A stretch of 64,000 bases of DNA from an uncultured Pseudomonadales bacterium (GTDB taxonomy: Bacteria > Pseudomonadota > Gammaproteobacteria > Pseudomonadales > Pseudohongiellaceae): assembly GCA_943842505.1 (NCBI GenBank), contig CALTDI010000010.1, positions 62,001-126,000 of the forward strand. The letters run 5' to 3'. The position numbers and the translations under genes are program-made. The first letter of the stretch is position 1, and the number at the start of each line of letters is the position of its first letter. The notes under the pieces are model-generated. The model was not told the DNA's origin and searched no databases. It saw only the letters and a program-made list of their open reading frames with translations. Below are positions 1-64,000 of the stretch, one piece after another.

Positions 1-876
1 CAGGCGCCCCCAGTCTCCACTTAATACGGCCTTATCCATGGCAAACCATTGACTGTAATGTTCTAGCAGAGGGTCTACCTGTTCCACCAATATGCCGGAC
101 AATACCAGTTGGCCCTGGGGCCGGACTAGCAGTGAGAAGTTTTCAGCAAGCTGCATGAGTGGCTCGGCGAGTATATTGGCGAGCAGAATATCGGCTTGTC
201 TGGACGCGATGCCCTCGGGAAGTTGCTCCGGCAGATAGGTTTCGATCAGACCTGGGGGAATTCTATTGCGCTGGGCATTGTCGATGGTTGCGGTTATAGC
301 CTGGGGATCATTATCGACGGCGATTAAGCGATGTGCGCCGAGTAAGGCGGCGGCGATGGCAAGTATGCCGGATCCGCAGCCATAGTCGATTACACAGCTT
401 TCATTGCTAATGTTCTGCTCTAGCCATTGCAGACACAGACTGGTGGTGGCGTGGCTGCCGCTACCAAAGGCGAGGCCGGGGTCCAGCATGATATTGATAG
501 CATCGGGCTCGGGCGGTTCCTGCCAGCTTGGGCAGACCCAGAGCCGCTCGCCAAATTTCATCGCCTTGAAATCAGACATCCACGACCTTTCCCATGCCTG
601 TTCTTCGAGGACTTCTAGCCGCAACGATGCCTTGTCTTCAACTGCCGGGTGTTGTTGTAACAGGAAGAGCAGCCCATCGAGATTGGTGTCTTGCTCGAAC
701 AGGCAGACAAGATCGACCTTATCCCACAAAGGAGTGCTACATGGCTCTTTCTGAAATACCGGCTGGTCTTCGGCGTCTAGATAGCTGATAGATAGGCCGC
801 CATGATCCAGCAGCATCTGTTCCAAGAGTTCAAGCTGATCGGATCGCACCTGAACCCTGAGTTGCTGCCATGACAT
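1..876 (-). CDS. prmA: Ribosomal protein L11 methyltransferase (partial, C-terminus beyond window start)
   Basis: Minus-strand translation from ATG at 876: MSWQQLRVQVRSDQLELLEQ...WVCPSWQEPPEPDAINIMLDPGLAFGSGSHATTSLCLQWLE...VIDYGCGSGILAIAA; SAM-binding motif and synteny with accC/accB. No stop inside the window. Confidence 0.95.
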   Translation of the reverse strand, partial: MSWQQLRVQVRSDQLELLEQMLLDHGGLSISYLDAEDQPVFQKEPCSTPLWDKVDLVCLFEQDTNLDGLLFLLQQHPAVEDKASLRLEVLEEQAWERSWMSDFKAMKFGERLWVCPSWQEPPEPDAINIMLDPGLAFGSGSHATTSLCLQWLEQNISNESCVIDYGCGSGILAIAAALLGAHRLIAVDNDPQAITATIDNAQRNRIPPGLIETYLPEQLPEGIASRQADILLANILAEPLMQLAENFSLLVRPQGQLVLSGILVEQVDPLLEHYSQWFAMDKAVLSGDWGRL

Positions 877-897
877 AGTGAGGAGGCTCTAGCTGTA

Positions 898-2238
898 TTA
901 GGATTCCAGCTTCTTTTCCAGGTAGTGGATATTCACACAGCCCTTCTGAAACTCTGCGTCGCGCACCAGGTCCTGATGCAGTGGGATATTGCTGCGGATG
1001 CCGTCGATGAGCATCTCATCCAGCGCAATCTGTGTGCGTTTCAGAGCGGCTTCCCGCGTGTTTGCGTGGCAGATGAGCTTGGCGATTAATGAATCATAAT
1101 AGGGTGGAACCGTGTAGCCACTATACAGATGAGAGTCGACACGAACACCGTTGCCGCCAGGAGCGTGAAACATCTTGATCTTGCCTGGGCTGGGCATGAA
1201 GGTTTCTGGGTCTTCAGCGTTTATTCGACATTCGAAGGCATGCCCGCGAATAACGATGTCCTCCTGCGCGTATGACAGAGGCGCGCCACCCGCTATGCGT
1301 AGCTGTTCCTTAACGATGTCCACGCCAGTAATCATTTCTGTTACTGGGTGCTCGACCTGAACTCGCGTATTCATTTCGATGAAGTAGAAGGATTCGTCTT
1401 CATACAAGAACTCTAAGGTTCCAGCGCCTCGATACTTCATCTTCTTGCAGGCATTGATGCAGGTCGCGGCGACTTCGGCCCGCACCGCATCTGGTATGCC
1501 TGGCGCAGGCGCCTCTTCCAGAACCTTCTGATGGCGTCGCTGCAGTGAACAGTCTCTATCGCCCAGGCAGATTGCATTGCCTTGGCCGTCGCCTATTACC
1601 TGAATTTCAACATGGCGCGGATTCTCGAGGAACTTCTCTAGATACACGACGCCGCTGCCGAAGAAAGACTTCGCCTCCGACTGCGTAACAAAGATAGCCT
1701 TGAGCAGGGCCGCTTCGTTGTGTACAACGCGCATGCCGCGTCCACCACCACCGGCGGCCGCCTTAATGATGACCGGGTAGCCGATCTCCTTAGCCAGTTC
1801 CAGGGTGCGTTCGTTGTTATCGTCGAGAGGGCCATTGGATCCAGGCACGGTGGGCACGCCGGCCTCAATCATGACCTCGATCGCGGATACCTTATCGCCC
1901 ATTAGCCTGATCGTCTCCACCGTGGGGCCGATAAAGACGAAGCCGCTATTCTCTACCTGTTCGGCGAAGTCGGCATTCTCGGAAAGAAAGCCATAGCCTG
2001 GATGTACTGCATCTGCATCAGTCACTTCCATGGCTGAGATGATAGCGGGAACGTTCAGGTAGCTATCTGTCGGGCTAGGGGGGCCTATGCAAACCGACTC
2101 ATCGGAGAGTCGAACATGCATTAAATCCTTGTCTGCGGTTGAGTGAACCGCAACAGTTTTAATTCCGAGCTCTTTGCAAGATCGAAGCACGCGCAGTGCG
2201 ATCTCGCCGCGATTGGCTATCAATACTTTTTCTAGCAT
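898..2238 (-). CDS. accC: Acetyl-CoA carboxylase biotin carboxylase subunit
   Basis: [33 protein letters not shown]...; ATP-grasp glycine-rich loop [12 protein letters not shown]; 446 aa. Confidence 0.98.
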
Positions 2239-2278
2239 GCTGCTATCCTTGGATTAGGCTGGATACGAAAAGAGCGTT

Positions 2279-2731
2279 CTATGCGATTCTGATCAAAGGC
2301 TGATCGAATTCTACGGGCTCGCCATCTTCAACAAGAATAGCCTCAACCACACCTGCATGGTCGGCTTCGATCTGGTTCATCATCTTCATAGCTTCAACTA
2401 TGCACACTACATCGCCGGCCTTAACGTGTTTGCCCACTTCGACGAACACTGGAGACGATGGGGACGGGGAGCGATAGAAGGTTCCCACCATCGGCGACTT
2501 AATCGCATGTCCGCTCTCCGCGGCCGGCGCTGGGGCAGCAGCGGCTGGTGCCGCAGCGGCGCTTGGAGCGGGCGCTGGAGCGGGTGCCGGTGCCTGATAG
2601 GCGATGGGTGCGGGTACCGAAGTAGAGCCACGACTGATGCGAACAGACTCCTCTCCTTCCTTGATTTCGATTTCAGCGATGTCGGATGACTCCAACAATT
2701 CAATTAGTTTTTTTACTTTTCTAATATCCAT
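2279..2731 (-). CDS. accB: Acetyl-CoA carboxylase biotin carboxyl carrier protein
   Basis: [26 protein letters not shown]..., Ala/Pro linker, biotinylation motif VEAMKMMN. Confidence 0.98.
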
Positions 2732-2752
2732 AAAAATATCCTGCCCCGCGTC

Positions 2753-3193
2753 TTAGTTAGCTAGTTTTCTGCATGCAGCTTGAAGCGCCAGCTCATATCC
2801 CTGGGCGCCCAGACCTATTACACAGCCGACAGCAATGTCGGAAAAATAAGAATGATGTCGGTACTCTTCGCGACTAAAAAGATTGGAAAGATGTACTTCG
2901 ATAAATGGAATTTCAGAGGCAAGTATCGCGTCGCGAATGGCGATGCTTGTGTGGGTGAATCCACCAAAGTTAACAATCATGAAGGCGGTGCCATCTTTGC
3001 GCGCAGCATGCAGCCGATCGATTATCTCGCCTTCTGAATTGCTCTGTAAGCTGTCGAACTGATGGCCCGAATCTGTGCACCGCAAGCTAAGGCGCTCGTT
3101 GATGTCCTCGAGCGTGTCCGAGCCATAGATGTGGGGCTCACGACTACCTAGCAGGTTTAGGTTGGGCCCGTGCAATGCCAATATTGATGCCAT
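2753..3193 (-). CDS. aroQ: Type II 3-dehydroquinate dehydratase
   Basis: MASILALHGPNLNLLGSREPHIYGSDTLEDIN...; the longer ORF (to 3289) has a non-homologous N-terminal extension, so the start is set at 3193. Confidence 0.95.
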   Translation of the reverse strand: MASILALHGPNLNLLGSREPHIYGSDTLEDINERLSLRCTDSGHQFDSLQSNSEGEIIDRLHAARKDGTAFMIVNFGGFTHTSIAIRDAILASEIPFIEVHLSNLFSREEYRHHSYFSDIAVGCVIGLGAQGYELALQAACRKLAN

Positions 3194-3316
3194 GATCTTA
3201 TTCCTAATGCGGCGGGCGGGAATTTGCTTCCAGAAACGCCTGATTAGCCATTTTGGCGGCATTTTCTCAGAAAATAGAGCGCATTTCACGCTTTTTTGCG
3301 AAGCGAGGGCCTTGGA

Positions 3317-3808
3317 TTAGGGGTTAAGCAGGAATTCGAAGCGCTGTGGAGGGTAGCAGAACCCCCAATCGGCACAGCCCTGATAGTGAATATATATTCT
3401 GGCATCCGGGCCGGGCACGGTGCTCAGGCTCAGATCGATAGTCAGTTGTCCATAATAGGCCTCGATTTCACCGAAAAACTGATCGGTCTTCTTCAGTCCA
3501 TCGGGCATCGAGAAATCCACCGCAAGCGCCTCGCTATCAAGCCGCTGGCTCAGCGTAAAATCGAAGGCGTGTCGGTAAAGGTAGTGCCCCTGGGGCAGAT
3601 CCCAGAATACTTTGTACTTGCCTGGGCTCACGGCGCTGACATAGAAGGGAAACGCCTGCTCCAGAGGGAGGGGTTGCTGAATATCGGACTGTGGTGCAAG
3701 GCCGGAAACAGAGCGCGGCCCCAGCTGCCCGTGCGCGCTGCTGCTCAGCAGCAGGGCAGCGCCGAGAAGCAGTTGCAGTTGTATTCCAATAAGGGAACTC
3801 ATCTTCAT
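3317..3808 (-). CDS. DsbD N-terminal (nDsbD/alpha) domain-only periplasmic protein
   Basis: Signal peptide MKMSSLIGIQLQLLLGAALLLSSSAHG; C-terminal YIHYQGCADWGFCYPPQRFEFLLNP matches the nDsbD active-site segment (two Cys), then a stop; no transmembrane or thioredoxin domains follow. Confidence 0.8.
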   Translation of the reverse strand: MKMSSLIGIQLQLLLGAALLLSSSAHGQLGPRSVSGLAPQSDIQQPLPLEQAFPFYVSAVSPGKYKVFWDLPQGHYLYRHAFDFTLSQRLDSEALAVDFSMPDGLKKTDQFFGEIEAYYGQLTIDLSLSTVPGPDARIYIHYQGCADWGFCYPPQRFEFLLNP

Positions 3809-3854
3809 ACGAGTTTGACCAGTTTTATTGAGCAATAGTTTCCTGAAAGAAGGT

Positions 3855-5072
3855 TTAACTGTGATAGCGGTCAAAGACCAGGCAGGCATTGGTGCCGCCG
3901 AAGCCGAAGCTGTTTGACATGACGCGATTCAGAGTAACGTTGTCCCGTCGATCCAGTACCACCGGCATTCCTTGCGCTTCCTCTTCCAGGTTTTCGATAT
4001 TTGCAGAGGCGGCGATGAAGTCGTTCTCCATCATTAGCAAACTATAGATGGCCTCTTGGGCGCCAGCCGCTCCCAGCGAATGGCCTGATAGTGACTTGGT
4101 AGAGTTGAACGCGGGTACATTCTCGGCGAATACGCTTTTGATTGCGCGCAGTTCTGAGACATCGCCAGCCGGGGTGCTGGTGCCATGGGTGTTGATATAA
4201 TCAACATTTCCTTCCAGACCAGCCGTCGCCATCTGCATTGCGCGTGCGCCACCTTCACCGGCGGGCGCGACCATGTCGTAGCCATCGGATGTTGCGGCGT
4301 AGCCAGTTAGCTCGGCGTAGATCTTCGCTCCTCTCGCCAATGCGTGATCGAGAGATTCCATAACCAGTATTGCGCCACCGCCAGCAATAACGAAGCCATC
4401 GCGATCCGCATCGAAGGCGCGTGAAGCTTTGTCAGGCGTGTCGTTGTATTTAGTCGATAGGGCGCCCATAGCATCGAACATATGGCTCATAGTCCAATGC
4501 TCTGCTTCGCCGCCGCCTGCGAACACGATATCTTGTTTGCCTAACTGGATCAGCTCGGCGCCGTGCCCAATACAATGCGCGCTGGTCGCGCAGGCCGAGG
4601 AGATTGTGTAGTTGACGCCCTTGATCTTGAACGGGGTCGCCAGGCAGGCTGAAGTGGTGCTGCTCATAGTACGGGTTACGCGGTAAGGACCAACTCGGCG
4701 CAGGCCTTTCTCGCGCATGATGTCCATTGATTCAAGCTGCTCTTCTGAGGAACCGCCTCCGGAGCCCACCACCAAGCCTGAGCGAAAATTAGAGACTTCG
4801 TCTTCCTTAAGATTGGCGTCGCTTATTGCCTGCTCCATTGCCAGATAGGCATAGGCCGAGGCATCGCCCATGAAACGGAGTATTTTGCGGTCAATAACTT
4901 CAGACGTGTCGATCTGTACCGATCCGCTGACATGGCTGCGCATGCCAATCTCTTCGTAGCTGGCGTTGTGCCGAATGCCGCTGCGGCCTGCCTTTAGGGA
5001 TTCCAGCACTGACTCTTTGTCATTGCCCAGACAGGAAACAATACCGATACCAGTAACCACAACGCGCTTCAT
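3855..5072 (-). CDS. fabB: 3-oxoacyl-ACP synthase I
   Basis: [18 protein letters not shown]...; active-site [36 protein letters not shown]. Confidence 0.97.
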
Positions 5073-5114
5073 AGGATTTCCTCAATCAAGACCGAATCAT
5101 TCGTGCATCTCATT

Positions 5115-5651
5115 CTAGAATGCATTGTCCGGCGTAAACAGACCGACTTTCAAAGTCTTGGTGGTATAAATTGTTTTGCCATCTACAGATACCTGCCCAT
5201 CGGCGATGCCCATAACCAGGCTTCTATTGATTAGCCGGCTAATCGACAGCTCATAAACTACTTTCTTCGAAGTCGGCAAAATCTCACCCGTAAATTTTAC
5301 TTCTCCTGCGCCTAATGCCCGACCCTTTCCGGGGTGTCCGCTCCAGCCAAGGAAGAACCCCAATAGCTGCCACAAGGCATCCAGGCCCAGACAACCGGGC
5401 ATAACCGGGTCTCCAGGAAAGTGGCAATCGAAAAACCAGAGATCGGGGTTTATGTCCAGCTCAGCTATTATTTGTCCACGCCCGTGCTCACCGCCATCGC
5501 TATTGATTTCGACTATGCGATCGAGCATCAACATATTATCTATCGGCAATTTGGCGTTACCAGGGCCGAATAGGCGACCATAGCCGCAATCTACCAATTC
5601 TTCTAAATTATAGGAATTTTTGGGAACGAAGCTGTGTTCTTCTTGAGTCAT
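5115..5651 (-). CDS. fabA: 3-hydroxydecanoyl-ACP dehydratase
   Basis: [32 protein letters not shown]; adjacent to fabB. Confidence 0.97.
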
Positions 5652-5828
5652 GAGTTAGCCAAAACCCTCCGAGGGGCGCCTTTGTAAAGGTTGCGATGTT
5701 ATCGTGATGGGGACAAATAATCGATCATAAATTTGGGACAGGTCCTTGAATAGCCTCTATTTATTAAAATAGGCGATATTTTGCTACTATGGCGTTCCTT
5801 TTTTAGAAGTCACACGGTAGCAGGCTCT

Positions 5829-7244
5829 ATGTTAATTCCCGTTATTCTCGCCGGTGGTGTGGGTTCACGCCTCTGGCCGGTGTCTCGATCTATGCTACCC
5901 AAGCAATTTATCGATTTTCCTAACATGCGCGGTTCCCTGTTTCAGAATACCTTGTCGCGCCTTGATAGTGTGCCGGGCATCGAAGATCCCATAGCTGTTT
6001 GCAATAACGATCATCGATTCCTTGTGGCCGAACAATTGAGACAGCTAGGGAAAGAACACGCCGATATTCTATTGGAGCCTGTTGGCAGAAATACGGCTCC
6101 CGCGGTCGCGCTCGCGGCTCTTCTGGCTCAGCAAGATCATGCCGACCCCTATCTTCTGGTTCTGCCCGCAGACCATGTCATTCAGGACGAGGCAAAGTTT
6201 GTTCAGGTGATCGCCACAGCGCTTCAGTCAGCCCAACAGAATAAGTTAGTCACCTTCGGAATAGTGCCAAGTGTCCCAGAAACTGGTTACGGCTACATTG
6301 AGAAGGGCGAAAGTATCGAAGGTGCCGACGGTTTTTCGGTAAAGCAATTCGTGGAGAAACCGAATCGGGCGACGGCGCAGACCTATTTGGATAGCGGCAA
6401 CTATTATTGGAATAGTGGCATGTTTCTGTTTTCGGCTTCTACCTACCTCAATGAATTGAAACGGTATGCTCCGGATATTTTCGAATCCTGTCATGAAGCC
6501 TATAGCAAGCTGGAGCAGGGAGAGGATTTTCGGCATATCCCCGAGGCTATCTTTGCCAGTTGCCGCAGTGATTCTATCGACTATGCGGTAATGGAGAAGA
6601 CAGATTCTGCCGTGGTTATTCCTCTGGATGCGGGTTGGAATGACCTGGGGGCTTGGGATGCGATATGGGAAGTGCAGGATAAGGACGCGCAGGGAAATGC
6701 GCTGTCGGGTGACGTGCTCACTGCCGATGTGCAAGATAGCTACATCCAGGCGCAGTCTCGCCTCGTCGCCGTCGCCGGAGTGAAAGATGTCGTTGTTGTG
6801 GAAACGGCGGATGCGGTGCTGGTAACCCAGCGGTCACAGGTGCAGTCGGTAAAGCACTTGGTACAACAGTTGCAAGACCAAGGGCGGGAAGAAGGCATAT
6901 TACATAGGCTGGTCTATCGCCCTTGGGGTTCTTACGAGTCTCTAAGCTGCAGGCCCGGGTATCAGGTGAAGCACATAGTGGTCAATGCTGGGGCATCTCT
7001 CTCCCTGCAATTGCACCATAAGAGGGCAGAACATTGGATTGCGCTCAAGGGTGTGGCACTGGTTACCTGTGATGACAAAGAGTTTGAGCTGCAGCCCGGC
7101 GAATCTACCTACATACCCATTGGCAGCAAACATAGGCTTACCAATAACAGCGATGCGGCAATAGAGATCATTGAGGTTCAAATAGGTGAGTATCTGGGTG
7201 AGGACGATATTGTCCGCTTCGAAGATCGCTACGATAGAGTCTAG
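5829..7244 (+). CDS. manC: Mannose-1-phosphate guanylyltransferase / mannose-6-phosphate isomerase
   Basis: MLIPVILAGGVGSRLWPVSRSMLPKQF..., VEKPNRATAQTYL, C-terminal cupin YRPWGSYESL...QLHHKRAEHWIALKGVA. Start chosen at 5829; the ORF opens at 5781. Confidence 0.95.
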   Translation: MLIPVILAGGVGSRLWPVSRSMLPKQFIDFPNMRGSLFQNTLSRLDSVPGIEDPIAVCNNDHRFLVAEQLRQLGKEHADILLEPVGRNTAPAVALAALLAQQDHADPYLLVLPADHVIQDEAKFVQVIATALQSAQQNKLVTFGIVPSVPETGYGYIEKGESIEGADGFSVKQFVEKPNRATAQTYLDSGNYYWNSGMFLFSASTYLNELKRYAPDIFESCHEAYSKLEQGEDFRHIPEAIFASCRSDSIDYAVMEKTDSAVVIPLDAGWNDLGAWDAIWEVQDKDAQGNALSGDVLTADVQDSYIQAQSRLVAVAGVKDVVVVETADAVLVTQRSQVQSVKHLVQQLQDQGREEGILHRLVYRPWGSYESLSCRPGYQVKHIVVNAGASLSLQLHHKRAEHWIALKGVALVTCDDKEFELQPGESTYIPIGSKHRLTNNSDAAIEIIEVQIGEYLGEDDIVRFEDRYDRV

Positions 7245-7351
7245 ACGGGGCTGACTAGTATTCTCCGCCAAGATTGCTTGCTCGGTCTGTGGGTCTAGAC
7301 TACTAGCCTTCTTAAATTTACAGAAATACCCATATAAGGAACCACCGAGTC

Positions 7352-8179
7352 ATGTCTGTTATTAAAAAATGTCTATTTCCAGCTGCCGGCTATGGCACGC
7401 GATTTTTGCCAGCCACAAAATCGATGCCGAAAGAGATGCTGCCTATTGTGACCAAGCCCTTGATTCAGTCCGGGGTAGAAGAAGCTATGGATGCGGGTAT
7501 TAGCGAGATCGCTATTGTGACCGGTCGTGGTAAGCGTGCGATAGAAGATCACTTCGATATTAGCTATGAGTTGGAACATCAGATTGCGGGCTCTGACAAG
7601 GAAGAGCTGCTGCAGAGTACGCGGGATATCATGGAGCGCTGCACATTTTCATACACGCGCCAGGTTGAGATGAAGGGGCTGGGTCACGCCATTCTCGTCG
7701 GCGAGACCCTGATAGGTCGCGAACCATTCGCTGTGGTATTGGCAGACGACTACTGTGTAACTGAGGGTGATGGTGTGCTGACGCAGATGGTCAAGCTCTA
7801 TGAAAAATACCAATGCAGCATCGTTGCTATTGAAGAGGTGCCAGAAGATGAGACCTATCGCTACGGTGTTATCGAGGGTGATCTAGAGGAAGACAATATT
7901 TACCGGGTCCGTAATATGGTAGAGAAGCCTGCGCCAGAGGATGCACCAAGCAATCTGGCGATCATTGGTCGTTATATTCTTAGCGCTGACATATTCGATG
8001 TTATTCGTAACACGCCTCCTGGCAAGAATGGCGAGATGCAGATTACAGACGCGCTGCAATTACAGGCGCAGCAGGGCAAGGTGATAGGCTATCGATTTAC
8101 CGGGCGGCGTTTTGATTGCGGCAGTGTCGATGGTTTTATCGAGGCCACAAATTTTACCTATCAGTCGCAATCTGGATAA
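7352..8179 (+). CDS. galU: UTP--glucose-1-phosphate uridylyltransferase
   Basis: MSVIKKCLFPAAGYGTRFLPATKSMPKEMLPIV... Confidence 0.96.
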   Translation: MSVIKKCLFPAAGYGTRFLPATKSMPKEMLPIVTKPLIQSGVEEAMDAGISEIAIVTGRGKRAIEDHFDISYELEHQIAGSDKEELLQSTRDIMERCTFSYTRQVEMKGLGHAILVGETLIGREPFAVVLADDYCVTEGDGVLTQMVKLYEKYQCSIVAIEEVPEDETYRYGVIEGDLEEDNIYRVRNMVEKPAPEDAPSNLAIIGRYILSADIFDVIRNTPPGKNGEMQITDALQLQAQQGKVIGYRFTGRRFDCGSVDGFIEATNFTYQSQSG

Positions 8180-8271
8180 TTTCCAATGGCGCTAACCCGA
8201 GTTGTTCGTGCTGCGCTCTTGCAAGCAGTAGAGCATATGCCTAATCTATTTCGTTAAAAGAAGTTAAGTAA

Positions 8272-9621
8272 ATGACTGAAGAAATCACCTGTTTCAAACC
8301 CTATGACGTCAGGGGTCGAGTTCCCGATCAACTAAATAGCGATATCGCCTATAGAATTGGTAGGGCCTATGTGGAATTTCTAAAACCTAAGCGAGTGGTA
8401 GTCGGTTACGATATACGTCTTAGTAGTCAGGAGCTCTGCGCAGCCCTCAGCCGAGGCATGATAGAGTCTGGCGCCGATGTGGTTAATATCGGTCAATGCG
8501 GCACCGAAGAGGTGTACTTCGCCACCTCTCACCTGGAAGTAGATGGTGGCATTGTCGTCACCGCGAGTCATAACCCAGCAGATTACAACGGCATGAAATT
8601 TGTTCGCGAATCATCTAAACCCATTAGTGGCGATACAGGCCTCAAGGAAATTAAGCGTCTCGCGGAAAATAACGAGTTCACACCTTGCTCTGAACAGGGA
8701 TCGATCAGTTTCGAAGACACGCAGCCAGCCTATATTGCGCATCTGCTCGGCTACGTCGACAGAGAGAGTCTGAGGGAGTTAAAGATCGTTTGTAATGCGG
8801 GTAATGGGGGAGCGGGGCCGACGATAGATGCTATCGAGCCGATGCTGCCTTTTCAATTTATCAAAGTTCATCACGAGGCCGACGGGACATTTCCAAACGG
8901 GGTTCCCAATCCGCTGCTGGAGGAAAATCGTGGCCCGACGATTGACGCCATTCGCTCCTCTGGCGCCGACCTGGGCATCGCCTGGGATGGCGATTTTGAT
9001 CGTTGCTTCTTCTTCGATGAGAACGGTCGTTTTATCGAAGGTTACTATATCGTCGGCCTTCTGGCGCAGAGCTTCCTGGAGGGAGAGCCCGGAGGCAAGA
9101 TTGTTCACGACCCTCGGTTGACCTGGAACACTATTGAGATTGCACAGGAGTTCTCTGGCCAGGCGATTCAGTGTAAGACTGGACACGCATTCATTAAGGA
9201 GCGTATGCGCGAGGAAGATGCAGTCTACGGCGGAGAAATGAGTGCGCATCATTACTTCAGAGACTTCTTTTACTGCGACAGCGGCATGGTGCCCTGGTTG
9301 TTGGTTGTCGGTCTGATGTCGAAGACCGGAAAGAAGCTTTCCGAATTGGTGGATGAGAGAATGCTAGCCTTCCCCGCTAGCGGCGAAATCAATAAAAAAA
9401 TAGCCGAGCCTAAAGCCTTGTTGGAGAAGATAGAGTCCAGCTATTCTCAGTCCTGCGAAAGCATGGATCAGACCGATGGCTTGAGTATGAACTTCGAGAA
9501 CTGGCGGTTTAATATTCGTATGTCGAATACCGAGCCGGTGGTTCGACTCAATGTTGAATCCCGTGGGGATGAGGCGTTAATGAAGGAAAAAACCAGCGAG
9601 CTTCTCGCGTTTATGGTCTGA
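8272..9621 (+). CDS. manB: Phosphomannomutase
   Basis: [23 protein letters not shown]; phosphoserine loop [16 protein letters not shown]; metal loop [13 protein letters not shown]. Confidence 0.94.
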
Positions 9622-9631
9622 GCCAGCTCTT

Positions 9632-10138
9632 GTGGGTAGCGGTGTGAGCAAAATCCTATTGTTCGGTAATTCAGCTTCAGGCAAATCGACGCTAGCCGCC
9701 AGGCTTGCGCAAAAGCTGCAAGTGGGGCACCTGGACCTGGACTCGCTTGCCTGGCTGCCTACTCAGCCTCCCCGGCGTAGACCGTTGGAAGAAACAACAA
9801 TCGCGATAAACGAATTCACCGGGAATAATGCTTCCTGGATTGTCGAGGGTTGCTACACGGACTTGCTGGAGGTCCTCGAAGAGCAGGCTGGCGAGATCAT
9901 CTTTCTCATGTTGCCTGTCGAACAGTGCCTACAGAACGCCAGGAACCGGCCCTGGGAACCACACAAATACGAGTCGAAGCAGGCGCAGGACGGCAATCTT
10001 GCGATGCTGCTGGGGTGGATCGCCGCCTATGAGAACAGGGACGACGTGTTTTCTCTGGCGGCCCATAGGGCTTTCTATGAGCGCTTTTCTGGAAAGAAAA
10101 CCTGTATACTTTCGAATGAGCACTCGCTCAGACTGTAA
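9632..10138 (+). CDS. P-loop adenylate kinase-like / topology modulation-type protein
   Basis: KILLFGNSASGKSTLAARLAQKL Walker A; HLDLDSLAWLP; GTG start likely. Confidence 0.75.
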   Translation: MGSGVSKILLFGNSASGKSTLAARLAQKLQVGHLDLDSLAWLPTQPPRRRPLEETTIAINEFTGNNASWIVEGCYTDLLEVLEEQAGEIIFLMLPVEQCLQNARNRPWEPHKYESKQAQDGNLAMLLGWIAAYENRDDVFSLAAHRAFYERFSGKKTCILSNEHSLRL

Positions 10139-10152
10139 GCTGGAGACTCGCG

Positions 10153-10326
10153 ATGCGTCTACTCTATCGAATATCGATTCTTTTCCTCCTGATTTCCTGT
10201 GCGCTTATTTTCGGCTCTATCGGTAGCATGAATGGCATGGGTTTCTTCCTGTTGCTGTGTATCTTGTTCGAGGGGGCATTCTGGCTTGGTCTGTTCAAGG
10301 CTATGCAGCGGCCCGCGAGTCATTAG
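10153..10326 (+). CDS. Small hydrophobic membrane protein (57 aa)
   Basis: Hand translation: MRLLYRISILFLLISCALIFGSIGSMNGMGFFLLLCILFEGAFWLGLFKAMQRPASH; immediately follows the kinase-like gene. Confidence 0.5.
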   Translation: MRLLYRISILFLLISCALIFGSIGSMNGMGFFLLLCILFEGAFWLGLFKAMQRPASH

Positions 10327-10530
10327 CGGCTCACGCCGGAGTGAAAGTGGGAAGTCATCTTGCCTAAGATTGAGTTTTTCCGTATCGCTTAATAACCCGA
10401 CAGGCTCCTAGCGGGTGTGAGTGCGGGCAGGTTGATCTGTAGCTATACGGCATCCAGTTTGTGGCAGTGCTTTCTGCCGCGAGGATGACTGAATCTCTTT
10501 AAGAAGGGATTAATAGAGGCTTAGGTATTT

Positions 10531-10827
10531 ATGATTCTTGAGGTGGCCACACTCGATGTGAGATCGGGAATGGAGGCTGAATTCGAAAAGGCGCTTGCTC
10601 AGGCGCAGAGAATAATCGGGTCCATGAAGGGGTATATATCCCATGAGCTGCGGCGTTGTGTTGAGCAAGAAGGTCGCTACCTGCTGCTCGTTAAGTGGGA
10701 GACACTAGAGGATCACACCGAGGGTTTTCGCGGCTCTGAAGAATATCAGCAATGGCGTGCGCTATTGCATCACTTCTACGATCCCTTTCCCACCGTAGAA
10801 CACTACCTGCCCGTTGAGCTTGTCTGA
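10531..10827 (+). CDS. Antibiotic biosynthesis monooxygenase (ABM) domain protein
   Basis: MILEVATLDVRSGMEAEFEKALAQAQRIIGSMKGYISHELRRCVEQEGRYLLLVKWETLEDHTEGFRGSEEYQQWRALL. Confidence 0.8.
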   Translation: MILEVATLDVRSGMEAEFEKALAQAQRIIGSMKGYISHELRRCVEQEGRYLLLVKWETLEDHTEGFRGSEEYQQWRALLHHFYDPFPTVEHYLPVELV

Positions 10828-10838
10828 GAGAGTGTGGG

Positions 10839-12416
10839 CTAGTAACTTCGCCACTGCTGTAATGTCTGGATGAGTCCCTGGGTAGAGGCATCGAGGTGGG
10901 TCGCGCCTGACTCGGAAGACATTGCGCTAAAGACCTGTGTTGAGAGTTTTTTCCCCAGTTCCACGCCCCACTGGTCGAAGGCGTTAATATTCCATAGCAC
11001 ACTCAGGGTATATACTTTGTGCTCATACAGCGCGAGTAGCATGCCGAGATTGTGTGGGTTTAATTGCTCTAACAGCAGCGTGTTACTCGGCTTGTTGCCC
11101 GCGACTAGCTTATGCGGGGAGTCGGTATCCTGCTTTCCTTCCATCAACGCGAGGCTCTGGCTAAGGCAGTTGGCGAGCAAGTGCTGGTGCGCATCGCTGT
11201 CTTCGGGTGCATCGCTTCTGGCGGCGGCAATGAAATCAACAGGAATGAATTCGGTGCCCTGGTGCAGTAGTTGGAAGTAGGAGTGCTGTCCGTTGGTACC
11301 AGCGCTTCCCCAGATGATATCGCCGGTATTGTAGTTCACCGGCTTGCCCTGCAGATCTACACTCTTGCCAAGACTCTCCATGCACAGCTGCTGCAGGAAA
11401 GAGGGGAGTAGATTGAGGCGTTGACTGTAAGGCACTATGGCGGTGCTGTGAGCGTCGAAGAATTCTCTATACCAGAAATTAATCAGGGCAGTAATGACGG
11501 GGATATTCCGCTCGAGCGGAGCCGTTCTGAAATGCTCGTCCATGGCATGAGCACCGGCAAGGAGTTGTCTGAATCCGTCCATGCCCAGTGCCAGCGCGAT
11601 GGGTAGCCCTATCGCCGACCACAACGAAAAGCGGCCTCCGACCCAGTCCCACAGCGGGTAAAGGTTCTGCTGCTCTATCCCGAACTCTGTCGCCGCTTTC
11701 AGGTTCGTCGTTATCGCCACAAAATGTTTGCTCGTAGCCTGCGTATCCGCGAACTGGAGTAGCCATTCTCTCGCCGCCTCTGCGTTCTTCAGGGTCTCAA
11801 GCGTCGAAAAAGACTTGGAGGCAATGACGAAGAGCGTGGTCTCTGGCCGCAGATTCTTAAGTGTGTTTTGGAGATGGGAGGGGTCGACGTTCGATACGAA
11901 ATGCACGTTCAGCTTAGTGCTCGCGAATGGACTGAGCGCGTCACAGACCATCGCTGGGCCAAGATCGGAGCCGCCTATGCCCAGGTTGACGACATCCGAG
12001 ATGGTGTCGCCAGCATAACCCAGCCACGTTCCGCCGTGCACATCGACTACTAGCCGCTGGATACGGTCGAGGGTCTCAGAGACCTCCGGATGGCTCGATG
12101 CGCCTGATGGGTCGCGCAGCGCGACGTGAAGAGCGGCCCGGTGCTCAGTCGTGTTTACCTTCTCACCACTGAACATCGAATCGATAGCCTTGGTGAGTTG
12201 CCTCTGCTCAGCCAGATCGAGTAAGAGTCGAATAGTTTCGCTATTTAAGAAGTTCTTTGAATAATCGAGCAGAAGACCTTCGTGGGAGAGTGAATGCTCC
12301 CGAAACCGGTCGTTGCCGGCATTGAATAGATCGCGTAGACGAAAGCCTGTGCCTTTGAAATCTTCGCTGTGTTTCTCTAAAGCCTTCCAGGCAGCGCTAT
12401 CGTTCGAGCCATCCAT
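10839..12416 (-). CDS. pgi: Glucose-6-phosphate isomerase
   Basis: DVVNLGIGGSDLGPAMV; PLWDWVGGRFSLWSAIGLPIAL; start set at MDGSNDSAAWKALEKH (12416). Confidence 0.96.
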   Translation of the reverse strand: MDGSNDSAAWKALEKHSEDFKGTGFRLRDLFNAGNDRFREHSLSHEGLLLDYSKNFLNSETIRLLLDLAEQRQLTKAIDSMFSGEKVNTTEHRAALHVALRDPSGASSHPEVSETLDRIQRLVVDVHGGTWLGYAGDTISDVVNLGIGGSDLGPAMVCDALSPFASTKLNVHFVSNVDPSHLQNTLKNLRPETTLFVIASKSFSTLETLKNAEAAREWLLQFADTQATSKHFVAITTNLKAATEFGIEQQNLYPLWDWVGGRFSLWSAIGLPIALALGMDGFRQLLAGAHAMDEHFRTAPLERNIPVITALINFWYREFFDAHSTAIVPYSQRLNLLPSFLQQLCMESLGKSVDLQGKPVNYNTGDIIWGSAGTNGQHSYFQLLHQGTEFIPVDFIAAARSDAPEDSDAHQHLLANCLSQSLALMEGKQDTDSPHKLVAGNKPSNTLLLEQLNPHNLGMLLALYEHKVYTLSVLWNINAFDQWGVELGKKLSTQVFSAMSSESGATHLDASTQGLIQTLQQWRSY

Positions 12417-12423
12417 GGGGTGT

Positions 12424-13287
12424 TTACTCTTGTGCTGTCTGATAATTCTGCGGGCTAGGTGATTTGGGCTTTCTGAATAGGGCCATAACGCCATCTTTCT
12501 TGGCAATATTATAGATATCAACGAAGGGTCGGTAATGTTGAATAATAATATTATTGCTGTACTCGGCCTCGCCGAAATTGTCAGGAATACCTTCCTTCGG
12601 GTAGTAGGCCGTGCCGAACATATAGTCCATGAAATTAAGTTCGCCGGAGAAATTCTTATCGATCGCTTCCGGATGGTTAGAATGATGCCAGCGATGAAAC
12701 TTGGGGTTGCTCAGGATGTAGCCAAGCCAATGGGCGTCTTTGATGTTGCCATGGCCATATCGGCCCCAGAAGTCTCGAAATGAGATGTATAGAAAGATCA
12801 ATGCAGGATCTGGTTGAAAATACGTGACCAGCATCAAATAGGGAGCAGCGAAGAGGGCCTTATCAATGACATGGAAGCGGCTCGTTGAAACAGAGTCCAG
12901 GGTTACTGAGCTGTGATGGACACGATGAAACTGCCAGAGCAGCGGGATCTTATGTGAGTAATAATGCGCCACATAAAAAGTGATGTGCCCCATGAGCAAG
13001 AGGGCGAAAAAGCTCCACCCCCAATGCGCATCAGCTAGCGCTCCCTGCAGGTAGGCGCCTTGTCCTGCATGCTGCTGTGCATAGGTAACGAGCCAGGCGA
13101 CGAAGGCTGCATTGATCATGCTGTGTAAATGGAGGCGGTGATAGGTGTGTAGCAGATCGTTGATCATGCCCGGCCGAATAAAGGGCTGCTTATTCAGAGG
13201 CAGCAGACGCTCGACGATCGGGATTATCCAGATCCAGCCGTAGAGCGAGAGCATTTGTAGCCATTCTTGAATTACCGGTGTCAACAT
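12424..13287 (-). CDS. Sterol desaturase / fatty acid hydroxylase family membrane protein
   Basis: Histidine boxes HYYSHKIPLLWQFHRVHHS and HRWHHSNHPEAIDKN; multiple TM segments. Confidence 0.88.
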   Translation of the reverse strand: MLTPVIQEWLQMLSLYGWIWIIPIVERLLPLNKQPFIRPGMINDLLHTYHRLHLHSMINAAFVAWLVTYAQQHAGQGAYLQGALADAHWGWSFFALLLMGHITFYVAHYYSHKIPLLWQFHRVHHSSVTLDSVSTSRFHVIDKALFAAPYLMLVTYFQPDPALIFLYISFRDFWGRYGHGNIKDAHWLGYILSNPKFHRWHHSNHPEAIDKNFSGELNFMDYMFGTAYYPKEGIPDNFGEAEYSNNIIIQHYRPFVDIYNIAKKDGVMALFRKPKSPSPQNYQTAQE

Positions 13288-13463
13288 GCTGATTCTAACT
13301 TATCTATAGGTTGCTATTTAGGCTGCCTGTCGCTGCCCGGCGATAAGCAACAAATACGGGTTAAATGGGCGATAATGTCTACTAAACTGTGCGCATACTT
13401 TAGCAAATATCGTGCTAAGTTAGTATGCTTCATTTCCTCTTGTTCGGGCCGATTGCTAGCTGT

Positions 13464-14591
13464 ATGAAGAGCACTAATTTTGGATACATTCCTGCACTCG
13501 ATCATCTTCGAGGCTTCGCCGCAGTGCTTGTGCTGTTCTTTCACAGCTCGCACCTCGTCTCCCACAAGCTCATCTATGCAGCACCCTACGATCCCGCGAA
13601 TTGGGTCGTAGCAGGAAACCCATTCACGGCACTCATTATCGAGGGGCACACGGCGGTTTCTCTCTTCTTCCTGCTCAGTGGCTTTGTCTTTACCGTGGGT
13701 TCGTTGCACAAGAAGTTGAGCTATGTAGGCTTCTATCGGAATCGACTGCTTCGAACCTATCCTCTGTTTCTCTTCTTCCTGATTCTCGGCATAGCTTTCA
13801 ATACAGAGAACTTCAGCCTTCTCGGTCTATTGCAGTCTGTCTTCTTCATGGCGAATAGCGATACCGCCATCAATGGCGGTGCGTTTACCTTTGTTTTCTG
13901 GTCTATAGCCGTGGAGTGGCATTTCTATCTGTTGTTTCCATTGCTGTTAATTTCTGTGCAGAAATGGGGTTGGAAGGTTTTGGTTGCGATAATACTCGCC
14001 TTGCTGATCCTGCGGACGGGAGCCTTTATTCTAGGCGCCGACATGCGCGTGCTGAGTTACTGGACTATCGTAGGTCGCCTCGATCAGTTCTTGGTGGGCA
14101 TGCTGGCGGGTATCTACTACCGGAACTACTTTGTGGCAGGGAAGCAGCTGGACTATGTGGCGGTCGCGGGGACCGGTCTGGTGCTAATGCTACTCTTCGG
14201 ATTCAATCAGCTTGGGGGTGGTGGGGCGAATAACCATCTCTGGATCTTCTGGCCAACGCTGGAAGCAGTCGCCTGGGCAGTCTTTCTGATGGGGTATCTT
14301 TCCATCGCAAGGCATTTTCATCGCCTCATAGGTCGAATATTGGTGGCAGTTGGCACTATCAGCTACTCCATCTACATGGGCCACTATGTGGTGCTGGATT
14401 ACTTCCTGCGCCACGACTGGGATAGTCTGCTGCGTCTGAGTGACCCGGTGGCTAGGGCGATTCTCAATACCTTCGTGTTGATGCTGCCCCTGGTTTTGCT
14501 GCTGGCTACGGTCACCTATTTCTGTGTGGAACGGCCTTTCCTGCTGCGGCGCCGCAAGTATATGCAGCCTGCCCAGCCCTCTGCTCAGTGA
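13464..14591 (+). CDS. Acyltransferase family 3 (OafA/YrhL-like) membrane protein
   Basis: YIPALDHLRGFAAVLVLFFHSSHL...; FLLSGFVFTVG; FYRNRLLRTYPLFL; many TM segments. ORF opens at 13425. Confidence 0.88.
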   Translation: MKSTNFGYIPALDHLRGFAAVLVLFFHSSHLVSHKLIYAAPYDPANWVVAGNPFTALIIEGHTAVSLFFLLSGFVFTVGSLHKKLSYVGFYRNRLLRTYPLFLFFLILGIAFNTENFSLLGLLQSVFFMANSDTAINGGAFTFVFWSIAVEWHFYLLFPLLLISVQKWGWKVLVAIILALLILRTGAFILGADMRVLSYWTIVGRLDQFLVGMLAGIYYRNYFVAGKQLDYVAVAGTGLVLMLLFGFNQLGGGGANNHLWIFWPTLEAVAWAVFLMGYLSIARHFHRLIGRILVAVGTISYSIYMGHYVVLDYFLRHDWDSLLRLSDPVARAILNTFVLMLPLVLLLATVTYFCVERPFLLRRRKYMQPAQPSAQ

Positions 14592-14616
14592 GCGCAAATA
14601 TTGGCAAACTGAACTA

Positions 14617-14645
14617 TTGAAGCGGGCGCATTTTTTATGTAGTAT
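14617..14645 (+). promoter_or_regulatory. Predicted sigma70 promoter of the tRNA-Thr transcript
   Basis: TTGAAG (14617-14622), 17-nt spacer, TAGTAT (14640-14645), then a GC-rich discriminator GCGCC typical of stable-RNA promoters. Confidence 0.65.
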
Positions 14646-14772
14646 GCGCCACCTGATTGGAGTTGTCGCAATCAGAGCGAATTCGCAGTAGCGAAATCGC
14701 AAATTCGGATGTAAGTCGAAGGCATTCAATTGCGTGGATCGACATCCGGAACTTTGATAAAGTTTGAAATAT

Positions 14773-14850
14773 GCCGCTATAGCTCAGCCGTGGTAGAGCA
14801 GCTGACTTGTAATCAGCAGGTCCCGAGTTCGACTCTTGGTGGCGGCACCA
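14773..14850 (+). tRNA. tRNA-Thr (anticodon TGT)
   Basis: GCCGCTA TA GCTC AGCCGTGGTA GAGC A GCTGA CTTGTAA TCAGC AGGTC CCGAG TTCGACT CTTGG TGGCGGC A CCA; cloverleaf folds by eye; CCA encoded. Confidence 0.96.
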
Positions 14851-15153
14851 ACTTTACCCCGCGTAAAAGCAATTCCGTAAAAGCAATTCAACTTCGGTGT
14901 ACTTCTTTCTGGACCAGCAGGTCCACTCTCTCGAAGTTAGCGACTCTTGGTGGCGGCACCAACTTTACCCCGCGTAAAAGCAATTCAACTTCGGTGTACT
15001 TCTTTCTGGATCAGCAGGTCCACTCTCTAGAAGTTGCGACTTTTAGTGGCGGCACTAACTTTCCCCCGCGTAAAAGCAATTCAACTTCGGTGTACTTCTT
15101 GCTGGATCAGCAGGTCCACTCTCTAGAAGTTGCGACTTTTGGTGGCGGCACCA
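14851..15153 (+). repeat. Three tandem repeats (111, 96 and 96 bp), each ending in a copy of the tRNA-Thr 3' end
   Basis: Units 14851-14961, 14962-15057, 15058-15153; each has actttaccccgcgtaaaagcaattcaacttcggtgtacttcttnctgga[c/t]cagcaggtccactctct[a/c]gaagtt..cgact[c/t]ttggtggcggcac[c/t]a. Confidence 0.95.
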
Positions 15154-15327
15154 ACTTCTCTCCCCGCTTGTACTAGCTATTCCAGCCAATGGCACCACTT
15201 TCGTGCAACGTAGTTCTTCACAATAATCCATTTCTATGCAGTTCGGTCCAGCTCCATTCGCAGCAATCTTGTAGTCCCTCACTGATTCACTTATTCTTCG
15301 TGGCTCAATTCATTTTTATAGAGCGTA

Positions 15328-16392
15328 GTGATAAATCCGATGTTAGACGAGAAGCAAATAGTTGAATTAGTTGCCGAACATGGCAGCACCGTTAATGAAG
15401 GCCGTCCCATTCAGCAGTTAATCGATGACGGGGAATTACCTCGTCTGAGTGGGGCCACCGTATTAGAAGGCAAAGTGTCAGATTCTGTGTTCGCAGAGGA
15501 TCTTGTGACTGCGGCGGGCGTGCCTCTGCGCTTAATGTTCCGCAATAATCGAATCTCGACACATGACGTGAACCGGGGTGCGATTCCTTTCAAGGATCAG
15601 GTGCTAGCCTTTAATCATGATCACATGCTTCGCCTCGTGGTGGATGTGCTGGGCTCCTCGCAGTTTGAAGTAGAGGGTCTGCTGCCGAGTTCCACGGTGA
15701 TACCAGCGGAGAACCTCGATCTGGTAAGTCTGGAGAATGTGTTGCGTCTGTTTATGGCGGAGAGCTCGACCTCAACATCGCTCTACCAACATTGGCTTGC
15801 TGCCAAGGACGCAGGGGAGGGCGTATTGCACTATGCCGGTCACGAGATGGCCATCGCCGAATTAGTGCCGAACGGTATTCTGCCCTATGTGATGGATACG
15901 CCTAGCACCAAGGATAAGGTCGACAAGACAACCGACGCGCAGTCGCTAATCGACAGCGGCGTCTGTACGCAGGCTCAATACAACCAAATCAGAAACTCGT
16001 CTTTAATGGCCTTCGGTATGATCTCTCAGTATCTGTCCGAGCGCGGCATGGTGTTGGTAGATACCAAGACCGAGCACGGCATTAACAGCGCAGGCAAGAT
16101 CGTGGCGGCAGACGAGCTCTATACCATGGATTCCTCGCGCTTCTGGCGTTTGGATGACAAGGGCGATGTCCTGCACAGAGATGGCAAGCCGGTTTCATTC
16201 TCCAAAGAATTTGCCCGCGGTATGGTGAAGGAGAAGGATCAGCAATTCTCCGACGAACAGGCTGATGCAATCGCGGTACGTTATATTCTCGGTCTTCAGC
16301 ACCTAACCGGTGTAGAGTTCACTCCAGATCTGCGGCCTCGAGATCAACGACTCATCGAATCGGTTGATTTAATATTGGACGCGCTTCTTTAG
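15328..16392 (+). CDS. purC: Phosphoribosylaminoimidazole-succinocarboxamide synthase (long form)
   Basis: LEGKVSDSVFAED; MVLVDTKTEHGINSAGKIVAADELYTMDSSRFWRLD (SAICAR synthetase signature). ATG at 15340 is an alternative start. Confidence 0.85.
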   Translation: MINPMLDEKQIVELVAEHGSTVNEGRPIQQLIDDGELPRLSGATVLEGKVSDSVFAEDLVTAAGVPLRLMFRNNRISTHDVNRGAIPFKDQVLAFNHDHMLRLVVDVLGSSQFEVEGLLPSSTVIPAENLDLVSLENVLRLFMAESSTSTSLYQHWLAAKDAGEGVLHYAGHEMAIAELVPNGILPYVMDTPSTKDKVDKTTDAQSLIDSGVCTQAQYNQIRNSSLMAFGMISQYLSERGMVLVDTKTEHGINSAGKIVAADELYTMDSSRFWRLDDKGDVLHRDGKPVSFSKEFARGMVKEKDQQFSDEQADAIAVRYILGLQHLTGVEFTPDLRPRDQRLIESVDLILDALL

Positions 16393-16430
16393 AGTCGGAG
16401 TGCTTATCTATAGCAAAGAGGCCTACTAAG

Positions 16431-18809
16431 ATGACCCAAGCGCTACGACGCAGCTTTCTCGCAATGCTTTTCCTTGTTGTTGTTCAAGCCTGTGGCCCTA
16501 GCGCAACAAGTGGGCCAGGTGGCTCAGTCCCCGCGGCAGAGCAGGTAGAAGAAGCAGAGGCGATAACGGTCGCCGATTACGAGCGGGCGCAGAGTTTTCT
16601 GGGCGTTAACACGGCGGACCTGGTCAGCGGCAATATTCTCGCTCAATACTGGCAGGGCTCCGATCGCTTGATCTACAGGCGCTCGACTGGGAGCGGTTCT
16701 GAAACTGTGTTGGCGGATGTGCAGACAGGACAGAAATCACCCCTGTTCGATAGCGCCAGGCTGGCCTCTGCCCTTGCAGACTATGCAGATGAGGTTGACG
16801 CAGACGACTTGAATCTGTCGCGCATCAAACTGTCAGAGTCTTCAGGTCAACTCGACTTTGATTACGATGGGCGCAGCTACACAGTAGAACTTGATAGCTA
16901 TACGCTGAGCCAGCTAGCCCAGACCCCTGCTAACGAATATCTTTCTCCCGATAGAGGCAAGGCGGCCTTTATCGATGAGCACAATCTATGGGTTCGAGAT
17001 ACGGCGAGTAATGCGCTGACACAGCTAACCTTCGATGGCGAGCAAGACTATGGCTATGCAACCAATAACGCAGGTTGGCTGCGAGATGATGGCCCGGTTC
17101 TTCTCTGGTCGCCAGATTCAAGCAAGATCGCCACCTTCCGTCACGATGGCAGAAATGTCAAACAGATGTATCTTTGGTCCACCCAGGTCGGCCATGGCGA
17201 ACTAGATGCCTGGAAGTATCCCCTGCCTGGAGATGATTATATCTTCATGATCGAGAGAATCGTGATTCATCTTGAGCAGGAGCCGCGAATCGTAAGGTTA
17301 AATATGCCACCCGACCCCCATCGTTCTACTACCAGCGATCATATTGCTGGCAGAGGCGGTGTGTTCCTGGATGTTGAGTGGAGTGAGGACGGCGAGACGC
17401 TGTCGTTTGTCTCCTCATCGCGGGATCACAAGATAGCGCAGCTGCAGATTGCAGATCCTCAGACGGGTGCTGTGCGTGCTGTTCATCGAGAGGAGGTCGC
17501 AACCTATTATGAATCGGGATACAACAGCGAAAATTGGCGCGTATTTCCCCAGCGAAACGAATTCATCTGGTTCTCCGAGCAGGACAATTGGGGTCATCTC
17601 TATCTCCACGATCTACAGACAGGCGCGTTGAAGAGTCGCATCACCGAAGGTAACTGGGCGGTGCTGCAGATACAGCAGATCGATCTGGATAATGAGCAGA
17701 TCTACTTCCTCGGCTCGAATCGGGAGAGTGGCGATCCGTATTTTCAATATCTCTATCGCGTCAACTTCGATGGCTCGCAGCTGGTGAACCTGACACCCGA
17801 GATTGCACATCATCAGATCGGCTGGTCCGATTCGGCGGAGTATTTCAGTGATGTGTTCTCAACGCCTACTACGCCCGCCGTCGCAGTTGTGCGTAACACG
17901 TCCGGCGAGCTGCAGATGGCGCTTGAAGAGACAGACATTAGCGCCCTTGTGGCAGGTGGCTGGGTGGCGCCGGAGCCCTTCGTCGTGAAAGCCAGAGATC
18001 AGATCACCGATATCTATGGCCTGCTGTACAAGCCTTCCAACTTCGACGAGACGAAGTCCTATCCAGTGCTGAACTATCTATATCCCGGGCCGCAAAGCGG
18101 TAGCGTGGGTACACGATCGTTTCGTGCCTCGCGCGGTGACAAGCAGTCTCTGGCCGAGCTTGGATTCATCGTTGTGGAGTTGGATGCTATGGGTACGCCT
18201 GGGCGATCGAAGTCCTTCCACGACGCCTACTATGGAAATATGGGCGATAGTGGCTTGCCTGATCAGGTCGAAGGCATTCGACAGCTAGGGGCTGAGAACC
18301 CCTGGATGGATCTCGATCGAGTCGGCATCTGGGGGCATTCTGGCGGCGGCTTTGCCTCGACGGCGGGAATTCTTCGCTATCCTGATTTTTATAAGGTTGC
18401 GGTGTCGGGTGCGGGCAATCACGACAATCGCAACTATGAGGATGACTGGGGTGAGAAGTGGCAAGGCCTGTTGCAGACGTTCCCGGAGAACAGCACAACC
18501 GATGGCGAGCCTGTGGTTACGACGAACTATGACAATCAGGCTAATCAACTGCTGGCGGCGAACCTTCAAGGCAAGTTACTGCTAGCCCATGGCATGCTCG
18601 ATACCAATGTGCATCCATCGAGTACCCTGCTGGTGGTCGATGCATTGATCGATGCCGATAAAGACTTCGATCTGGTAGTGCTGCCCAACGCCGGTCATGG
18701 CTTCGGCAATAGGCGCTATTTTATGAAGCGCCGTTGGGACTATTTTGTGGAGCATCTACGGGGCTTGCAGCCTCCATCTGAATTCGTCTTTGCCGATAAT
18801 ATTCGATAG
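16431..18809 (+). CDS. S9 family prolyl oligopeptidase / dipeptidyl peptidase IV-like lipoprotein
   Basis: Lipobox-like VVVQACG; beta-propeller-type N-terminus; GIWGHSGGGFAS nucleophile; LLLAHGMLDTNVHPSST; GHGFGNRRYFMKRRWDYFVEHL. Confidence 0.9.
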   Translation: MTQALRRSFLAMLFLVVVQACGPSATSGPGGSVPAAEQVEEAEAITVADYERAQSFLGVNTADLVSGNILAQYWQGSDRLIYRRSTGSGSETVLADVQTGQKSPLFDSARLASALADYADEVDADDLNLSRIKLSESSGQLDFDYDGRSYTVELDSYTLSQLAQTPANEYLSPDRGKAAFIDEHNLWVRDTASNALTQLTFDGEQDYGYATNNAGWLRDDGPVLLWSPDSSKIATFRHDGRNVKQMYLWSTQVGHGELDAWKYPLPGDDYIFMIERIVIHLEQEPRIVRLNMPPDPHRSTTSDHIAGRGGVFLDVEWSEDGETLSFVSSSRDHKIAQLQIADPQTGAVRAVHREEVATYYESGYNSENWRVFPQRNEFIWFSEQDNWGHLYLHDLQTGALKSRITEGNWAVLQIQQIDLDNEQIYFLGSNRESGDPYFQYLYRVNFDGSQLVNLTPEIAHHQIGWSDSAEYFSDVFSTPTTPAVAVVRNTSGELQMALEETDISALVAGGWVAPEPFVVKARDQITDIYGLLYKPSNFDETKSYPVLNYLYPGPQSGSVGTRSFRASRGDKQSLAELGFIVVELDAMGTPGRSKSFHDAYYGNMGDSGLPDQVEGIRQLGAENPWMDLDRVGIWGHSGGGFASTAGILRYPDFYKVAVSGAGNHDNRNYEDDWGEKWQGLLQTFPENSTTDGEPVVTTNYDNQANQLLAANLQGKLLLAHGMLDTNVHPSSTLLVVDALIDADKDFDLVVLPNAGHGFGNRRYFMKRRWDYFVEHLRGLQPPSEFVFADNIR

Positions 18810-18924
18810 CTTTGCCGATTCCGGCAGTGATTTCAGTGCCGTGTCGCTTGCAAGTGCGTGGAAGGCTGCTTTAAGCTAGTTTCACAGGGCTTAGGCCCAG
18901 CTCACTCTACCTGAGGATATTTCC

Positions 18925-19914
18925 ATGAGAACCGTCTACCGCAGCAGCGCGCTGACCAGCCTGATAATTGCAGCGTTAGCTGTGCCGGCTGCCTTTGCCG
19001 CAGAGAACTATGCCCCGCCCAAGACAGCCTTCGGCGTGCCGGATGTGCAGGGTGTCTGGAACTACAAGACTCGAACCGGTCTTGAGCGTGCCGACATTTA
19101 TGAGGGTGAATTGGAAGTAGACGAGGCGACCATGTTAGAGAAGATGGTTTCTACTCCTGATTTTATTGCGTTTCTGGAAGCAACCGGTGCGGAAGCGCCT
19201 GGGCCTGAAAATGTTGGTGGCTATAATGGGTTCTGGATTACTCCGGGCGATGCACTGGCGCAGATGAATGGTAAGTATCGAACCTCGCTCATCGTCGATC
19301 CGCCCGACGGCAAGATTCCCTGGCGTGAAGAGGGGCAAGCGGTGCGGCAATCGCAACGCGAAGAACTTCCCATGGGCATGGCCGAGAGTGATGGACCCGA
19401 AGGCAGAACACTATCGGACCGTTGTCTGGTTAGCTTCGCCTCAACGGCGCCATTCATGAGCAGCCTGTACAACAATCATATGCAGATTGTGCAGTCGCCC
19501 ACCCATGTAGTGCTTCTTGCAGAGATGGTTCACAACGCGCGCATCGTAGCGATCGATCAGGAGTTTCGAGACCTGCCCTATGACAAATGGTTAGGTGACT
19601 CCATCGGCTACTATGAGGGAGATACCCTCATTGTGCAGACCAAGAATTTCAATCCCTGGCAGGTCGCTAAAGAGAGACTCGTCTCCAGCAATATTCTGTT
19701 AACGGAACGTTTTTCCCGCGTCGCCGATGACAAGCTTCATTACAGCTTCACCATCGATGACCCAGAGCTCTATACCCAGCCATGGACTGCAGAGATGCCC
19801 ATGTACACCGGCGAAGACTTGTTTGAATACGCCTGTCATGAAGGCAACTATGCAATGCGGGCGATACTCGCGGGTGCGCGTCGGCAAGAGTCCGATGCGG
19901 CGAAGGCGCAGTAG
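18925..19914 (+). CDS. Secreted protein of unknown function (paralog of 32367..33452)
   Basis: Signal peptide; FGVPDVQGVWNYKTRTGLERAD...LYNNHMQIVQSPTHVVLLAEMVHNARIV...FEYACHEGNYAMRAILAGARR. Confidence 0.85.
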   Translation: MRTVYRSSALTSLIIAALAVPAAFAAENYAPPKTAFGVPDVQGVWNYKTRTGLERADIYEGELEVDEATMLEKMVSTPDFIAFLEATGAEAPGPENVGGYNGFWITPGDALAQMNGKYRTSLIVDPPDGKIPWREEGQAVRQSQREELPMGMAESDGPEGRTLSDRCLVSFASTAPFMSSLYNNHMQIVQSPTHVVLLAEMVHNARIVAIDQEFRDLPYDKWLGDSIGYYEGDTLIVQTKNFNPWQVAKERLVSSNILLTERFSRVADDKLHYSFTIDDPELYTQPWTAEMPMYTGEDLFEYACHEGNYAMRAILAGARRQESDAAKAQ

Positions 19915-20063
19915 TTTAGCGCTCGGTGCCACGGTCGCCGATGCTGGGCGATGCGGGGTCATGACGGTGCCGAGCATTCCAACACTCATAATCATACGCA
20001 GTAGGAAATCCCTATCTCTTTGCCAGTTAGAATAGCAGTAGTGACAGCACGGGACGGTGCCCT

Positions 20064-21488
20064 GTGATGGACTCGATCGCAGCGGCAATCGCCGCCTATA
20101 CAAGTTTCATGTGGGATTTACCGCTGGTTATCTTGCTGGTGGGCGGTGGCTTCTTCTTCATGGTGCATTCCCGTCTGCGCCACTTCCGCTATTTCTCCCA
20201 TAGCTTCGCTCTGCTTCGGGGCAAGTATGACGATCCCTCGGACTCGGTGTCCGGAGACATCAGCCACTATCGCGCGCTGGCTACCGCCCTGGCAGGGACG
20301 ATGGGCCTGGGCAACATCACCGGCGTTGCTGTCGCGATCACTATCGGTGGGCCGGGTGCCGTGTTCTGGATGTGGGTTACGGCTATCGTTGGCATCTCAA
20401 CAAAATTCTATACGGCCTCCCTGGCGATCATGTACCGCGGCAGGGACGACGAGGGCAAGCTACAGGGCGGTCCCATGTATGTGATTCGAGAGGGGCTGGG
20501 GCGTAAGTGGCTTCCTCTCGCCTGGTTGTTTGCTATAGCCGGCATGGTGGGAACTCTGCCTATCTTTCAGGTGAATCAACTGGTGCAGATACTGCGCGAT
20601 GTGATTGCGATCCCGGCGGGTCTGGCAACGCCTGAGGAACATTTCAGCTTCGATCTATCCGCCGGTATTCTGCTGGCGGTAATCATGTTTTCTGTTGCGG
20701 TAGGCAAGGTGAAGAGAGTCTCAGCGGTGGCAGGCAAGATGGTGCCATCGATGGTGATCTTCTACTTCCTGATAACTGGGGTGCTGCTGGCCAGTCACGT
20801 CGCCGAGATTCCTGCGATGTTTCTGCTCATCCTTACCGATGCTTTCAGCGGCGAAGCGGTAGCGGGTGGCGTTCTCGGTGCCGTCATTCTTATCGGCGTA
20901 CAGCGTGGTGCCTTCTCCAACGAGGCCGGAATCGGAACTGAATCTCTTGCCCACGGCGCAGCAAAGACTAACGAACCTACGCGAGAGGGCCTGGTGGCCA
21001 TGATAGGGCCTATTGCGGATACGCTGATAGTTTGTACCTGCACCGCCATGGCTTTGCTGGTTACCGGCGTCTGGAAGGGAGATGCCGTAGGTGTCACCAT
21101 GACTACCCAGGCCTACGAGCAGGTGTTTCCGGGCTTCGGCGCCTATCTGTTGTTGATCATGGTGATCGTATTGAGTACCACGACGATTCTCACCTATTGG
21201 TACTACGGCAGTAAGTGTATGGGCTTTCTCTTTGGTGTGTCTAAGGAGAAATATTATATGTATGCCTATATGGCACTGATAACAGCCGGTGCCGTTGTTT
21301 CTCTGGACATGGTGATTAATCTGCTCGATGGCATGTATGCGACTATGGCTATACCAACTATGGTCTCAACGCTTCTTTTGGCGCCTAAGGTAAAGCAGGT
21401 GGCTAGCGCCTATTTTGCGAGAATCGATGCGGGAGAATTCGACAAGGACAAGCAATCAACAGAAACTGAGACTGCAGCCCAGGACTGA
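20064..21488 (+). CDS. Sodium:alanine (AGCS) symporter family protein
   Basis: ALAGTMGLGNITGVAVAITIGGPGAVFWMW; RGAFSNEAGIGTESLAHGAAKTNEP. Confidence 0.95.
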   Translation: MMDSIAAAIAAYTSFMWDLPLVILLVGGGFFFMVHSRLRHFRYFSHSFALLRGKYDDPSDSVSGDISHYRALATALAGTMGLGNITGVAVAITIGGPGAVFWMWVTAIVGISTKFYTASLAIMYRGRDDEGKLQGGPMYVIREGLGRKWLPLAWLFAIAGMVGTLPIFQVNQLVQILRDVIAIPAGLATPEEHFSFDLSAGILLAVIMFSVAVGKVKRVSAVAGKMVPSMVIFYFLITGVLLASHVAEIPAMFLLILTDAFSGEAVAGGVLGAVILIGVQRGAFSNEAGIGTESLAHGAAKTNEPTREGLVAMIGPIADTLIVCTCTAMALLVTGVWKGDAVGVTMTTQAYEQVFPGFGAYLLLIMVIVLSTTTILTYWYYGSKCMGFLFGVSKEKYYMYAYMALITAGAVVSLDMVINLLDGMYATMAIPTMVSTLLLAPKVKQVASAYFARIDAGEFDKDKQSTETETAAQD

Positions 21489-21495
21489 TCAGCCT

Positions 21496-21940
21496 ATGAA
21501 GAATTTATTCCTTTCAATAGGGTCAGTCACAGCAGTCAGATTTAGATGCCATCAATCGAATGTTAGACAGTTATCACCTGGCTGCAGCAAATGGCGAATG
21601 GGATACCTATTTCGATCTGATGAGCGAGGATGGTGTATTCATCGGAACCGATGCGGATGAGCGCTGGGGTAAGGCAGAGTTTCGTCAATATTCCAGTGGC
21701 AGTAACGGCTGGGTCTACACACCGCAGCAGCGCAGCATCAATATTACTCCCGATGGGGCTAGCGCCTGGTTTGACGAGGCGCTGCTGAGTCAGAGCTATG
21801 GCAGTAGCCGTGGCACCGGGGTGTTAATTCGCACCGCGCAGGGCTAGAAGATATCGCAGTACTATCTGACACTGCCCATTCCCAATGGCATGGTGCGCGA
21901 TATAACCAATCAGATTGAGGAATACGAAGCACAGCAGTAG
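21496..21940 (+). pseudogene. SnoaL/NTF2-like secreted protein pseudogene (frameshift plus internal TAG)
   Basis: Signal-like MKNLFLSIGSVTA in one frame; mature part SDLDAINRMLDSYHLAAANGEWDTYFDLMSEDGVFIGTDADERWGKAEF in the +1 frame; TAG at 21845 followed in frame by KISQYYLTLPIPNGMVRDITNQIEEYEAQQ*. Confidence 0.75.
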
Positions 21941-21947
21941 TAGGGCT

Positions 21948-23300
21948 TCAGTCTTGGGGAGTCGAGGCTGCCGCTTCGCGCGCCATCTTTTGAAAGCCTC
22001 GGCTCATCATCCAGGCGCTGAGTGTAGAGATCACCGCGAAAACCGATAAGACCATGAATACCTGTGGCCACCCCAGATAGTCAGAGAGTATGCCGGCGGC
22101 GAATGCCGCGATAGCCCCTCCTATATATCCCATGCCGTCTATGATTCCCGTGCAGGAGCCTGCGCCCTTTGCGCCTGCGATATCCAGTGTGAGACAGCCG
22201 CTGCTCATAGAGTAGGGGCCCAGCAAGAAGAATCCGCTGGCACCAAGGAAGAATAGAATGAGATTGAAGTTTGGTTCGCTGGCACTACTTAAGACCGAGA
22301 TGGCTATCATGCAGAAAACGAGCACGGAGAGCATGATCCACATCATTCGGGCGCGGTCACCATTGCGTGCATGGTGGTCGGTGTACCAGCCTATGAAAAC
22401 GGTTCCGGCCACGCCAAGTAGGGGGAATATAGCGGAACGCAGAATCGCGGAGCTAGCGCCCAAGCCTATGTCGAATAGAAACTTTGGAGTCCAAAACAGG
22501 AACACGGAGCGCAGCAGGGTAGTGAGAAAGCTGAACACGAGCAGCTCCCTGTAGATGGGGAGTCGCAGCAGCGTCTTCATGATAGTCGATACGGGTGGAT
22601 GCTCCTCGTCGCCGTAGTCGGCTATCTGCGCCTTCGAGGATTCACCCTCGATCGGAATAGCCCCTGGTACCACGTCAGCTGGACTGGAGCGCGAGGCAAG
22701 ATAAGACCATATAAGAATCAGGGTGAGTACCATAGCCGGATAGATGAAGACTCCCTGCCAGGGCACGCCCATTGACACCAAGAGCCCTGCAAACAGAGTG
22801 GCGGCAACTCCGCCGAATTGGAAGTTGACGCTAATCAGGCCCATCACGGTGCCGTTGCGCTCTCTTGGATACCAGTTGCCTATAGTCTTGGTGAGTCCTC
22901 CCCAGCCCATGGACAGGAAGTAGCGGCAGCAGCACCAGACCACGATGAAGGCGGTCAGACTTGCCGAGATCGAGAAGACGATGTTCCAGAATATGGCGCC
23001 GGCCATACCAATGAGAAAGATGCGGCGACCACCGATCTTGTCGGCCAGTGGGCCGTTGATAAACTTACCGGCGGCGTAGGCCATTTCAGACAGAGAGGCA
23101 ATAAGGCCTAGCTGTGTATTGGAATAACCGAATTCTTGTTCTAGCAGTGGAAAGGCGGCAGACAGATTGCCGCGGCAGATGTAATAGCCCACATAGCCGA
23201 CTAACATGACCCAGAACGTAGACGTTCTCCAGCGCAGCAGGCGAGTATTTTCCTCAGCGGAAACGGGGGTTTTGTGATCACCCTGCAACGTGTAGAACAT
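21948..23300 (-). CDS. MFS transporter, GlpT/UhpC-like (OPA family)
   Basis: VGYVGYYICRGNLSAAFPLLEQEFGYSNTQLGLIASLSEMAYAAGKFINGPLADKIGGRRIFLIGM. Confidence 0.88.
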   Translation of the reverse strand: MFYTLQGDHKTPVSAEENTRLLRWRTSTFWVMLVGYVGYYICRGNLSAAFPLLEQEFGYSNTQLGLIASLSEMAYAAGKFINGPLADKIGGRRIFLIGMAGAIFWNIVFSISASLTAFIVVWCCCRYFLSMGWGGLTKTIGNWYPRERNGTVMGLISVNFQFGGVAATLFAGLLVSMGVPWQGVFIYPAMVLTLILIWSYLASRSSPADVVPGAIPIEGESSKAQIADYGDEEHPPVSTIMKTLLRLPIYRELLVFSFLTTLLRSVFLFWTPKFLFDIGLGASSAILRSAIFPLLGVAGTVFIGWYTDHHARNGDRARMMWIMLSVLVFCMIAISVLSSASEPNFNLILFFLGASGFFLLGPYSMSSGCLTLDIAGAKGAGSCTGIIDGMGYIGGAIAAFAAGILSDYLGWPQVFMVLSVFAVISTLSAWMMSRGFQKMAREAAASTPQD

Positions 23301-23375
23301 TTACCAATCCCTGTAGTGCGCTAGCGTTGCGATCGATTTATTGGTGATCTATGGGCAATTCTGAGGCAGTCAGAA

Positions 23376-23723
23376 TCAATGAATCGTCTGTTCCGGCTTG
23401 GCGAGTTGATCATTCGACTTCGATGACACTCTGGGCTCGTCCTGTGAGGCATAGCTGCGGGTTGTGACTTCGCTCTGCAAGTAGTCGCCTAGCTTGGCCA
23501 GAAACTCTTCCATGTGGGCAGTTTGATAGTGGCCCTGAAGACAGTCTGCATTCTCCCACTCTTGGAGTAGGACGACCTGATTGGTATCGGTTAGGCCTTC
23601 GAAATATTCATAACTCAGGCAGCCGTGCTCCTGACGACACAGGCGAACCATGTTCTTCATCAATTCGATGGCTTCAGATTTGGATTCTGAAACGAGATGG
23701 AAAGTTGATTGCACCATTATCAT
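23376..23723 (-). CDS. Antibiotic biosynthesis monooxygenase (ABM) domain protein
   Basis: MVQSTFHLVSESKSEAIELMKNMVRLCRQEHGCLSYEYFEGLTDTNQVVLLQEWENADCLQGHYQTAHMEEFLAKL. Confidence 0.82.
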   Translation of the reverse strand: MIMVQSTFHLVSESKSEAIELMKNMVRLCRQEHGCLSYEYFEGLTDTNQVVLLQEWENADCLQGHYQTAHMEEFLAKLGDYLQSEVTTRSYASQDEPRVSSKSNDQLAKPEQTIH

Positions 23724-23956
23724 GAAGTAGTTAGTCCTGTGATTGAGTTTCGTTTGCTAGTACTGGGGTTCGAATTTCATTATACGGACACAATTCTTAA
23801 AATCAGCTGAATTTGTCCTCGCATGTGGCTTAATGATAAAGATGGAGGCGCGAGCGCCAGAATCAAGGCCTGTAATCAGTGCACTTTCGCAGGCGTTTAC
23901 AAGGCTGTCAAGAATCGAGGTCGCCGCTTACCGGCGCTGCCGATAAGCGGCTGATA

Positions 23957-24361
23957 TTACTTCGATTTAGCGAGCTTGCTATCGAGACTCCAGCCACCCG
24001 CACCGAGCCCGGCTGCTACTAGCAGGCCAGCCGTGATGCCCATGTTTTTAACGAAGTTCTGTGTCTCTGAGGGGATATTCCAGAAATCATGCATCACGAG
24101 GCTGATTACTAGAGTAAGCCCAGCTAGAACGAAAGCAACCGGCTTCACCTGATAGCCCACGATCATGGCGAGTCCGCCGAACAGTTGAATGATGATGGTC
24201 AGGATCAGAAAGAAGGAGACCATCACCATTCCATGTTCCTCCATGGAGGCGGCCGTGCCCTCCATATTAGTAATCTTCAAGATGGCACCAGGAAGCAGGA
24301 AGTAGATTCCCAATATGACGCGGCCGCTAGTAGAGCACAGGAGTTCGAAGTTTTTAAGCAT
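23957..24361 (-). CDS. DoxX family membrane protein
   Basis: LLCSTSGRVILGIYFLLPGAILKITN...FGGLAMIVGYQVKPVAFVLAGLTLVISLVMHDFWN. Confidence 0.82.
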   Translation of the reverse strand: MLKNFELLCSTSGRVILGIYFLLPGAILKITNMEGTAASMEEHGMVMVSFFLILTIIIQLFGGLAMIVGYQVKPVAFVLAGLTLVISLVMHDFWNIPSETQNFVKNMGITAGLLVAAGLGAGGWSLDSKLAKSK

Positions 24362-24385
24362 GTTAGTTCCTAGTAAAGTTTTTAG

Positions 24386-25264
24386 TTAGTCCTCCCACCA
24401 GGGATAGAAGGGCGGCATGTCACTTGATGCCTTTTCAGCATACTCTGGCTTTCTCTTTTCCAAGAATGCCTTTACGCCTTCTTTGCCACTAGTCTGGCTT
24501 GCATAGAATATAGCAAGGGAATCGATCTGATGTGCGGCAAGCGGGTGATCTTGTGCTGCGTTTCGGTACATCATCTGCCGGGTCAGGGCGATGGAAACGG
24601 GACTATGCTGCGCAATGCGATTGGCTAGCTCATAGGCTCTATCCAATAGAGAATCCTTCTCTATTATAGCGTTCGCGAAGCCCCGGCGTTCAAGTTCCTC
24701 GGCCTCGATCAAGTCGCCACTATAGACCCATTCCAGTGCTGTGCCCATGTTGACGATTCTGGGGAGAAACCAACTGGAACAGGCCTCTGGTGTTATGCCG
24801 ATCTTATTGAAGACGAATCCTACGCGGGCATTGTCCGCGACGAGGCGTATATCCATCGCGCAGGTCATGGTCGCTCCGATACCCACAGCCGCACCGTGGA
24901 TGGCGGCTATGACCGGTTTCTTGCAGTCGTAGATCGCGAGTGTGAGTTGACCGCCCGTGTCGCGAACCCCTTCAGTAATTTCCGGGTCATTGAGTCTGGT
25001 CTGCATGTCATCGAGGCTGGGTTGCAGGCTCTCGTCCAGTCCAAACACATTGCCTTCGCTGCCAAGGTCCATACCGGCGCAGAATGCCTTGCCCGCGCCC
25101 GTGACTACGATTGCGCGAACCTCATCGTCTTCGCTGGCGCGATTGATCGCATCGATCAGTTCCCGTGCCATCTCCACCGTAAACGCATTCATGTGCTCGG
25201 GGCGGTTGAGGGTGATGGTTAGAATAGTATTTTCGATCTGATAGAGAATTGCGTTATAGGTCAT
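24386..25264 (-). CDS. Enoyl-CoA hydratase/isomerase (crotonase) family protein
   Basis: ITLNRPEHMNAFTVEMARELIDAI; VVTGAGKAFCAGMDLG; AAIHGAAVGIGATMTCAMDIRL. Confidence 0.93.
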   Translation of the reverse strand: MTYNAILYQIENTILTITLNRPEHMNAFTVEMARELIDAINRASEDDEVRAIVVTGAGKAFCAGMDLGSEGNVFGLDESLQPSLDDMQTRLNDPEITEGVRDTGGQLTLAIYDCKKPVIAAIHGAAVGIGATMTCAMDIRLVADNARVGFVFNKIGITPEACSSWFLPRIVNMGTALEWVYSGDLIEAEELERRGFANAIIEKDSLLDRAYELANRIAQHSPVSIALTRQMMYRNAAQDHPLAAHQIDSLAIFYASQTSGKEGVKAFLEKRKPEYAEKASSDMPPFYPWWED

Positions 25265-25326
25265 GAAGGAATTCCAGGCAGGCGGGGCAGGAGCGTATGA
25301 GGCCTATGATACCCAGATGCAGAAGT

Positions 25327-26487
25327 TTATGCTGCGCTATCTTTTAGTTGCTGCATCCTGAAGACTTCGACTTCGCCCTCTTGCAGCATCTGCTGCAGTT
25401 GCAGATCCTCCTCTCGCTTGGTGATTGCCGAGATTAGGATTTCGGCCTTCAGCGCATTGCCACGAAAGACGAATTCTTCACCTAGGATGGCGCTTTCTAT
25501 TTTCTGAACTACCACCTTTACGCCCGCTTCATCCACGCCGGGAAGTAGCATTCTGAACTGCTTGTAGCTTGTTCGAGAGAGTACATCTTCATTTCGCCTT
25601 CTATCCGTGGCTATCAGGGCGAAATGCCGCAGCATCGCGTTGCCAACTTTGGCGCCATGTTGTTTGACGATAGCATCTAAATTAACAAGCTCGATGGTTA
25701 GCATCGAAACCGGTTTGGTGTAGCGCAGCGCAACCCCAAGTACTCGGTTACTAACTTCGATAAAGGTGCGGTGATTGAGTATCGTGGTGATTGGGTCGTA
25801 GATCGCGTTCTCCTGATACTCAACGGCCACCTCTTCCATTGTCATAATGATTACAGACAGTGCAAAAATCGTAACAGTGACGAGACCGCCTAGCAGCAGA
25901 ATCGTTGTTGCCTGCTCTAGCGATGTTATTGGTTGGCCTACTCGGAATAGCGCCAGGATGGGTTCGCTGATCACGTTGAACGACGAGAGCGTGAGCAACA
26001 GGTAGGCGCCAAAATTGGTATTCATCGCCATAACCGGCCGCAGCTTTCGCTCTATCCTTAATCCTCGCGCAAGGATATAGACTATGCTGGCTGAGAAGAT
26101 GACCATCATCAGGGTGTAGATGCGTGTGCGCCAGAGGATAGACTCATCGATAAACGTAAAATAGTAGAAGCCTGCCATGGTGCCCAGAAACCAGACGAGG
26201 CAGAACAGGGGTAGCTTCGTAGTCTCTTGATTCCAGAAATTCGCCAGCCCCAAGAGCACAGGGATGCGACCGCCCATGATAAGGGCGTTGGCAATAAACA
26301 CAGAGATAAGAGGAGGGATGAATTCCTGCATGGAAGCCAGAAGGATGCCGACGCAGGTGGCCATGAAGCCAAGCGCGATCTTGAGCAGACCGGGCACTTG
26401 CCTGTTACTCGACCAATTTACTAACAGGGCGATGCCTGTTACCAATGAGACCAGAGCTAAAGCGATCGCTAGATTCTGATTTTCCAT
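25327..26487 (-). CDS. Membrane protein with degenerate GGDEF domain
   Basis: N-terminal TM segments; YDPITTILNHRTFIEVSNRVLG...LSRTSYKQFRMLLPGVDEAG, where the GGDEF motif is replaced by SYKQF. Confidence 0.82.
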   Translation of the reverse strand: MENQNLAIALALVSLVTGIALLVNWSSNRQVPGLLKIALGFMATCVGILLASMQEFIPPLISVFIANALIMGGRIPVLLGLANFWNQETTKLPLFCLVWFLGTMAGFYYFTFIDESILWRTRIYTLMMVIFSASIVYILARGLRIERKLRPVMAMNTNFGAYLLLTLSSFNVISEPILALFRVGQPITSLEQATTILLLGGLVTVTIFALSVIIMTMEEVAVEYQENAIYDPITTILNHRTFIEVSNRVLGVALRYTKPVSMLTIELVNLDAIVKQHGAKVGNAMLRHFALIATDRRRNEDVLSRTSYKQFRMLLPGVDEAGVKVVVQKIESAILGEEFVFRGNALKAEILISAITKREEDLQLQQMLQEGEVEVFRMQQLKDSAA

Positions 26488-26500
26488 TTATTTTGTCATT

Positions 26501-27646
26501 CTAGATGGCCTGCGCCGTCTGTAGTTGTTCAATTTCGTTTTCAGTAAAGCCCCAATCCGTCAGAACTTGCTCTGTATGCTCTCCGGCCATGGCGGCCGAT
26601 GACTGTATCTGCGACTCTGTGCGACTAAACCTCGGCGCAGGCGCAGGTTGAGTTACTCCCTCAAAATCGACATAGGTTTTTCTTTTCATGTTATGTGGGT
26701 GACTTGGCGCTTCACCAAGATCGAGTACTGGCGCGAAGCAGACATCCGTGCCTTCCATCAATTCGCACCATTGAGATCGTGTCTTTGTGAGGAATAACTG
26801 AGCCAATTTCTCTCTTAGGTCTGGCCACGCCTGCTGATCTTGCTGTGCAAGAAACGCTTCGTCCTGAATCCCGCATTTCTCCAGCAGCAGGGCGTAGAAC
26901 TGTGGCTCTATCGAGCCGATGGAAATATACTTCCCATCGCTACACTCGTAGCTGCCGTAGTAGTGCGCGCCGCCATCCAGCTTGTTTGCCTGTCTGTCGG
27001 TGGTCCACATGTTCATCGCCATTAGCCCAAAGAAGGGGCTCAGTAGGCTCGCTGTTCCGTCGGTCATTGCCGCATCGATGACTTGGCCCTGGCCCGAACT
27101 ATGTCGCTCGAACAGCGCAGCAAGAATTCCGGTGAGTAGATACATCGCGCCTCCGCCAAAGTCGCCTACCAGATTAAGAGGTGGAGCGGGGGCTCTGTCA
27201 GAGTAGCCCATGGCGCCTAATGCGCCAGCTATAGATATATAGTTGATATCGTGCCCTGCAGCTTGGGCTAGAGGCCCGGATTGCCCCCAGCCGGTCATGC
27301 GACCGAAGATGAGTTTTGGATTGCGTTCTAGGCAGGCGTCAGGCCCGAGTCCCAAGCGCTCCATCACGCCGGGGCGAAACCCTTCGACTAGCGCGTCTGC
27401 CCGATCTACCAGTTTTAGCACCGTTTCGACGGCAGCTGGATTTTTCAGGTCCAAGGCGATTGAGCGGCGACCTCGGTTCAGCACATTGGCCCTGTGACCG
27501 CTGCCTTTATGACTGAGACGGTCGATCCGTATGACTTCGGCGCCCATGTCGGCGAGCATCATCGCGCAGAAAGGGCCTGGTCCAATGCCGGCCATCTCAA
27601 GTACCTTCAATCCCTTTAACGGTCCCATCTTATTTTCCATTATCAA
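26501..27646 (-). CDS. CoA transferase family III (alpha-methylacyl-CoA racemase-like)
   Basis: [63 protein letters not shown]. Confidence 0.92.
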
Positions 27647-27823
27647 TTCGAATTCCTATGAATCATAGGGGATTAGCGGGAGAAAATAAATTCAATGCAT
27701 GAAAACACTTGCGAAATCAGCCTGAGCCGGCGAATTCATTAGCTGTTTCACTTTTAGAGCGGATACATTATCCTTTCGCGTCCCCTTGATAAGAAACTGA
27801 GCAAATTACGGTATTAATCGACT

Positions 27824-28594
27824 ATGGAATTACAGAATAAAACAGCGTTCATCACCGGAGGAGCCTCTGGCTTGGGTCTGGCCACGGCACGGAATTTTAT
27901 TGCATCAGGCGCCAGAGTTATGTTGTTCGACTTGAATGAGAAGATGCTGCAGAAGGCGGTTTCTGAATTGGGTGAGAACGCAATATTTCATGCGGGTGAC
28001 GTGGCTGATGAGATGGCTGTCGCAGCAGCTATTGTCAAGACCAAAGAAAAATTTGGTACGGTTCATATCAATGTGAACTCTGCAGGAATCGGTGGTGCCG
28101 CACGCACGGTTGGCAAGAATGGCCCTATGCCGCTGGAAAAATTCGAACACATCGTAAGAGTCAATCTCGTCGGCACCTTCAACGTGCTGCGTCTTTGTGC
28201 AGAGGTCATGCAGATGAATGACCCCGTTACCGAAGATAACGAGCGGGGCGTCATTATCAATGTGGCATCTATAGCTGCCTTCGATGGCCAGACTGGCCAA
28301 GCAGGTTACGCTGCATCTAAGGGTGGCATCGTCGCCATGACACTGCCGATTGCCAGAGACTTGGCTAAGCGAGGCATTCGGGTAATGACGGTTGCCCCGG
28401 GTGTATTCGAGACACCGCTGTTGGCGTCGGCACCCGATGAGGTTCGCGATCCACTCATTGCCATCACTCAGTTTCCCAAGCGCTTGGGAAATCCGGACGA
28501 GTTTGCTGATCAGGTAGCGCATATCGTTACCTGTTCTTATCTCAATGGCGAGACGATACGGCTGGATTCTGGCATTCGCATGCCTGCGCTTTGA
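27824..28594 (+). CDS. SDR family 3-hydroxyacyl-CoA dehydrogenase-like oxidoreductase
   Basis: AFITGGASGLGLATARNFIASGARVMLFD; NSAGIGGA; YAASKGG. Confidence 0.93.
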   Translation: MELQNKTAFITGGASGLGLATARNFIASGARVMLFDLNEKMLQKAVSELGENAIFHAGDVADEMAVAAAIVKTKEKFGTVHINVNSAGIGGAARTVGKNGPMPLEKFEHIVRVNLVGTFNVLRLCAEVMQMNDPVTEDNERGVIINVASIAAFDGQTGQAGYAASKGGIVAMTLPIARDLAKRGIRVMTVAPGVFETPLLASAPDEVRDPLIAITQFPKRLGNPDEFADQVAHIVTCSYLNGETIRLDSGIRMPAL

Positions 28595-28689
28595 TAGTTA
28601 GTTGAAAGGCAATTGAAAGTAAATTGAATGCGCAGCTGTGATAATCAATCAGATCTGCGATTTTATCTTATAAAGTTTGGAGCAAGAAA

Positions 28690-29877
28690 ATGGCTGATGC
28701 ATACATAGTAGGGGCGGTGCGAACTGCGACTGGAAAGAAGAAGGGAAGGTTGAGCAATCTTCACCCTGTAGATATGGGCGCAATCGTTGTTGATGAGTTG
28801 CTGGATAGAACGGGAATTCCAAACGATGCAGTAGACGATGTGATATTCGGTGTGGTGATGCAGATCGGTTCTCAGGCAAGCAACCTCGGGCGCAACGTAT
28901 CGATGTCATCGAAGCTGGATCTTGCTGTGCCTGGAACGACCGTAGACCGCCAGTGCGGTTCTTCGCTGCAGGCGATTCAGTTTGGCGCGCAGGCAGTAAT
29001 GTCGGGCACTCAGGATGTGATTATTTCAGGTGGTGTGGAAGCCATGAGTACCGTTGAGATCGGTTCGAATATACGCGACGGCCTGGCCAATGGGCGCGGT
29101 GTTCCCAAGGGGGAGCGTTTAGAGCTGCAATACCCTGGAATCCAGTTTAGCCAGTTCGATGGTGCCGAACTCCTTGCTGAGAAGTACGAGATTTCCCGAG
29201 CGGATCTGGATGCCTTCGGACTGCTCAGTCATCAGCGTGCTGCGGCGGCAACCGAGAAGGGATATTTCAAGCAAGAGATCGTTCCTCTGAATATTAAGTT
29301 AGAAGATGGCTCAGCAGACGTGCACTCGGTAGATGAGGGTATTCGCGCCGGCGCCACGCTAGAGGGTATGCAGTCCTTGAACACCCTGCGCGAAGGTGGA
29401 GTTATCACGGCAGGTACGGCGAGCCAGATCAGTGATGGAGCGGCGGCTGTCATGATCGCGAATGAGAAGGCGGTTGCGAAATATGATCTGCCGGTACGGG
29501 CAAAGATTCATTCGTTGGCGGTGGTCGGATCCGACCCGGTGATCATGCTGGAAGGCCCGATCCCGGCTACGCGCAAGGTGTTGGATAAGGCTGGGTGGAC
29601 CATTGATGACATCGACCTCTATGAAGTCAACGAGGCGTTCGGGTCTGTCCCGCTAGCCTGGGCTAAGGCGCTGGGCGCCGACCCCGAAAAATTGAATGTG
29701 AACGGCGGCGCGCAGGCTTTAGGTCACCCACTCGGTGGAACCGGTGCGAAGCTTATGACTACACTGGTGCATGAACTTGAGCGCCGCGAGAAACGTTATG
29801 GATTGATAGCTATCTGTGAGGGCGGTGGTACCGCCAATGCGATGATTATCGAGCGCATGAATTCGGTTACGGGCTGA
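28690..29877 (+). CDS. Acetyl-CoA acetyltransferase (thiolase)
   Basis: VRTATGKKKGRLSNLHPVDM; TVDRQCGSSLQAIQFGAQAVMSG; NVNGGAQALGHPLGGTGAKL; ICEGGGTANAM. Confidence 0.95.
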   Translation: MADAYIVGAVRTATGKKKGRLSNLHPVDMGAIVVDELLDRTGIPNDAVDDVIFGVVMQIGSQASNLGRNVSMSSKLDLAVPGTTVDRQCGSSLQAIQFGAQAVMSGTQDVIISGGVEAMSTVEIGSNIRDGLANGRGVPKGERLELQYPGIQFSQFDGAELLAEKYEISRADLDAFGLLSHQRAAAATEKGYFKQEIVPLNIKLEDGSADVHSVDEGIRAGATLEGMQSLNTLREGGVITAGTASQISDGAAAVMIANEKAVAKYDLPVRAKIHSLAVVGSDPVIMLEGPIPATRKVLDKAGWTIDDIDLYEVNEAFGSVPLAWAKALGADPEKLNVNGGAQALGHPLGGTGAKLMTTLVHELERREKRYGLIAICEGGGTANAMIIERMNSVTG

Positions 29878-29888
29878 GAGAAAAGATC

Positions 29889-31049
29889 ATGATTGATAAC
29901 TACGATTCTCCATGGATGGATGAAGAGCTGCATATTATGCGCGACGCTGTAGCGAAATTTCTGCAGAAAGAGTTTGTGCCTAACATGGACAAGTGGGAGA
30001 AGCAGGGTTTTGTCGATAGGGATGCATGGAGAGTAGCCGGGCAGGCTGGATTACTCTGTGCCTCTATACCCGAAGAATATGGCGGTGGTGGTGGCAACTT
30101 CAAACACGAGATGGTGCTGGTAGAAGAGTTGAGCTACGCCAATATCACCGGCTTCGGCAATGGTGTTCATTCGGGGATAGTTGCGCACTACATTAACGCC
30201 TACGGCAGTGAAGAACAGAAGAAGAAGTGGTTGCCGAGCATGGCGAGCGGCGACATCGTTTCCGCCATTGCGATGAGTGAGCCTGGAACGGGGTCAGATC
30301 TGCAAGCGGTCGCTACAACCGCTCTTGCGGATGGCGATGACTATGTTCTGAACGGACAGAAGACATTTCTCACCAATGGCATGACAGCGAACCTCATCTG
30401 CGTCGTAACGAAGACTGACCCTTCCGAGGGTGGTAAGGGTATCTCACTAATCATGGTGGAAACCGAACTTGTAGAAGGTGAGGGTGGTTTTAGCCGGGGT
30501 AGAAACCTGGAGAAACTCGGCATGAAGGCACAAGATACGGCTGAGATATTTTTCGATGATGTCAGAGTGCCCAAGGAAAATCTGTTAGGACCCTCCGAAG
30601 GCAAAGGCTTTGTACAATTGATGCAGCAGCTGCCGCAGGAGCGATTGATAATTGCAGCCGGGGCCTGCGCGGCAATTGAGAAGGCGCTAAAGATCACTAG
30701 CGAGTATGTCAAAGAGCGTAAGGCCTTTGGTAAGCGCATTCTCGATTTTCAGAACACGCAGTTTCGATTGGCAGAGCGTTATACCGAAGCACGCCTGGCT
30801 CGCGTATTTGTTGACGACTGCGCGATGAAGCTTGCCGATGGAAAGCTGGATGAGGCGACAGCCGCCATGGCGAAGTGGTGGACCACCCAGAAACAGTGTG
30901 AAATCGTGGACGAGTGTTTGCAGTTCTTCGGTGGCTACGGGTTTATGATGGAATACCCGATCGCCAAGATGTATGCGGATAGCCGGATACAGAAGATCTA
31001 CGGTGGCAGCAACGAAATCATGAAGTTATTAATTGCTAGAGAAATCTAG
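29889..31049 (+). CDS. Acyl-CoA dehydrogenase
   Basis: AIAMSEPGTGSDLQAVATTA; DGDDYVLNGQKTFLTNG; QFFGGYGFMMEYPIAKMYADSRIQKIYGGSNEIMK. Confidence 0.96.
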   Translation: MIDNYDSPWMDEELHIMRDAVAKFLQKEFVPNMDKWEKQGFVDRDAWRVAGQAGLLCASIPEEYGGGGGNFKHEMVLVEELSYANITGFGNGVHSGIVAHYINAYGSEEQKKKWLPSMASGDIVSAIAMSEPGTGSDLQAVATTALADGDDYVLNGQKTFLTNGMTANLICVVTKTDPSEGGKGISLIMVETELVEGEGGFSRGRNLEKLGMKAQDTAEIFFDDVRVPKENLLGPSEGKGFVQLMQQLPQERLIIAAGACAAIEKALKITSEYVKERKAFGKRILDFQNTQFRLAERYTEARLARVFVDDCAMKLADGKLDEATAAMAKWWTTQKQCEIVDECLQFFGGYGFMMEYPIAKMYADSRIQKIYGGSNEIMKLLIAREI

Positions 31050-31090
31050 CGAGTGATAAAAATCAGCTTTAAAGAGGTTTTTCAGGTAAG

Positions 31091-32047
31091 TTAGTACTTA
31101 CTATTTTTGTTGTTCTTCACGCAGCGAAAGCCGGTGTGGTTGCTGCTGGAGGTCGGCGCAACGGGCATTCTCGCGCTTACCCTGAAGCCGCTGCAGTGTT
31201 CATCGCTGCAGAGAAACGAGCCGCCACGTAGGCTGCGCATAGCGGGTGCTGCAGAATTCTCCTCCAGGATGTTGTCTGGTTCGATGCCGCGAGGGTCTTC
31301 CCGTTCGCTCATCGCGTAGTAGTTTGGATGGTACCAGTCAGATACCCACTCCCAGACGTTGCCGCTGATATCATAAAGCTGATGGGCATTCGGCGGATAG
31401 CTACCCACCGGGGCGGTGCCCGTGTATCCATCATTCGCAATCTCGTTATTCTCTGCACCCTGCCAGAAATTTGTTACGGCTTCGCTTAGGTGCAGCGGTT
31501 GGCTTCCCCAAGTATAGATCTCGCCCTCTCTACCGCCTCTTGCTGCAAATTCGAATTGCGCTTCGGTGGGAAGATCCTTGCCTAACCAATTGCAGTAGGC
31601 GAGAGCGTCGTCAAAGCTGACTTGAACTACGGGGTGATCCTCGTTGTCGATTTGCGCGAGCTCACCGTCGCTGCCATTTGGATGTCGCCAATTTGCACTG
31701 GCGATTAGATTCCACCACTTCTCGGGATCCAGGCTCTCATTCGGGCTCGCGAAGACCAGCCCACCTTCTCCTTTCTCAGATTGGGTTATATAGCCGGTTG
31801 CCTCGATAAACTTCGCGAAGTCACCGTTGCTGACCTCAAATTTGTCAATCCAGAATGCCCCCAGGCTGACTTCGTGCACCGGACGCTCATCGGCCAGACC
31901 GGTTTGCGAGCCCATCTGAAAAACACCGGCATCGATGGATGCCATGTTCTCGAGTTTGGGGTCCGATTCAACTACAAAGAAATTATCGATAACGGCGATG
32001 AGGGCAAGAAAGGCAACTGCACCCGTCAATTGTTTGGTGTTCGACAT
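31091..32047 (-). CDS. Formylglycine-generating enzyme (SUMF1) family protein
   Basis: GVFQMGSQTGLADERPVHEVSLGAFWIDKFEVSNGDFAKFIEATGYITQSEK...GNVWEWVSDWYHP...GSFLCSDEHCSGFRVSARMPVAPTSSSNHTGFRCV. Confidence 0.93.
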   Translation of the reverse strand: MSNTKQLTGAVAFLALIAVIDNFFVVESDPKLENMASIDAGVFQMGSQTGLADERPVHEVSLGAFWIDKFEVSNGDFAKFIEATGYITQSEKGEGGLVFASPNESLDPEKWWNLIASANWRHPNGSDGELAQIDNEDHPVVQVSFDDALAYCNWLGKDLPTEAQFEFAARGGREGEIYTWGSQPLHLSEAVTNFWQGAENNEIANDGYTGTAPVGSYPPNAHQLYDISGNVWEWVSDWYHPNYYAMSEREDPRGIEPDNILEENSAAPAMRSLRGGSFLCSDEHCSGFRVSARMPVAPTSSSNHTGFRCVKNNKNSKY

Positions 32048-32366
32048 TGGGACTGCTTCAATCCTTTACTTCGGTTTTTTTTTGCACCAATTAAGTGCAA
32101 AAAACACAATTTGATACGAATTTATCCCTTTATAGCAGGTTTTTTGTTTGTATACACCGAATGCTCTTCACAAATTTGAACACTTAAAGAATTAAGTAAC
32201 TTATTTCCGTTGAGCCTGGGGCAATCTATTAGTGCGTGGGGGCTCCGGTTGACTCAGGTCAGTGACAGGAAGTTAGAGTCCTGCGATCCAGTAATGGCAT
32301 AATCGGGAAACTTAGAGAACGTTATGCGATTATAGAGTCCTAAAATCGCCAAGCAGGAGCAATGCA

Positions 32367-33452
32367 GTGACAGGTCAACAGAATTTCCTTAGAAAAATCA
32401 CGGTGTTTTTTTCGGTGCTTATTCGAAACACAGTCAGCACATCGGTCTGTGTCCTTGGGGCATTTATTATGGTTCCCGCTGCAGCTGACGCCGCCGAGTC
32501 TGGCTATATACCGCCACTCACCGAGTTCGGCGTGCCGGACCTCCAAGGTACCTGGTCGCTAGCGACACAAACGAATTTAGAGAGATCGGATAGATTCGAA
32601 GGGAAGCTGGTGATCTCGCAAGAGGAAGCCCTTTTAATAGAGGCAAGGGTGCAGGCGCGTAACGAGGCGAGCAATCTACCAAGTGACCCTAATCGTGACG
32701 CGCCTTCGGCGGGTCGTAATGTTGGCGGCTACAATACATTCTGGATGGACCCGGGCGAAAGACTCGCAGTTGTGAATGGCGAAATCAGAACGTCAGTTCT
32801 TGTCGACCCTGCGGATGGGCAGCTGCCTTATAGCGAGCAGGGAAAGGCCAATTTTGCTGCCGCAATGCAGCGCAGACAATCCTATGATGGGCCGGAAGTA
32901 CGGCCTCTGGGTGAGCGCTGCGTAGTGGGCTTCGGTTCTTCCGGTGGCCCACCGAAATTACCGGTGCTGTATAACAATCTGACACAGATTGTGCAGACAG
33001 AGGCTCATGTGGTGTTGCTTGCTGAGATGAATCACGATGCGCGCATCGTGCGTCTGAATGCAGAACATCAAGATCCGCCGCTGTACCCCTGGTTGGGAGA
33101 CTCGATCGGTTATTACGAAGACAACACGCTAGTTGTCGAAACTACAAACTTCCATCCGCAGCAGAGTCTGCGCTCCTCATTAGAACATCGCTTCTATGGT
33201 TCCATGCAGATGAAAGTGACCGAGCGATTTACGCGCACGGCCGATGACTCAATCTTGTATCAGTTCACTGTGGATGATCCAGAGAATTACAGCCAGCCTT
33301 GGAGTGGCGAATTACCCATGAATGCAAACGGTGAGCGCGTATTCGAGTACGCCTGCCATGAGGGGAACTATGCGCTACCGGGAATCTTGGCCGGAGCGCG
33401 GCGGGCAGATAGCGAAGGTATCGACTATGCGCCCACCGATCCGGGTCAGTAA
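32367..33452 (+). CDS. Secreted protein of unknown function (paralog of 18925..19914)
   Basis: FGVPDLQGTWSLATQTNLERSDRFEGKL...LYNNLTQIVQTEAHVVLLAEMNHDARIV...WLGDSIGYYEDNTLVV...FEYACHEGNYALPGILAGARR. Confidence 0.85.
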   Translation: MTGQQNFLRKITVFFSVLIRNTVSTSVCVLGAFIMVPAAADAAESGYIPPLTEFGVPDLQGTWSLATQTNLERSDRFEGKLVISQEEALLIEARVQARNEASNLPSDPNRDAPSAGRNVGGYNTFWMDPGERLAVVNGEIRTSVLVDPADGQLPYSEQGKANFAAAMQRRQSYDGPEVRPLGERCVVGFGSSGGPPKLPVLYNNLTQIVQTEAHVVLLAEMNHDARIVRLNAEHQDPPLYPWLGDSIGYYEDNTLVVETTNFHPQQSLRSSLEHRFYGSMQMKVTERFTRTADDSILYQFTVDDPENYSQPWSGELPMNANGERVFEYACHEGNYALPGILAGARRADSEGIDYAPTDPGQ

Positions 33453-33462
33453 TTCTCTATTT

Positions 33463-35097
33463 CTAGCGCAGGTCGGGTAGCTGATAGCCATCGGCATCCA
33501 GCTGCGCTCGAATAGCTTTCTTGTCTATCTTTCCCGTCGAGGTAAGTGGAATCGTATCCGCCTCGATTACATCATCTGGTAGTTGCCACTTAGCGAAGAT
33601 TTTGCCGCAGTGTTCGATAATAGCATCTCTATCCAGCGACTTACCTTCCGCCATGATAACTAATGCCACTGGGCGCTCGTCCCACTTCGGATGGGGCTGT
33701 GCGACCACCGCGGCCTGAGCTACATCAGCCATGCCCACGATGTGATTCTCCAGATCGACGGATGAGATCCATTCGCCGCCCGACTTGATCAGATCCTTGG
33801 ACCGATCGGCAATGAGAATGTATTGCTCCGGATCAATCTTGGCTACATCGCCCGTGACTAGCCAGCCATCATGAAATTTGTCCGGTTGCGGATCATTGAA
33901 GTATTCCGATGCTATCCAGGGGCCTTGAATGCACAGTTCGCCCACGGCTTCGCCATCATGAGGCAGGCGGTTCCATTCCTCGTCGAATATTTCGATCTCA
34001 AGGCCGGGCATGGCGAGGCCAGCTTTGGCGATGTTTTCAAATTGCTGATCTTCAGAAATATTTATATGAGACCGCTTGGCGACTTTTCTGGACAATGTGC
34101 CTAGCGGATTGGTCTCGGTCATGCCCCAGCCTTGAATCATTTCTATCTGATGGCTGTCCCAGTACCAGCGCATCATAGATACCGGAGGAGCGGAGCCGCC
34201 GCAGGTAAGGCGCGCTAGATTGCTCAGATCGTACTTGTCTGGTTCGGCTTCCAGGGCTGCCTTCACCCCCTGCCAGATAGTTGGAACACCCGCAGAGATA
34301 GTAACTTCTTCCTCGTGCATCAATTTAAGAAATGCATCAGGCACCATAAAGCGGTGAGGCATTACTTGTTTGCAGCCAAGCATTGAGGCGCAGAAGGGAA
34401 GTCCCCATCCCATGGCGTGAAACATGGGCACAATTCCGAGCAGTGAGTCTAACGAGGAAAGCCCTATAGAATCTGTTAGGCATTCGGTAAGAGTGTGAAG
34501 ATAGGTCGAACGGTTTGTGTACATGACGCCTTTGGGTTTGCCAGTTGTGCCCGAGGTATAACATAGCCCCATAGGTGAATTTTCATCGATGTCTGGCCAC
34601 TCGTAAGTGGTTTCCTGTCCGGCAATGAAGTCTTCGTAGTCGATCTGATTTTTGAATGAGCTCTCGCCACCCTCTCCATGGCGACAGATGACCAGTAGTT
34701 CTAGGCAGGGGATCTTGTCCCACAGAGGCTCCAATAGGGGCAGCAGGTCTTCATCGGCAAAAATCACCCTGTCGTTGGCGTGGTTGATGATGTATTCGAG
34801 GTCGGTGGGAGAGAGCCTGATGTTGAGCGTGTGTAATACAGCACCCATAGAAGGAACAGCCTGATAGAGTTCCAGATGGCGATAGTTATTCCACATGAAG
34901 CTGCCGACTCTATCGCCAACTTCGATGCCATGCTTGCTCAGACCATGAGCCAACTGGTTTGCCCTATCCCAAGTCTGTTTTAGGGTCTGACGGTGAGTGC
35001 CTTCAGCCTGCATGGTGACGACTTCGACATCAGGATCCAGAATCGCACCCCTGCCTAGTATTCTGGACATCAATAGAGGTGTTTTTTGCATCGTCAT
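33463..35097 (-). CDS. AMP-dependent acyl-CoA synthetase/ligase
   Basis: [75 protein letters not shown]. Confidence 0.95.
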
Positions 35098-35301
35098 TCG
35101 GCTTCTCTCCTGTCAATTGCTGCGATATTCGCTAGTTAAGGAATTGGAGCATAGCCGATAAATAGGGGCTTGTTCAAATGCCTGTTAGGCTCGCTTTGGT
35201 GGCGAGCAGGGAGAGTCAAATTTGAATTGCCGGGCATGGGGGTTTATTCTCGGAAAGCCGCGCCAATGGCCACCAGAATTCATAAAACCATGGAGGAAGT
35301 A

Positions 35302-36177
35302 ATGATAAGCGTCACGGAGCCTACTAAGCAGATGATTTCCGTCAACGGTAAATCCATGGCCTATGTTCAGATGGGAGAGGGCGACCCGATTATCTTTCAG
35401 CACGGCAACCCCACGTCTTCCTATCTATGGCGTAATGTTATGCCGCATCTTGCGGATCAGGGGCGCTGTATTGCTATCGACCTAATCGGTATGGGTGACT
35501 CGGACAAGTTAGATGGCGCGGGAGCAGACAGCTATACCTTTGTGCAGCACAGGGAGTATCTTGATGGGGCATTGCAGGCGCTGGGGGTTGAGCAGAATGT
35601 CACCTGGGTTATTCATGACTGGGGATCTGCATTGGGCTTTGACTGGGCGAATCGTCATCGTGATGCGGTCAAGGGCATAGCCTATATGGAAGGCATAGTG
35701 CGACCGGTATCCTGGGCCGAATGGCCAGAGGCAGCCAGAGGCGTCTTTCAGGGCTTTCGCAGTGAGGCAGGCGAGGAGATGGTGTTAGAGAAGAACACCT
35801 TTATCGAGAGAGTATTGCCGGGATCGATTCTGCGCGAGTTGAGTGAAGAAGAAATGGAGGTCTACCGGCGCCCCTTTCAAAAGAAGGGGGAAGACAGGCG
35901 GCCAACGCTTTCCTGGCCCAGACAGATACCGATCGATGGCAAGCCTGCAGATGTAGTAGAAATTGTGCAGGACTATGCTGACTGGCTTGCCGTGGCGGAG
36001 CTGCCTAAATTATTCATCAACGCCGAACCAGGAGCGATACTAACGGGGCCGCAGCGTGAATTCTGTCGTTTGTGGCCAAATCAGACCGAAGTGACAGTGT
36101 CTGGCAGTCATTTTATCCAGGAAGATTCTCCCCATGAGATCGGCAAAGCGATAGCCCACTGGCGCCGGAACCTATAA
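35302..36177 (+). CDS. Haloalkane dehalogenase-like alpha/beta hydrolase
   Basis: [18 protein letters not shown]; nucleophile [43 protein letters not shown]. Start at 35302 follows ggagg; the ORF opens at 35170. Confidence 0.9.
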
Positions 36178-36209
36178 AGACGACTGATCAACTTTCTTAA
36201 GGAAGTAAG

Positions 36210-36848
36210 ATGAATGACGTAAACACTCAAATTCGCAGCGTTAGTGTCTTGGCGAAGATTCTGGCTTTGGCCTCTGCGATGTCTGTTGCCTGTCTATCTA
36301 GCGCGCAGCAATCCCAGGAGGAGGCTGGGCAGGCAGATGTTCGTCAGCTCATTATAGGCGAGTGGGTAATCAACGATGAGCTGAGTGACAATAGCGACGA
36401 CCAGGTGGAGGAAGCGATCAGGGAGGGCGGCGGTAAGGTAGCGCGGCGCTGGTTCAGCAAACGGGATGAGGATTTCTATAGAGGTGGGCCGCCAGAGCAG
36501 GAGCTCTACGATCGCATTTCCTATGACGATATCCTGAGTATCGAATACGCTGCACCCGAGTTTGTATTTATCTATGCCGATGACTATAGGCGTGTCTTTC
36601 ATACCGATGGGCGCCGTCGTACATCCACGGCCAACAGCTTCTACGCCGAGGGCAGCGCCGATTTCTCATTTGGAAACTGGGATGGGGCTTCGCTAGTGGT
36701 TGAGGCCCGGCCGCGTGATCGAGGTTTTACCCTTGAAACTTATACGCTTGAGGAGGGTGGAAATCGGCTAAGAGTTGAGATGGTGCTAGAGCCAAGCTCG
36801 TTTCGTGCGGCGATTAATCTAACACGAATCTACGATCGAGCTAACTGA
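36210..36848 (+). CDS. Secreted hypothetical protein
   Basis: MNDVNTQIRSVSVLAKILALASAMSVACLSSAQQSQ signal-like N-terminus; 212 aa. Confidence 0.65.
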   Translation: MNDVNTQIRSVSVLAKILALASAMSVACLSSAQQSQEEAGQADVRQLIIGEWVINDELSDNSDDQVEEAIREGGGKVARRWFSKRDEDFYRGGPPEQELYDRISYDDILSIEYAAPEFVFIYADDYRRVFHTDGRRRTSTANSFYAEGSADFSFGNWDGASLVVEARPRDRGFTLETYTLEEGGNRLRVEMVLEPSSFRAAINLTRIYDRAN

Positions 36849-37447
36849 ACCACTATTTCCTCTTCTACTTCTCTTAATCTGTCTTTTCCGAAGAAGATTT
36901 CCTCGCCTACATAGAAAGTGGGCGAACCAAAAGTTCCACGGTTCACTGATGCTTCCGTATTAGCTATCAATTTTTGTTTTACCTCTGGCTCTACACTCCC
37001 TGCCAGCAATTCATCTGCAGGAAGATTGGCGGCTGTTAAGGCCTGCCTGATGACTTCGGCATCCGCCATGTTAAGCCCTTTCTCCCACATGCACTGATAC
37101 ATGGCTTCGATGTACTCCTTGCCTATGCCCTGATCTATCGCGAAGACTGCGCCACGCATAATATGCAGAGTGTTGACAGGAAAGTTAGGATTGAACATAA
37201 ATTTGGAAAGATTGTGTTTCTTGATAAAGCGTTGGGTCTCGAGAGCGTTATATTCGGACTTGTTCTTGATGCCGGCGAAGGCTTCCATAGGAGATTTGTT
37301 ATTGGTGGCCTTGAAAACACCTCCGAGTAGAATAGGTACATATTCGAAGGATGCGCCGGTACGCTGTTCGATTTCAGGAATGACTCGGTGGCAGTAATAG
37401 GTATTCGGGCTGCCAAAATCGAAATGGAACTCTACTTTACTTGTCAT
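36830..37447 (-). CDS. 2-hydroxychromene-2-carboxylate isomerase (DsbA family)
   Basis: MTSKVEFHFDFGSPNTYYCHRVIPEIEQRTGASFEYVPILLGGVFKATNNKSP; GTFGSPTFYVGEEIFFGKDRL. Confidence 0.92.
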   Translation of the reverse strand: MTSKVEFHFDFGSPNTYYCHRVIPEIEQRTGASFEYVPILLGGVFKATNNKSPMEAFAGIKNKSEYNALETQRFIKKHNLSKFMFNPNFPVNTLHIMRGAVFAIDQGIGKEYIEAMYQCMWEKGLNMADAEVIRQALTAANLPADELLAGSVEPEVKQKLIANTEASVNRGTFGSPTFYVGEEIFFGKDRLREVEEEIVVQLARS

Positions 37448-37484
37448 AGTGGCTTTATCTCTCGGGTTTGCTGTGTGCGGGAAT

Positions 37485-38225
37485 CTAAAATTTTTCGGCG
37501 AAGGGTCTGATGTCCATCTCAAAAGTCCATGCATCACGGCTCTGATGATGGAGCATCCAATAAGATTCAGCTACAGACTTTGGATCCATAAGCGTGTCTT
37601 CGGGTAGATCGTCTGGATTGTCGCCGCGCTCTATTATTCGGTCGCGAACGAAGGCAGTGTCTACGCCTGCATCGATGACCAGATGCGCAACATGTATGTT
37701 CTGAGGCCCGAGCTCGCGGGCCAGGCTCTGAGCCAGAGCGCGCAGTCCAAACTTGGCGCTAGAGAATGCGGCGAATCCGCTGCTCCCACGAAGGCTGGCG
37801 GTGGCTCCGGTGAAAAAGATAGAACCCTTCTTGCGGGGAAGCATATATTTTGCCGCTTCGCGTCCGCTTAAGAATCCCGTCAGGCAGGCCATCTTCCAGA
37901 CTTTGTAGAACACTCTCTCCGTCGTTTCCAGGATGGGAAATTTTACATTGCCGCCGGTGTTCGAGATGACTATCTCAATTGGACCGATGTCATGCTCAAT
38001 GGCGGCGAAGCGTTCGACTACCAGGGATTCCTCCCGCGCATCCAAAGAGTAGCTATGGACCTGTCCTCCAGCGGCTCTAATTTCTTTTACTAGAGCGTCA
38101 TTCTTTTCGCCGTTGCGCCGGCCAAGGCAGACTACGAAGCCGCCGCCGGCGAACCTGCGCGCAATAGCGGCACCGATGTAGTCACCGGCGCCTATAATGA
38201 CGCATACAGGAGAATTGTTTGTCAT
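37485..38225 (-). CDS. SDR family oxidoreductase
   Basis: VCVIIGAGDYIGAAIARRFAGGGFVVCLGRR; ISNTGGN; Ser/Tyr-region FSSAKFGLRALAQSLARELG. Confidence 0.88.
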   Translation of the reverse strand: MTNNSPVCVIIGAGDYIGAAIARRFAGGGFVVCLGRRNGEKNDALVKEIRAAGGQVHSYSLDAREESLVVERFAAIEHDIGPIEIVISNTGGNVKFPILETTERVFYKVWKMACLTGFLSGREAAKYMLPRKKGSIFFTGATASLRGSSGFAAFSSAKFGLRALAQSLARELGPQNIHVAHLVIDAGVDTAFVRDRIIERGDNPDDLPEDTLMDPKSVAESYWMLHHQSRDAWTFEMDIRPFAEKF

Positions 38226-38290
38226 GATTTGAAATTGTGTCCGCCGATTCGTTAATCACAAATCGGCATCGACTAGTTTCGGCCTGTTAA

Positions 38291-39127
38291 TTACAGGGGC
38301 TTTACGAATTTTAGAGTCATGCGATCGCTTTCACCGATAGCGTCGTACTTGGCTCTATCCACATCACCCAATCGGTAGTTGGGAGCCAGAGTCCACACAC
38401 CTTCCGGGTGAACAGTAGGGTCTTTCGGGTTTGCATTGATCTCAGTGCTGGCTACAAATTCGAATCCAGCGGCCGCTGCAACTTCTTTCACATAGGCCTC
38501 GGTGACGTAGCCGGAGGTACGCATGACGTCCATGCCGGCATCCGCTTTGGCTCGATGCTCTACTACCCCCAGCACTCCACCGGGTTTTAATGCGGCATAG
38601 AATGACGCGAAGAATTCATGCTCCTGTCCGGCCATGATCCAGTTGTGGACGTTGCGAAAGGTAAGCGCCATATCGGCGGAGCCAGGTGGCGCGATCGCAA
38701 CTTCGTGTGGAGGGTTTAGATGACGTACCGTAATCTTGCCGTAGAGGTCTGGGTCAGCCGTGATCTTCTCTTCGAACCCACTTAGAATTCTTGGCATATA
38801 AGAGGCGGATGCATTTGGCGAGAAGTGCGCCGCATAATACTTGCCATGGTCGCGAAGGTAGGGGGCCATGATCTCGGTATACCAACCGGTAGAGGGTAGG
38901 ATTTCTATCACGGTCATGTCTGCGCTCAAACCAAAGAATTCCAGAGTCTCTATTGGGTGGCGAAACTGGTTGCGAGCTCGGTTAGTCTCGCTGCGATGCT
39001 CCCCCTGTGACCAGTCAGCTAGGTTTTTTGCCATTGCGCCGCCATGGTGATCGGCTAGAGAGAATTGGCTAAAGTTTAATGTGATAGCCGAGAGTGCTGC
39101 TATCACAAGGAATTTTGAAGATTTCAT
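38291..39127 (-). CDS. Secreted class I SAM-dependent methyltransferase-like protein
   Basis: Signal MKSSKFLVIAALSAITLNFSQFSLA; VIEILPSTGWYTEIMAPYLRDHGKYYAAHFSPN; VLGVVEHRAKADAGMDVMRTSGYVTEAYVKEVAAAAGFEFV. Confidence 0.87.
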   Translation of the reverse strand: MKSSKFLVIAALSAITLNFSQFSLADHHGGAMAKNLADWSQGEHRSETNRARNQFRHPIETLEFFGLSADMTVIEILPSTGWYTEIMAPYLRDHGKYYAAHFSPNASASYMPRILSGFEEKITADPDLYGKITVRHLNPPHEVAIAPPGSADMALTFRNVHNWIMAGQEHEFFASFYAALKPGGVLGVVEHRAKADAGMDVMRTSGYVTEAYVKEVAAAAGFEFVASTEINANPKDPTVHPEGVWTLAPNYRLGDVDRAKYDAIGESDRMTLKFVKPL

Positions 39128-39352
39128 CGTAAACCTCGTTTTGGGTCGGTTTTTAGTTTGCGTAAGCTCATAGAGCTCGCATCTTGATAGGGATTCTTGC
39201 ATGAAATATTCGGGCAGGCCAACACTATCGGCCGATTCTACCCGTCTCAGGTGCTACTATATTCTTACTAGATGGGGGCTTAGAGGAACACCCTAGGCGA
39301 CGATGACTTGTGGCGGCGTAGTTGGAAACGCCTGCCGATTGAGGGATGGGGC

Positions 39353-39751
39353 ATGACAGATACTGTATTTAGGTCAGAATTTCAGGTGCGAGATTATGAG
39401 TGTGATCTGCAGGGCATCGTCAACAACGCGGTCTATCAGAATTATCTGGAGCATGCCCGACACGAGTTTCTGCATAGTCGAGGCCTGGATTTCGCTGAAT
39501 TAACTGCCCTGGGAGTCATTATAGTCGTCATCCGTGCGGAGCTAGACTATAAGGGGGCGCTGCGCCCCACTGATAAATTTAGCGTGAGTGTTACTGCCAA
39601 ACCCCTGGGTCGGTTGAAGCTGGTATTCGAGCAGGAGATCAGGAGGCTTGCAGACAATGAGTTGATGCTGGAAGCCAAGATAGTCGCGGTTTCATTGAGA
39701 GATGGAAAGCGGCCTTATTTTCCGGAAGAACTGAAGAAACTGATGTCCTAG
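39353..39751 (+). CDS. Acyl-CoA thioesterase (4-hydroxybenzoyl-CoA thioesterase/YbgC-like)
   Basis: FRSEFQVRDYECDLQGIVNNAVYQNYLEHARHEFLHSRGLDFAEL hot-dog fold motif; ORF opens at 39308. Confidence 0.87.
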   Translation: MTDTVFRSEFQVRDYECDLQGIVNNAVYQNYLEHARHEFLHSRGLDFAELTALGVIIVVIRAELDYKGALRPTDKFSVSVTAKPLGRLKLVFEQEIRRLADNELMLEAKIVAVSLRDGKRPYFPEELKKLMS

Positions 39752-39807
39752 CTTCGGCGCAGCACCAGTTCATTGCTACGTGAACGGCAGATGCAAAAGC
39801 TCGGGAC

Positions 39808-39834
39808 AAAAAAAGCCCCCGTTGGGACGAGGGC
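39808..39834 (-). terminator. Rho-independent terminator, minus strand
   Basis: Minus strand GCCCTCG-TCCCAA-CGGGGGC-TTTTTTT: 7-bp stem, 6-nt loop, 7 T. Confidence 0.8.
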
Positions 39835-39985
39835 AAGAAAGGTAAGAAGGGTAAGAAAGATAATAAAGGCATTAGAATTGCCTGTGCAGAAACAGGGCAA
39901 CCCAGTAGCAGCATTTTTATTCCATCTTTTCTAGAATAATTTGATATTGGCCAAAGGACGACAGGAGCTTCAGGGTACTCACCCG
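39808..39985 (-). ncRNA. Candidate minus-strand small RNA or orphan leader with intrinsic terminator
   Basis: No convincing gene here; minus strand carries hairpin TTGCCCTGTTTCTGCACAGGCAA, three tandem TTCTTACCC-type 9-mers and a GC-rich hairpin plus T7. The 5' end is a guess. Confidence 0.4.
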
Positions 39986-40062
39986 GGCACTAAATATTAT
40001 CTATTACCCTAGGTGCCCAGATTCAGAATATAAACCAATTTTACTTGGCGCGATTGCTGCTC

Positions 40063-41211
40063 CTATCTTGTTGATTCGGTATAGCTGGCCTCGGGCATTT
40101 CAGAGGGCAGGGATCTACTTAAAATCTCGGAGGCCTCTGTGCGGCGTGCGGGGTCTTCATTGAAAACCAATTCGAAGAAAGACAGTGTCGCGATTGCCGT
40201 TACCATCTGCTGTCGCCCGGGGTGCAGTGCCTTCTCGGTCGGCATCGTCTCGCAAACGGTCAAAACGGCAGAGTCCATATCTATTCCATCGGATTCGTCG
40301 CCCAGCGCTCTGAAGGCTGCACTCGGGTCTTCATCCATATTCGAGAGCACCGCGGTGCATCCCAAACCATCGGGATGCCGCATAAGTCTAAACCAGGGCT
40401 CGGAGATGGAGCCAAAACCTAAATGGGTGCCACCTTCAATTTTCAACAGTATGCTGTTGCGCACCCTAGAGGGAATTATCGCGGCGTTGGGCTCGAAGTT
40501 GATAAGCGCATCCAAGGTGCCGGCTATCATCATAAATGGGACATCGCTAGTCTCGTAGAACTCCCTGGTAAGTCCGGCAGTGGGGCCCGCAATCGAGACC
40601 GCTGCTTTTACTCTTTCGTCGCGAAGTCTGGGGTGATAGGTGGCAAGGGTGGTTGTAATGCCGCCCAGGGAATAGCCCATCAGGGCGATGCGCAAGGAAT
40701 CAATTTCACCGGCGAAGGGTTTGGCCTCGCCAGATAATTGCAGAACGGAATCGATTAGGAAGCTGACATCGGTGGGCTGATTCACCAGATCGTTGGCGTT
40801 GGGTCCGCCTGCGGTTCCGCCAGCTGTAAGCGGAAAGTTCGCGGCCACTACGACATAACCATAGCTAGCAAGTAATTCCGCGGTATATCCCAAGTCGGTG
40901 CGTTCCGACACGAAGCCATGGCTGTGAATAACCAGAGGGTAATTGCCGGCGCTATCCTGGGGGTACCAGATGCTGGTTGGAAAAGTTCTATTAGGCAGGC
41001 TCGGTGCATAGCCGTTCGCGGCTGTCTCGCGTGTCTCGTCGACGAATACCGTCTCTGCAATGGCGATAGTATACGGGCCCGGTGTTAGCCATTCTGCGCT
41101 TGCTGAATTCTCTGGCAGTGCCTCTGGCATGGTGGCCAGGAAAGTGACCTCGAACACGACCAGTATCAAGCCGATCAGCCCAATTATTCCTATAGCAAAT
41201 TTTCGAATCAT
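40063..41211 (-). CDS. Alpha/beta hydrolase (PAF-acetylhydrolase/dienelactone hydrolase-like), secreted
   Basis: N-terminal hydrophobic segment; NYPLVIHSHGFVSERTDLGYTAELLASYGYVVVAANFP; IALMGYSLGGITTTLATYH. Confidence 0.87.
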   Translation of the reverse strand: MIRKFAIGIIGLIGLILVVFEVTFLATMPEALPENSASAEWLTPGPYTIAIAETVFVDETRETAANGYAPSLPNRTFPTSIWYPQDSAGNYPLVIHSHGFVSERTDLGYTAELLASYGYVVVAANFPLTAGGTAGGPNANDLVNQPTDVSFLIDSVLQLSGEAKPFAGEIDSLRIALMGYSLGGITTTLATYHPRLRDERVKAAVSIAGPTAGLTREFYETSDVPFMMIAGTLDALINFEPNAAIIPSRVRNSILLKIEGGTHLGFGSISEPWFRLMRHPDGLGCTAVLSNMDEDPSAAFRALGDESDGIDMDSAVLTVCETMPTEKALHPGRQQMVTAIATLSFFELVFNEDPARRTEASEILSRSLPSEMPEASYTESTR

Positions 41212-41258
41212 AAGTACCTCTTCTATGCACGCGTGAAGGCGAGCAATGGAAATCTGTG

Positions 41259-41969
41259 TTAGTAGTCAGTCAGTAAGCTGTCGAAGTAGCTTGGCACTAT
41301 CTCGGAGGCCTTGCCAGTAATGTGTTCATCGAACCCGGACCCGGTTCGTTCGAGGTTGAGTTCTACCGTTCGGGCGCGTCGAATCTTTGCGGTCTGGTAG
41401 AAGCCGGAGGCTGGATAGACGTTACCGGACGTGCCTATCGCTACGAATAGGTCACAACTCTCCAATGCCTGATTGATCTTGTTCATATGAAAGGGCATTT
41501 CACCAAACCAAACGATATGTGGCCTTAAATTGCCAGGGGAGCGACAGCAGCGACAATGGGTGTCGAAGCCAATGTCCTCGTTGATATCGAATACAAGCTG
41601 AGAATTTAGACAGCGCATCTTGAGGAGCTCGCCGTGCATATGGAGTAAATTCTCGGATCCGGCGCGCTCGTGAAGATTGTCGATGTTCTGTGTGACTAGG
41701 AGAAACTCACCCTGGAATTCGTGCTCAAATTTGGCGAGATAACTGTGTGCAGCATTGGGTCTGATCTCATTGGAAAGCAGCTTACGCCGTCTCTGGTTAT
41801 AAAATTCATAGACCAGTTGCGGATTACGCTCGAATCCTTCCGGGGTGGCTACCTCGTCCACCGGGTGGTTTTCCCAGAGGCCGTCGGCGGCACGAAATGT
41901 CTGTATACCCGATTCGGCGGAGATGCCGGCTCCGGTAAGTACGACGATTGATTCAGGTTTCGATCCCAT
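41259..41969 (-). CDS. SIR2 family NAD-dependent protein deacylase
   Basis: [76 protein letters not shown]. Confidence 0.95.
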
Positions 41970-42156
41970 TGCTCAATAGTACCACGGAGAAAACTAACTC
42001 TACTCATTCCAATTTGACTTCCGTTAGCATCGGGGTCGCTCAGTATGCGTCTCTTCATCTCTACATCTCTGCGCTAGTGAATAGAATCGCAGCAGGTATA
42101 ATGGCTGTTAACTATCCTGAGTACCCAGATTCACAGCAATTTTGAGAGAGAGCACA

Positions 42157-42630
42157 ATGACCGCATTGAAATTAGGCAATATGGCGCCTGTATTTACTTT
42201 GTTGAACCAGGCTGAAGAGAAGGTTAGTTTAAAAGACTTCAGGGGCAAGTCTGCTGTTGTTTTGTATTTCTATCCGAAGGCGATGACGCCCGGTTGCACC
42301 GTTCAGGCCTGCGGTCTGCGTGATTCCAAGAAGGAGCTGGCAAAGCTGGGTGCGGTAGCTCTGGGAATAAGTCCCGATCCGGTAAAAAGATTGGCAAAGT
42401 TTGAAGAGAAAGAGAACCTCAATTTCGTTCTGCTGGCAGACGAAGATCACTCGGTTGCAGACAAGTATGGGGTCTGGGACTTGAAGAAATTCATGGGCCG
42501 CGAGTATATGGGGATAGTGCGTACCACTTTCATTATCGATAAGACTGGGCGCTTGGTACATATCATGGATAAGTTCAAGACCAAGACGCATCACGATGAT
42601 GTGCTGGAGTTGTTGAAGGACCTGCACTAG
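42157..42630 (+). CDS. bcp: Thioredoxin-dependent peroxiredoxin (Bcp type)
   Basis: LYFYPKAMTPGCTVQACGLRDSKKEL; GVWDLKKFMGREYMGIVRTTFIIDKTG. Confidence 0.93.
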   Translation: MTALKLGNMAPVFTLLNQAEEKVSLKDFRGKSAVVLYFYPKAMTPGCTVQACGLRDSKKELAKLGAVALGISPDPVKRLAKFEEKENLNFVLLADEDHSVADKYGVWDLKKFMGREYMGIVRTTFIIDKTGRLVHIMDKFKTKTHHDDVLELLKDLH

Positions 42631-42637
42631 GCGCCGC

Positions 42638-43417
42638 TTGATGGAGCTACATTACCGACAATATTCCGAAGCTGGCCCGCCCCTGCTGATTTTGCATGGG
42701 CTGTTCGGCAGTCTTGGCAACTGGGGATGGCATAGTAAGCAGCTCGCTGAGAGCTTCTCCGTCTATGGAGTGGATCTGCGTAATCATGGTGATTCGCCTC
42801 ACTCGGAACGACTCGATTATCAAGTCATGGCCGAAGATGTGCGTCAGTTGATAGAGCGCCTGGGCTTGGATTCATGTTCTATCATTGGTCATTCCATGGG
42901 CGGCAAGGTGGCTATGCAACTTGCCCTAAGTTACCCCGATCTGCTTGAGAAACTGGTCGTGGTTGATATTGCGCCGGTAGCTTATCCGGAAGGTGCAGAC
43001 AACCATATGAATGTGTTGGCGGCTATGGATGCGGTTAGAATTGACGACGTGAAGAGCAGGACAGAGGCTGAAGTGACTCTCAAGGAATTCATTCCAGAGG
43101 AGGCAATACGCAAATTTATACTGACAAATTTGATAAGCAGCGGACAGGGTCTGTTCGAGTGGCGGATTAACAAGGATGCTATCAGGAAGAATTATCCGGC
43201 GCTGCGCGCGGCAGTAGTGAGCGAGAAGAGTTTTGACAAGCCCGTACTGTTCGTTAAGGGCGGTGCATCTAACTATATTCAGGCCGAACATGAGGAGGCC
43301 ATTAATGCGCTATTTCCCAATGCCTCCGTTAAGGTCGTCTTGGGGGCGGGGCACTGGCTTCATGCGGAGCAGCCCCAGGCACTACAGAAACTATTGATGA
43401 ACTTCCTGCTGGCTTGA
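42638..43417 (+). CDS. Alpha/beta hydrolase (YbfF-like esterase)
   Basis: LLILHGLFGSLGNWGWHSKQLAESFSVYGVDLRNHGDSPHS; IIGHSMGGKVAMQLA; LGAGHWLHAEQP. Confidence 0.93.
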   Translation: MMELHYRQYSEAGPPLLILHGLFGSLGNWGWHSKQLAESFSVYGVDLRNHGDSPHSERLDYQVMAEDVRQLIERLGLDSCSIIGHSMGGKVAMQLALSYPDLLEKLVVVDIAPVAYPEGADNHMNVLAAMDAVRIDDVKSRTEAEVTLKEFIPEEAIRKFILTNLISSGQGLFEWRINKDAIRKNYPALRAAVVSEKSFDKPVLFVKGGASNYIQAEHEEAINALFPNASVKVVLGAGHWLHAEQPQALQKLLMNFLLA

Positions 43418-43453
43418 TGAATAGCGGCGTGAAAATTTACTAAAGGAAATGAT

Positions 43454-44194
43454 GTGACAGTACTCAGTGTCAATGTAAACAAGATCGCCTTGCTGCGAAA
43501 TTCCCGCGGCAGGGACTTTCCTTCCGTGCTCGGATTCAGCGAGCAACTAATCGACCTGGGAGTAAGGGGTATTACGGTACACCCGAGACCCGACGAGCGT
43601 CATGTTACACGCCGCGATGTCTATGAGCTTAGCGAGATGCTAAAAGACAAACCGCAGGTGGAGTTCAATATAGAAGGTTATCCGTCTGCAGATTTTATCA
43701 AGATGGTGCTGCAGGTGTGCCCGGATCAATGCACCCTGGTGCCTGATTCGCCTGATCAGCTCACCTCGGACCATGGCTGGGATCTTGTCGAAAATCGAGC
43801 GACCTTGCTCAGGGTGCTGAGCGAACTGCGTGAGAAGGATATTCGTAGCAGCCTCTTTCTCGATCCGGATCCCCAAATGCTGGAGCAGGTGCCTAGCGTT
43901 GGAGCAGATAGAATCGAGCTGTATACAGAGGACTATGCGAGTCATTTTGCAAGCTCTGAGCAAGATGCAGTCTTTGAGCGTTATCGAATAACGGCGCAAA
44001 GAGCGGAACAATTAGGCATAGGCCTCAACGCGGGGCACGATCTGGACCTGCAGAATCTGCCTAAATTTCTGGAGATTCCGAATATTCTGGAAGTGTCCAT
44101 CGGTCATGCATTGATAGTGGAGTCTCTGCAACTGGGCGTTGCCGAGGTGATTTCCCGGTATTTGGCTATCGTAGATGGCTCAGGGATAAAGTAA
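43454..44194 (+). CDS. pdxJ: Pyridoxine 5'-phosphate synthase
   Basis: LSVNVNKIALLRNSRGRDFPS...GVRGITVHPRPDERHVTRRDVYEL; FNIEGYPSADFIKMV; LNAGHDLDLQNL. Confidence 0.94.
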   Translation: MTVLSVNVNKIALLRNSRGRDFPSVLGFSEQLIDLGVRGITVHPRPDERHVTRRDVYELSEMLKDKPQVEFNIEGYPSADFIKMVLQVCPDQCTLVPDSPDQLTSDHGWDLVENRATLLRVLSELREKDIRSSLFLDPDPQMLEQVPSVGADRIELYTEDYASHFASSEQDAVFERYRITAQRAEQLGIGLNAGHDLDLQNLPKFLEIPNILEVSIGHALIVESLQLGVAEVISRYLAIVDGSGIK

Positions 44195-44298
44195 AAATAG
44201 AGTAAAGATAGAGTAAGGCGCAGCCTAAGATCCCCCGTATTAAGTTAGGGTTCAGCCCCCCGCGCCTATACTGCTAGTTCAAGATCGAGTTCACTCAC

Positions 44299-45144
44299 TT
44301 GGGAGTAGCCATCATGACTAGAAGTATGACGAGCAGACAACTAAACCTACTAGGTATTCCCCGTTGCTTCACCATTCTGGCGGCGCTGCTTCTATTGGCG
44401 CCAGGCACCGTCTTTGCGACACATTTCGAACTCTCACGCCTGGCCAGTCAGATTGAGTTAATTAGTGGTCAGCTTGCTGCCGACCTTCGCTATACGCGTA
44501 ACTATGGATCCGTGCGTCAACGTGCGGTGACGCTTAGCAGGGAAGCCTCGCAGCTAGTGGATACGCTGCGCAGGAATCGTAGCGGTTCTCGCGTTCGCTT
44601 GCAGTTCAAAGACGTGAGGCGCGGCTATGAAAAGCTAGAGCAGGCTTTTTTTAGAGCAGATAGGCGCGATCATGTGCCGCAGCTGTATCGAGAAATAAAT
44701 CTGTTAAGCAGCCTCTTTGGCAATCTCAGCGATGAGTTCTATTATGCCGGGCTGGGGCCGCGGGGTAATGGCTCTGAATATGGCAGTGTGCGTTCAGGCA
44801 GGGTCATTATAGGCTCGCGTAACTACGGCTACGGCCGCAATGCTTCTCGCGCTAGAGGCCCCATAGTGCCCCGCAGAGAGCGCGCGGTGCCGCCGGTTTT
44901 TCGTGGTCATAGTGCTCTTGCTCCTGGCTGGCAGGGAGGCAGGGGTGGCCGTCAAGATCGGGGCACAGATGACCGAAGCAGGCTCAATCACGGGTCTCGC
45001 GGCGCGCCCAAGTTCGATCATAGCAGCCCGGTCCTGGAAAGGCAGGGGCGGCAGAACAGAGAAAGGCGCGATCTCGAAAGCCAGGCTAGACAGAATCGGT
45101 CTCCTGTCACCGCGCGTCAATCTGCAAGAGGCGATAGAGGCTAA
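44299..45144 (+). CDS. Secreted hypothetical protein with Arg/Gly-rich tail
   Basis: Signal-like FTILAALLLLAPGTVFAT; basic low-complexity C-terminus GGRGGRQDRGTDDRSRLNHGSRG...; 281 aa. Confidence 0.65.
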   Translation: MGVAIMTRSMTSRQLNLLGIPRCFTILAALLLLAPGTVFATHFELSRLASQIELISGQLAADLRYTRNYGSVRQRAVTLSREASQLVDTLRRNRSGSRVRLQFKDVRRGYEKLEQAFFRADRRDHVPQLYREINLLSSLFGNLSDEFYYAGLGPRGNGSEYGSVRSGRVIIGSRNYGYGRNASRARGPIVPRRERAVPPVFRGHSALAPGWQGGRGGRQDRGTDDRSRLNHGSRGAPKFDHSSPVLERQGRQNRERRDLESQARQNRSPVTARQSARGDRG

Positions 45145-45317
45145 AGAGATAATAGAGAGCAGAGAATTCGTAGTGGCCGTGTTACCCAGTCGGAGACCGG
45201 GCGCCGTAATCACTACGAGTGAGCGGCGGTGTGCTTGCCCGCTGTATTTGCTCCTCAGTCCAGCCGGTTACTCTTGGGTATCATGCTATAAAGATTGTAG
45301 TAATCTTTGATAAAATA

Positions 45318-45348
45318 GGGTCAGGTGTAATTCATATGGTTCTGACCC
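45318..45348. repeat. REP-like palindrome
   Basis: GGGTCAG-gtgtaattcatatggtt-CTGACCC, 7-bp perfect inverted repeat in an intergenic gap. Confidence 0.4.
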
Positions 45349-45405
45349 GAACGCGTATGCTTTATATGTACTATAAAGACATCATCGATTAAACTGCGAT
45401 CTCCC

Positions 45406-46743
45406 TTGAGGTTGCCGCACAGTGATCCTCATAGTCTCCTTCCGCATTTAAGAACTGGAATAAGATTGAACGAGATTCGACCCCATGATCGTTTCTACTA
45501 TGGTTACTGGATCGTATTTGCGGGATTCATCACGCAATTCGTTGCCGTGGGCATGTCTAACTATGTAGTAGGCTCCTTCCTCATTCCCATGACGGAGGAA
45601 TTTGGCTGGACGCGTGCCGAATTCAGTCTTTCCAGATCCATAGGTCAGGTAGTTCTTGCCAGCACCGGATTTGTCATTGGTTCTTATATAGATCGCTATG
45701 GTGGGCGCCGCTTTATTATTGCGGGTGCGCTCATTCTTGCCAGTGCTACCTATAGTCTTGGAAGCATAACGACTCTGGGCCAGTGGCTGTTATTGAATGG
45801 ACTGATGCTTACCGCGGGCGCTGCTATGATTGGAAATCTGGTTGTAAATGTCACTCTGGGTAAATGGTTTGTAGAGCGCCGCGGCAGGGCGGTCGCAGTG
45901 GCCGGAATGGGCATCTCCCTGTCGGGCATCCTACTGCCGTTGCTGTCGACATGGTTGGTGGATGAATTTGGTTGGCGCTACTCCTGGAGGCTATTGGGGA
46001 TTGCTGCAGGCTTGCTCACGCTCCCCATGGCACTAATCGTGCGCCGCAGCCCGGAAGATCACGGCCTGCACCCAGACGGGAAAACCGAACTGCAGATGGC
46101 AGAGGGCCACGGCGAGGCGGCGAAAGCCGATTTTGAAAATTCAATGACACGGGCGCAGGCGATGCGCACCTCCAGTTTCTATTTCCTGGTATTAGCCTTC
46201 GGTCTATTTCAAATTTCTATTACGGTTATGTTGATTCAGACTATTCCGCTGATGACCGATGCCGGCTATTCGAGGCTGATAGCCTCATCGATGATTTCCC
46301 TGGCCTCGGTGCCCGCTTTCCTGAGCAAGCCGTTCTGGGGTATTCTTATCGATAGATATAGTCCAAGGAAGCTTGCCGCCCTAGGTGCGGCAGTTACCGG
46401 CAGCTCGGTGATGGTCATTGTTCTCAGCGTCGCGAATCGGATGGATCTGTTGGTCTACGCGGGTTTTTTTATGATGGGGATAGGGTGGGGCGGACTGTTG
46501 CCGTTGCAGGAAGTTATTTGGGCTACCTTCTTCGGGCGTCGCTATCTCGGTTCGGTAAGATCTACCGCGATGCCTTTTACCTTCGGCATGTCCGCCTTGG
46601 GCCCTGTGTTAGTCGCCTACTATTATGATCTGGTGGGTAATTACGATCTTGCCTTGTTGGTGATTGCCTTGTGTAATATTGCCTCTGCGGTCATGCTGTT
46701 CCGCATGAAAAATACGCCGCGCGCTAGCAAATCTAAAAAATAA
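45406..46743 (+). CDS. MFS transporter (monocarboxylate/oxalate-formate antiporter-like)
   Basis: FYYGYWIVFAGFITQFVAVGMSNYVVGSFLIPMTEEFGWTRAEFSLSRSIGQVVLASTGFVIGSYIDRYGGRRFI. Confidence 0.9.
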   Translation: MRLPHSDPHSLLPHLRTGIRLNEIRPHDRFYYGYWIVFAGFITQFVAVGMSNYVVGSFLIPMTEEFGWTRAEFSLSRSIGQVVLASTGFVIGSYIDRYGGRRFIIAGALILASATYSLGSITTLGQWLLLNGLMLTAGAAMIGNLVVNVTLGKWFVERRGRAVAVAGMGISLSGILLPLLSTWLVDEFGWRYSWRLLGIAAGLLTLPMALIVRRSPEDHGLHPDGKTELQMAEGHGEAAKADFENSMTRAQAMRTSSFYFLVLAFGLFQISITVMLIQTIPLMTDAGYSRLIASSMISLASVPAFLSKPFWGILIDRYSPRKLAALGAAVTGSSVMVIVLSVANRMDLLVYAGFFMMGIGWGGLLPLQEVIWATFFGRRYLGSVRSTAMPFTFGMSALGPVLVAYYYDLVGNYDLALLVIALCNIASAVMLFRMKNTPRASKSKK

Positions 46744-46816
46744 GCAGTTTGCAGTTACTGTGACGCTGCACATGAGCTAACACGGCAGAAAGCCCCCAAT
46801 TAACCCCATTTAAATA

Positions 46817-46857
46817 TGTGACGCCCTTCACAGTTTTCTCTTTGAAGCGCCTATAAT
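46817..46857 (+). promoter_or_regulatory. Candidate class-II CRP/Vfr-type promoter upstream of GNAT gene
   Basis: TGTGA-CGCCCT-TCACA (46817-46832) with TATAAT at 46852-46857; site centre about -40 from the predicted start. Confidence 0.6.
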
Positions 46858-46946
46858 TCAGTGTTCTGGATGAGAATGAAATATTCAGGGAGGCGTTCCT
46901 GATTAGCAAGCATAGACCAATTCGCTTTTTGCTCGCTTAACTAGAG

Positions 46947-46968
46947 TTAACTTAACTTAACTTAACTT
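46947..46968. repeat. Pentanucleotide tandem repeat (TTAAC) about 4.4 copies
   Basis: ttaacttaacttaacttaactt between promoter and start of the GNAT gene. Confidence 0.85.
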
Positions 46969-47008
46969 GGTACGCCGAAGAGTCTACGTTTCGATTGGAT
47001 CGACAAAG

Positions 47009-47401
47009 ATGTTTCAGGAATTGCAGTGTGGCATGCCAGACGTCAAAGTAACCAAGCCCAATGGTTTGGCGCCTAGTCTGTTTTTCCATGTTTACAGTGG
47101 AGGCAATGCTATAGGCTTCGCTCAGTTGAGTTCCCGTGCTGCAAATAACTATCGAAGATCGCTTACTCACGATGACGCGCCTGGTATTAGCTACTGTCTT
47201 AAAATTATTGAGGTTAGCCAGAACTACCGCAATAAGGGAATTGGGTCTGCTCTTTTGGATCAGGTTATCGATTTCTGTAAAGATGAGCGTGTTGCTTCTA
47301 TCTATGGTGAGGCAAAGGGCGACTCTGCCGAGCTGCGTCGCTGGTACGAAGGCAAGGGCTTCGAACTGGATAGTGTCGACAATATCCAACTGTCCTTCTA
47401 G
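47009..47401 (+). CDS. GNAT family N-acetyltransferase
   Basis: ISYCLKIIEVSQNYRNKGIGSALLDQVIDFCKDERVASIYGEAKGDSAELRRWYEGKGFEL; ATG at 47009, longer TTG ORF from 46967. Confidence 0.85.
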   Translation: MFQELQCGMPDVKVTKPNGLAPSLFFHVYSGGNAIGFAQLSSRAANNYRRSLTHDDAPGISYCLKIIEVSQNYRNKGIGSALLDQVIDFCKDERVASIYGEAKGDSAELRRWYEGKGFELDSVDNIQLSF

Positions 47402-47473
47402 AGAGCATTCTTAGGCTTCGCCTTACTCGGTGCTATCTCGCACTACTCAATTTCAAACGCTTGTTCTTACGTT

Positions 47474-48109
47474 TTACAGTAGGCGGTCAAGCTGCGGCTT
47501 TAGTATGGGCCAGACATTGTCGAGGATCATGAGTTGAGCCTCGGCGCGAGGATGGATGCCGTCGTTTTGCATGAGTTCCGGTTGCTGTGGAATACCCTCT
47601 ATGAGAAATGGCACCAGAGGAAGTGATTTCTTCTTGGCCAGATCTGCATAGGTGTTGAAGAAGGGCAGGGTGTAGCGGGGGCCATAGTTTGGCGGAATCT
47701 GGATGCCAGTGAGAATCACCTGTGCGCCGGCAGATTGGGCCAGGTCTATCATCTCGGCGAGATTCGCTCGCATAAGATTCACAGGCAAGCCGCGCAGGCC
47801 ATCATTGCCACCTAGTTCCAAGATCATTATATCTGGCTCGTAACTGTCCAGCATCGCCGGCAGCCTGGCGAGACCGCCGGTTGTGGTTTCACCACTGACA
47901 CTGCCGTTGATGACCTCTACCGCGAGTTGTTCCGCGTCTAGCCTGATCTGTAAGAGATTGACCCAGCCTTGATCTTCCTCGATGCCATAGGACGCGCTGA
48001 GGCTATCTCCATAGACCAGGAGGCTTAGCTTGTCTTCAGCTGCCCAGCCGCTCACATTGAGCGCGCAGCTCAGGCAAAAAACGCATAGTCGAATTAAAAG
48101 GGGTCTCAT
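47474..48109 (-). CDS. tesA: Multifunctional acyl-CoA thioesterase I / arylesterase (GDSL/SGNH)
   Basis: LLVYGDSLSASYGIEEDQGWVNLLQIRL; LELGGNDGLRGLPV; NDGIHPRAEAQLMILDNVWPIL; divergent from ybbA. Confidence 0.94.
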   Translation of the reverse strand: MRPLLIRLCVFCLSCALNVSGWAAEDKLSLLVYGDSLSASYGIEEDQGWVNLLQIRLDAEQLAVEVINGSVSGETTTGGLARLPAMLDSYEPDIMILELGGNDGLRGLPVNLMRANLAEMIDLAQSAGAQVILTGIQIPPNYGPRYTLPFFNTYADLAKKKSLPLVPFLIEGIPQQPELMQNDGIHPRAEAQLMILDNVWPILKPQLDRLL

Positions 48110-48293
48110 CGCATCAAAAGCATAAGTGGTGGAATAATATGGTAAACCAGTAGTGTCTCACTGACGTAGAATACGTGAGCGATCTGGTTAAGCCTGTATT
48201 CTATAGAGACGATTGCCTATTGCAATCCATACTGACCAAGCAAAGTAGACTATAATCGCTACATTCGTAGTAACTGCAAGAGATCCTGAGCAA

Positions 48294-48995
48294 ATGATTC
48301 GTATTGAAAACCTAACCAAGAGCGTGGATACCAGCGAGGGTCTGCTGACTATTCTGAATTCCGTTAGTCTGAATATTGAGGAAGGGCAGGCAGTGGCCAT
48401 CGTCGGTGCCTCCGGTTCGGGTAAGTCGACGCTTTTAGGTCTTATGGCCGGGCTCGATAAGGCTACATCCGGCGATGTTGTATTGGACGGGCACAGTCTC
48501 AATGCAATGGATGAGGAGCAGCGTGCCATATTGCGAGGCAAGCTGGTCGGATTCGTCTTTCAATCATTTCAGTTGCTGCCCAGTCTGACTGCACTGGAAA
48601 ACGTGATGTTGCCCATCGAGTTAAAAGGCGACTCGGCTGCGAACGAGAAGGCAAAGAATCTGCTGGTAAGGGTTGGGCTTGAGGAGCGCGGTCATCATTA
48701 TCCGAATCAGCTATCGGGCGGGGAACAGCAGCGAGTGGCTATTGCTAGAGCGTTCGCTACCGAGGCGCGTATTTTGTTTGCCGATGAGCCTACGGGCAAT
48801 CTCGATACCGCGACAGGAGCAAAGATTGTCGAACTGCTATTCGACCTGAATCGTGAATTCTCTACGACGCTGGTGCTAGTAACACATGATGAGCGACTCG
48901 CGCAGCAGTGTGATCGCATCGTCAGGCTGGTCGCCGGCGAAGTGGTGAGCGATGAAGAAACTAGCGCCAGGCAAGGAGAAGTAGCGAGTGTCTGA
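48294..48995 (+). CDS. ybbA: ABC transporter ATP-binding protein (YbbA-like)
   Basis: IVGASGSGKSTLLGLMAGLD; LSGGEQQRVAIARAFATEARILFADEPTGNLD. Confidence 0.94.
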   Translation: MIRIENLTKSVDTSEGLLTILNSVSLNIEEGQAVAIVGASGSGKSTLLGLMAGLDKATSGDVVLDGHSLNAMDEEQRAILRGKLVGFVFQSFQLLPSLTALENVMLPIELKGDSAANEKAKNLLVRVGLEERGHHYPNQLSGGEQQRVAIARAFATEARILFADEPTGNLDTATGAKIVELLFDLNREFSTTLVLVTHDERLAQQCDRIVRLVAGEVVSDEETSARQGEVASV

Positions 48996-51672
48996 GGCGG
49001 TAAATTCCCTGAGCAGTAATAAGTCGTTCCCAACTCTCTTCTCTCTGGCGCTGCGCCTGTTGTGGCGGGACTGGCAGGGTGGAGAGATTCGGCTGTTATT
49101 TATCGCTCTGGTCATGGCGGTAACTTCGGTAACCGGTATCGCCCTGTTCACCGATCGACTGGAAAAGGCGCTGCTGCTCGAATCTGCCAATATGCTAGCG
49201 GCAGATAGAGTGTTGGGAAGCGGGCGGCAACCACCGGAAGAGATTTTGGTAGAGGCCGAGTCTCTCGGGCTGCGCACCGCGCGCACTCTCTCCTTTACCT
49301 CCATGGCATTTTCCGACACTGGCAATATGCTGGTCGCGGCGAAAGCGGTGAGCGACACCTATCCCTTGCGCGGTGAGGTGATCATTGCCGACCAGCCATT
49401 CATTCGTGGAGCTCCTATTGTCAGTGGGCCGCCCCCCGGCGAAGTTTGGCTCGAATCCAGAGCCCTGCCTGCTCTGGGGATAGACGTAGGCGACTCCGTG
49501 TTCGTCGGCGAGGCAGAACTCACTGTGAGCAAGATCATCATTGCGGAACCGGATCGACAACAGGGCGGCATGATGGATAATGCCGGTCCGCGGCTCATGT
49601 TAAACATGGCGGATGTGGAGCAAACCAATGTCGTGCAGCTAGGCAGTCGCGTCAGCTATCGTTATCTTTTTGCCGGAGAAGAGTTAGAGACCCTGGATTC
49701 CTTTAGTGAATGGATCACAGAGCAATACGAGGGCGAATACAGGATTCGAGACGTTCGCGATGAAAGCGAGGAGATTAGTGATGCGCTCAACAAGGCGGAG
49801 AGTTTTCTCTTGTTGGGCTCGTTGTTCGCAGTACTGCTTGCCGGTGTCGCTATCGCTTTAACTGCGAAACGCTATAGCGAGCGACACTACGATTACGTAG
49901 CCATACTGAAGACATTCGGCTGCACCTCGAATGAGATAGGGGTCATCTATCTGGCGATACAGTCTGTGCTGGCATTTGTTTCTATTGTGGTTGGTTGTCT
50001 GCTTGGCTGGCTGGTTCATCATGTAATACTGCGCCTCCTACAGACCGTCATTACGGTAGATCTTCCCGCTGCTGGATATCAGCCTTTCGTGATCGGGTCT
50101 CTAACGGCTGTCATATGTTTGCTTTCTTTCGCTCTGCCTCCACTTTTGGCTCTGCGTGCTACTCCGCCACTGCGAGTGCTGCGCAAAGACCTCGATCAAC
50201 AGAAATTTGGCGCCAATGTGCCCTATGCCTTCGGCATTCTAGGTACGATTTTCCTCGTGTACTGGTACAGCCAGGATTTCATTCTGACGGCGGTTTTGGT
50301 TAGTTCCGTGGCGGCCATTGCCCTATTTCTCTCGGTGCTCTCTTATCTTTTGCTTCGATCCAGTAGTTCGGTAGGCATGAAAGCGGGTAGCGCGTGGAAG
50401 CTGGCGATGACTGCCGCACGCCGAAGACGCAAACAGAATGTGCTGCAGGTGATGGTTTTTTCGGTAACGATCATGTCATTGCTTATTCTCACCCTCCTGC
50501 GCACAGACCTAATCGATGATTGGCAGGGCCAGCTACCAGAGAACACGCCAAATCATTTTATGATGAATATCACTCAATCTCAGATCGACGGTATTGAAAC
50601 TTTCTTTTCAGAGAATGATGTCCAGAGCAACGCGTTCTATCCGCTGATTAGTGCTAGGGTGATTTCTGTGAATGGCGAGATCCCCGAGCCGGAGGACGAG
50701 CTAGGCGCTGACGAGGAGCGCAGTAGTACTACCGAGGATGCGCAATCTGACGAAGATGGGGGCAGTCTCTACGATCAGGCGCGAAGCGAGCTTGACTCTG
50801 CCACCGCCAATGCTAGCACCGAAGAGGGCGAGGCGGCGGCCGGCGAGGAGCGGGGACAGGTGCGAGGGCGTTTAGGTCGTCGTCAGGTTACCTGGGCCGA
50901 CGAGTTACCCCGCGATAATCTCATTACCGATGGTGACTGGTGGGGAGAAGGTGCTGCTCCGGGCTATGTCTCTATCGAAGATGATTATGCGGGCTGGCTG
51001 GATATTGAGATTGGAGATAGAGTCGAATTCGAGATCAATCAGCAGACTGTGTTTGCCGAGGTAAGCAGTTTTCGCAGCGTGCGCTGGGATAATATGCAGC
51101 CAAATTTCTTTATAATCTTTTCGCCGGGCACTATCGATCATCTTGGGGCGACCTTTATATCTACAGCTCTTATGGAGAGCGATCAGAAGATATTGCTCAA
51201 TGATCTGGTGCGCCTTTTCCCTACGATGGTTGTTATAGAAATTGACGCGCTAATCGAGCAGGTACAAAATATTATCGCGCAGGTCACGTCGGCGATCGAG
51301 TTGATCTCGGTGCTTGTGCTCGTCTGTGGCGCGCTAGTCTTGCTGGCATGTGTAAATGCAACGCTGGATGAGCGCTTTCATGAGAACGCTATATTGCGTA
51401 CCCTCGGTGCGGGCAAGAGATTGATTCTCAGCAGCCTGCTAATCGAATTCGCCAGTATCGGCGCGCTGGCCGGTATTATTGCCACCGTAGGTGCCGAGGC
51501 GAGTCTGTACTATCTGCAGGAGCAGGTCTTCGAGCAGGAATTTAATTTGCACTACTGGGTATGGATAGCCGGGCCACTGCTTGGCATGGTGCTGATTGCT
51601 GGCTTGGGAATGAACTCTACCCGTGAGGTTGTGAGCACTAGCCCGCTGAATGTCTTGCGCAGAGTCGTGTGA
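48988..51672 (+). CDS. ybbP: ABC transporter permease (YbbP/FtsX-like)
   Basis: LALRLLWRDWQGGEIRLLFIALVMAVTSVTGIALFTDRLEKAL; 894 aa; overlaps ybbA by 8 bp. Confidence 0.92.
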   Translation: MSEAVNSLSSNKSFPTLFSLALRLLWRDWQGGEIRLLFIALVMAVTSVTGIALFTDRLEKALLLESANMLAADRVLGSGRQPPEEILVEAESLGLRTARTLSFTSMAFSDTGNMLVAAKAVSDTYPLRGEVIIADQPFIRGAPIVSGPPPGEVWLESRALPALGIDVGDSVFVGEAELTVSKIIIAEPDRQQGGMMDNAGPRLMLNMADVEQTNVVQLGSRVSYRYLFAGEELETLDSFSEWITEQYEGEYRIRDVRDESEEISDALNKAESFLLLGSLFAVLLAGVAIALTAKRYSERHYDYVAILKTFGCTSNEIGVIYLAIQSVLAFVSIVVGCLLGWLVHHVILRLLQTVITVDLPAAGYQPFVIGSLTAVICLLSFALPPLLALRATPPLRVLRKDLDQQKFGANVPYAFGILGTIFLVYWYSQDFILTAVLVSSVAAIALFLSVLSYLLLRSSSSVGMKAGSAWKLAMTAARRRRKQNVLQVMVFSVTIMSLLILTLLRTDLIDDWQGQLPENTPNHFMMNITQSQIDGIETFFSENDVQSNAFYPLISARVISVNGEIPEPEDELGADEERSSTTEDAQSDEDGGSLYDQARSELDSATANASTEEGEAAAGEERGQVRGRLGRRQVTWADELPRDNLITDGDWWGEGAAPGYVSIEDDYAGWLDIEIGDRVEFEINQQTVFAEVSSFRSVRWDNMQPNFFIIFSPGTIDHLGATFISTALMESDQKILLNDLVRLFPTMVVIEIDALIEQVQNIIAQVTSAIELISVLVLVCGALVLLACVNATLDERFHENAILRTLGAGKRLILSSLLIEFASIGALAGIIATVGAEASLYYLQEQVFEQEFNLHYWVWIAGPLLGMVLIAGLGMNSTREVVSTSPLNVLRRVV

Positions 51673-52536
51673 CTATCTGCGAGCAGGCTTGCCCGCATAG
51701 CGCCTTGTTATCTCTCTAATCTGCGGCAAATATGCGCCACCAAACAGCAGCAGGTGGTTTAAAAGGTGGTATAGATTATACAGAGCTGCGCGTTCCTGCC
51801 AGTTAGCATCCACAGGCGAGTTCGAGGCATAGCTTTCGTAGAATCTACTGCTAAAGCCACCAAACAAGCGTGTCATGGCCAGCTCTGCTTCGGCCCAGCC
51901 CCAATAGCTTGCCGGATCGATGAGTGCGGGCTCGCCATTGCTATCGCAGTGGATATTCCCCGACCATAGGTCGCCATGAATGAGTACGGCTCCCTGTTTT
52001 GGTATCCATGTATCCAGTCTGTTTGCGATAAATTCCAAATCGTCTCGGTCCCTGTCCTCTAGCAGCCCTCTCTCATGTGCAGCTTTTGCTGGGCTGAGTA
52101 GTCGATAGTTAGCAAAGAATTCGAAACCGTCATTCAGGCGTGGGTTGCGCTGTGGTGATGCGCCACAGAAATTATCACCCTCAAACCCAAACTGCGTATG
52201 GCTTTCGCGGTGCAGCTCGGCAAGGCCTTCTCCCAGGTTCTGCCAATACACGGCTGTGGGCGATGCGTCTCCCAAGTCTTCGAGCAGGAGGAATTCGTTC
52301 GCAGCGTGAATGACCGCTGGAACCCGCAGGGCCTGAGCCTGTCGCAGCGCTTTCAGAGCGCTAACCTCGGCCTGAAAGAAATTTGCCGGTGTCGGCTTGA
52401 GCTGCTTGAGGATCACCCTTAAGCCCGTTTCGAAGCGCAGCCTTTCTACGGTGTTGATACTGCCGCCCGTTAGCTGCTCGCGAGAGCTTATGGCTCCGTA
52501 GTCTGTTTGCTGCAGGAAATCGTCGAGGGCGCTCAT
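51673..52536 (-). CDS. Fructosamine kinase family protein
   Basis: GGSINTVERLRFETGLRVILKQLKPT; GAVLIHGDLWSGNIHCDSNGEPALIDPASYWGWAEAELAMTRLFGGF. Confidence 0.95.
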   Translation of the reverse strand: MSALDDFLQQTDYGAISSREQLTGGSINTVERLRFETGLRVILKQLKPTPANFFQAEVSALKALRQAQALRVPAVIHAANEFLLLEDLGDASPTAVYWQNLGEGLAELHRESHTQFGFEGDNFCGASPQRNPRLNDGFEFFANYRLLSPAKAAHERGLLEDRDRDDLEFIANRLDTWIPKQGAVLIHGDLWSGNIHCDSNGEPALIDPASYWGWAEAELAMTRLFGGFSSRFYESYASNSPVDANWQERAALYNLYHLLNHLLLFGGAYLPQIREITRRYAGKPARR

Positions 52537-52691
52537 AGGCTCAGTTTACCCCTAGCGGGCGCCTCTTCACAGCGGGAGTAGTCTGTGCTGCAGCTTGAAG
52601 TGACTATGCCACTTGAGTGGGGCTAGCTAAGGGTTATAATTGCAGCCATATCCTGAAATTGAGAGTTGAACCGAAACAAGTGGCTATTCCT

Positions 52692-53312
52692 ATGAATATT
52701 AATCGATTCGCGCGGCTTCAAAGTATCGTAGCTGTCTTCTTCTCGCTGTTCTCAATTGTTCTCACAGCACAGCCTCTGGTGGATGTAACGGCAGAAGTCT
52801 GTGTAAGAGGCGATTGCGTCGACGGCAGAGGTAGGTTAGAGCTCACCACCGAATGGGGTAAGGGCGAGTATAATGGCAACTTTAAAGACGGCGAGTTTCA
52901 TGGCAACGGCCGGCTGGAGGTGCCTATTTCCTTTGTTGCGAAATCTATTTATGTGGGCAACTGGGACATGGGAATTCGCTCCGGTCGCGGTACGTTTTGG
53001 AATGGGAAGGGCAGGCTGTATATCGGTCAGTGGAAGGGCGACAAGCGCAATGGGCAGGGGTCCTACTTCTTTGGCATGGACCGTTGGCGCGAGAACGAAC
53101 ACAGCGAGTATTGGATGAAAGAGAATGTCGAAAATTACTCGGGTAATTTTGTAGACGATTTTTATCAGGGGCAGGGCACCTATCGCTGGCCAGGTGGTCA
53201 GAAGTACGTTGGCGGCTTCTTTGCCAATGAGAAACATGGGCAGGGAACGTATTACTACTCTACCGGCTCTCCCAGACAGCAGGTATGGGAATACGGCAAT
53301 TTTGTTCGATAG
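52692..53312 (+). CDS. Secreted MORN-repeat protein
   Basis: Signal MNINRFARLQSIVAVFFSLFSIVLTAQP; repeats GEYNGNFKDGEFHGNGRLEV, YVGNWDMGIRSGRGTFWNGKG, YIGQWKGDKRNGQGSYFFG, YSGNFVDDFYQGQGTYRWPGG, YVGGFFANEKHGQGTYYY. Confidence 0.88.
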   Translation: MNINRFARLQSIVAVFFSLFSIVLTAQPLVDVTAEVCVRGDCVDGRGRLELTTEWGKGEYNGNFKDGEFHGNGRLEVPISFVAKSIYVGNWDMGIRSGRGTFWNGKGRLYIGQWKGDKRNGQGSYFFGMDRWRENEHSEYWMKENVENYSGNFVDDFYQGQGTYRWPGGQKYVGGFFANEKHGQGTYYYSTGSPRQQVWEYGNFVR

Positions 53313-53382
53313 CTCGTGTTTACTCTGGTAATAAAATTATCTTCCTCCACTAGGCGGTTGAACTTAACAATTGGATTTTCAT

Positions 53383-54021
53383 ATGGATCTTGAATCACTG
53401 CGTCGTGAGTATTTGCAGGGCGGCCTAAGTCGCGCTGACTTAGCCGAAGATCCTATCGATCAATTCTCCGCGTGGATGCAGCAGGCTATCGATTTAGAAT
53501 TAGCCGACCCGACGGCTATGACGATTGCTACGGTCTCAGCCGATGGCCAGCCTAGCCAGCGTATTGTATTGCTGAAACACTTCGATAAGACCGGTTTCGT
53601 TTTCTACACTAATTATGGCAGTCGTAAGTCCAATGAGTTAACTGCCAATCCAAAAATTAGTCTGCATTTTCCCTGGCATACAGCAGAGCGGCAGGTAAAA
53701 ATCTGTGGGGAGGCGACTAAGATTAGCACGGCAGAGTCAATAAAATATTTCATAAGCCGGCCCAAGGAAAGCCAGCTGGCAGCCCTGGCGTCGCAGCAGA
53801 GCAGCGTTCTGACTTCGCGCACTTTTTTGATGAATCAATTCGAGTCGCTTAAGCAGAAGATAGGCCATGGAGAGATTCCGTTTCCGGATTTCTGGGGAGG
53901 CTATCGAGTCGTGCCGAAGGAGATAGAATTCTGGCAGGGTGGTGCCAACCGACTGCACGACCGCTTCCGTTATCTTCTGAATGAAGATGGGAGCTGGAGC
54001 GTTGATCGCCTGGCTCCCTAG
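53383..54021 (+). CDS. pdxH: Pyridoxamine 5'-phosphate oxidase
   Basis: MDLESLRREYLQGGLSRADLAEDPIDQFSAWMQQA; VLLKHFDKTGFVFYTNYGSRKSNEL; EFWQGGANRLHDRFRY. Confidence 0.96.
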   Translation: MDLESLRREYLQGGLSRADLAEDPIDQFSAWMQQAIDLELADPTAMTIATVSADGQPSQRIVLLKHFDKTGFVFYTNYGSRKSNELTANPKISLHFPWHTAERQVKICGEATKISTAESIKYFISRPKESQLAALASQQSSVLTSRTFLMNQFESLKQKIGHGEIPFPDFWGGYRVVPKEIEFWQGGANRLHDRFRYLLNEDGSWSVDRLAP

Positions 54022-54042
54022 AGTCACGGCCGAGATTTTAGT

Positions 54043-55305
54043 CTAGCTTGCCTTCCATTTTTTCAGCTTCTTCTTTTCCAGCTGTCTCTTAAGCCTGGCG
54101 TATTGGGGGATGCCATTCTTGTACTCAGGGTAGTCCTCGCCCTGAATTAACGGCGAGAAATACTCTCGTGCGGCGTCGGTGATATGAAAACCGTCGCGGC
54201 TAATATAATTCCTTGGCATCATCTTTTCGACGTTAGCGACATCGGATAGCTTGGCCTCGCCGATGCGCCAAGTATATTTCTTGCCCTTGCCACGGACAAT
54301 TGTAGGCATGACCGCATTCTTGCCAGCCAAGGCGAATTCAACTGCAGCTTCACCGACGGCATAGGCTTGCTCCACATCGGTAGCAGAAGCGATATGTCTC
54401 GCGGCGCGCTGCAGGTAGTCAGCTACCGCCCAGTGATACTTGTAGCCGAGCTCGTCCTTAATCATCTTGGCAACGAAGGGTGCCACACCGCCCAGCTGTA
54501 CATGGCCAAACGCGTCCTTTGAGCCAGCGTCGGCCAGAAAAGTACCATCTTTGTTCTGCGCGCCCTCGGAAACGACTATGGCGCAGTAACCGTATTTCTT
54601 TACACAGGACTTAACCTTGCGCATGAACTTCGCCTTGTCGAAGGCGATCTCCGGGAAAAGAATAATATGTGGCGCATCGCCCTCTTTCTCGGTAGATAGA
54701 CCGGCAGCGCCGGCGATCCAGCCCGCATGGCGACCCATAACTTCCATGACGAACACCTTCGTGGATGAGTCGCACATGGATGCCACATCGAGCCCTGCCT
54801 CGCGTATGGATACGGCAACGTATTTCGCTACAGAGCCAAAGCCAGGGCAGTTGTCGGTTATAGGCAAGTCGTTATCCACGGTCTTGGGCACGCCGATACA
54901 GGTTATCGGATAGCCCTTCTCGAGACTAAGCTGGGCGATCTTGTTCGCCGTGTCCTGGGAATCACCACCACCGTTGTACAGAAAATAGCGGATATTATGT
55001 GCGACGAAAACCTCCATCAGGCGCGCATACTCTCTTTTGTTCTCGGAATAGGATTTAAGCTTGTAGCGGCAAGAGCCGAACGCGCCCGCCGGCGTGGAGC
55101 GAAGTGAGGCAATCGCCTTTGCGGACTCTTTGCTGGTGTCGATGAGTTCTTCGCTGAGTGCGCCCTTGATACCGTTTAGACCGGCGTAGACCTTGCCTAT
55201 CTTATCCTTATGCTTTCTAGCGGTTTCTATCACCCCACAGGCGCTTGCATTGATAACGGAGGTGACGCCGCCGGATTGGGCATAGAAGAGATTGGCTTTG
55301 CTCAT
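54043..55305 (-). CDS. pfp: 6-phosphofructokinase, probably pyrophosphate-dependent
   Basis: YNGGGDSQDTANKIAQL; GVPKTVDNDLPITDNCPGFGSVAKY (Lys in PKTVDND, a PPi-type feature); EVMGRHAGWIAGAAGL. Confidence 0.92.
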   Translation of the reverse strand: MSKANLFYAQSGGVTSVINASACGVIETARKHKDKIGKVYAGLNGIKGALSEELIDTSKESAKAIASLRSTPAGAFGSCRYKLKSYSENKREYARLMEVFVAHNIRYFLYNGGGDSQDTANKIAQLSLEKGYPITCIGVPKTVDNDLPITDNCPGFGSVAKYVAVSIREAGLDVASMCDSSTKVFVMEVMGRHAGWIAGAAGLSTEKEGDAPHIILFPEIAFDKAKFMRKVKSCVKKYGYCAIVVSEGAQNKDGTFLADAGSKDAFGHVQLGGVAPFVAKMIKDELGYKYHWAVADYLQRAARHIASATDVEQAYAVGEAAVEFALAGKNAVMPTIVRGKGKKYTWRIGEAKLSDVANVEKMMPRNYISRDGFHITDAAREYFSPLIQGEDYPEYKNGIPQYARLKRQLEKKKLKKWKAS

Positions 55306-55417
55306 AGAGTGTCTTCGCTTGTTGGGTCGATGAAAATGCCGGCCATTGCCGGGTCCGAGGAAGGGGCAGTTTACAAGCTGTGAGATACTACTTCAATTGC
55401 TTGCCAGCCCATGAAGA

Positions 55418-56041
55418 TTGATGCAACATTCGAAGCCCTATTCGGAACAGGTGAACCTCGTGCAATTAATAGTTGGAATGTCTGGAGCCAGTGGCGTTAT
55501 CTATGGAATACGACTGCTACAAGTCTTGCAGCAGGAGTCAAATATAGAGACCCATTTGATCTTGTCCGATTCGGCCAAGTTAAACATTGCGGTGGAAACC
55601 CAGTTCTCCACCAAAGACGTGCAGGCGATGGCAGACCATGTGCACTCGAATAAAGACATCGGTGCCACGATCGCAAGTGGATCATTCAAATCAGACGGTA
55701 TGATTATCGCTCCCTGTTCAATCAAGACGCTATCGGCGGTCGCTAACTGCTATGCGGATTCACTGATCGTGCGCGCCGCCGACGTGATGCTGAAAGAACG
55801 CAGGCGGCTGGTCCTGGTACCGAGAGAGACCCCCTTGCACACAGGCCATTGCGAACTGCTGTTACAGGCGAGCCGCAGTGGTGCAATCCTGGCGCCCCCC
55901 ATGCCAGCGCATTATATAAAGCCACAGTCTGTCGATGATCTGGTGGATCATCATGTTGGCAGGGTGCTGGATCTTTTCGATATAGACCCCGGCATAGTCA
56001 AGCGCTGGCAGGGAACGCAGGGAAATGCAGGCTATGAGTAA
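55418..56041 (+). CDS. ubiX: UbiX family flavin prenyltransferase
   Basis: VGMSGASGVIYGIRLLQVL; SGSFKSDGMIIAPCSIKTLSAVANCYADSLIVRAADVMLKERRRLVLVPRETPLH. Confidence 0.95.
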   Translation: MMQHSKPYSEQVNLVQLIVGMSGASGVIYGIRLLQVLQQESNIETHLILSDSAKLNIAVETQFSTKDVQAMADHVHSNKDIGATIASGSFKSDGMIIAPCSIKTLSAVANCYADSLIVRAADVMLKERRRLVLVPRETPLHTGHCELLLQASRSGAILAPPMPAHYIKPQSVDDLVDHHVGRVLDLFDIDPGIVKRWQGTQGNAGYE

Positions 56042-56813
56042 GAATCTGTTCGATCTAAGCGGCAAGGTGGCACTTATCACCGGCGGCAATAGCGGTATTG
56101 GCTTGGGTTTCGCCGAAGGCGTTGCGAAGCAGGGGGCCGATGTCTGTATCTGGGGTCGCAACGCCGAGAAGAATGCCGCTGTCGTTGAGCAGTTGCGTGA
56201 ATTTGGCACCAGGGTGCATGCTGTTGAATGTGATGTTTCGATAGAAGCTGAGGTCGATAAGTCATTTGCCCAGACACTGGAAATATTTGGGCGGGTGGAC
56301 AGCTGTTTCGCAAATTCGGGAGTCGCTAAATCAGGTCGCTTCGAAGAGTTTTCAACAGAAGACTGGCGTCATGTGATGGACGTCAATCTCGATGGCTTGT
56401 TCTACACATTTCGCTGCGCGGCCGGACATATGAAGCAGCGTGCCGAAGCAGGTGATCCCGGTGGTCGTCTGATCGGCACCTCATCTCTGGGGGCGCTGAT
56501 GGGGATGGCAAGGGTTGAGGCGTATGCGGCGAGCAAGGGAGCTGTAATCTCTATGATGCAGGCATTGGCTGTCGAGTATGCCCGCTATGGTGTGACAGCT
56601 AACTCGATACTGCCTGGGCATATTGAGACAGCGATGACCGAGGACAATTATGCAAATGAGAAATTTGCCAATGCCATATTGCCAAGAATCCCCCTGCGTC
56701 GTTGGGGGGATCGATCCGATTTCGAGGGCATCGCGGTCTATCTAATGAGCGAGGCCAGTCGCTATCACACCGGTGATAGCCTGCTAATCGATGGCGGTTT
56801 CTTTCTCTACTAG
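56034..56813 (+). CDS. SDR family oxidoreductase
   Basis: MSKNLFDLSGKVALITGGNSGIGLGFAEGVAKQGADVCIWGRN; FANSGVAKSG; YAASKGAVISMMQALAVEYA. Confidence 0.93.
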   Translation: MSKNLFDLSGKVALITGGNSGIGLGFAEGVAKQGADVCIWGRNAEKNAAVVEQLREFGTRVHAVECDVSIEAEVDKSFAQTLEIFGRVDSCFANSGVAKSGRFEEFSTEDWRHVMDVNLDGLFYTFRCAAGHMKQRAEAGDPGGRLIGTSSLGALMGMARVEAYAASKGAVISMMQALAVEYARYGVTANSILPGHIETAMTEDNYANEKFANAILPRIPLRRWGDRSDFEGIAVYLMSEASRYHTGDSLLIDGGFFLY

Positions 56814-57252
56814 ACGGTCGTTTTTGCTTGCGCTCCTGCGAGTTATCAATAAAAAACGATACTTTTCATCTATTTGTGGTAGAGTGCGGCCACGTTGAGA
56901 TACGGCTGTTTAGCGCTTCTGCGCTGCTTAGCCTCTTTAAGACGGTGCATCATACTTAGATAAGGTCACCTTACTGCGTCAAATCGCAGTCTGCAGACTT
57001 TTATTCAGCGAGTCCATTAGGGCCGTTCTGAAGCAAAAGTCGCCACCTCCCTTCTGGGCGCTCGATTCAATATTCCGAGCAACCACGAGCTAGATATCGA
57101 ATGCACACTCGTGCAACTGAACTATTTTTGAAGTTTTAAGTTCACATACAAATAAACAGAAACCAACTAACTGCCACTGAAAAGTAGAGTAGGCAGAGCG
57201 TATGTGTTTCGCATGCAATATTGCCACGGCAATTTACTAAATGAGAAATTGA

Positions 57253-58533
57253 ATGACATTTAACACACTCGGATTATCCGACACATTATTACAAGCTGTG
57301 CAGCAAACCGGCTACACAACACCAACACCTATTCAGGAAAAAGCGATTCCTGAAATCCTGAAGGGCAGAGACGTAATGGCAGCCGCCCAGACCGGCACCG
57401 GCAAGACTGCAGGCTTCACGCTTCCCTTATTACAGCTGTTAGGCGGACGACCTAACCGCAACAGAAATAGCTTTCGTGCTCTTATCTTAACGCCTACAAG
57501 GGAGCTGGCGGCCCAGATCGAAGACAGCATTCAGACCTATGGCAACAATGAACAACTTAGGTATGGCGTCGTCTTTGGCGGCGTAAATATCAACCCTCAG
57601 AAGAAGACCCTCAACCGTGGTCTCGATATTCTGGTAGCCACACCTGGCCGATTGCTAGACCTATACCAGCAGAAGTGCATCGACTTTCGGGATGTTGAAG
57701 TATTGATTCTCGATGAGGCTGATCGAATGCTGGATATGGGATTTATTCGCGATATACGCAAGATAATCGCGCTGCTGCCAAAGAACAGGCAGAATTTGAT
57801 GTTCTCTGCGACATTCTCAGATGATATCCGCTCCTTGGCTAAGACGATTTGCAGAGATCCTGTCGAGATCGACGTGGCCCCCAGGAACTCTACCGTTGAG
57901 GCGATCTCTCAGAAAGTGTATTACGTGGAGAAAGCCAATAAACCGAATCTCTTGGTCGAGATGATGTCGGCGAGCACCGATCAAACATTGGTGTTCAGTC
58001 GAACAAAGCATGGTGCAAACAATCTGGCCAAGCGACTTAATAAAGAAAATATCAAAGCCGCGGCAATTCACGGCAATAAGTCTCAGGCGCAGCGTACAAA
58101 GGCGCTGTATGACTTTAAGCAAGGCGGAGTACAGGTCTTGGTAGCGACTGATATTGCCGCCCGCGGTATCGATATCGAGCAACTCGCGAGAGTTGTTAAC
58201 TTCGACCTTCCTCACGTCCCCGAGGATTATGTGCATCGTATTGGCAGAACTGGAAGAGCCGGAGCCACCGGGCTGGCAATCTCACTAGTTAGCGGCGACG
58301 AGGGCAAGCAGCTGCGGGACATAGAACGCCTGATAAAGTTTTCAATTCCCAAAGGCTCAAGCGAAGAATATCAGTTCGCTCTGTCGAATCCCGCTCCGGC
58401 CAGCAAGAACAGTGAAGTCCCCTCGGGCTCGCGTCGGCCCCGGCGGCACGGTGGCGCAGCTGCTGGCAAGCCAGCTCATAAAGGTGCTGCCAGTGGAAAG
58501 TGGAAGCAATCGAGGTCCAGGGCGGCGGCTTAG
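57253..58533 (+). CDS. rhlE: DEAD-box ATP-dependent RNA helicase (RhlE-like)
   Basis: AAAQTGTGKTAGFTLPLLQLL; LILTPTRELAAQIED; LILDEADRMLDMGF; MFSATF; HRIGRTGRAG; basic C-terminus. Confidence 0.94.
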   Translation: MTFNTLGLSDTLLQAVQQTGYTTPTPIQEKAIPEILKGRDVMAAAQTGTGKTAGFTLPLLQLLGGRPNRNRNSFRALILTPTRELAAQIEDSIQTYGNNEQLRYGVVFGGVNINPQKKTLNRGLDILVATPGRLLDLYQQKCIDFRDVEVLILDEADRMLDMGFIRDIRKIIALLPKNRQNLMFSATFSDDIRSLAKTICRDPVEIDVAPRNSTVEAISQKVYYVEKANKPNLLVEMMSASTDQTLVFSRTKHGANNLAKRLNKENIKAAAIHGNKSQAQRTKALYDFKQGGVQVLVATDIAARGIDIEQLARVVNFDLPHVPEDYVHRIGRTGRAGATGLAISLVSGDEGKQLRDIERLIKFSIPKGSSEEYQFALSNPAPASKNSEVPSGSRRPRRHGGAAAGKPAHKGAASGKWKQSRSRAAA

Positions 58534-58736
58534 GCCTGAGCGTTCTTCGTGGGATAATTCTGCAGACAGGGTGCGGCAATATTTGACCTGGTAATAGCTT
58601 GGCTAGGTCTGGGTAAATTTCGCTGCTCGGTTGCGGAATTATGTCTCAATTTAGCCTCCCTAGACTTGACTGGTAGGGCTGTCGATGACACTGTTAGCGT
58701 ACTTTAAATACTCTACTATTCTTATGTGAGGATGTC

Positions 58737-58958
58737 ATGCTTACACAAGGTACAGGCTTCGCCAGATAGTCAAAGTCACTCTGCTGGATTGTTGCAACAA
58801 TCTGGTTGGTTCTCTCCATTCTCGCGTTCACCGGTGGTGGTGAGAGTGCCACCATAAATGGCTTCTTATGGCTGGCAGGTGCAATAGCTTTTGCAGTTTC
58901 CGGAGTTTTTATTTCGAGATCTCCCGACTCTTCCAATGCCGATACGGCAGAGGACTAG
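58737..58958 (+). pseudogene. Small membrane protein ORF interrupted by in-frame TAG
   Basis: ATG at 58737: MLTQGTGFAR*SKSLCWIVATIWLVLSILAFTGGGESATINGFLWLAGAIAFAVSGVFISRSPDSSNADTAED*; TAG at 58767-58769. Confidence 0.45.
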
Positions 58959-59081
58959 CTGAGAAGCAGGGAAGTGTAGCTATAAGATTAGGCTAACTTC
59001 TCACTCCTTAACGCAGCTGTTCGTAGTTTTACGTATAGCTGTCGTTCCGAGATTTAGTGCCCGTTTATTTACGCGGCATCA

Positions 59082-59612
59082 TCACCGGTTAGCGATGGCC
59101 TGTTCGTCTAGCGCCGAGCTAATGGCCTCAATCCTATCTTCAAGCTGCCTGCTCCGAGCGATACCAAGTGCTTCCAGTAGCCTGTCGATATTCTTCTCAA
59201 TGTCCTTATCGATGTCCTTGCGTTTCGATTTCCGCTGTTCCGTGCTGCTAAATGTCGAGGCGATACTCGCGAGTCGCTCCTGCTGATACTTTTCCGCAGC
59301 CAACTCCTCGGTTTTTATGCCAGCGCGTACTAGTTGAAATTGTTCGTTGTTATCCGCGTTTAGCTTCATCCAGTGACGAGCGTCTCTAAGCGGCTGCACA
59401 ACATGGCGGCGCCATTCGGCAGAGAAGTTTATGGCCTGCCGTAGGCGCTCGGTGTCGATTACTCCGAAGTTGGATCCATGCCAATAGCAAAATAGAAGCA
59501 AGTTCACATCGAGCTGATATTCTTCCTGCAACGCCAGACAGGCAGCAGCGACTCCCTCACTATCATAGAGTTCCAAGGAAAACTTCCAAAAATTCTGCGG
59601 TTTGTTTGGCAT
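59082..59612 (-). CDS. TIGR02444 family protein
   Basis: FWKFSLELYDSEGVAAACLALQEEYQLDVNLLLFCYWHG; upstream of and divergent from mpl. Confidence 0.85.
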   Translation of the reverse strand: MPNKPQNFWKFSLELYDSEGVAAACLALQEEYQLDVNLLLFCYWHGSNFGVIDTERLRQAINFSAEWRRHVVQPLRDARHWMKLNADNNEQFQLVRAGIKTEELAAEKYQQERLASIASTFSSTEQRKSKRKDIDKDIEKNIDRLLEALGIARSRQLEDRIEAISSALDEQAIANR

Positions 59613-59708
59613 TATTCGTTTCTAGACAGGCTTTGTGCTCCTATGCTACCGGAGTTTTGTGCTATAAACAGCACTGGAAATAAACAAGCGCAAACCCGCG
59701 AGTAAGCA

Positions 59709-61160
59709 ATGCACGTTCATATTCTAGGTATCTGTGGCACCTTCATGGGTAGCCTGGCCATCATTGCCAAACAGCTCGGCTATCGTGTTAGTGGTAGCGA
59801 TGCCAACGTCTACCCACCGATGAGCACCCAATTGGAAGAATTGGGTATAGAGCTTATGGAGGGATTTAGGCCGGAACACCTCTACCCCGAGCCAGACCTA
59901 GTTATAATCGGCAATGCACTTTCCCGCGGTAACCCGGCAGTTGAGCACGTATTGAACGAGGGGCTGAACTACACGTCGGGTCCACAGTGGTTGTCACAGT
60001 ATGTGCTCCATGACAGGTGGGTATTGGGTGTGGCCGGCACCCATGGCAAGACTAGTACTAGCGCCATGCTAACCTGGATACTCGAGTATGCCGGTATGAA
60101 GCCGGGCTATCTGATCGGCGGGGTAACCAATAACCTGCCCCGGTCAGCGGATATAGGCGATTCAGCCTTCTTCGTAGTTGAGGCCGACGAATACGATAGT
60201 GCCTTCTTTGATAAACGCTCCAAATTTGTCCACTACGCGCCAAATACGGCCATCCTGAATAATCTCGAATTCGATCACGCTGATATCTTCGATAATCTGG
60301 AAGCCATCGAAAGGCAGTTTCATCACCTCGTTCGCACGGTACCGGGCAACGGTTTGCTAATCGTTCCCCATGGTGAAGCTGCTATCGAAGCAGTTCTTAG
60401 GATGGGTTGTTGGACCCCTAGACAGCAGTTCGGTATTGCTGTGCCAGAGGAGGTGTGCAAAAAGTTAGCCGCCAATGGTGGCATGTTCTGGAATGCTAAA
60501 CTTATCAACGGCCAAGGCTCAGAGTTTGAAATAACTAAATATGGTCAGGGCACCAAGGGAGACGTCGTAAGTCGCTCAGTAGTCGAGTGGGATGTGACTG
60601 GCGTGCACAATGTGAAGAATGCTATGGCTGCTATAGCCGCGGCTCATCACGTTGGAATAGATGTTGGCACAGCGATAGAGGGGCTTGGGCAATACAAAGG
60701 TGTTAAGCGGCGCATGGAGCTGCGTGGTGAAGTGGAGGGCGTCAAAGTCTTTGATGACTTTGCCCATCACCCTACCGCAATCGCGACTACGCTACAGGGC
60801 ATCTACATGAAATTGAAATCCGAACCGGGCCCCTCGCGCCTGATAGCTATCATTGAGCCTCGCTCCAACACGATGAAGCTGGGTATTCATCAACAACACT
60901 TGGTCGACGCTTGTCAGAAGGCGGATATGGTGATCTGGCAGAAGCCCGAAAAGAGCGGCCTGGATTTCAATGCCCTGGTCGCCGATAGCAAGGTGCCAGG
61001 ATATGCGTTTTCTACGACGTATGAGATAGTTGCCTTCATGGAGGAGAATGCCATAGCGGGTGATAATATCGTTGTGATGAGTAACGGCAGTTTCGACGGT
61101 ATCCATGAGAAATTACTGCTCGCTCTAGATCACAGCCCGGCTGGCGCTCCTAGCTACTGA
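59709..61160 (+). CDS. mpl: UDP-N-acetylmuramate:L-alanyl-gamma-D-glutamyl-meso-diaminopimelate ligase
   Basis: MHVHILGICGTFMGSLAIIAKQLGYRVSGSDANVYPPMSTQLE; VAGTHGKTSTSAMLTWILE; FDDFAHHPTAI. Confidence 0.96.
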   Translation: MHVHILGICGTFMGSLAIIAKQLGYRVSGSDANVYPPMSTQLEELGIELMEGFRPEHLYPEPDLVIIGNALSRGNPAVEHVLNEGLNYTSGPQWLSQYVLHDRWVLGVAGTHGKTSTSAMLTWILEYAGMKPGYLIGGVTNNLPRSADIGDSAFFVVEADEYDSAFFDKRSKFVHYAPNTAILNNLEFDHADIFDNLEAIERQFHHLVRTVPGNGLLIVPHGEAAIEAVLRMGCWTPRQQFGIAVPEEVCKKLAANGGMFWNAKLINGQGSEFEITKYGQGTKGDVVSRSVVEWDVTGVHNVKNAMAAIAAAHHVGIDVGTAIEGLGQYKGVKRRMELRGEVEGVKVFDDFAHHPTAIATTLQGIYMKLKSEPGPSRLIAIIEPRSNTMKLGIHQQHLVDACQKADMVIWQKPEKSGLDFNALVADSKVPGYAFSTTYEIVAFMEENAIAGDNIVVMSNGSFDGIHEKLLLALDHSPAGAPSY

Positions 61161-61168
61161 GCTAATTC

Positions 61169-61783
61169 ATGAGTGATCTCCAAGAAATTCCTCTATTTCC
61201 GCTGCAATTGGTTCTATTTCCAGGCGGCAGGTTGGACCTGCAGATATACGAGCGTCGCTACATAGATCTGGTAACTCACTGCATGCGCACGCAGACGGGC
61301 TTTGGCGTCTGCCTGTTAAAGCAGGGGTTGGAAACTGCCGCAGCGGGCACTTCGCAGACAATGCATCGCACAGGCACCTATGCGAATATCATTGATTGGG
61401 ATCAACTGCCAAATGGGCTGCTTGGTATTACAGGAGAGGGCAGTGCCAAGTTCAACATCGAGGAATGCTGGCAGGCGCCCAGCGATGTGCTAACGGCCAA
61501 AGTTACTTTCAGTGAGAAGGATAGCGTTGGGAAAGAGCCTATTCCAATTGATGACGATTACACCGCTCTTGCACAACTATTGCAGAACCTGGAGAGTCAC
61601 CCCCTTCTAGAACAACAGAACCTGATCATCGACTATGACAATCTTTGGGACCTCGGTTGGCGTCTGGCGGAACTTATTCCCATAGAGAATGAAAAGAGGC
61701 AGCAGCTGTTGGAGATTGATGATCCCTGGGAGCGTATCGAAAATATCGAACAACTCGTCTCAGAACTTGCCAATGAGTCGTAG
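61169..61783 (+). CDS. LON peptidase substrate-binding (N-terminal) domain protein
   Basis: IPLFPLQLVLFPGGRLDLQIYERRYIDLVTHCMRTQTGFGVCLLKQG; no AAA+ or protease domain. Confidence 0.88.
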   Translation: MSDLQEIPLFPLQLVLFPGGRLDLQIYERRYIDLVTHCMRTQTGFGVCLLKQGLETAAAGTSQTMHRTGTYANIIDWDQLPNGLLGITGEGSAKFNIEECWQAPSDVLTAKVTFSEKDSVGKEPIPIDDDYTALAQLLQNLESHPLLEQQNLIIDYDNLWDLGWRLAELIPIENEKRQQLLEIDDPWERIENIEQLVSELANES

Positions 61784-61857
61784 CCGCGAGAGCGCTTACA
61801 GTATGAGTCTGCTGGGTTTTAAAAACAAAGTAACATCGCTTACTAGAGGCGCTGACT

Positions 61858-62073
61858 ATGTTGTCTAATCTAATCAATACCTCAGGCTGGACACATGAAC
61901 AATGGCTTGCGGCCTGTATTTTGGCGTTTGCAGTGTTGTCCATCGCCGTCGTAATGCATCGCCTGCTCAAGCTATTTCGAATGACTAAAAAATCAAGTTA
62001 TCAACCGAATCTGCGGCCACTCAGAAGGCGGCGACTGCAGGCCGCCGATAAGTCGGAACAGCAAGATGAATAA
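61858..62073 (+). CDS. Small hypothetical membrane protein
   Basis: 71 aa with one hydrophobic segment WLAACILAFAVLSIAVVMHRLL; overlaps the start of the protease gene. Confidence 0.55.
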   Translation: MLSNLINTSGWTHEQWLAACILAFAVLSIAVVMHRLLKLFRMTKKSSYQPNLRPLRRRRLQAADKSEQQDE

Positions 62074-62896
62074 GCCTCGTTCTATAAACGCTAAGTCTCT
62101 CGCTTATTGCCTGCTGCTTAGTCTGGTCATCCCCAGCAGCTGGGCAATAATTATTCGCCACGATGTAGGGCCTGCGCGCTATGAGGTCCCGCCAAGCCGT
62201 TACCCCTCCGTATTTTTCATGGAACGTCAGGGCAATCGAAAAGTCTGCGCTGCAACTGTAATTCATAGGCAGTGGGCGTTGACGGCGGCGCATTGTGTAG
62301 AGCAGACGCTGCTTGGCAACACCTTAGCCAACGACCGCGACTTCGCCGTGGTCGTTGCAGGGCAAGACCGGCAGATAGATGCGGTTATCATCCATCCGGA
62401 TTTCGATATGAGTGACGCTGCGGATGTGGATCTCGCCCTACTGCGATTCAAAGAGTCATCGGCAACGCCGAGAGTGATGCCAATACGCCTGCAGGAATTG
62501 GAGAGTGGCTCGACAGTGAGTCTGCTAGGCTGGGGTTACTTTGGTCTGGGGACGACGGGCCGGCAATATAACGATGGCAGCCTGCGTCTCGCTATGAATC
62601 GCGTCACCGATGTGAATCGGCGATTTCGCATTGAGTTCGATGACCCTAGGGATTCTGCCAGTCTGGCTTTGCCTTTGGAGGGTGTGCCGGGCTTGGGTGA
62701 TAGCGGGGGGCCGGCACTGTTCGACAACGGAAATGGTCTCTTCCTCGTAGGAATCACAGTGGGTGAGGTAGAGGGAGACGATTTTTCGGAGGAAACTCAG
62801 GGAAAATACGGGGCCATTGCAGTTTACGAAAGTATCGCTGTGCATATAGACTGGATCGAAACTGTCATAGGCAGTCCGGCACCATTCGATAGCTAG
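62066..62896 (+). CDS. Secreted trypsin-like serine protease (S1)
   Basis: Signal peptide; WALTAAHCVEQ (His), DVDLALLRF (Asp), GLGDSGGPALF (Ser). Confidence 0.92.
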   Translation: MNKPRSINAKSLAYCLLLSLVIPSSWAIIIRHDVGPARYEVPPSRYPSVFFMERQGNRKVCAATVIHRQWALTAAHCVEQTLLGNTLANDRDFAVVVAGQDRQIDAVIIHPDFDMSDAADVDLALLRFKESSATPRVMPIRLQELESGSTVSLLGWGYFGLGTTGRQYNDGSLRLAMNRVTDVNRRFRIEFDDPRDSASLALPLEGVPGLGDSGGPALFDNGNGLFLVGITVGEVEGDDFSEETQGKYGAIAVYESIAVHIDWIETVIGSPAPFDS

Positions 62897-62968
62897 TCAC
62901 GCCAACGCATTACTGACAATTTAGAACAATTGCTGATTCGATTCAGTTACTGAGAGGCAGGGACAATA

Positions 62969-63706
62969 ATGATCAAAAAAATTCTAATCTCCGTGGTATT
63001 TCTTCTGTTGATAGTGGTTGGTGGAGTGTACTTCTATTTCGATGCGCTGGTTAAGAGCGGCGTCGAAGTCGCGGGCTCCAGTGTGTTAGGGACGGCAGTT
63101 ACCGTGGAGGGTGTGTCGATATCGCCCCTCAATGGGCAGGGTGATATCTCGGGGCTGCGCGTCGAAAACCCGGAGGGTTACAATTCACAGTATGCGTTCG
63201 AGCTAGACTCGGTCTCCGTGAGCATCAATATGGGCTCGGTGTTCAGCGATGTTCTGGAGATAGATTCGATCACCATCGTGCAGCCAACGATCACCTATGA
63301 GACGAAGATTACTACCGACAATATCCGCGCCCTGCTCGCCAATCTTCCTGAGAGTGGTGCTGCTTCCAGCGGTTCGGCAGAATCGGGTGAGGATAGTCAG
63401 CAGCTTGTCATTCATGAACTACGTATCCTGGATTCGCAGCTCAACCTTGTTGCCGCGGTTGTCACGGCGCCCATTGTCCTGACAGATATCGAGATACGCG
63501 ATATCGGTGGTGAGGGAGGATCGACCAGTGCGGTGAATGCGGTGCGTGTTGTACTTGCAGAGCTGAGTCGCTCGATTCTCAATTCCGATCTACCTAGCCT
63601 GGACTTGTTAAGAGAGTCTGTGGAAGAGCGAATAGAGGATGGGGCGCAGAAAGTCGAAGAGGCGGTCGAAGATTTGGGCGGCAGGCTGCGCGGCCTCCTG
63701 AACTAA
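62969..63706 (+). CDS. AsmA/DUF748-like envelope protein
   Basis: N-terminal TM ILISVVFLLLIVVGGVYFYFDALVKSGVEVAGSSVLGTAVTVEGVSISPLNGQGDISGLRVENPEGY. Confidence 0.7.
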   Translation: MIKKILISVVFLLLIVVGGVYFYFDALVKSGVEVAGSSVLGTAVTVEGVSISPLNGQGDISGLRVENPEGYNSQYAFELDSVSVSINMGSVFSDVLEIDSITIVQPTITYETKITTDNIRALLANLPESGAASSGSAESGEDSQQLVIHELRILDSQLNLVAAVVTAPIVLTDIEIRDIGGEGGSTSAVNAVRVVLAELSRSILNSDLPSLDLLRESVEERIEDGAQKVEEAVEDLGGRLRGLLN

Positions 63707-63750
63707 GGTTCCCGACCCTATTCGGGTCTCGCAGGCGTCTGGGAATTGCT

Positions 63751-63990
63751 CTACTCGACGCCTGTTGTGGCGCAGTTGTTTCTCTCGCTGGGCAGGAATC
63801 GGTCGGTTCTGCCGCTGATACGGTAGGCAGTCAAGCCTACCCATTCTCTGAGGGCAGTTCGAAGTTCCGAGAGATTATCGCTGAAAGAGAAATCGATGCG
63901 TAGCAGATTCCCCTTCTGCGAGTAGTGATCGACCGGATAGGCCTGCACTATCCAACCCTCCTGACAGAATACCCCAATCGATCTAGGCAT
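63751..63990 (-). CDS. Hypothetical protein (may continue past window end)
   Basis: 79-aa ORF MPRSIGVFCQEGWIVQAYPVDHYSQKGNLLRIDFSFSDNLSEL; no recognised motif. Confidence 0.35.
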   Translation of the reverse strand: MPRSIGVFCQEGWIVQAYPVDHYSQKGNLLRIDFSFSDNLSELRTALREWVGLTAYRISGRTDRFLPSERNNCATTGVE

Positions 63991-64000
63991 ATGAAATGCG

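Follow-up and report, generated by a model that had tools for sequence, protein, structure and literature searches.

What does the minus strand encode in the 311-bp gap between two genes of this 64-kb stretch of DNA (the window), and if it encodes a small RNA (sRNA), what controls that RNA and what would it act on? On the plus strand the gap is preceded by a 4HBT/YbgC-like acyl-CoA thioesterase gene (39353–39751; Pfam 4HBT_2, 4HBT), which is convergent with the element and its usual neighbor; an alpha/beta hydrolase gene (minus strand, 40063–41211) lies upstream on the same strand as the element, in a syntenic island from which it is sometimes missing. The sequence-only reading had described a minus-strand hairpin, three tandem 9-mers, and a terminator within 39808–39985, and all three are present as claimed, read directly from the sequence. 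The upper limit of that span is too generous: minus-strand 39808–39924 holds every element named, and the element, including a −35-like box, ends at about 39924.

Read 5′ to 3′ on the minus strand, the first of the three parts is a hairpin that folds as GGGTTGC-C-CTGT-TTCTGC-ACAG-GCAATTC (39875–39903), with compensatory changes in all 11 helix pairs across the family described below. An expanded single-stranded linker follows (39831–39866), comprising a decayed fourth copy of the 9-mer, TTATTATCT (39866–39858), beside the three-unit array TTCTTACCC, TTCTTACCT, TTCTTGCCC; the array had been recognized correctly and placed at 39832–39858, one base off its true position of 39831–39857. The 27-nt array occurs once in the window, even at 3 mismatches (0.00 expected). 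An intrinsic terminator, GCCCTCG-TCCCAA-CGGGGGC (39808–39834), closes the element, its stem at 39834–39815 and seven T at 39814–39808. The window RNA folds better than its shuffles, with a z score of −2.4, versions from close relatives with −3.4 to −4.3, and the divergent version in genome G009 with only −1.4.

A structured RNA family confined to one genus

When relatives were searched by BLASTN with the 311-bp gap as query, one full-length homolog (in genome G020) came back, and several more distant genomes of the same genus gave matches limited to short patches over the terminator and hairpin. With a covariance model, built first from four sequences and then from 23, the element was recovered at E ≤ 3e-5 from 32 of the 84 genomes of the genus. 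Searched across the order, the model matched 26 of 295 genomes at E ≤ 0.05, a number near chance level, and the order-wide matches inspected shared no anatomy with the sRNA family; same-family matches in another genus were set aside as apparently different elements of sigma-54 type. As an observation in its own right, other genera of the bacterial family carry short hairpin-plus-terminator elements after a sigma-54-like −24/−12 site (TTGGCACGCTAACTGCA; L088 in G117:C78, L089 in G121:C20, L091 in G119:C84, L090 in G157:C4); these candidate sRNAs of nitrogen type show no apparent relation to the present family.

Of 80 thioesterase loci from named genomes, 73 lack an sRNA copy, and a locus labeled Pseudohongiella sp., one of the nearest thioesterase relatives, gave no sRNA match; the seven that carry a copy all match genus members already found and were deposited as metagenome-assembled genomes of Gammaproteobacteria, Proteobacteria, Pseudomonadales, or the SAR86 cluster. 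No Rfam family matched at gathering or relaxed thresholds, the best weak match being anti-hemB (24 bits against a gathering threshold of 49.5, in one relative only), and a literature search found nothing on sRNAs of Pseudohongiella. As judged from the genomes searched, this sRNA family is confined to one genus of marine gammaproteobacteria; as far as our tools can show, it is previously undescribed, although the kind of RNA is a known one.

In an alignment of 32 distinct rows, fitted to the covariance model and hence leaning towards structure, 89% of cells in the two stems are paired, and 18 of the 19 pairs contribute a total of 102 double-compensatory cells; sliding the partner strand gave at most 54% pairing and 24 such cells, and no shuffle reached the observed pairing or compensatory values. 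Alignment-free folds of single sequences recovered the same layout of hairpin, linker, and terminator in most members, and stem exchanges are clear in single genomes, as in GAATCGC/GCGATTC versus GAGTTGC/GCAATTC. In relatives the full order is TGAAATAAAA, a 17-nt spacing, GTTC(T/C)TTAT, the hairpin, a single-stranded (U)U(A/G)CCCUU kept in the linker by most members, and the terminator. The element is a conserved intergenic RNA structure with compensatory changes, as expected of a bacterial sRNA. The terminator stem is conserved with compensation; the triple 9-mer is not a conserved feature.

These substitutions also bear on whether the element is a leader peptide or attenuator, for which the sequence-only reading had offered a MPLLSFLPFLPFLPSSQRG peptide. 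A 91-aa frame does start at 39914, with an ATG at the same place in several relatives, but frames shift between relatives, genome G035 lacks the ATG, and substitutions follow base pairing rather than codons. The following gene lies on the opposite strand in most loci, and we found no conserved short frame with a downstream same-strand operon. The leader-peptide reading fails because the frame and start codon vary among relatives while the stems are kept, and we consider it scarcely credible.

The element persists as its neighbors change

Synteny was not built into these results, since the covariance model contains no neighbor information. The sRNA is convergent to the same 4HBT acyl-CoA thioesterase in 23 of 32 loci, 3–117 nt from the matched region, and seven more loci belong to the same gene island (SDR – methyltransferase-like – thioesterase – sRNA – hydrolase – SIR2), of which they lack some genes; the remaining two share with several other loci a DUF255/Thioredox_DsbH gene upstream on the other strand. 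Flanking genes therefore vary while the element stays.

That the sRNA persists as neighbors come and go argues against two cis-acting explanations. The element could be the 3′ untranslated region and terminator of the hydrolase gene at 40063–41211, or an RNA processed from it, given that this gene lies upstream on the same strand, 81–278 nt away, in the window and some relatives and that the terminator would then serve it. In the fetched flank, however, only 7 of 32 loci have a hydrolase homolog upstream; at the others the upstream gene is SIR2, a divergent DUF255 gene, or something else, and the element is kept, making this origin very unlikely. We likewise regard it as highly improbable that the element regulates the mRNA of the convergent thioesterase as a cis-antisense RNA: the 23 copies on the opposite strand within 3–117 nt of the thioesterase stop would fit such a role, but the nine loci without a thioesterase in the fetched flank keep the element, and conservation tracks the element's own stems rather than the thioesterase. 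Conservation, covariation, and synteny together support the earlier proposal of a stand-alone minus-strand sRNA well, and a non-coding RNA at the 39808–39924 site is strongly supported.

Promoter-like boxes of ECF type precede the hairpin

Two boxes stand 5′ of the hairpin in the family, TGAAATAAAA and GTTC(T/C)TTAT or GTCTTA. The GAAAT-to-GTYY distance is 17 in 24 of 32 members and 18 in two more, as counted in the model-fitted alignment, which favors constant spacing; the sequence of the spacer is not conserved. The two boxes look like a promoter for an ECF sigma factor. ECF26-type promoters of Sinorhizobium meliloti combine a −35 GGAATA(A) with a −10 GTTCT or GTCT(T/A)AT at 17–18 nt (PMC6180224), and the family boxes share both spacing and letters with them (PMC6180224), although the organisms belong to different bacterial classes and the family −35 is TGAAATAAAA. 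In a mapped S. meliloti example, GGAATAGACCGACGACTCAGCCGTTCTGACACAa, the start (in lower case) is 11 nt downstream of the GTTC's G (PMC6180224). ECF26-like −35 and −10 boxes at 17–18 nt are found in family members and are degenerate in the window copy. The E. coli fecA promoter is similar in layout, which had suggested a FecI-type promoter; published ECF26 promoters fit better.

A motif search of 84 genomes gave 30 matches versus 14 for the reversed control, the excess consisting of seven sRNA loci and seven orthologous sites that precede a gene for a ~1000-aa protein with DsbD_N, DsbD_TM, and Thioredoxin_7 domains; being orthologous, these seven count as one independent event. In one genome the motif precedes an AhpC/TSA-type gene. 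A DsbD-like membrane protein in an ECF regulon has a precedent in that of Bradyrhizobium EcfF, whose motif differs (PMC3420878). One of the seven orthologous sites, G000:C12:89233-89262 (L285, L290), is in the genome of the window itself, before the gene for a 998-aa DsbD-like protein; the arrangement is conserved in seven genomes. An ECF sigma factor linked to redox conditions probably controls the sRNA family.

Scanning the sigma loci of three genomes for the motif revealed no convincing upstream copy, and the cognate sigma was not found among them; rpoE and another ECF operon have upstream motifs distinct from the sRNA-type boxes. Other features of sigma loci were noted. Upstream of the ECF gene of one ECF operon (L138, L139, L140), three species conserve a separate sequence, GTAACTTTTT-N-CGTCTTTAA, and autoregulation is likely. 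At L123, L124, and L126 an ECF sigma gene lies between genes for an EF-hand protein and a Metal_resist (CnrX-like) protein, a candidate metal-sensing sigma system, and in the genome of the window a TAG stop breaks the ECF sigma reading frame at L142 (G000:C8:146988-147194).

The boxes might alternatively be parts of a longer RNA (~90 nt or more) made from a promoter further upstream, with TGAAATAAAA an A-rich Hfq site, GTTCTTAT a second seed, and the window hairpin still whole. Nothing in the 5′ part is better conserved than the boxes; motifs of the TAAAA type can bind Hfq, and a TTATAAT-like site lies further upstream in two loci (L049, L050). We nevertheless consider a longer RNA unlikely: the inter-box spacer varies in sequence but hardly in length, a protein gene is preceded by the same two boxes, and no shared sigma-70 site was seen upstream of the boxes.

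The window copy lacks most of the putative −10/start region and has an expanded linker

Taking the boxes as promoter elements, the window copy is damaged where its relatives are intact. Its terminator is clear and its −35-like box, TGGAATAAAA (39915–39924, minus strand), represents a box conserved in the 32 members at a fixed distance from the −10, but the −10-like box is reduced to a degenerate GTTGCC (39896–39901), which is correctly positioned but abuts the hairpin arm because 16 nt have been deleted. Relative to G020 and G093 the window lacks ~16 nt (...GGGTTCCTTATCTACAGAGTTGCCC... in G093 corresponds to ...GGGTTGCCC... in the window), apparently through deletion between two GTT repeats: where relatives read GTTCCTTATCTAC...GAGTTGCC, the window has GTTGCC joined to the hairpin arm. 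The GTT has kept its proper distance from the −35 box, but nothing else of the −10 and the start region survives; a start 11–12 nt after it would fall at 39890–39889, inside the hairpin loop. The promoter-motif score of 14.7 is near the bottom of the family range (13–29) and nevertheless marks the best such site in the 64-kb window. Neither the boxes nor the deletion had figured in the sequence-only reading.

The linker of relatives contains a single CUUACCCUU or CAAUUGCCCUU. A three-unit linker occurs only in the window species and in G093, where a similar array accompanies an intact promoter region; G020 has one unit. The triple 9-mer, initially taken as the key feature, is thus a local expansion in two species and not the conserved part, and given the damaged promoter, the repeats that first drew attention are an expansion in a damaged copy. 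As the deletion removes most of the −10/start region, the window copy may be weak, truncated, or decaying, and is an atypical, perhaps decaying member of the sRNA family.

Candidate seed and targets

The predicted RNA ends in a U tail, seven T in the window terminator, and hfq is present in all six genomes tested. Within such an RNA the CCCUU of the linker would be the natural seed, pairing with AAGGG, and the family would comprise Hfq-type antisense sRNAs of ~70 nt that are stress-induced. The 9-mer repeats had been proposed to complement sequences near ribosome-binding sites. No support for this emerged from the sequences searched: AGGGTAAGA, the complement of the window repeat, occurs 140 times in five genomes versus 135 for the reversed control, which is no enrichment, and in a sample of 30 loci the start-codon-proximal seed matches were inside long frames, with none at ribosome-binding sites. 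These counts and the sampled loci yielded no target.

Discussion

We put at roughly 70% the probability that these loci form a family of trans-acting sRNAs with an ECF-type promoter, a ~70-nt Hfq-type RNA, and a CCCUU seed, of which the window holds a damaged copy; within this model the analysis shows the conserved RNA with compensatory pairing, the promoter-like boxes shared with a dsbD-like gene, the deletion relative to G020 and G093, and the presence of hfq, and the sigma identity, transcription start, Hfq use, seed function, and targets are putative. In intact members, an ECF-type sigma would read the −35 TGAAATAAAA and the −10 GTTC(T/C)TTAT or GTCTTA 17 nt apart; if starts are placed as in the mapped ECF26 promoters, transcription would begin 11–12 nt beyond the −10, where the hairpin starts. 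The ~70-nt product would consist of the hairpin, a short single-stranded CCCUU linker, and the terminator with its U tail, presumably held by Hfq, and the linker could pair with AAGGG-type mRNA sequences, altering translation in redox or envelope stress. The window copy, with its deletion and three 9-mer units, would be weakly expressed or start inside the hairpin loop. A more specific version is doubtful: that the sRNA belongs to an ECF-controlled thiol-redox regulon with the DsbD-like reductase and that in the window, with the start deleted and the seed tripled, it has become a hairpin-less multi-seed RNA.

Known systems offer partial parallels. In Enterobacteria, MicA and RybB are short, sigma-E-dependent, ECF-driven sRNAs of Hfq type with a terminator U tail, features that the proposed family RNA would share; they carry the seed at the 5′ end and are transcribed from promoters with GAACTT/TCTGA, whereas the candidate seed of the family lies between hairpin and terminator, and the family has no Rfam match. 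GsrN of Caulobacter is a sigma-T/ECF-dependent sRNA, reported to belong to an ECF sigma regulon, in which a C-rich single-stranded stretch acts on an mRNA leader (PMC5869019); the proposed family RNA would resemble it in both respects. The GsrN seed, however, is a C-rich 5′ loop and its sigma is of the alphaproteobacterial EcfG type, and we claim no sequence relation.

Together, these results give a little-studied group of uncultured marine gammaproteobacteria an sRNA family that is well supported and had not been described, and its putative tie to a recognizable promoter class makes the sigma factor and the stress signal testable. Set against its close relatives, the window copy shows clearly how an sRNA can lose its start region as its likely seed is multiplied. 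If the regulon version were true, the window species would represent evolution in progress, from a single CCCUU seed to a three-unit array.
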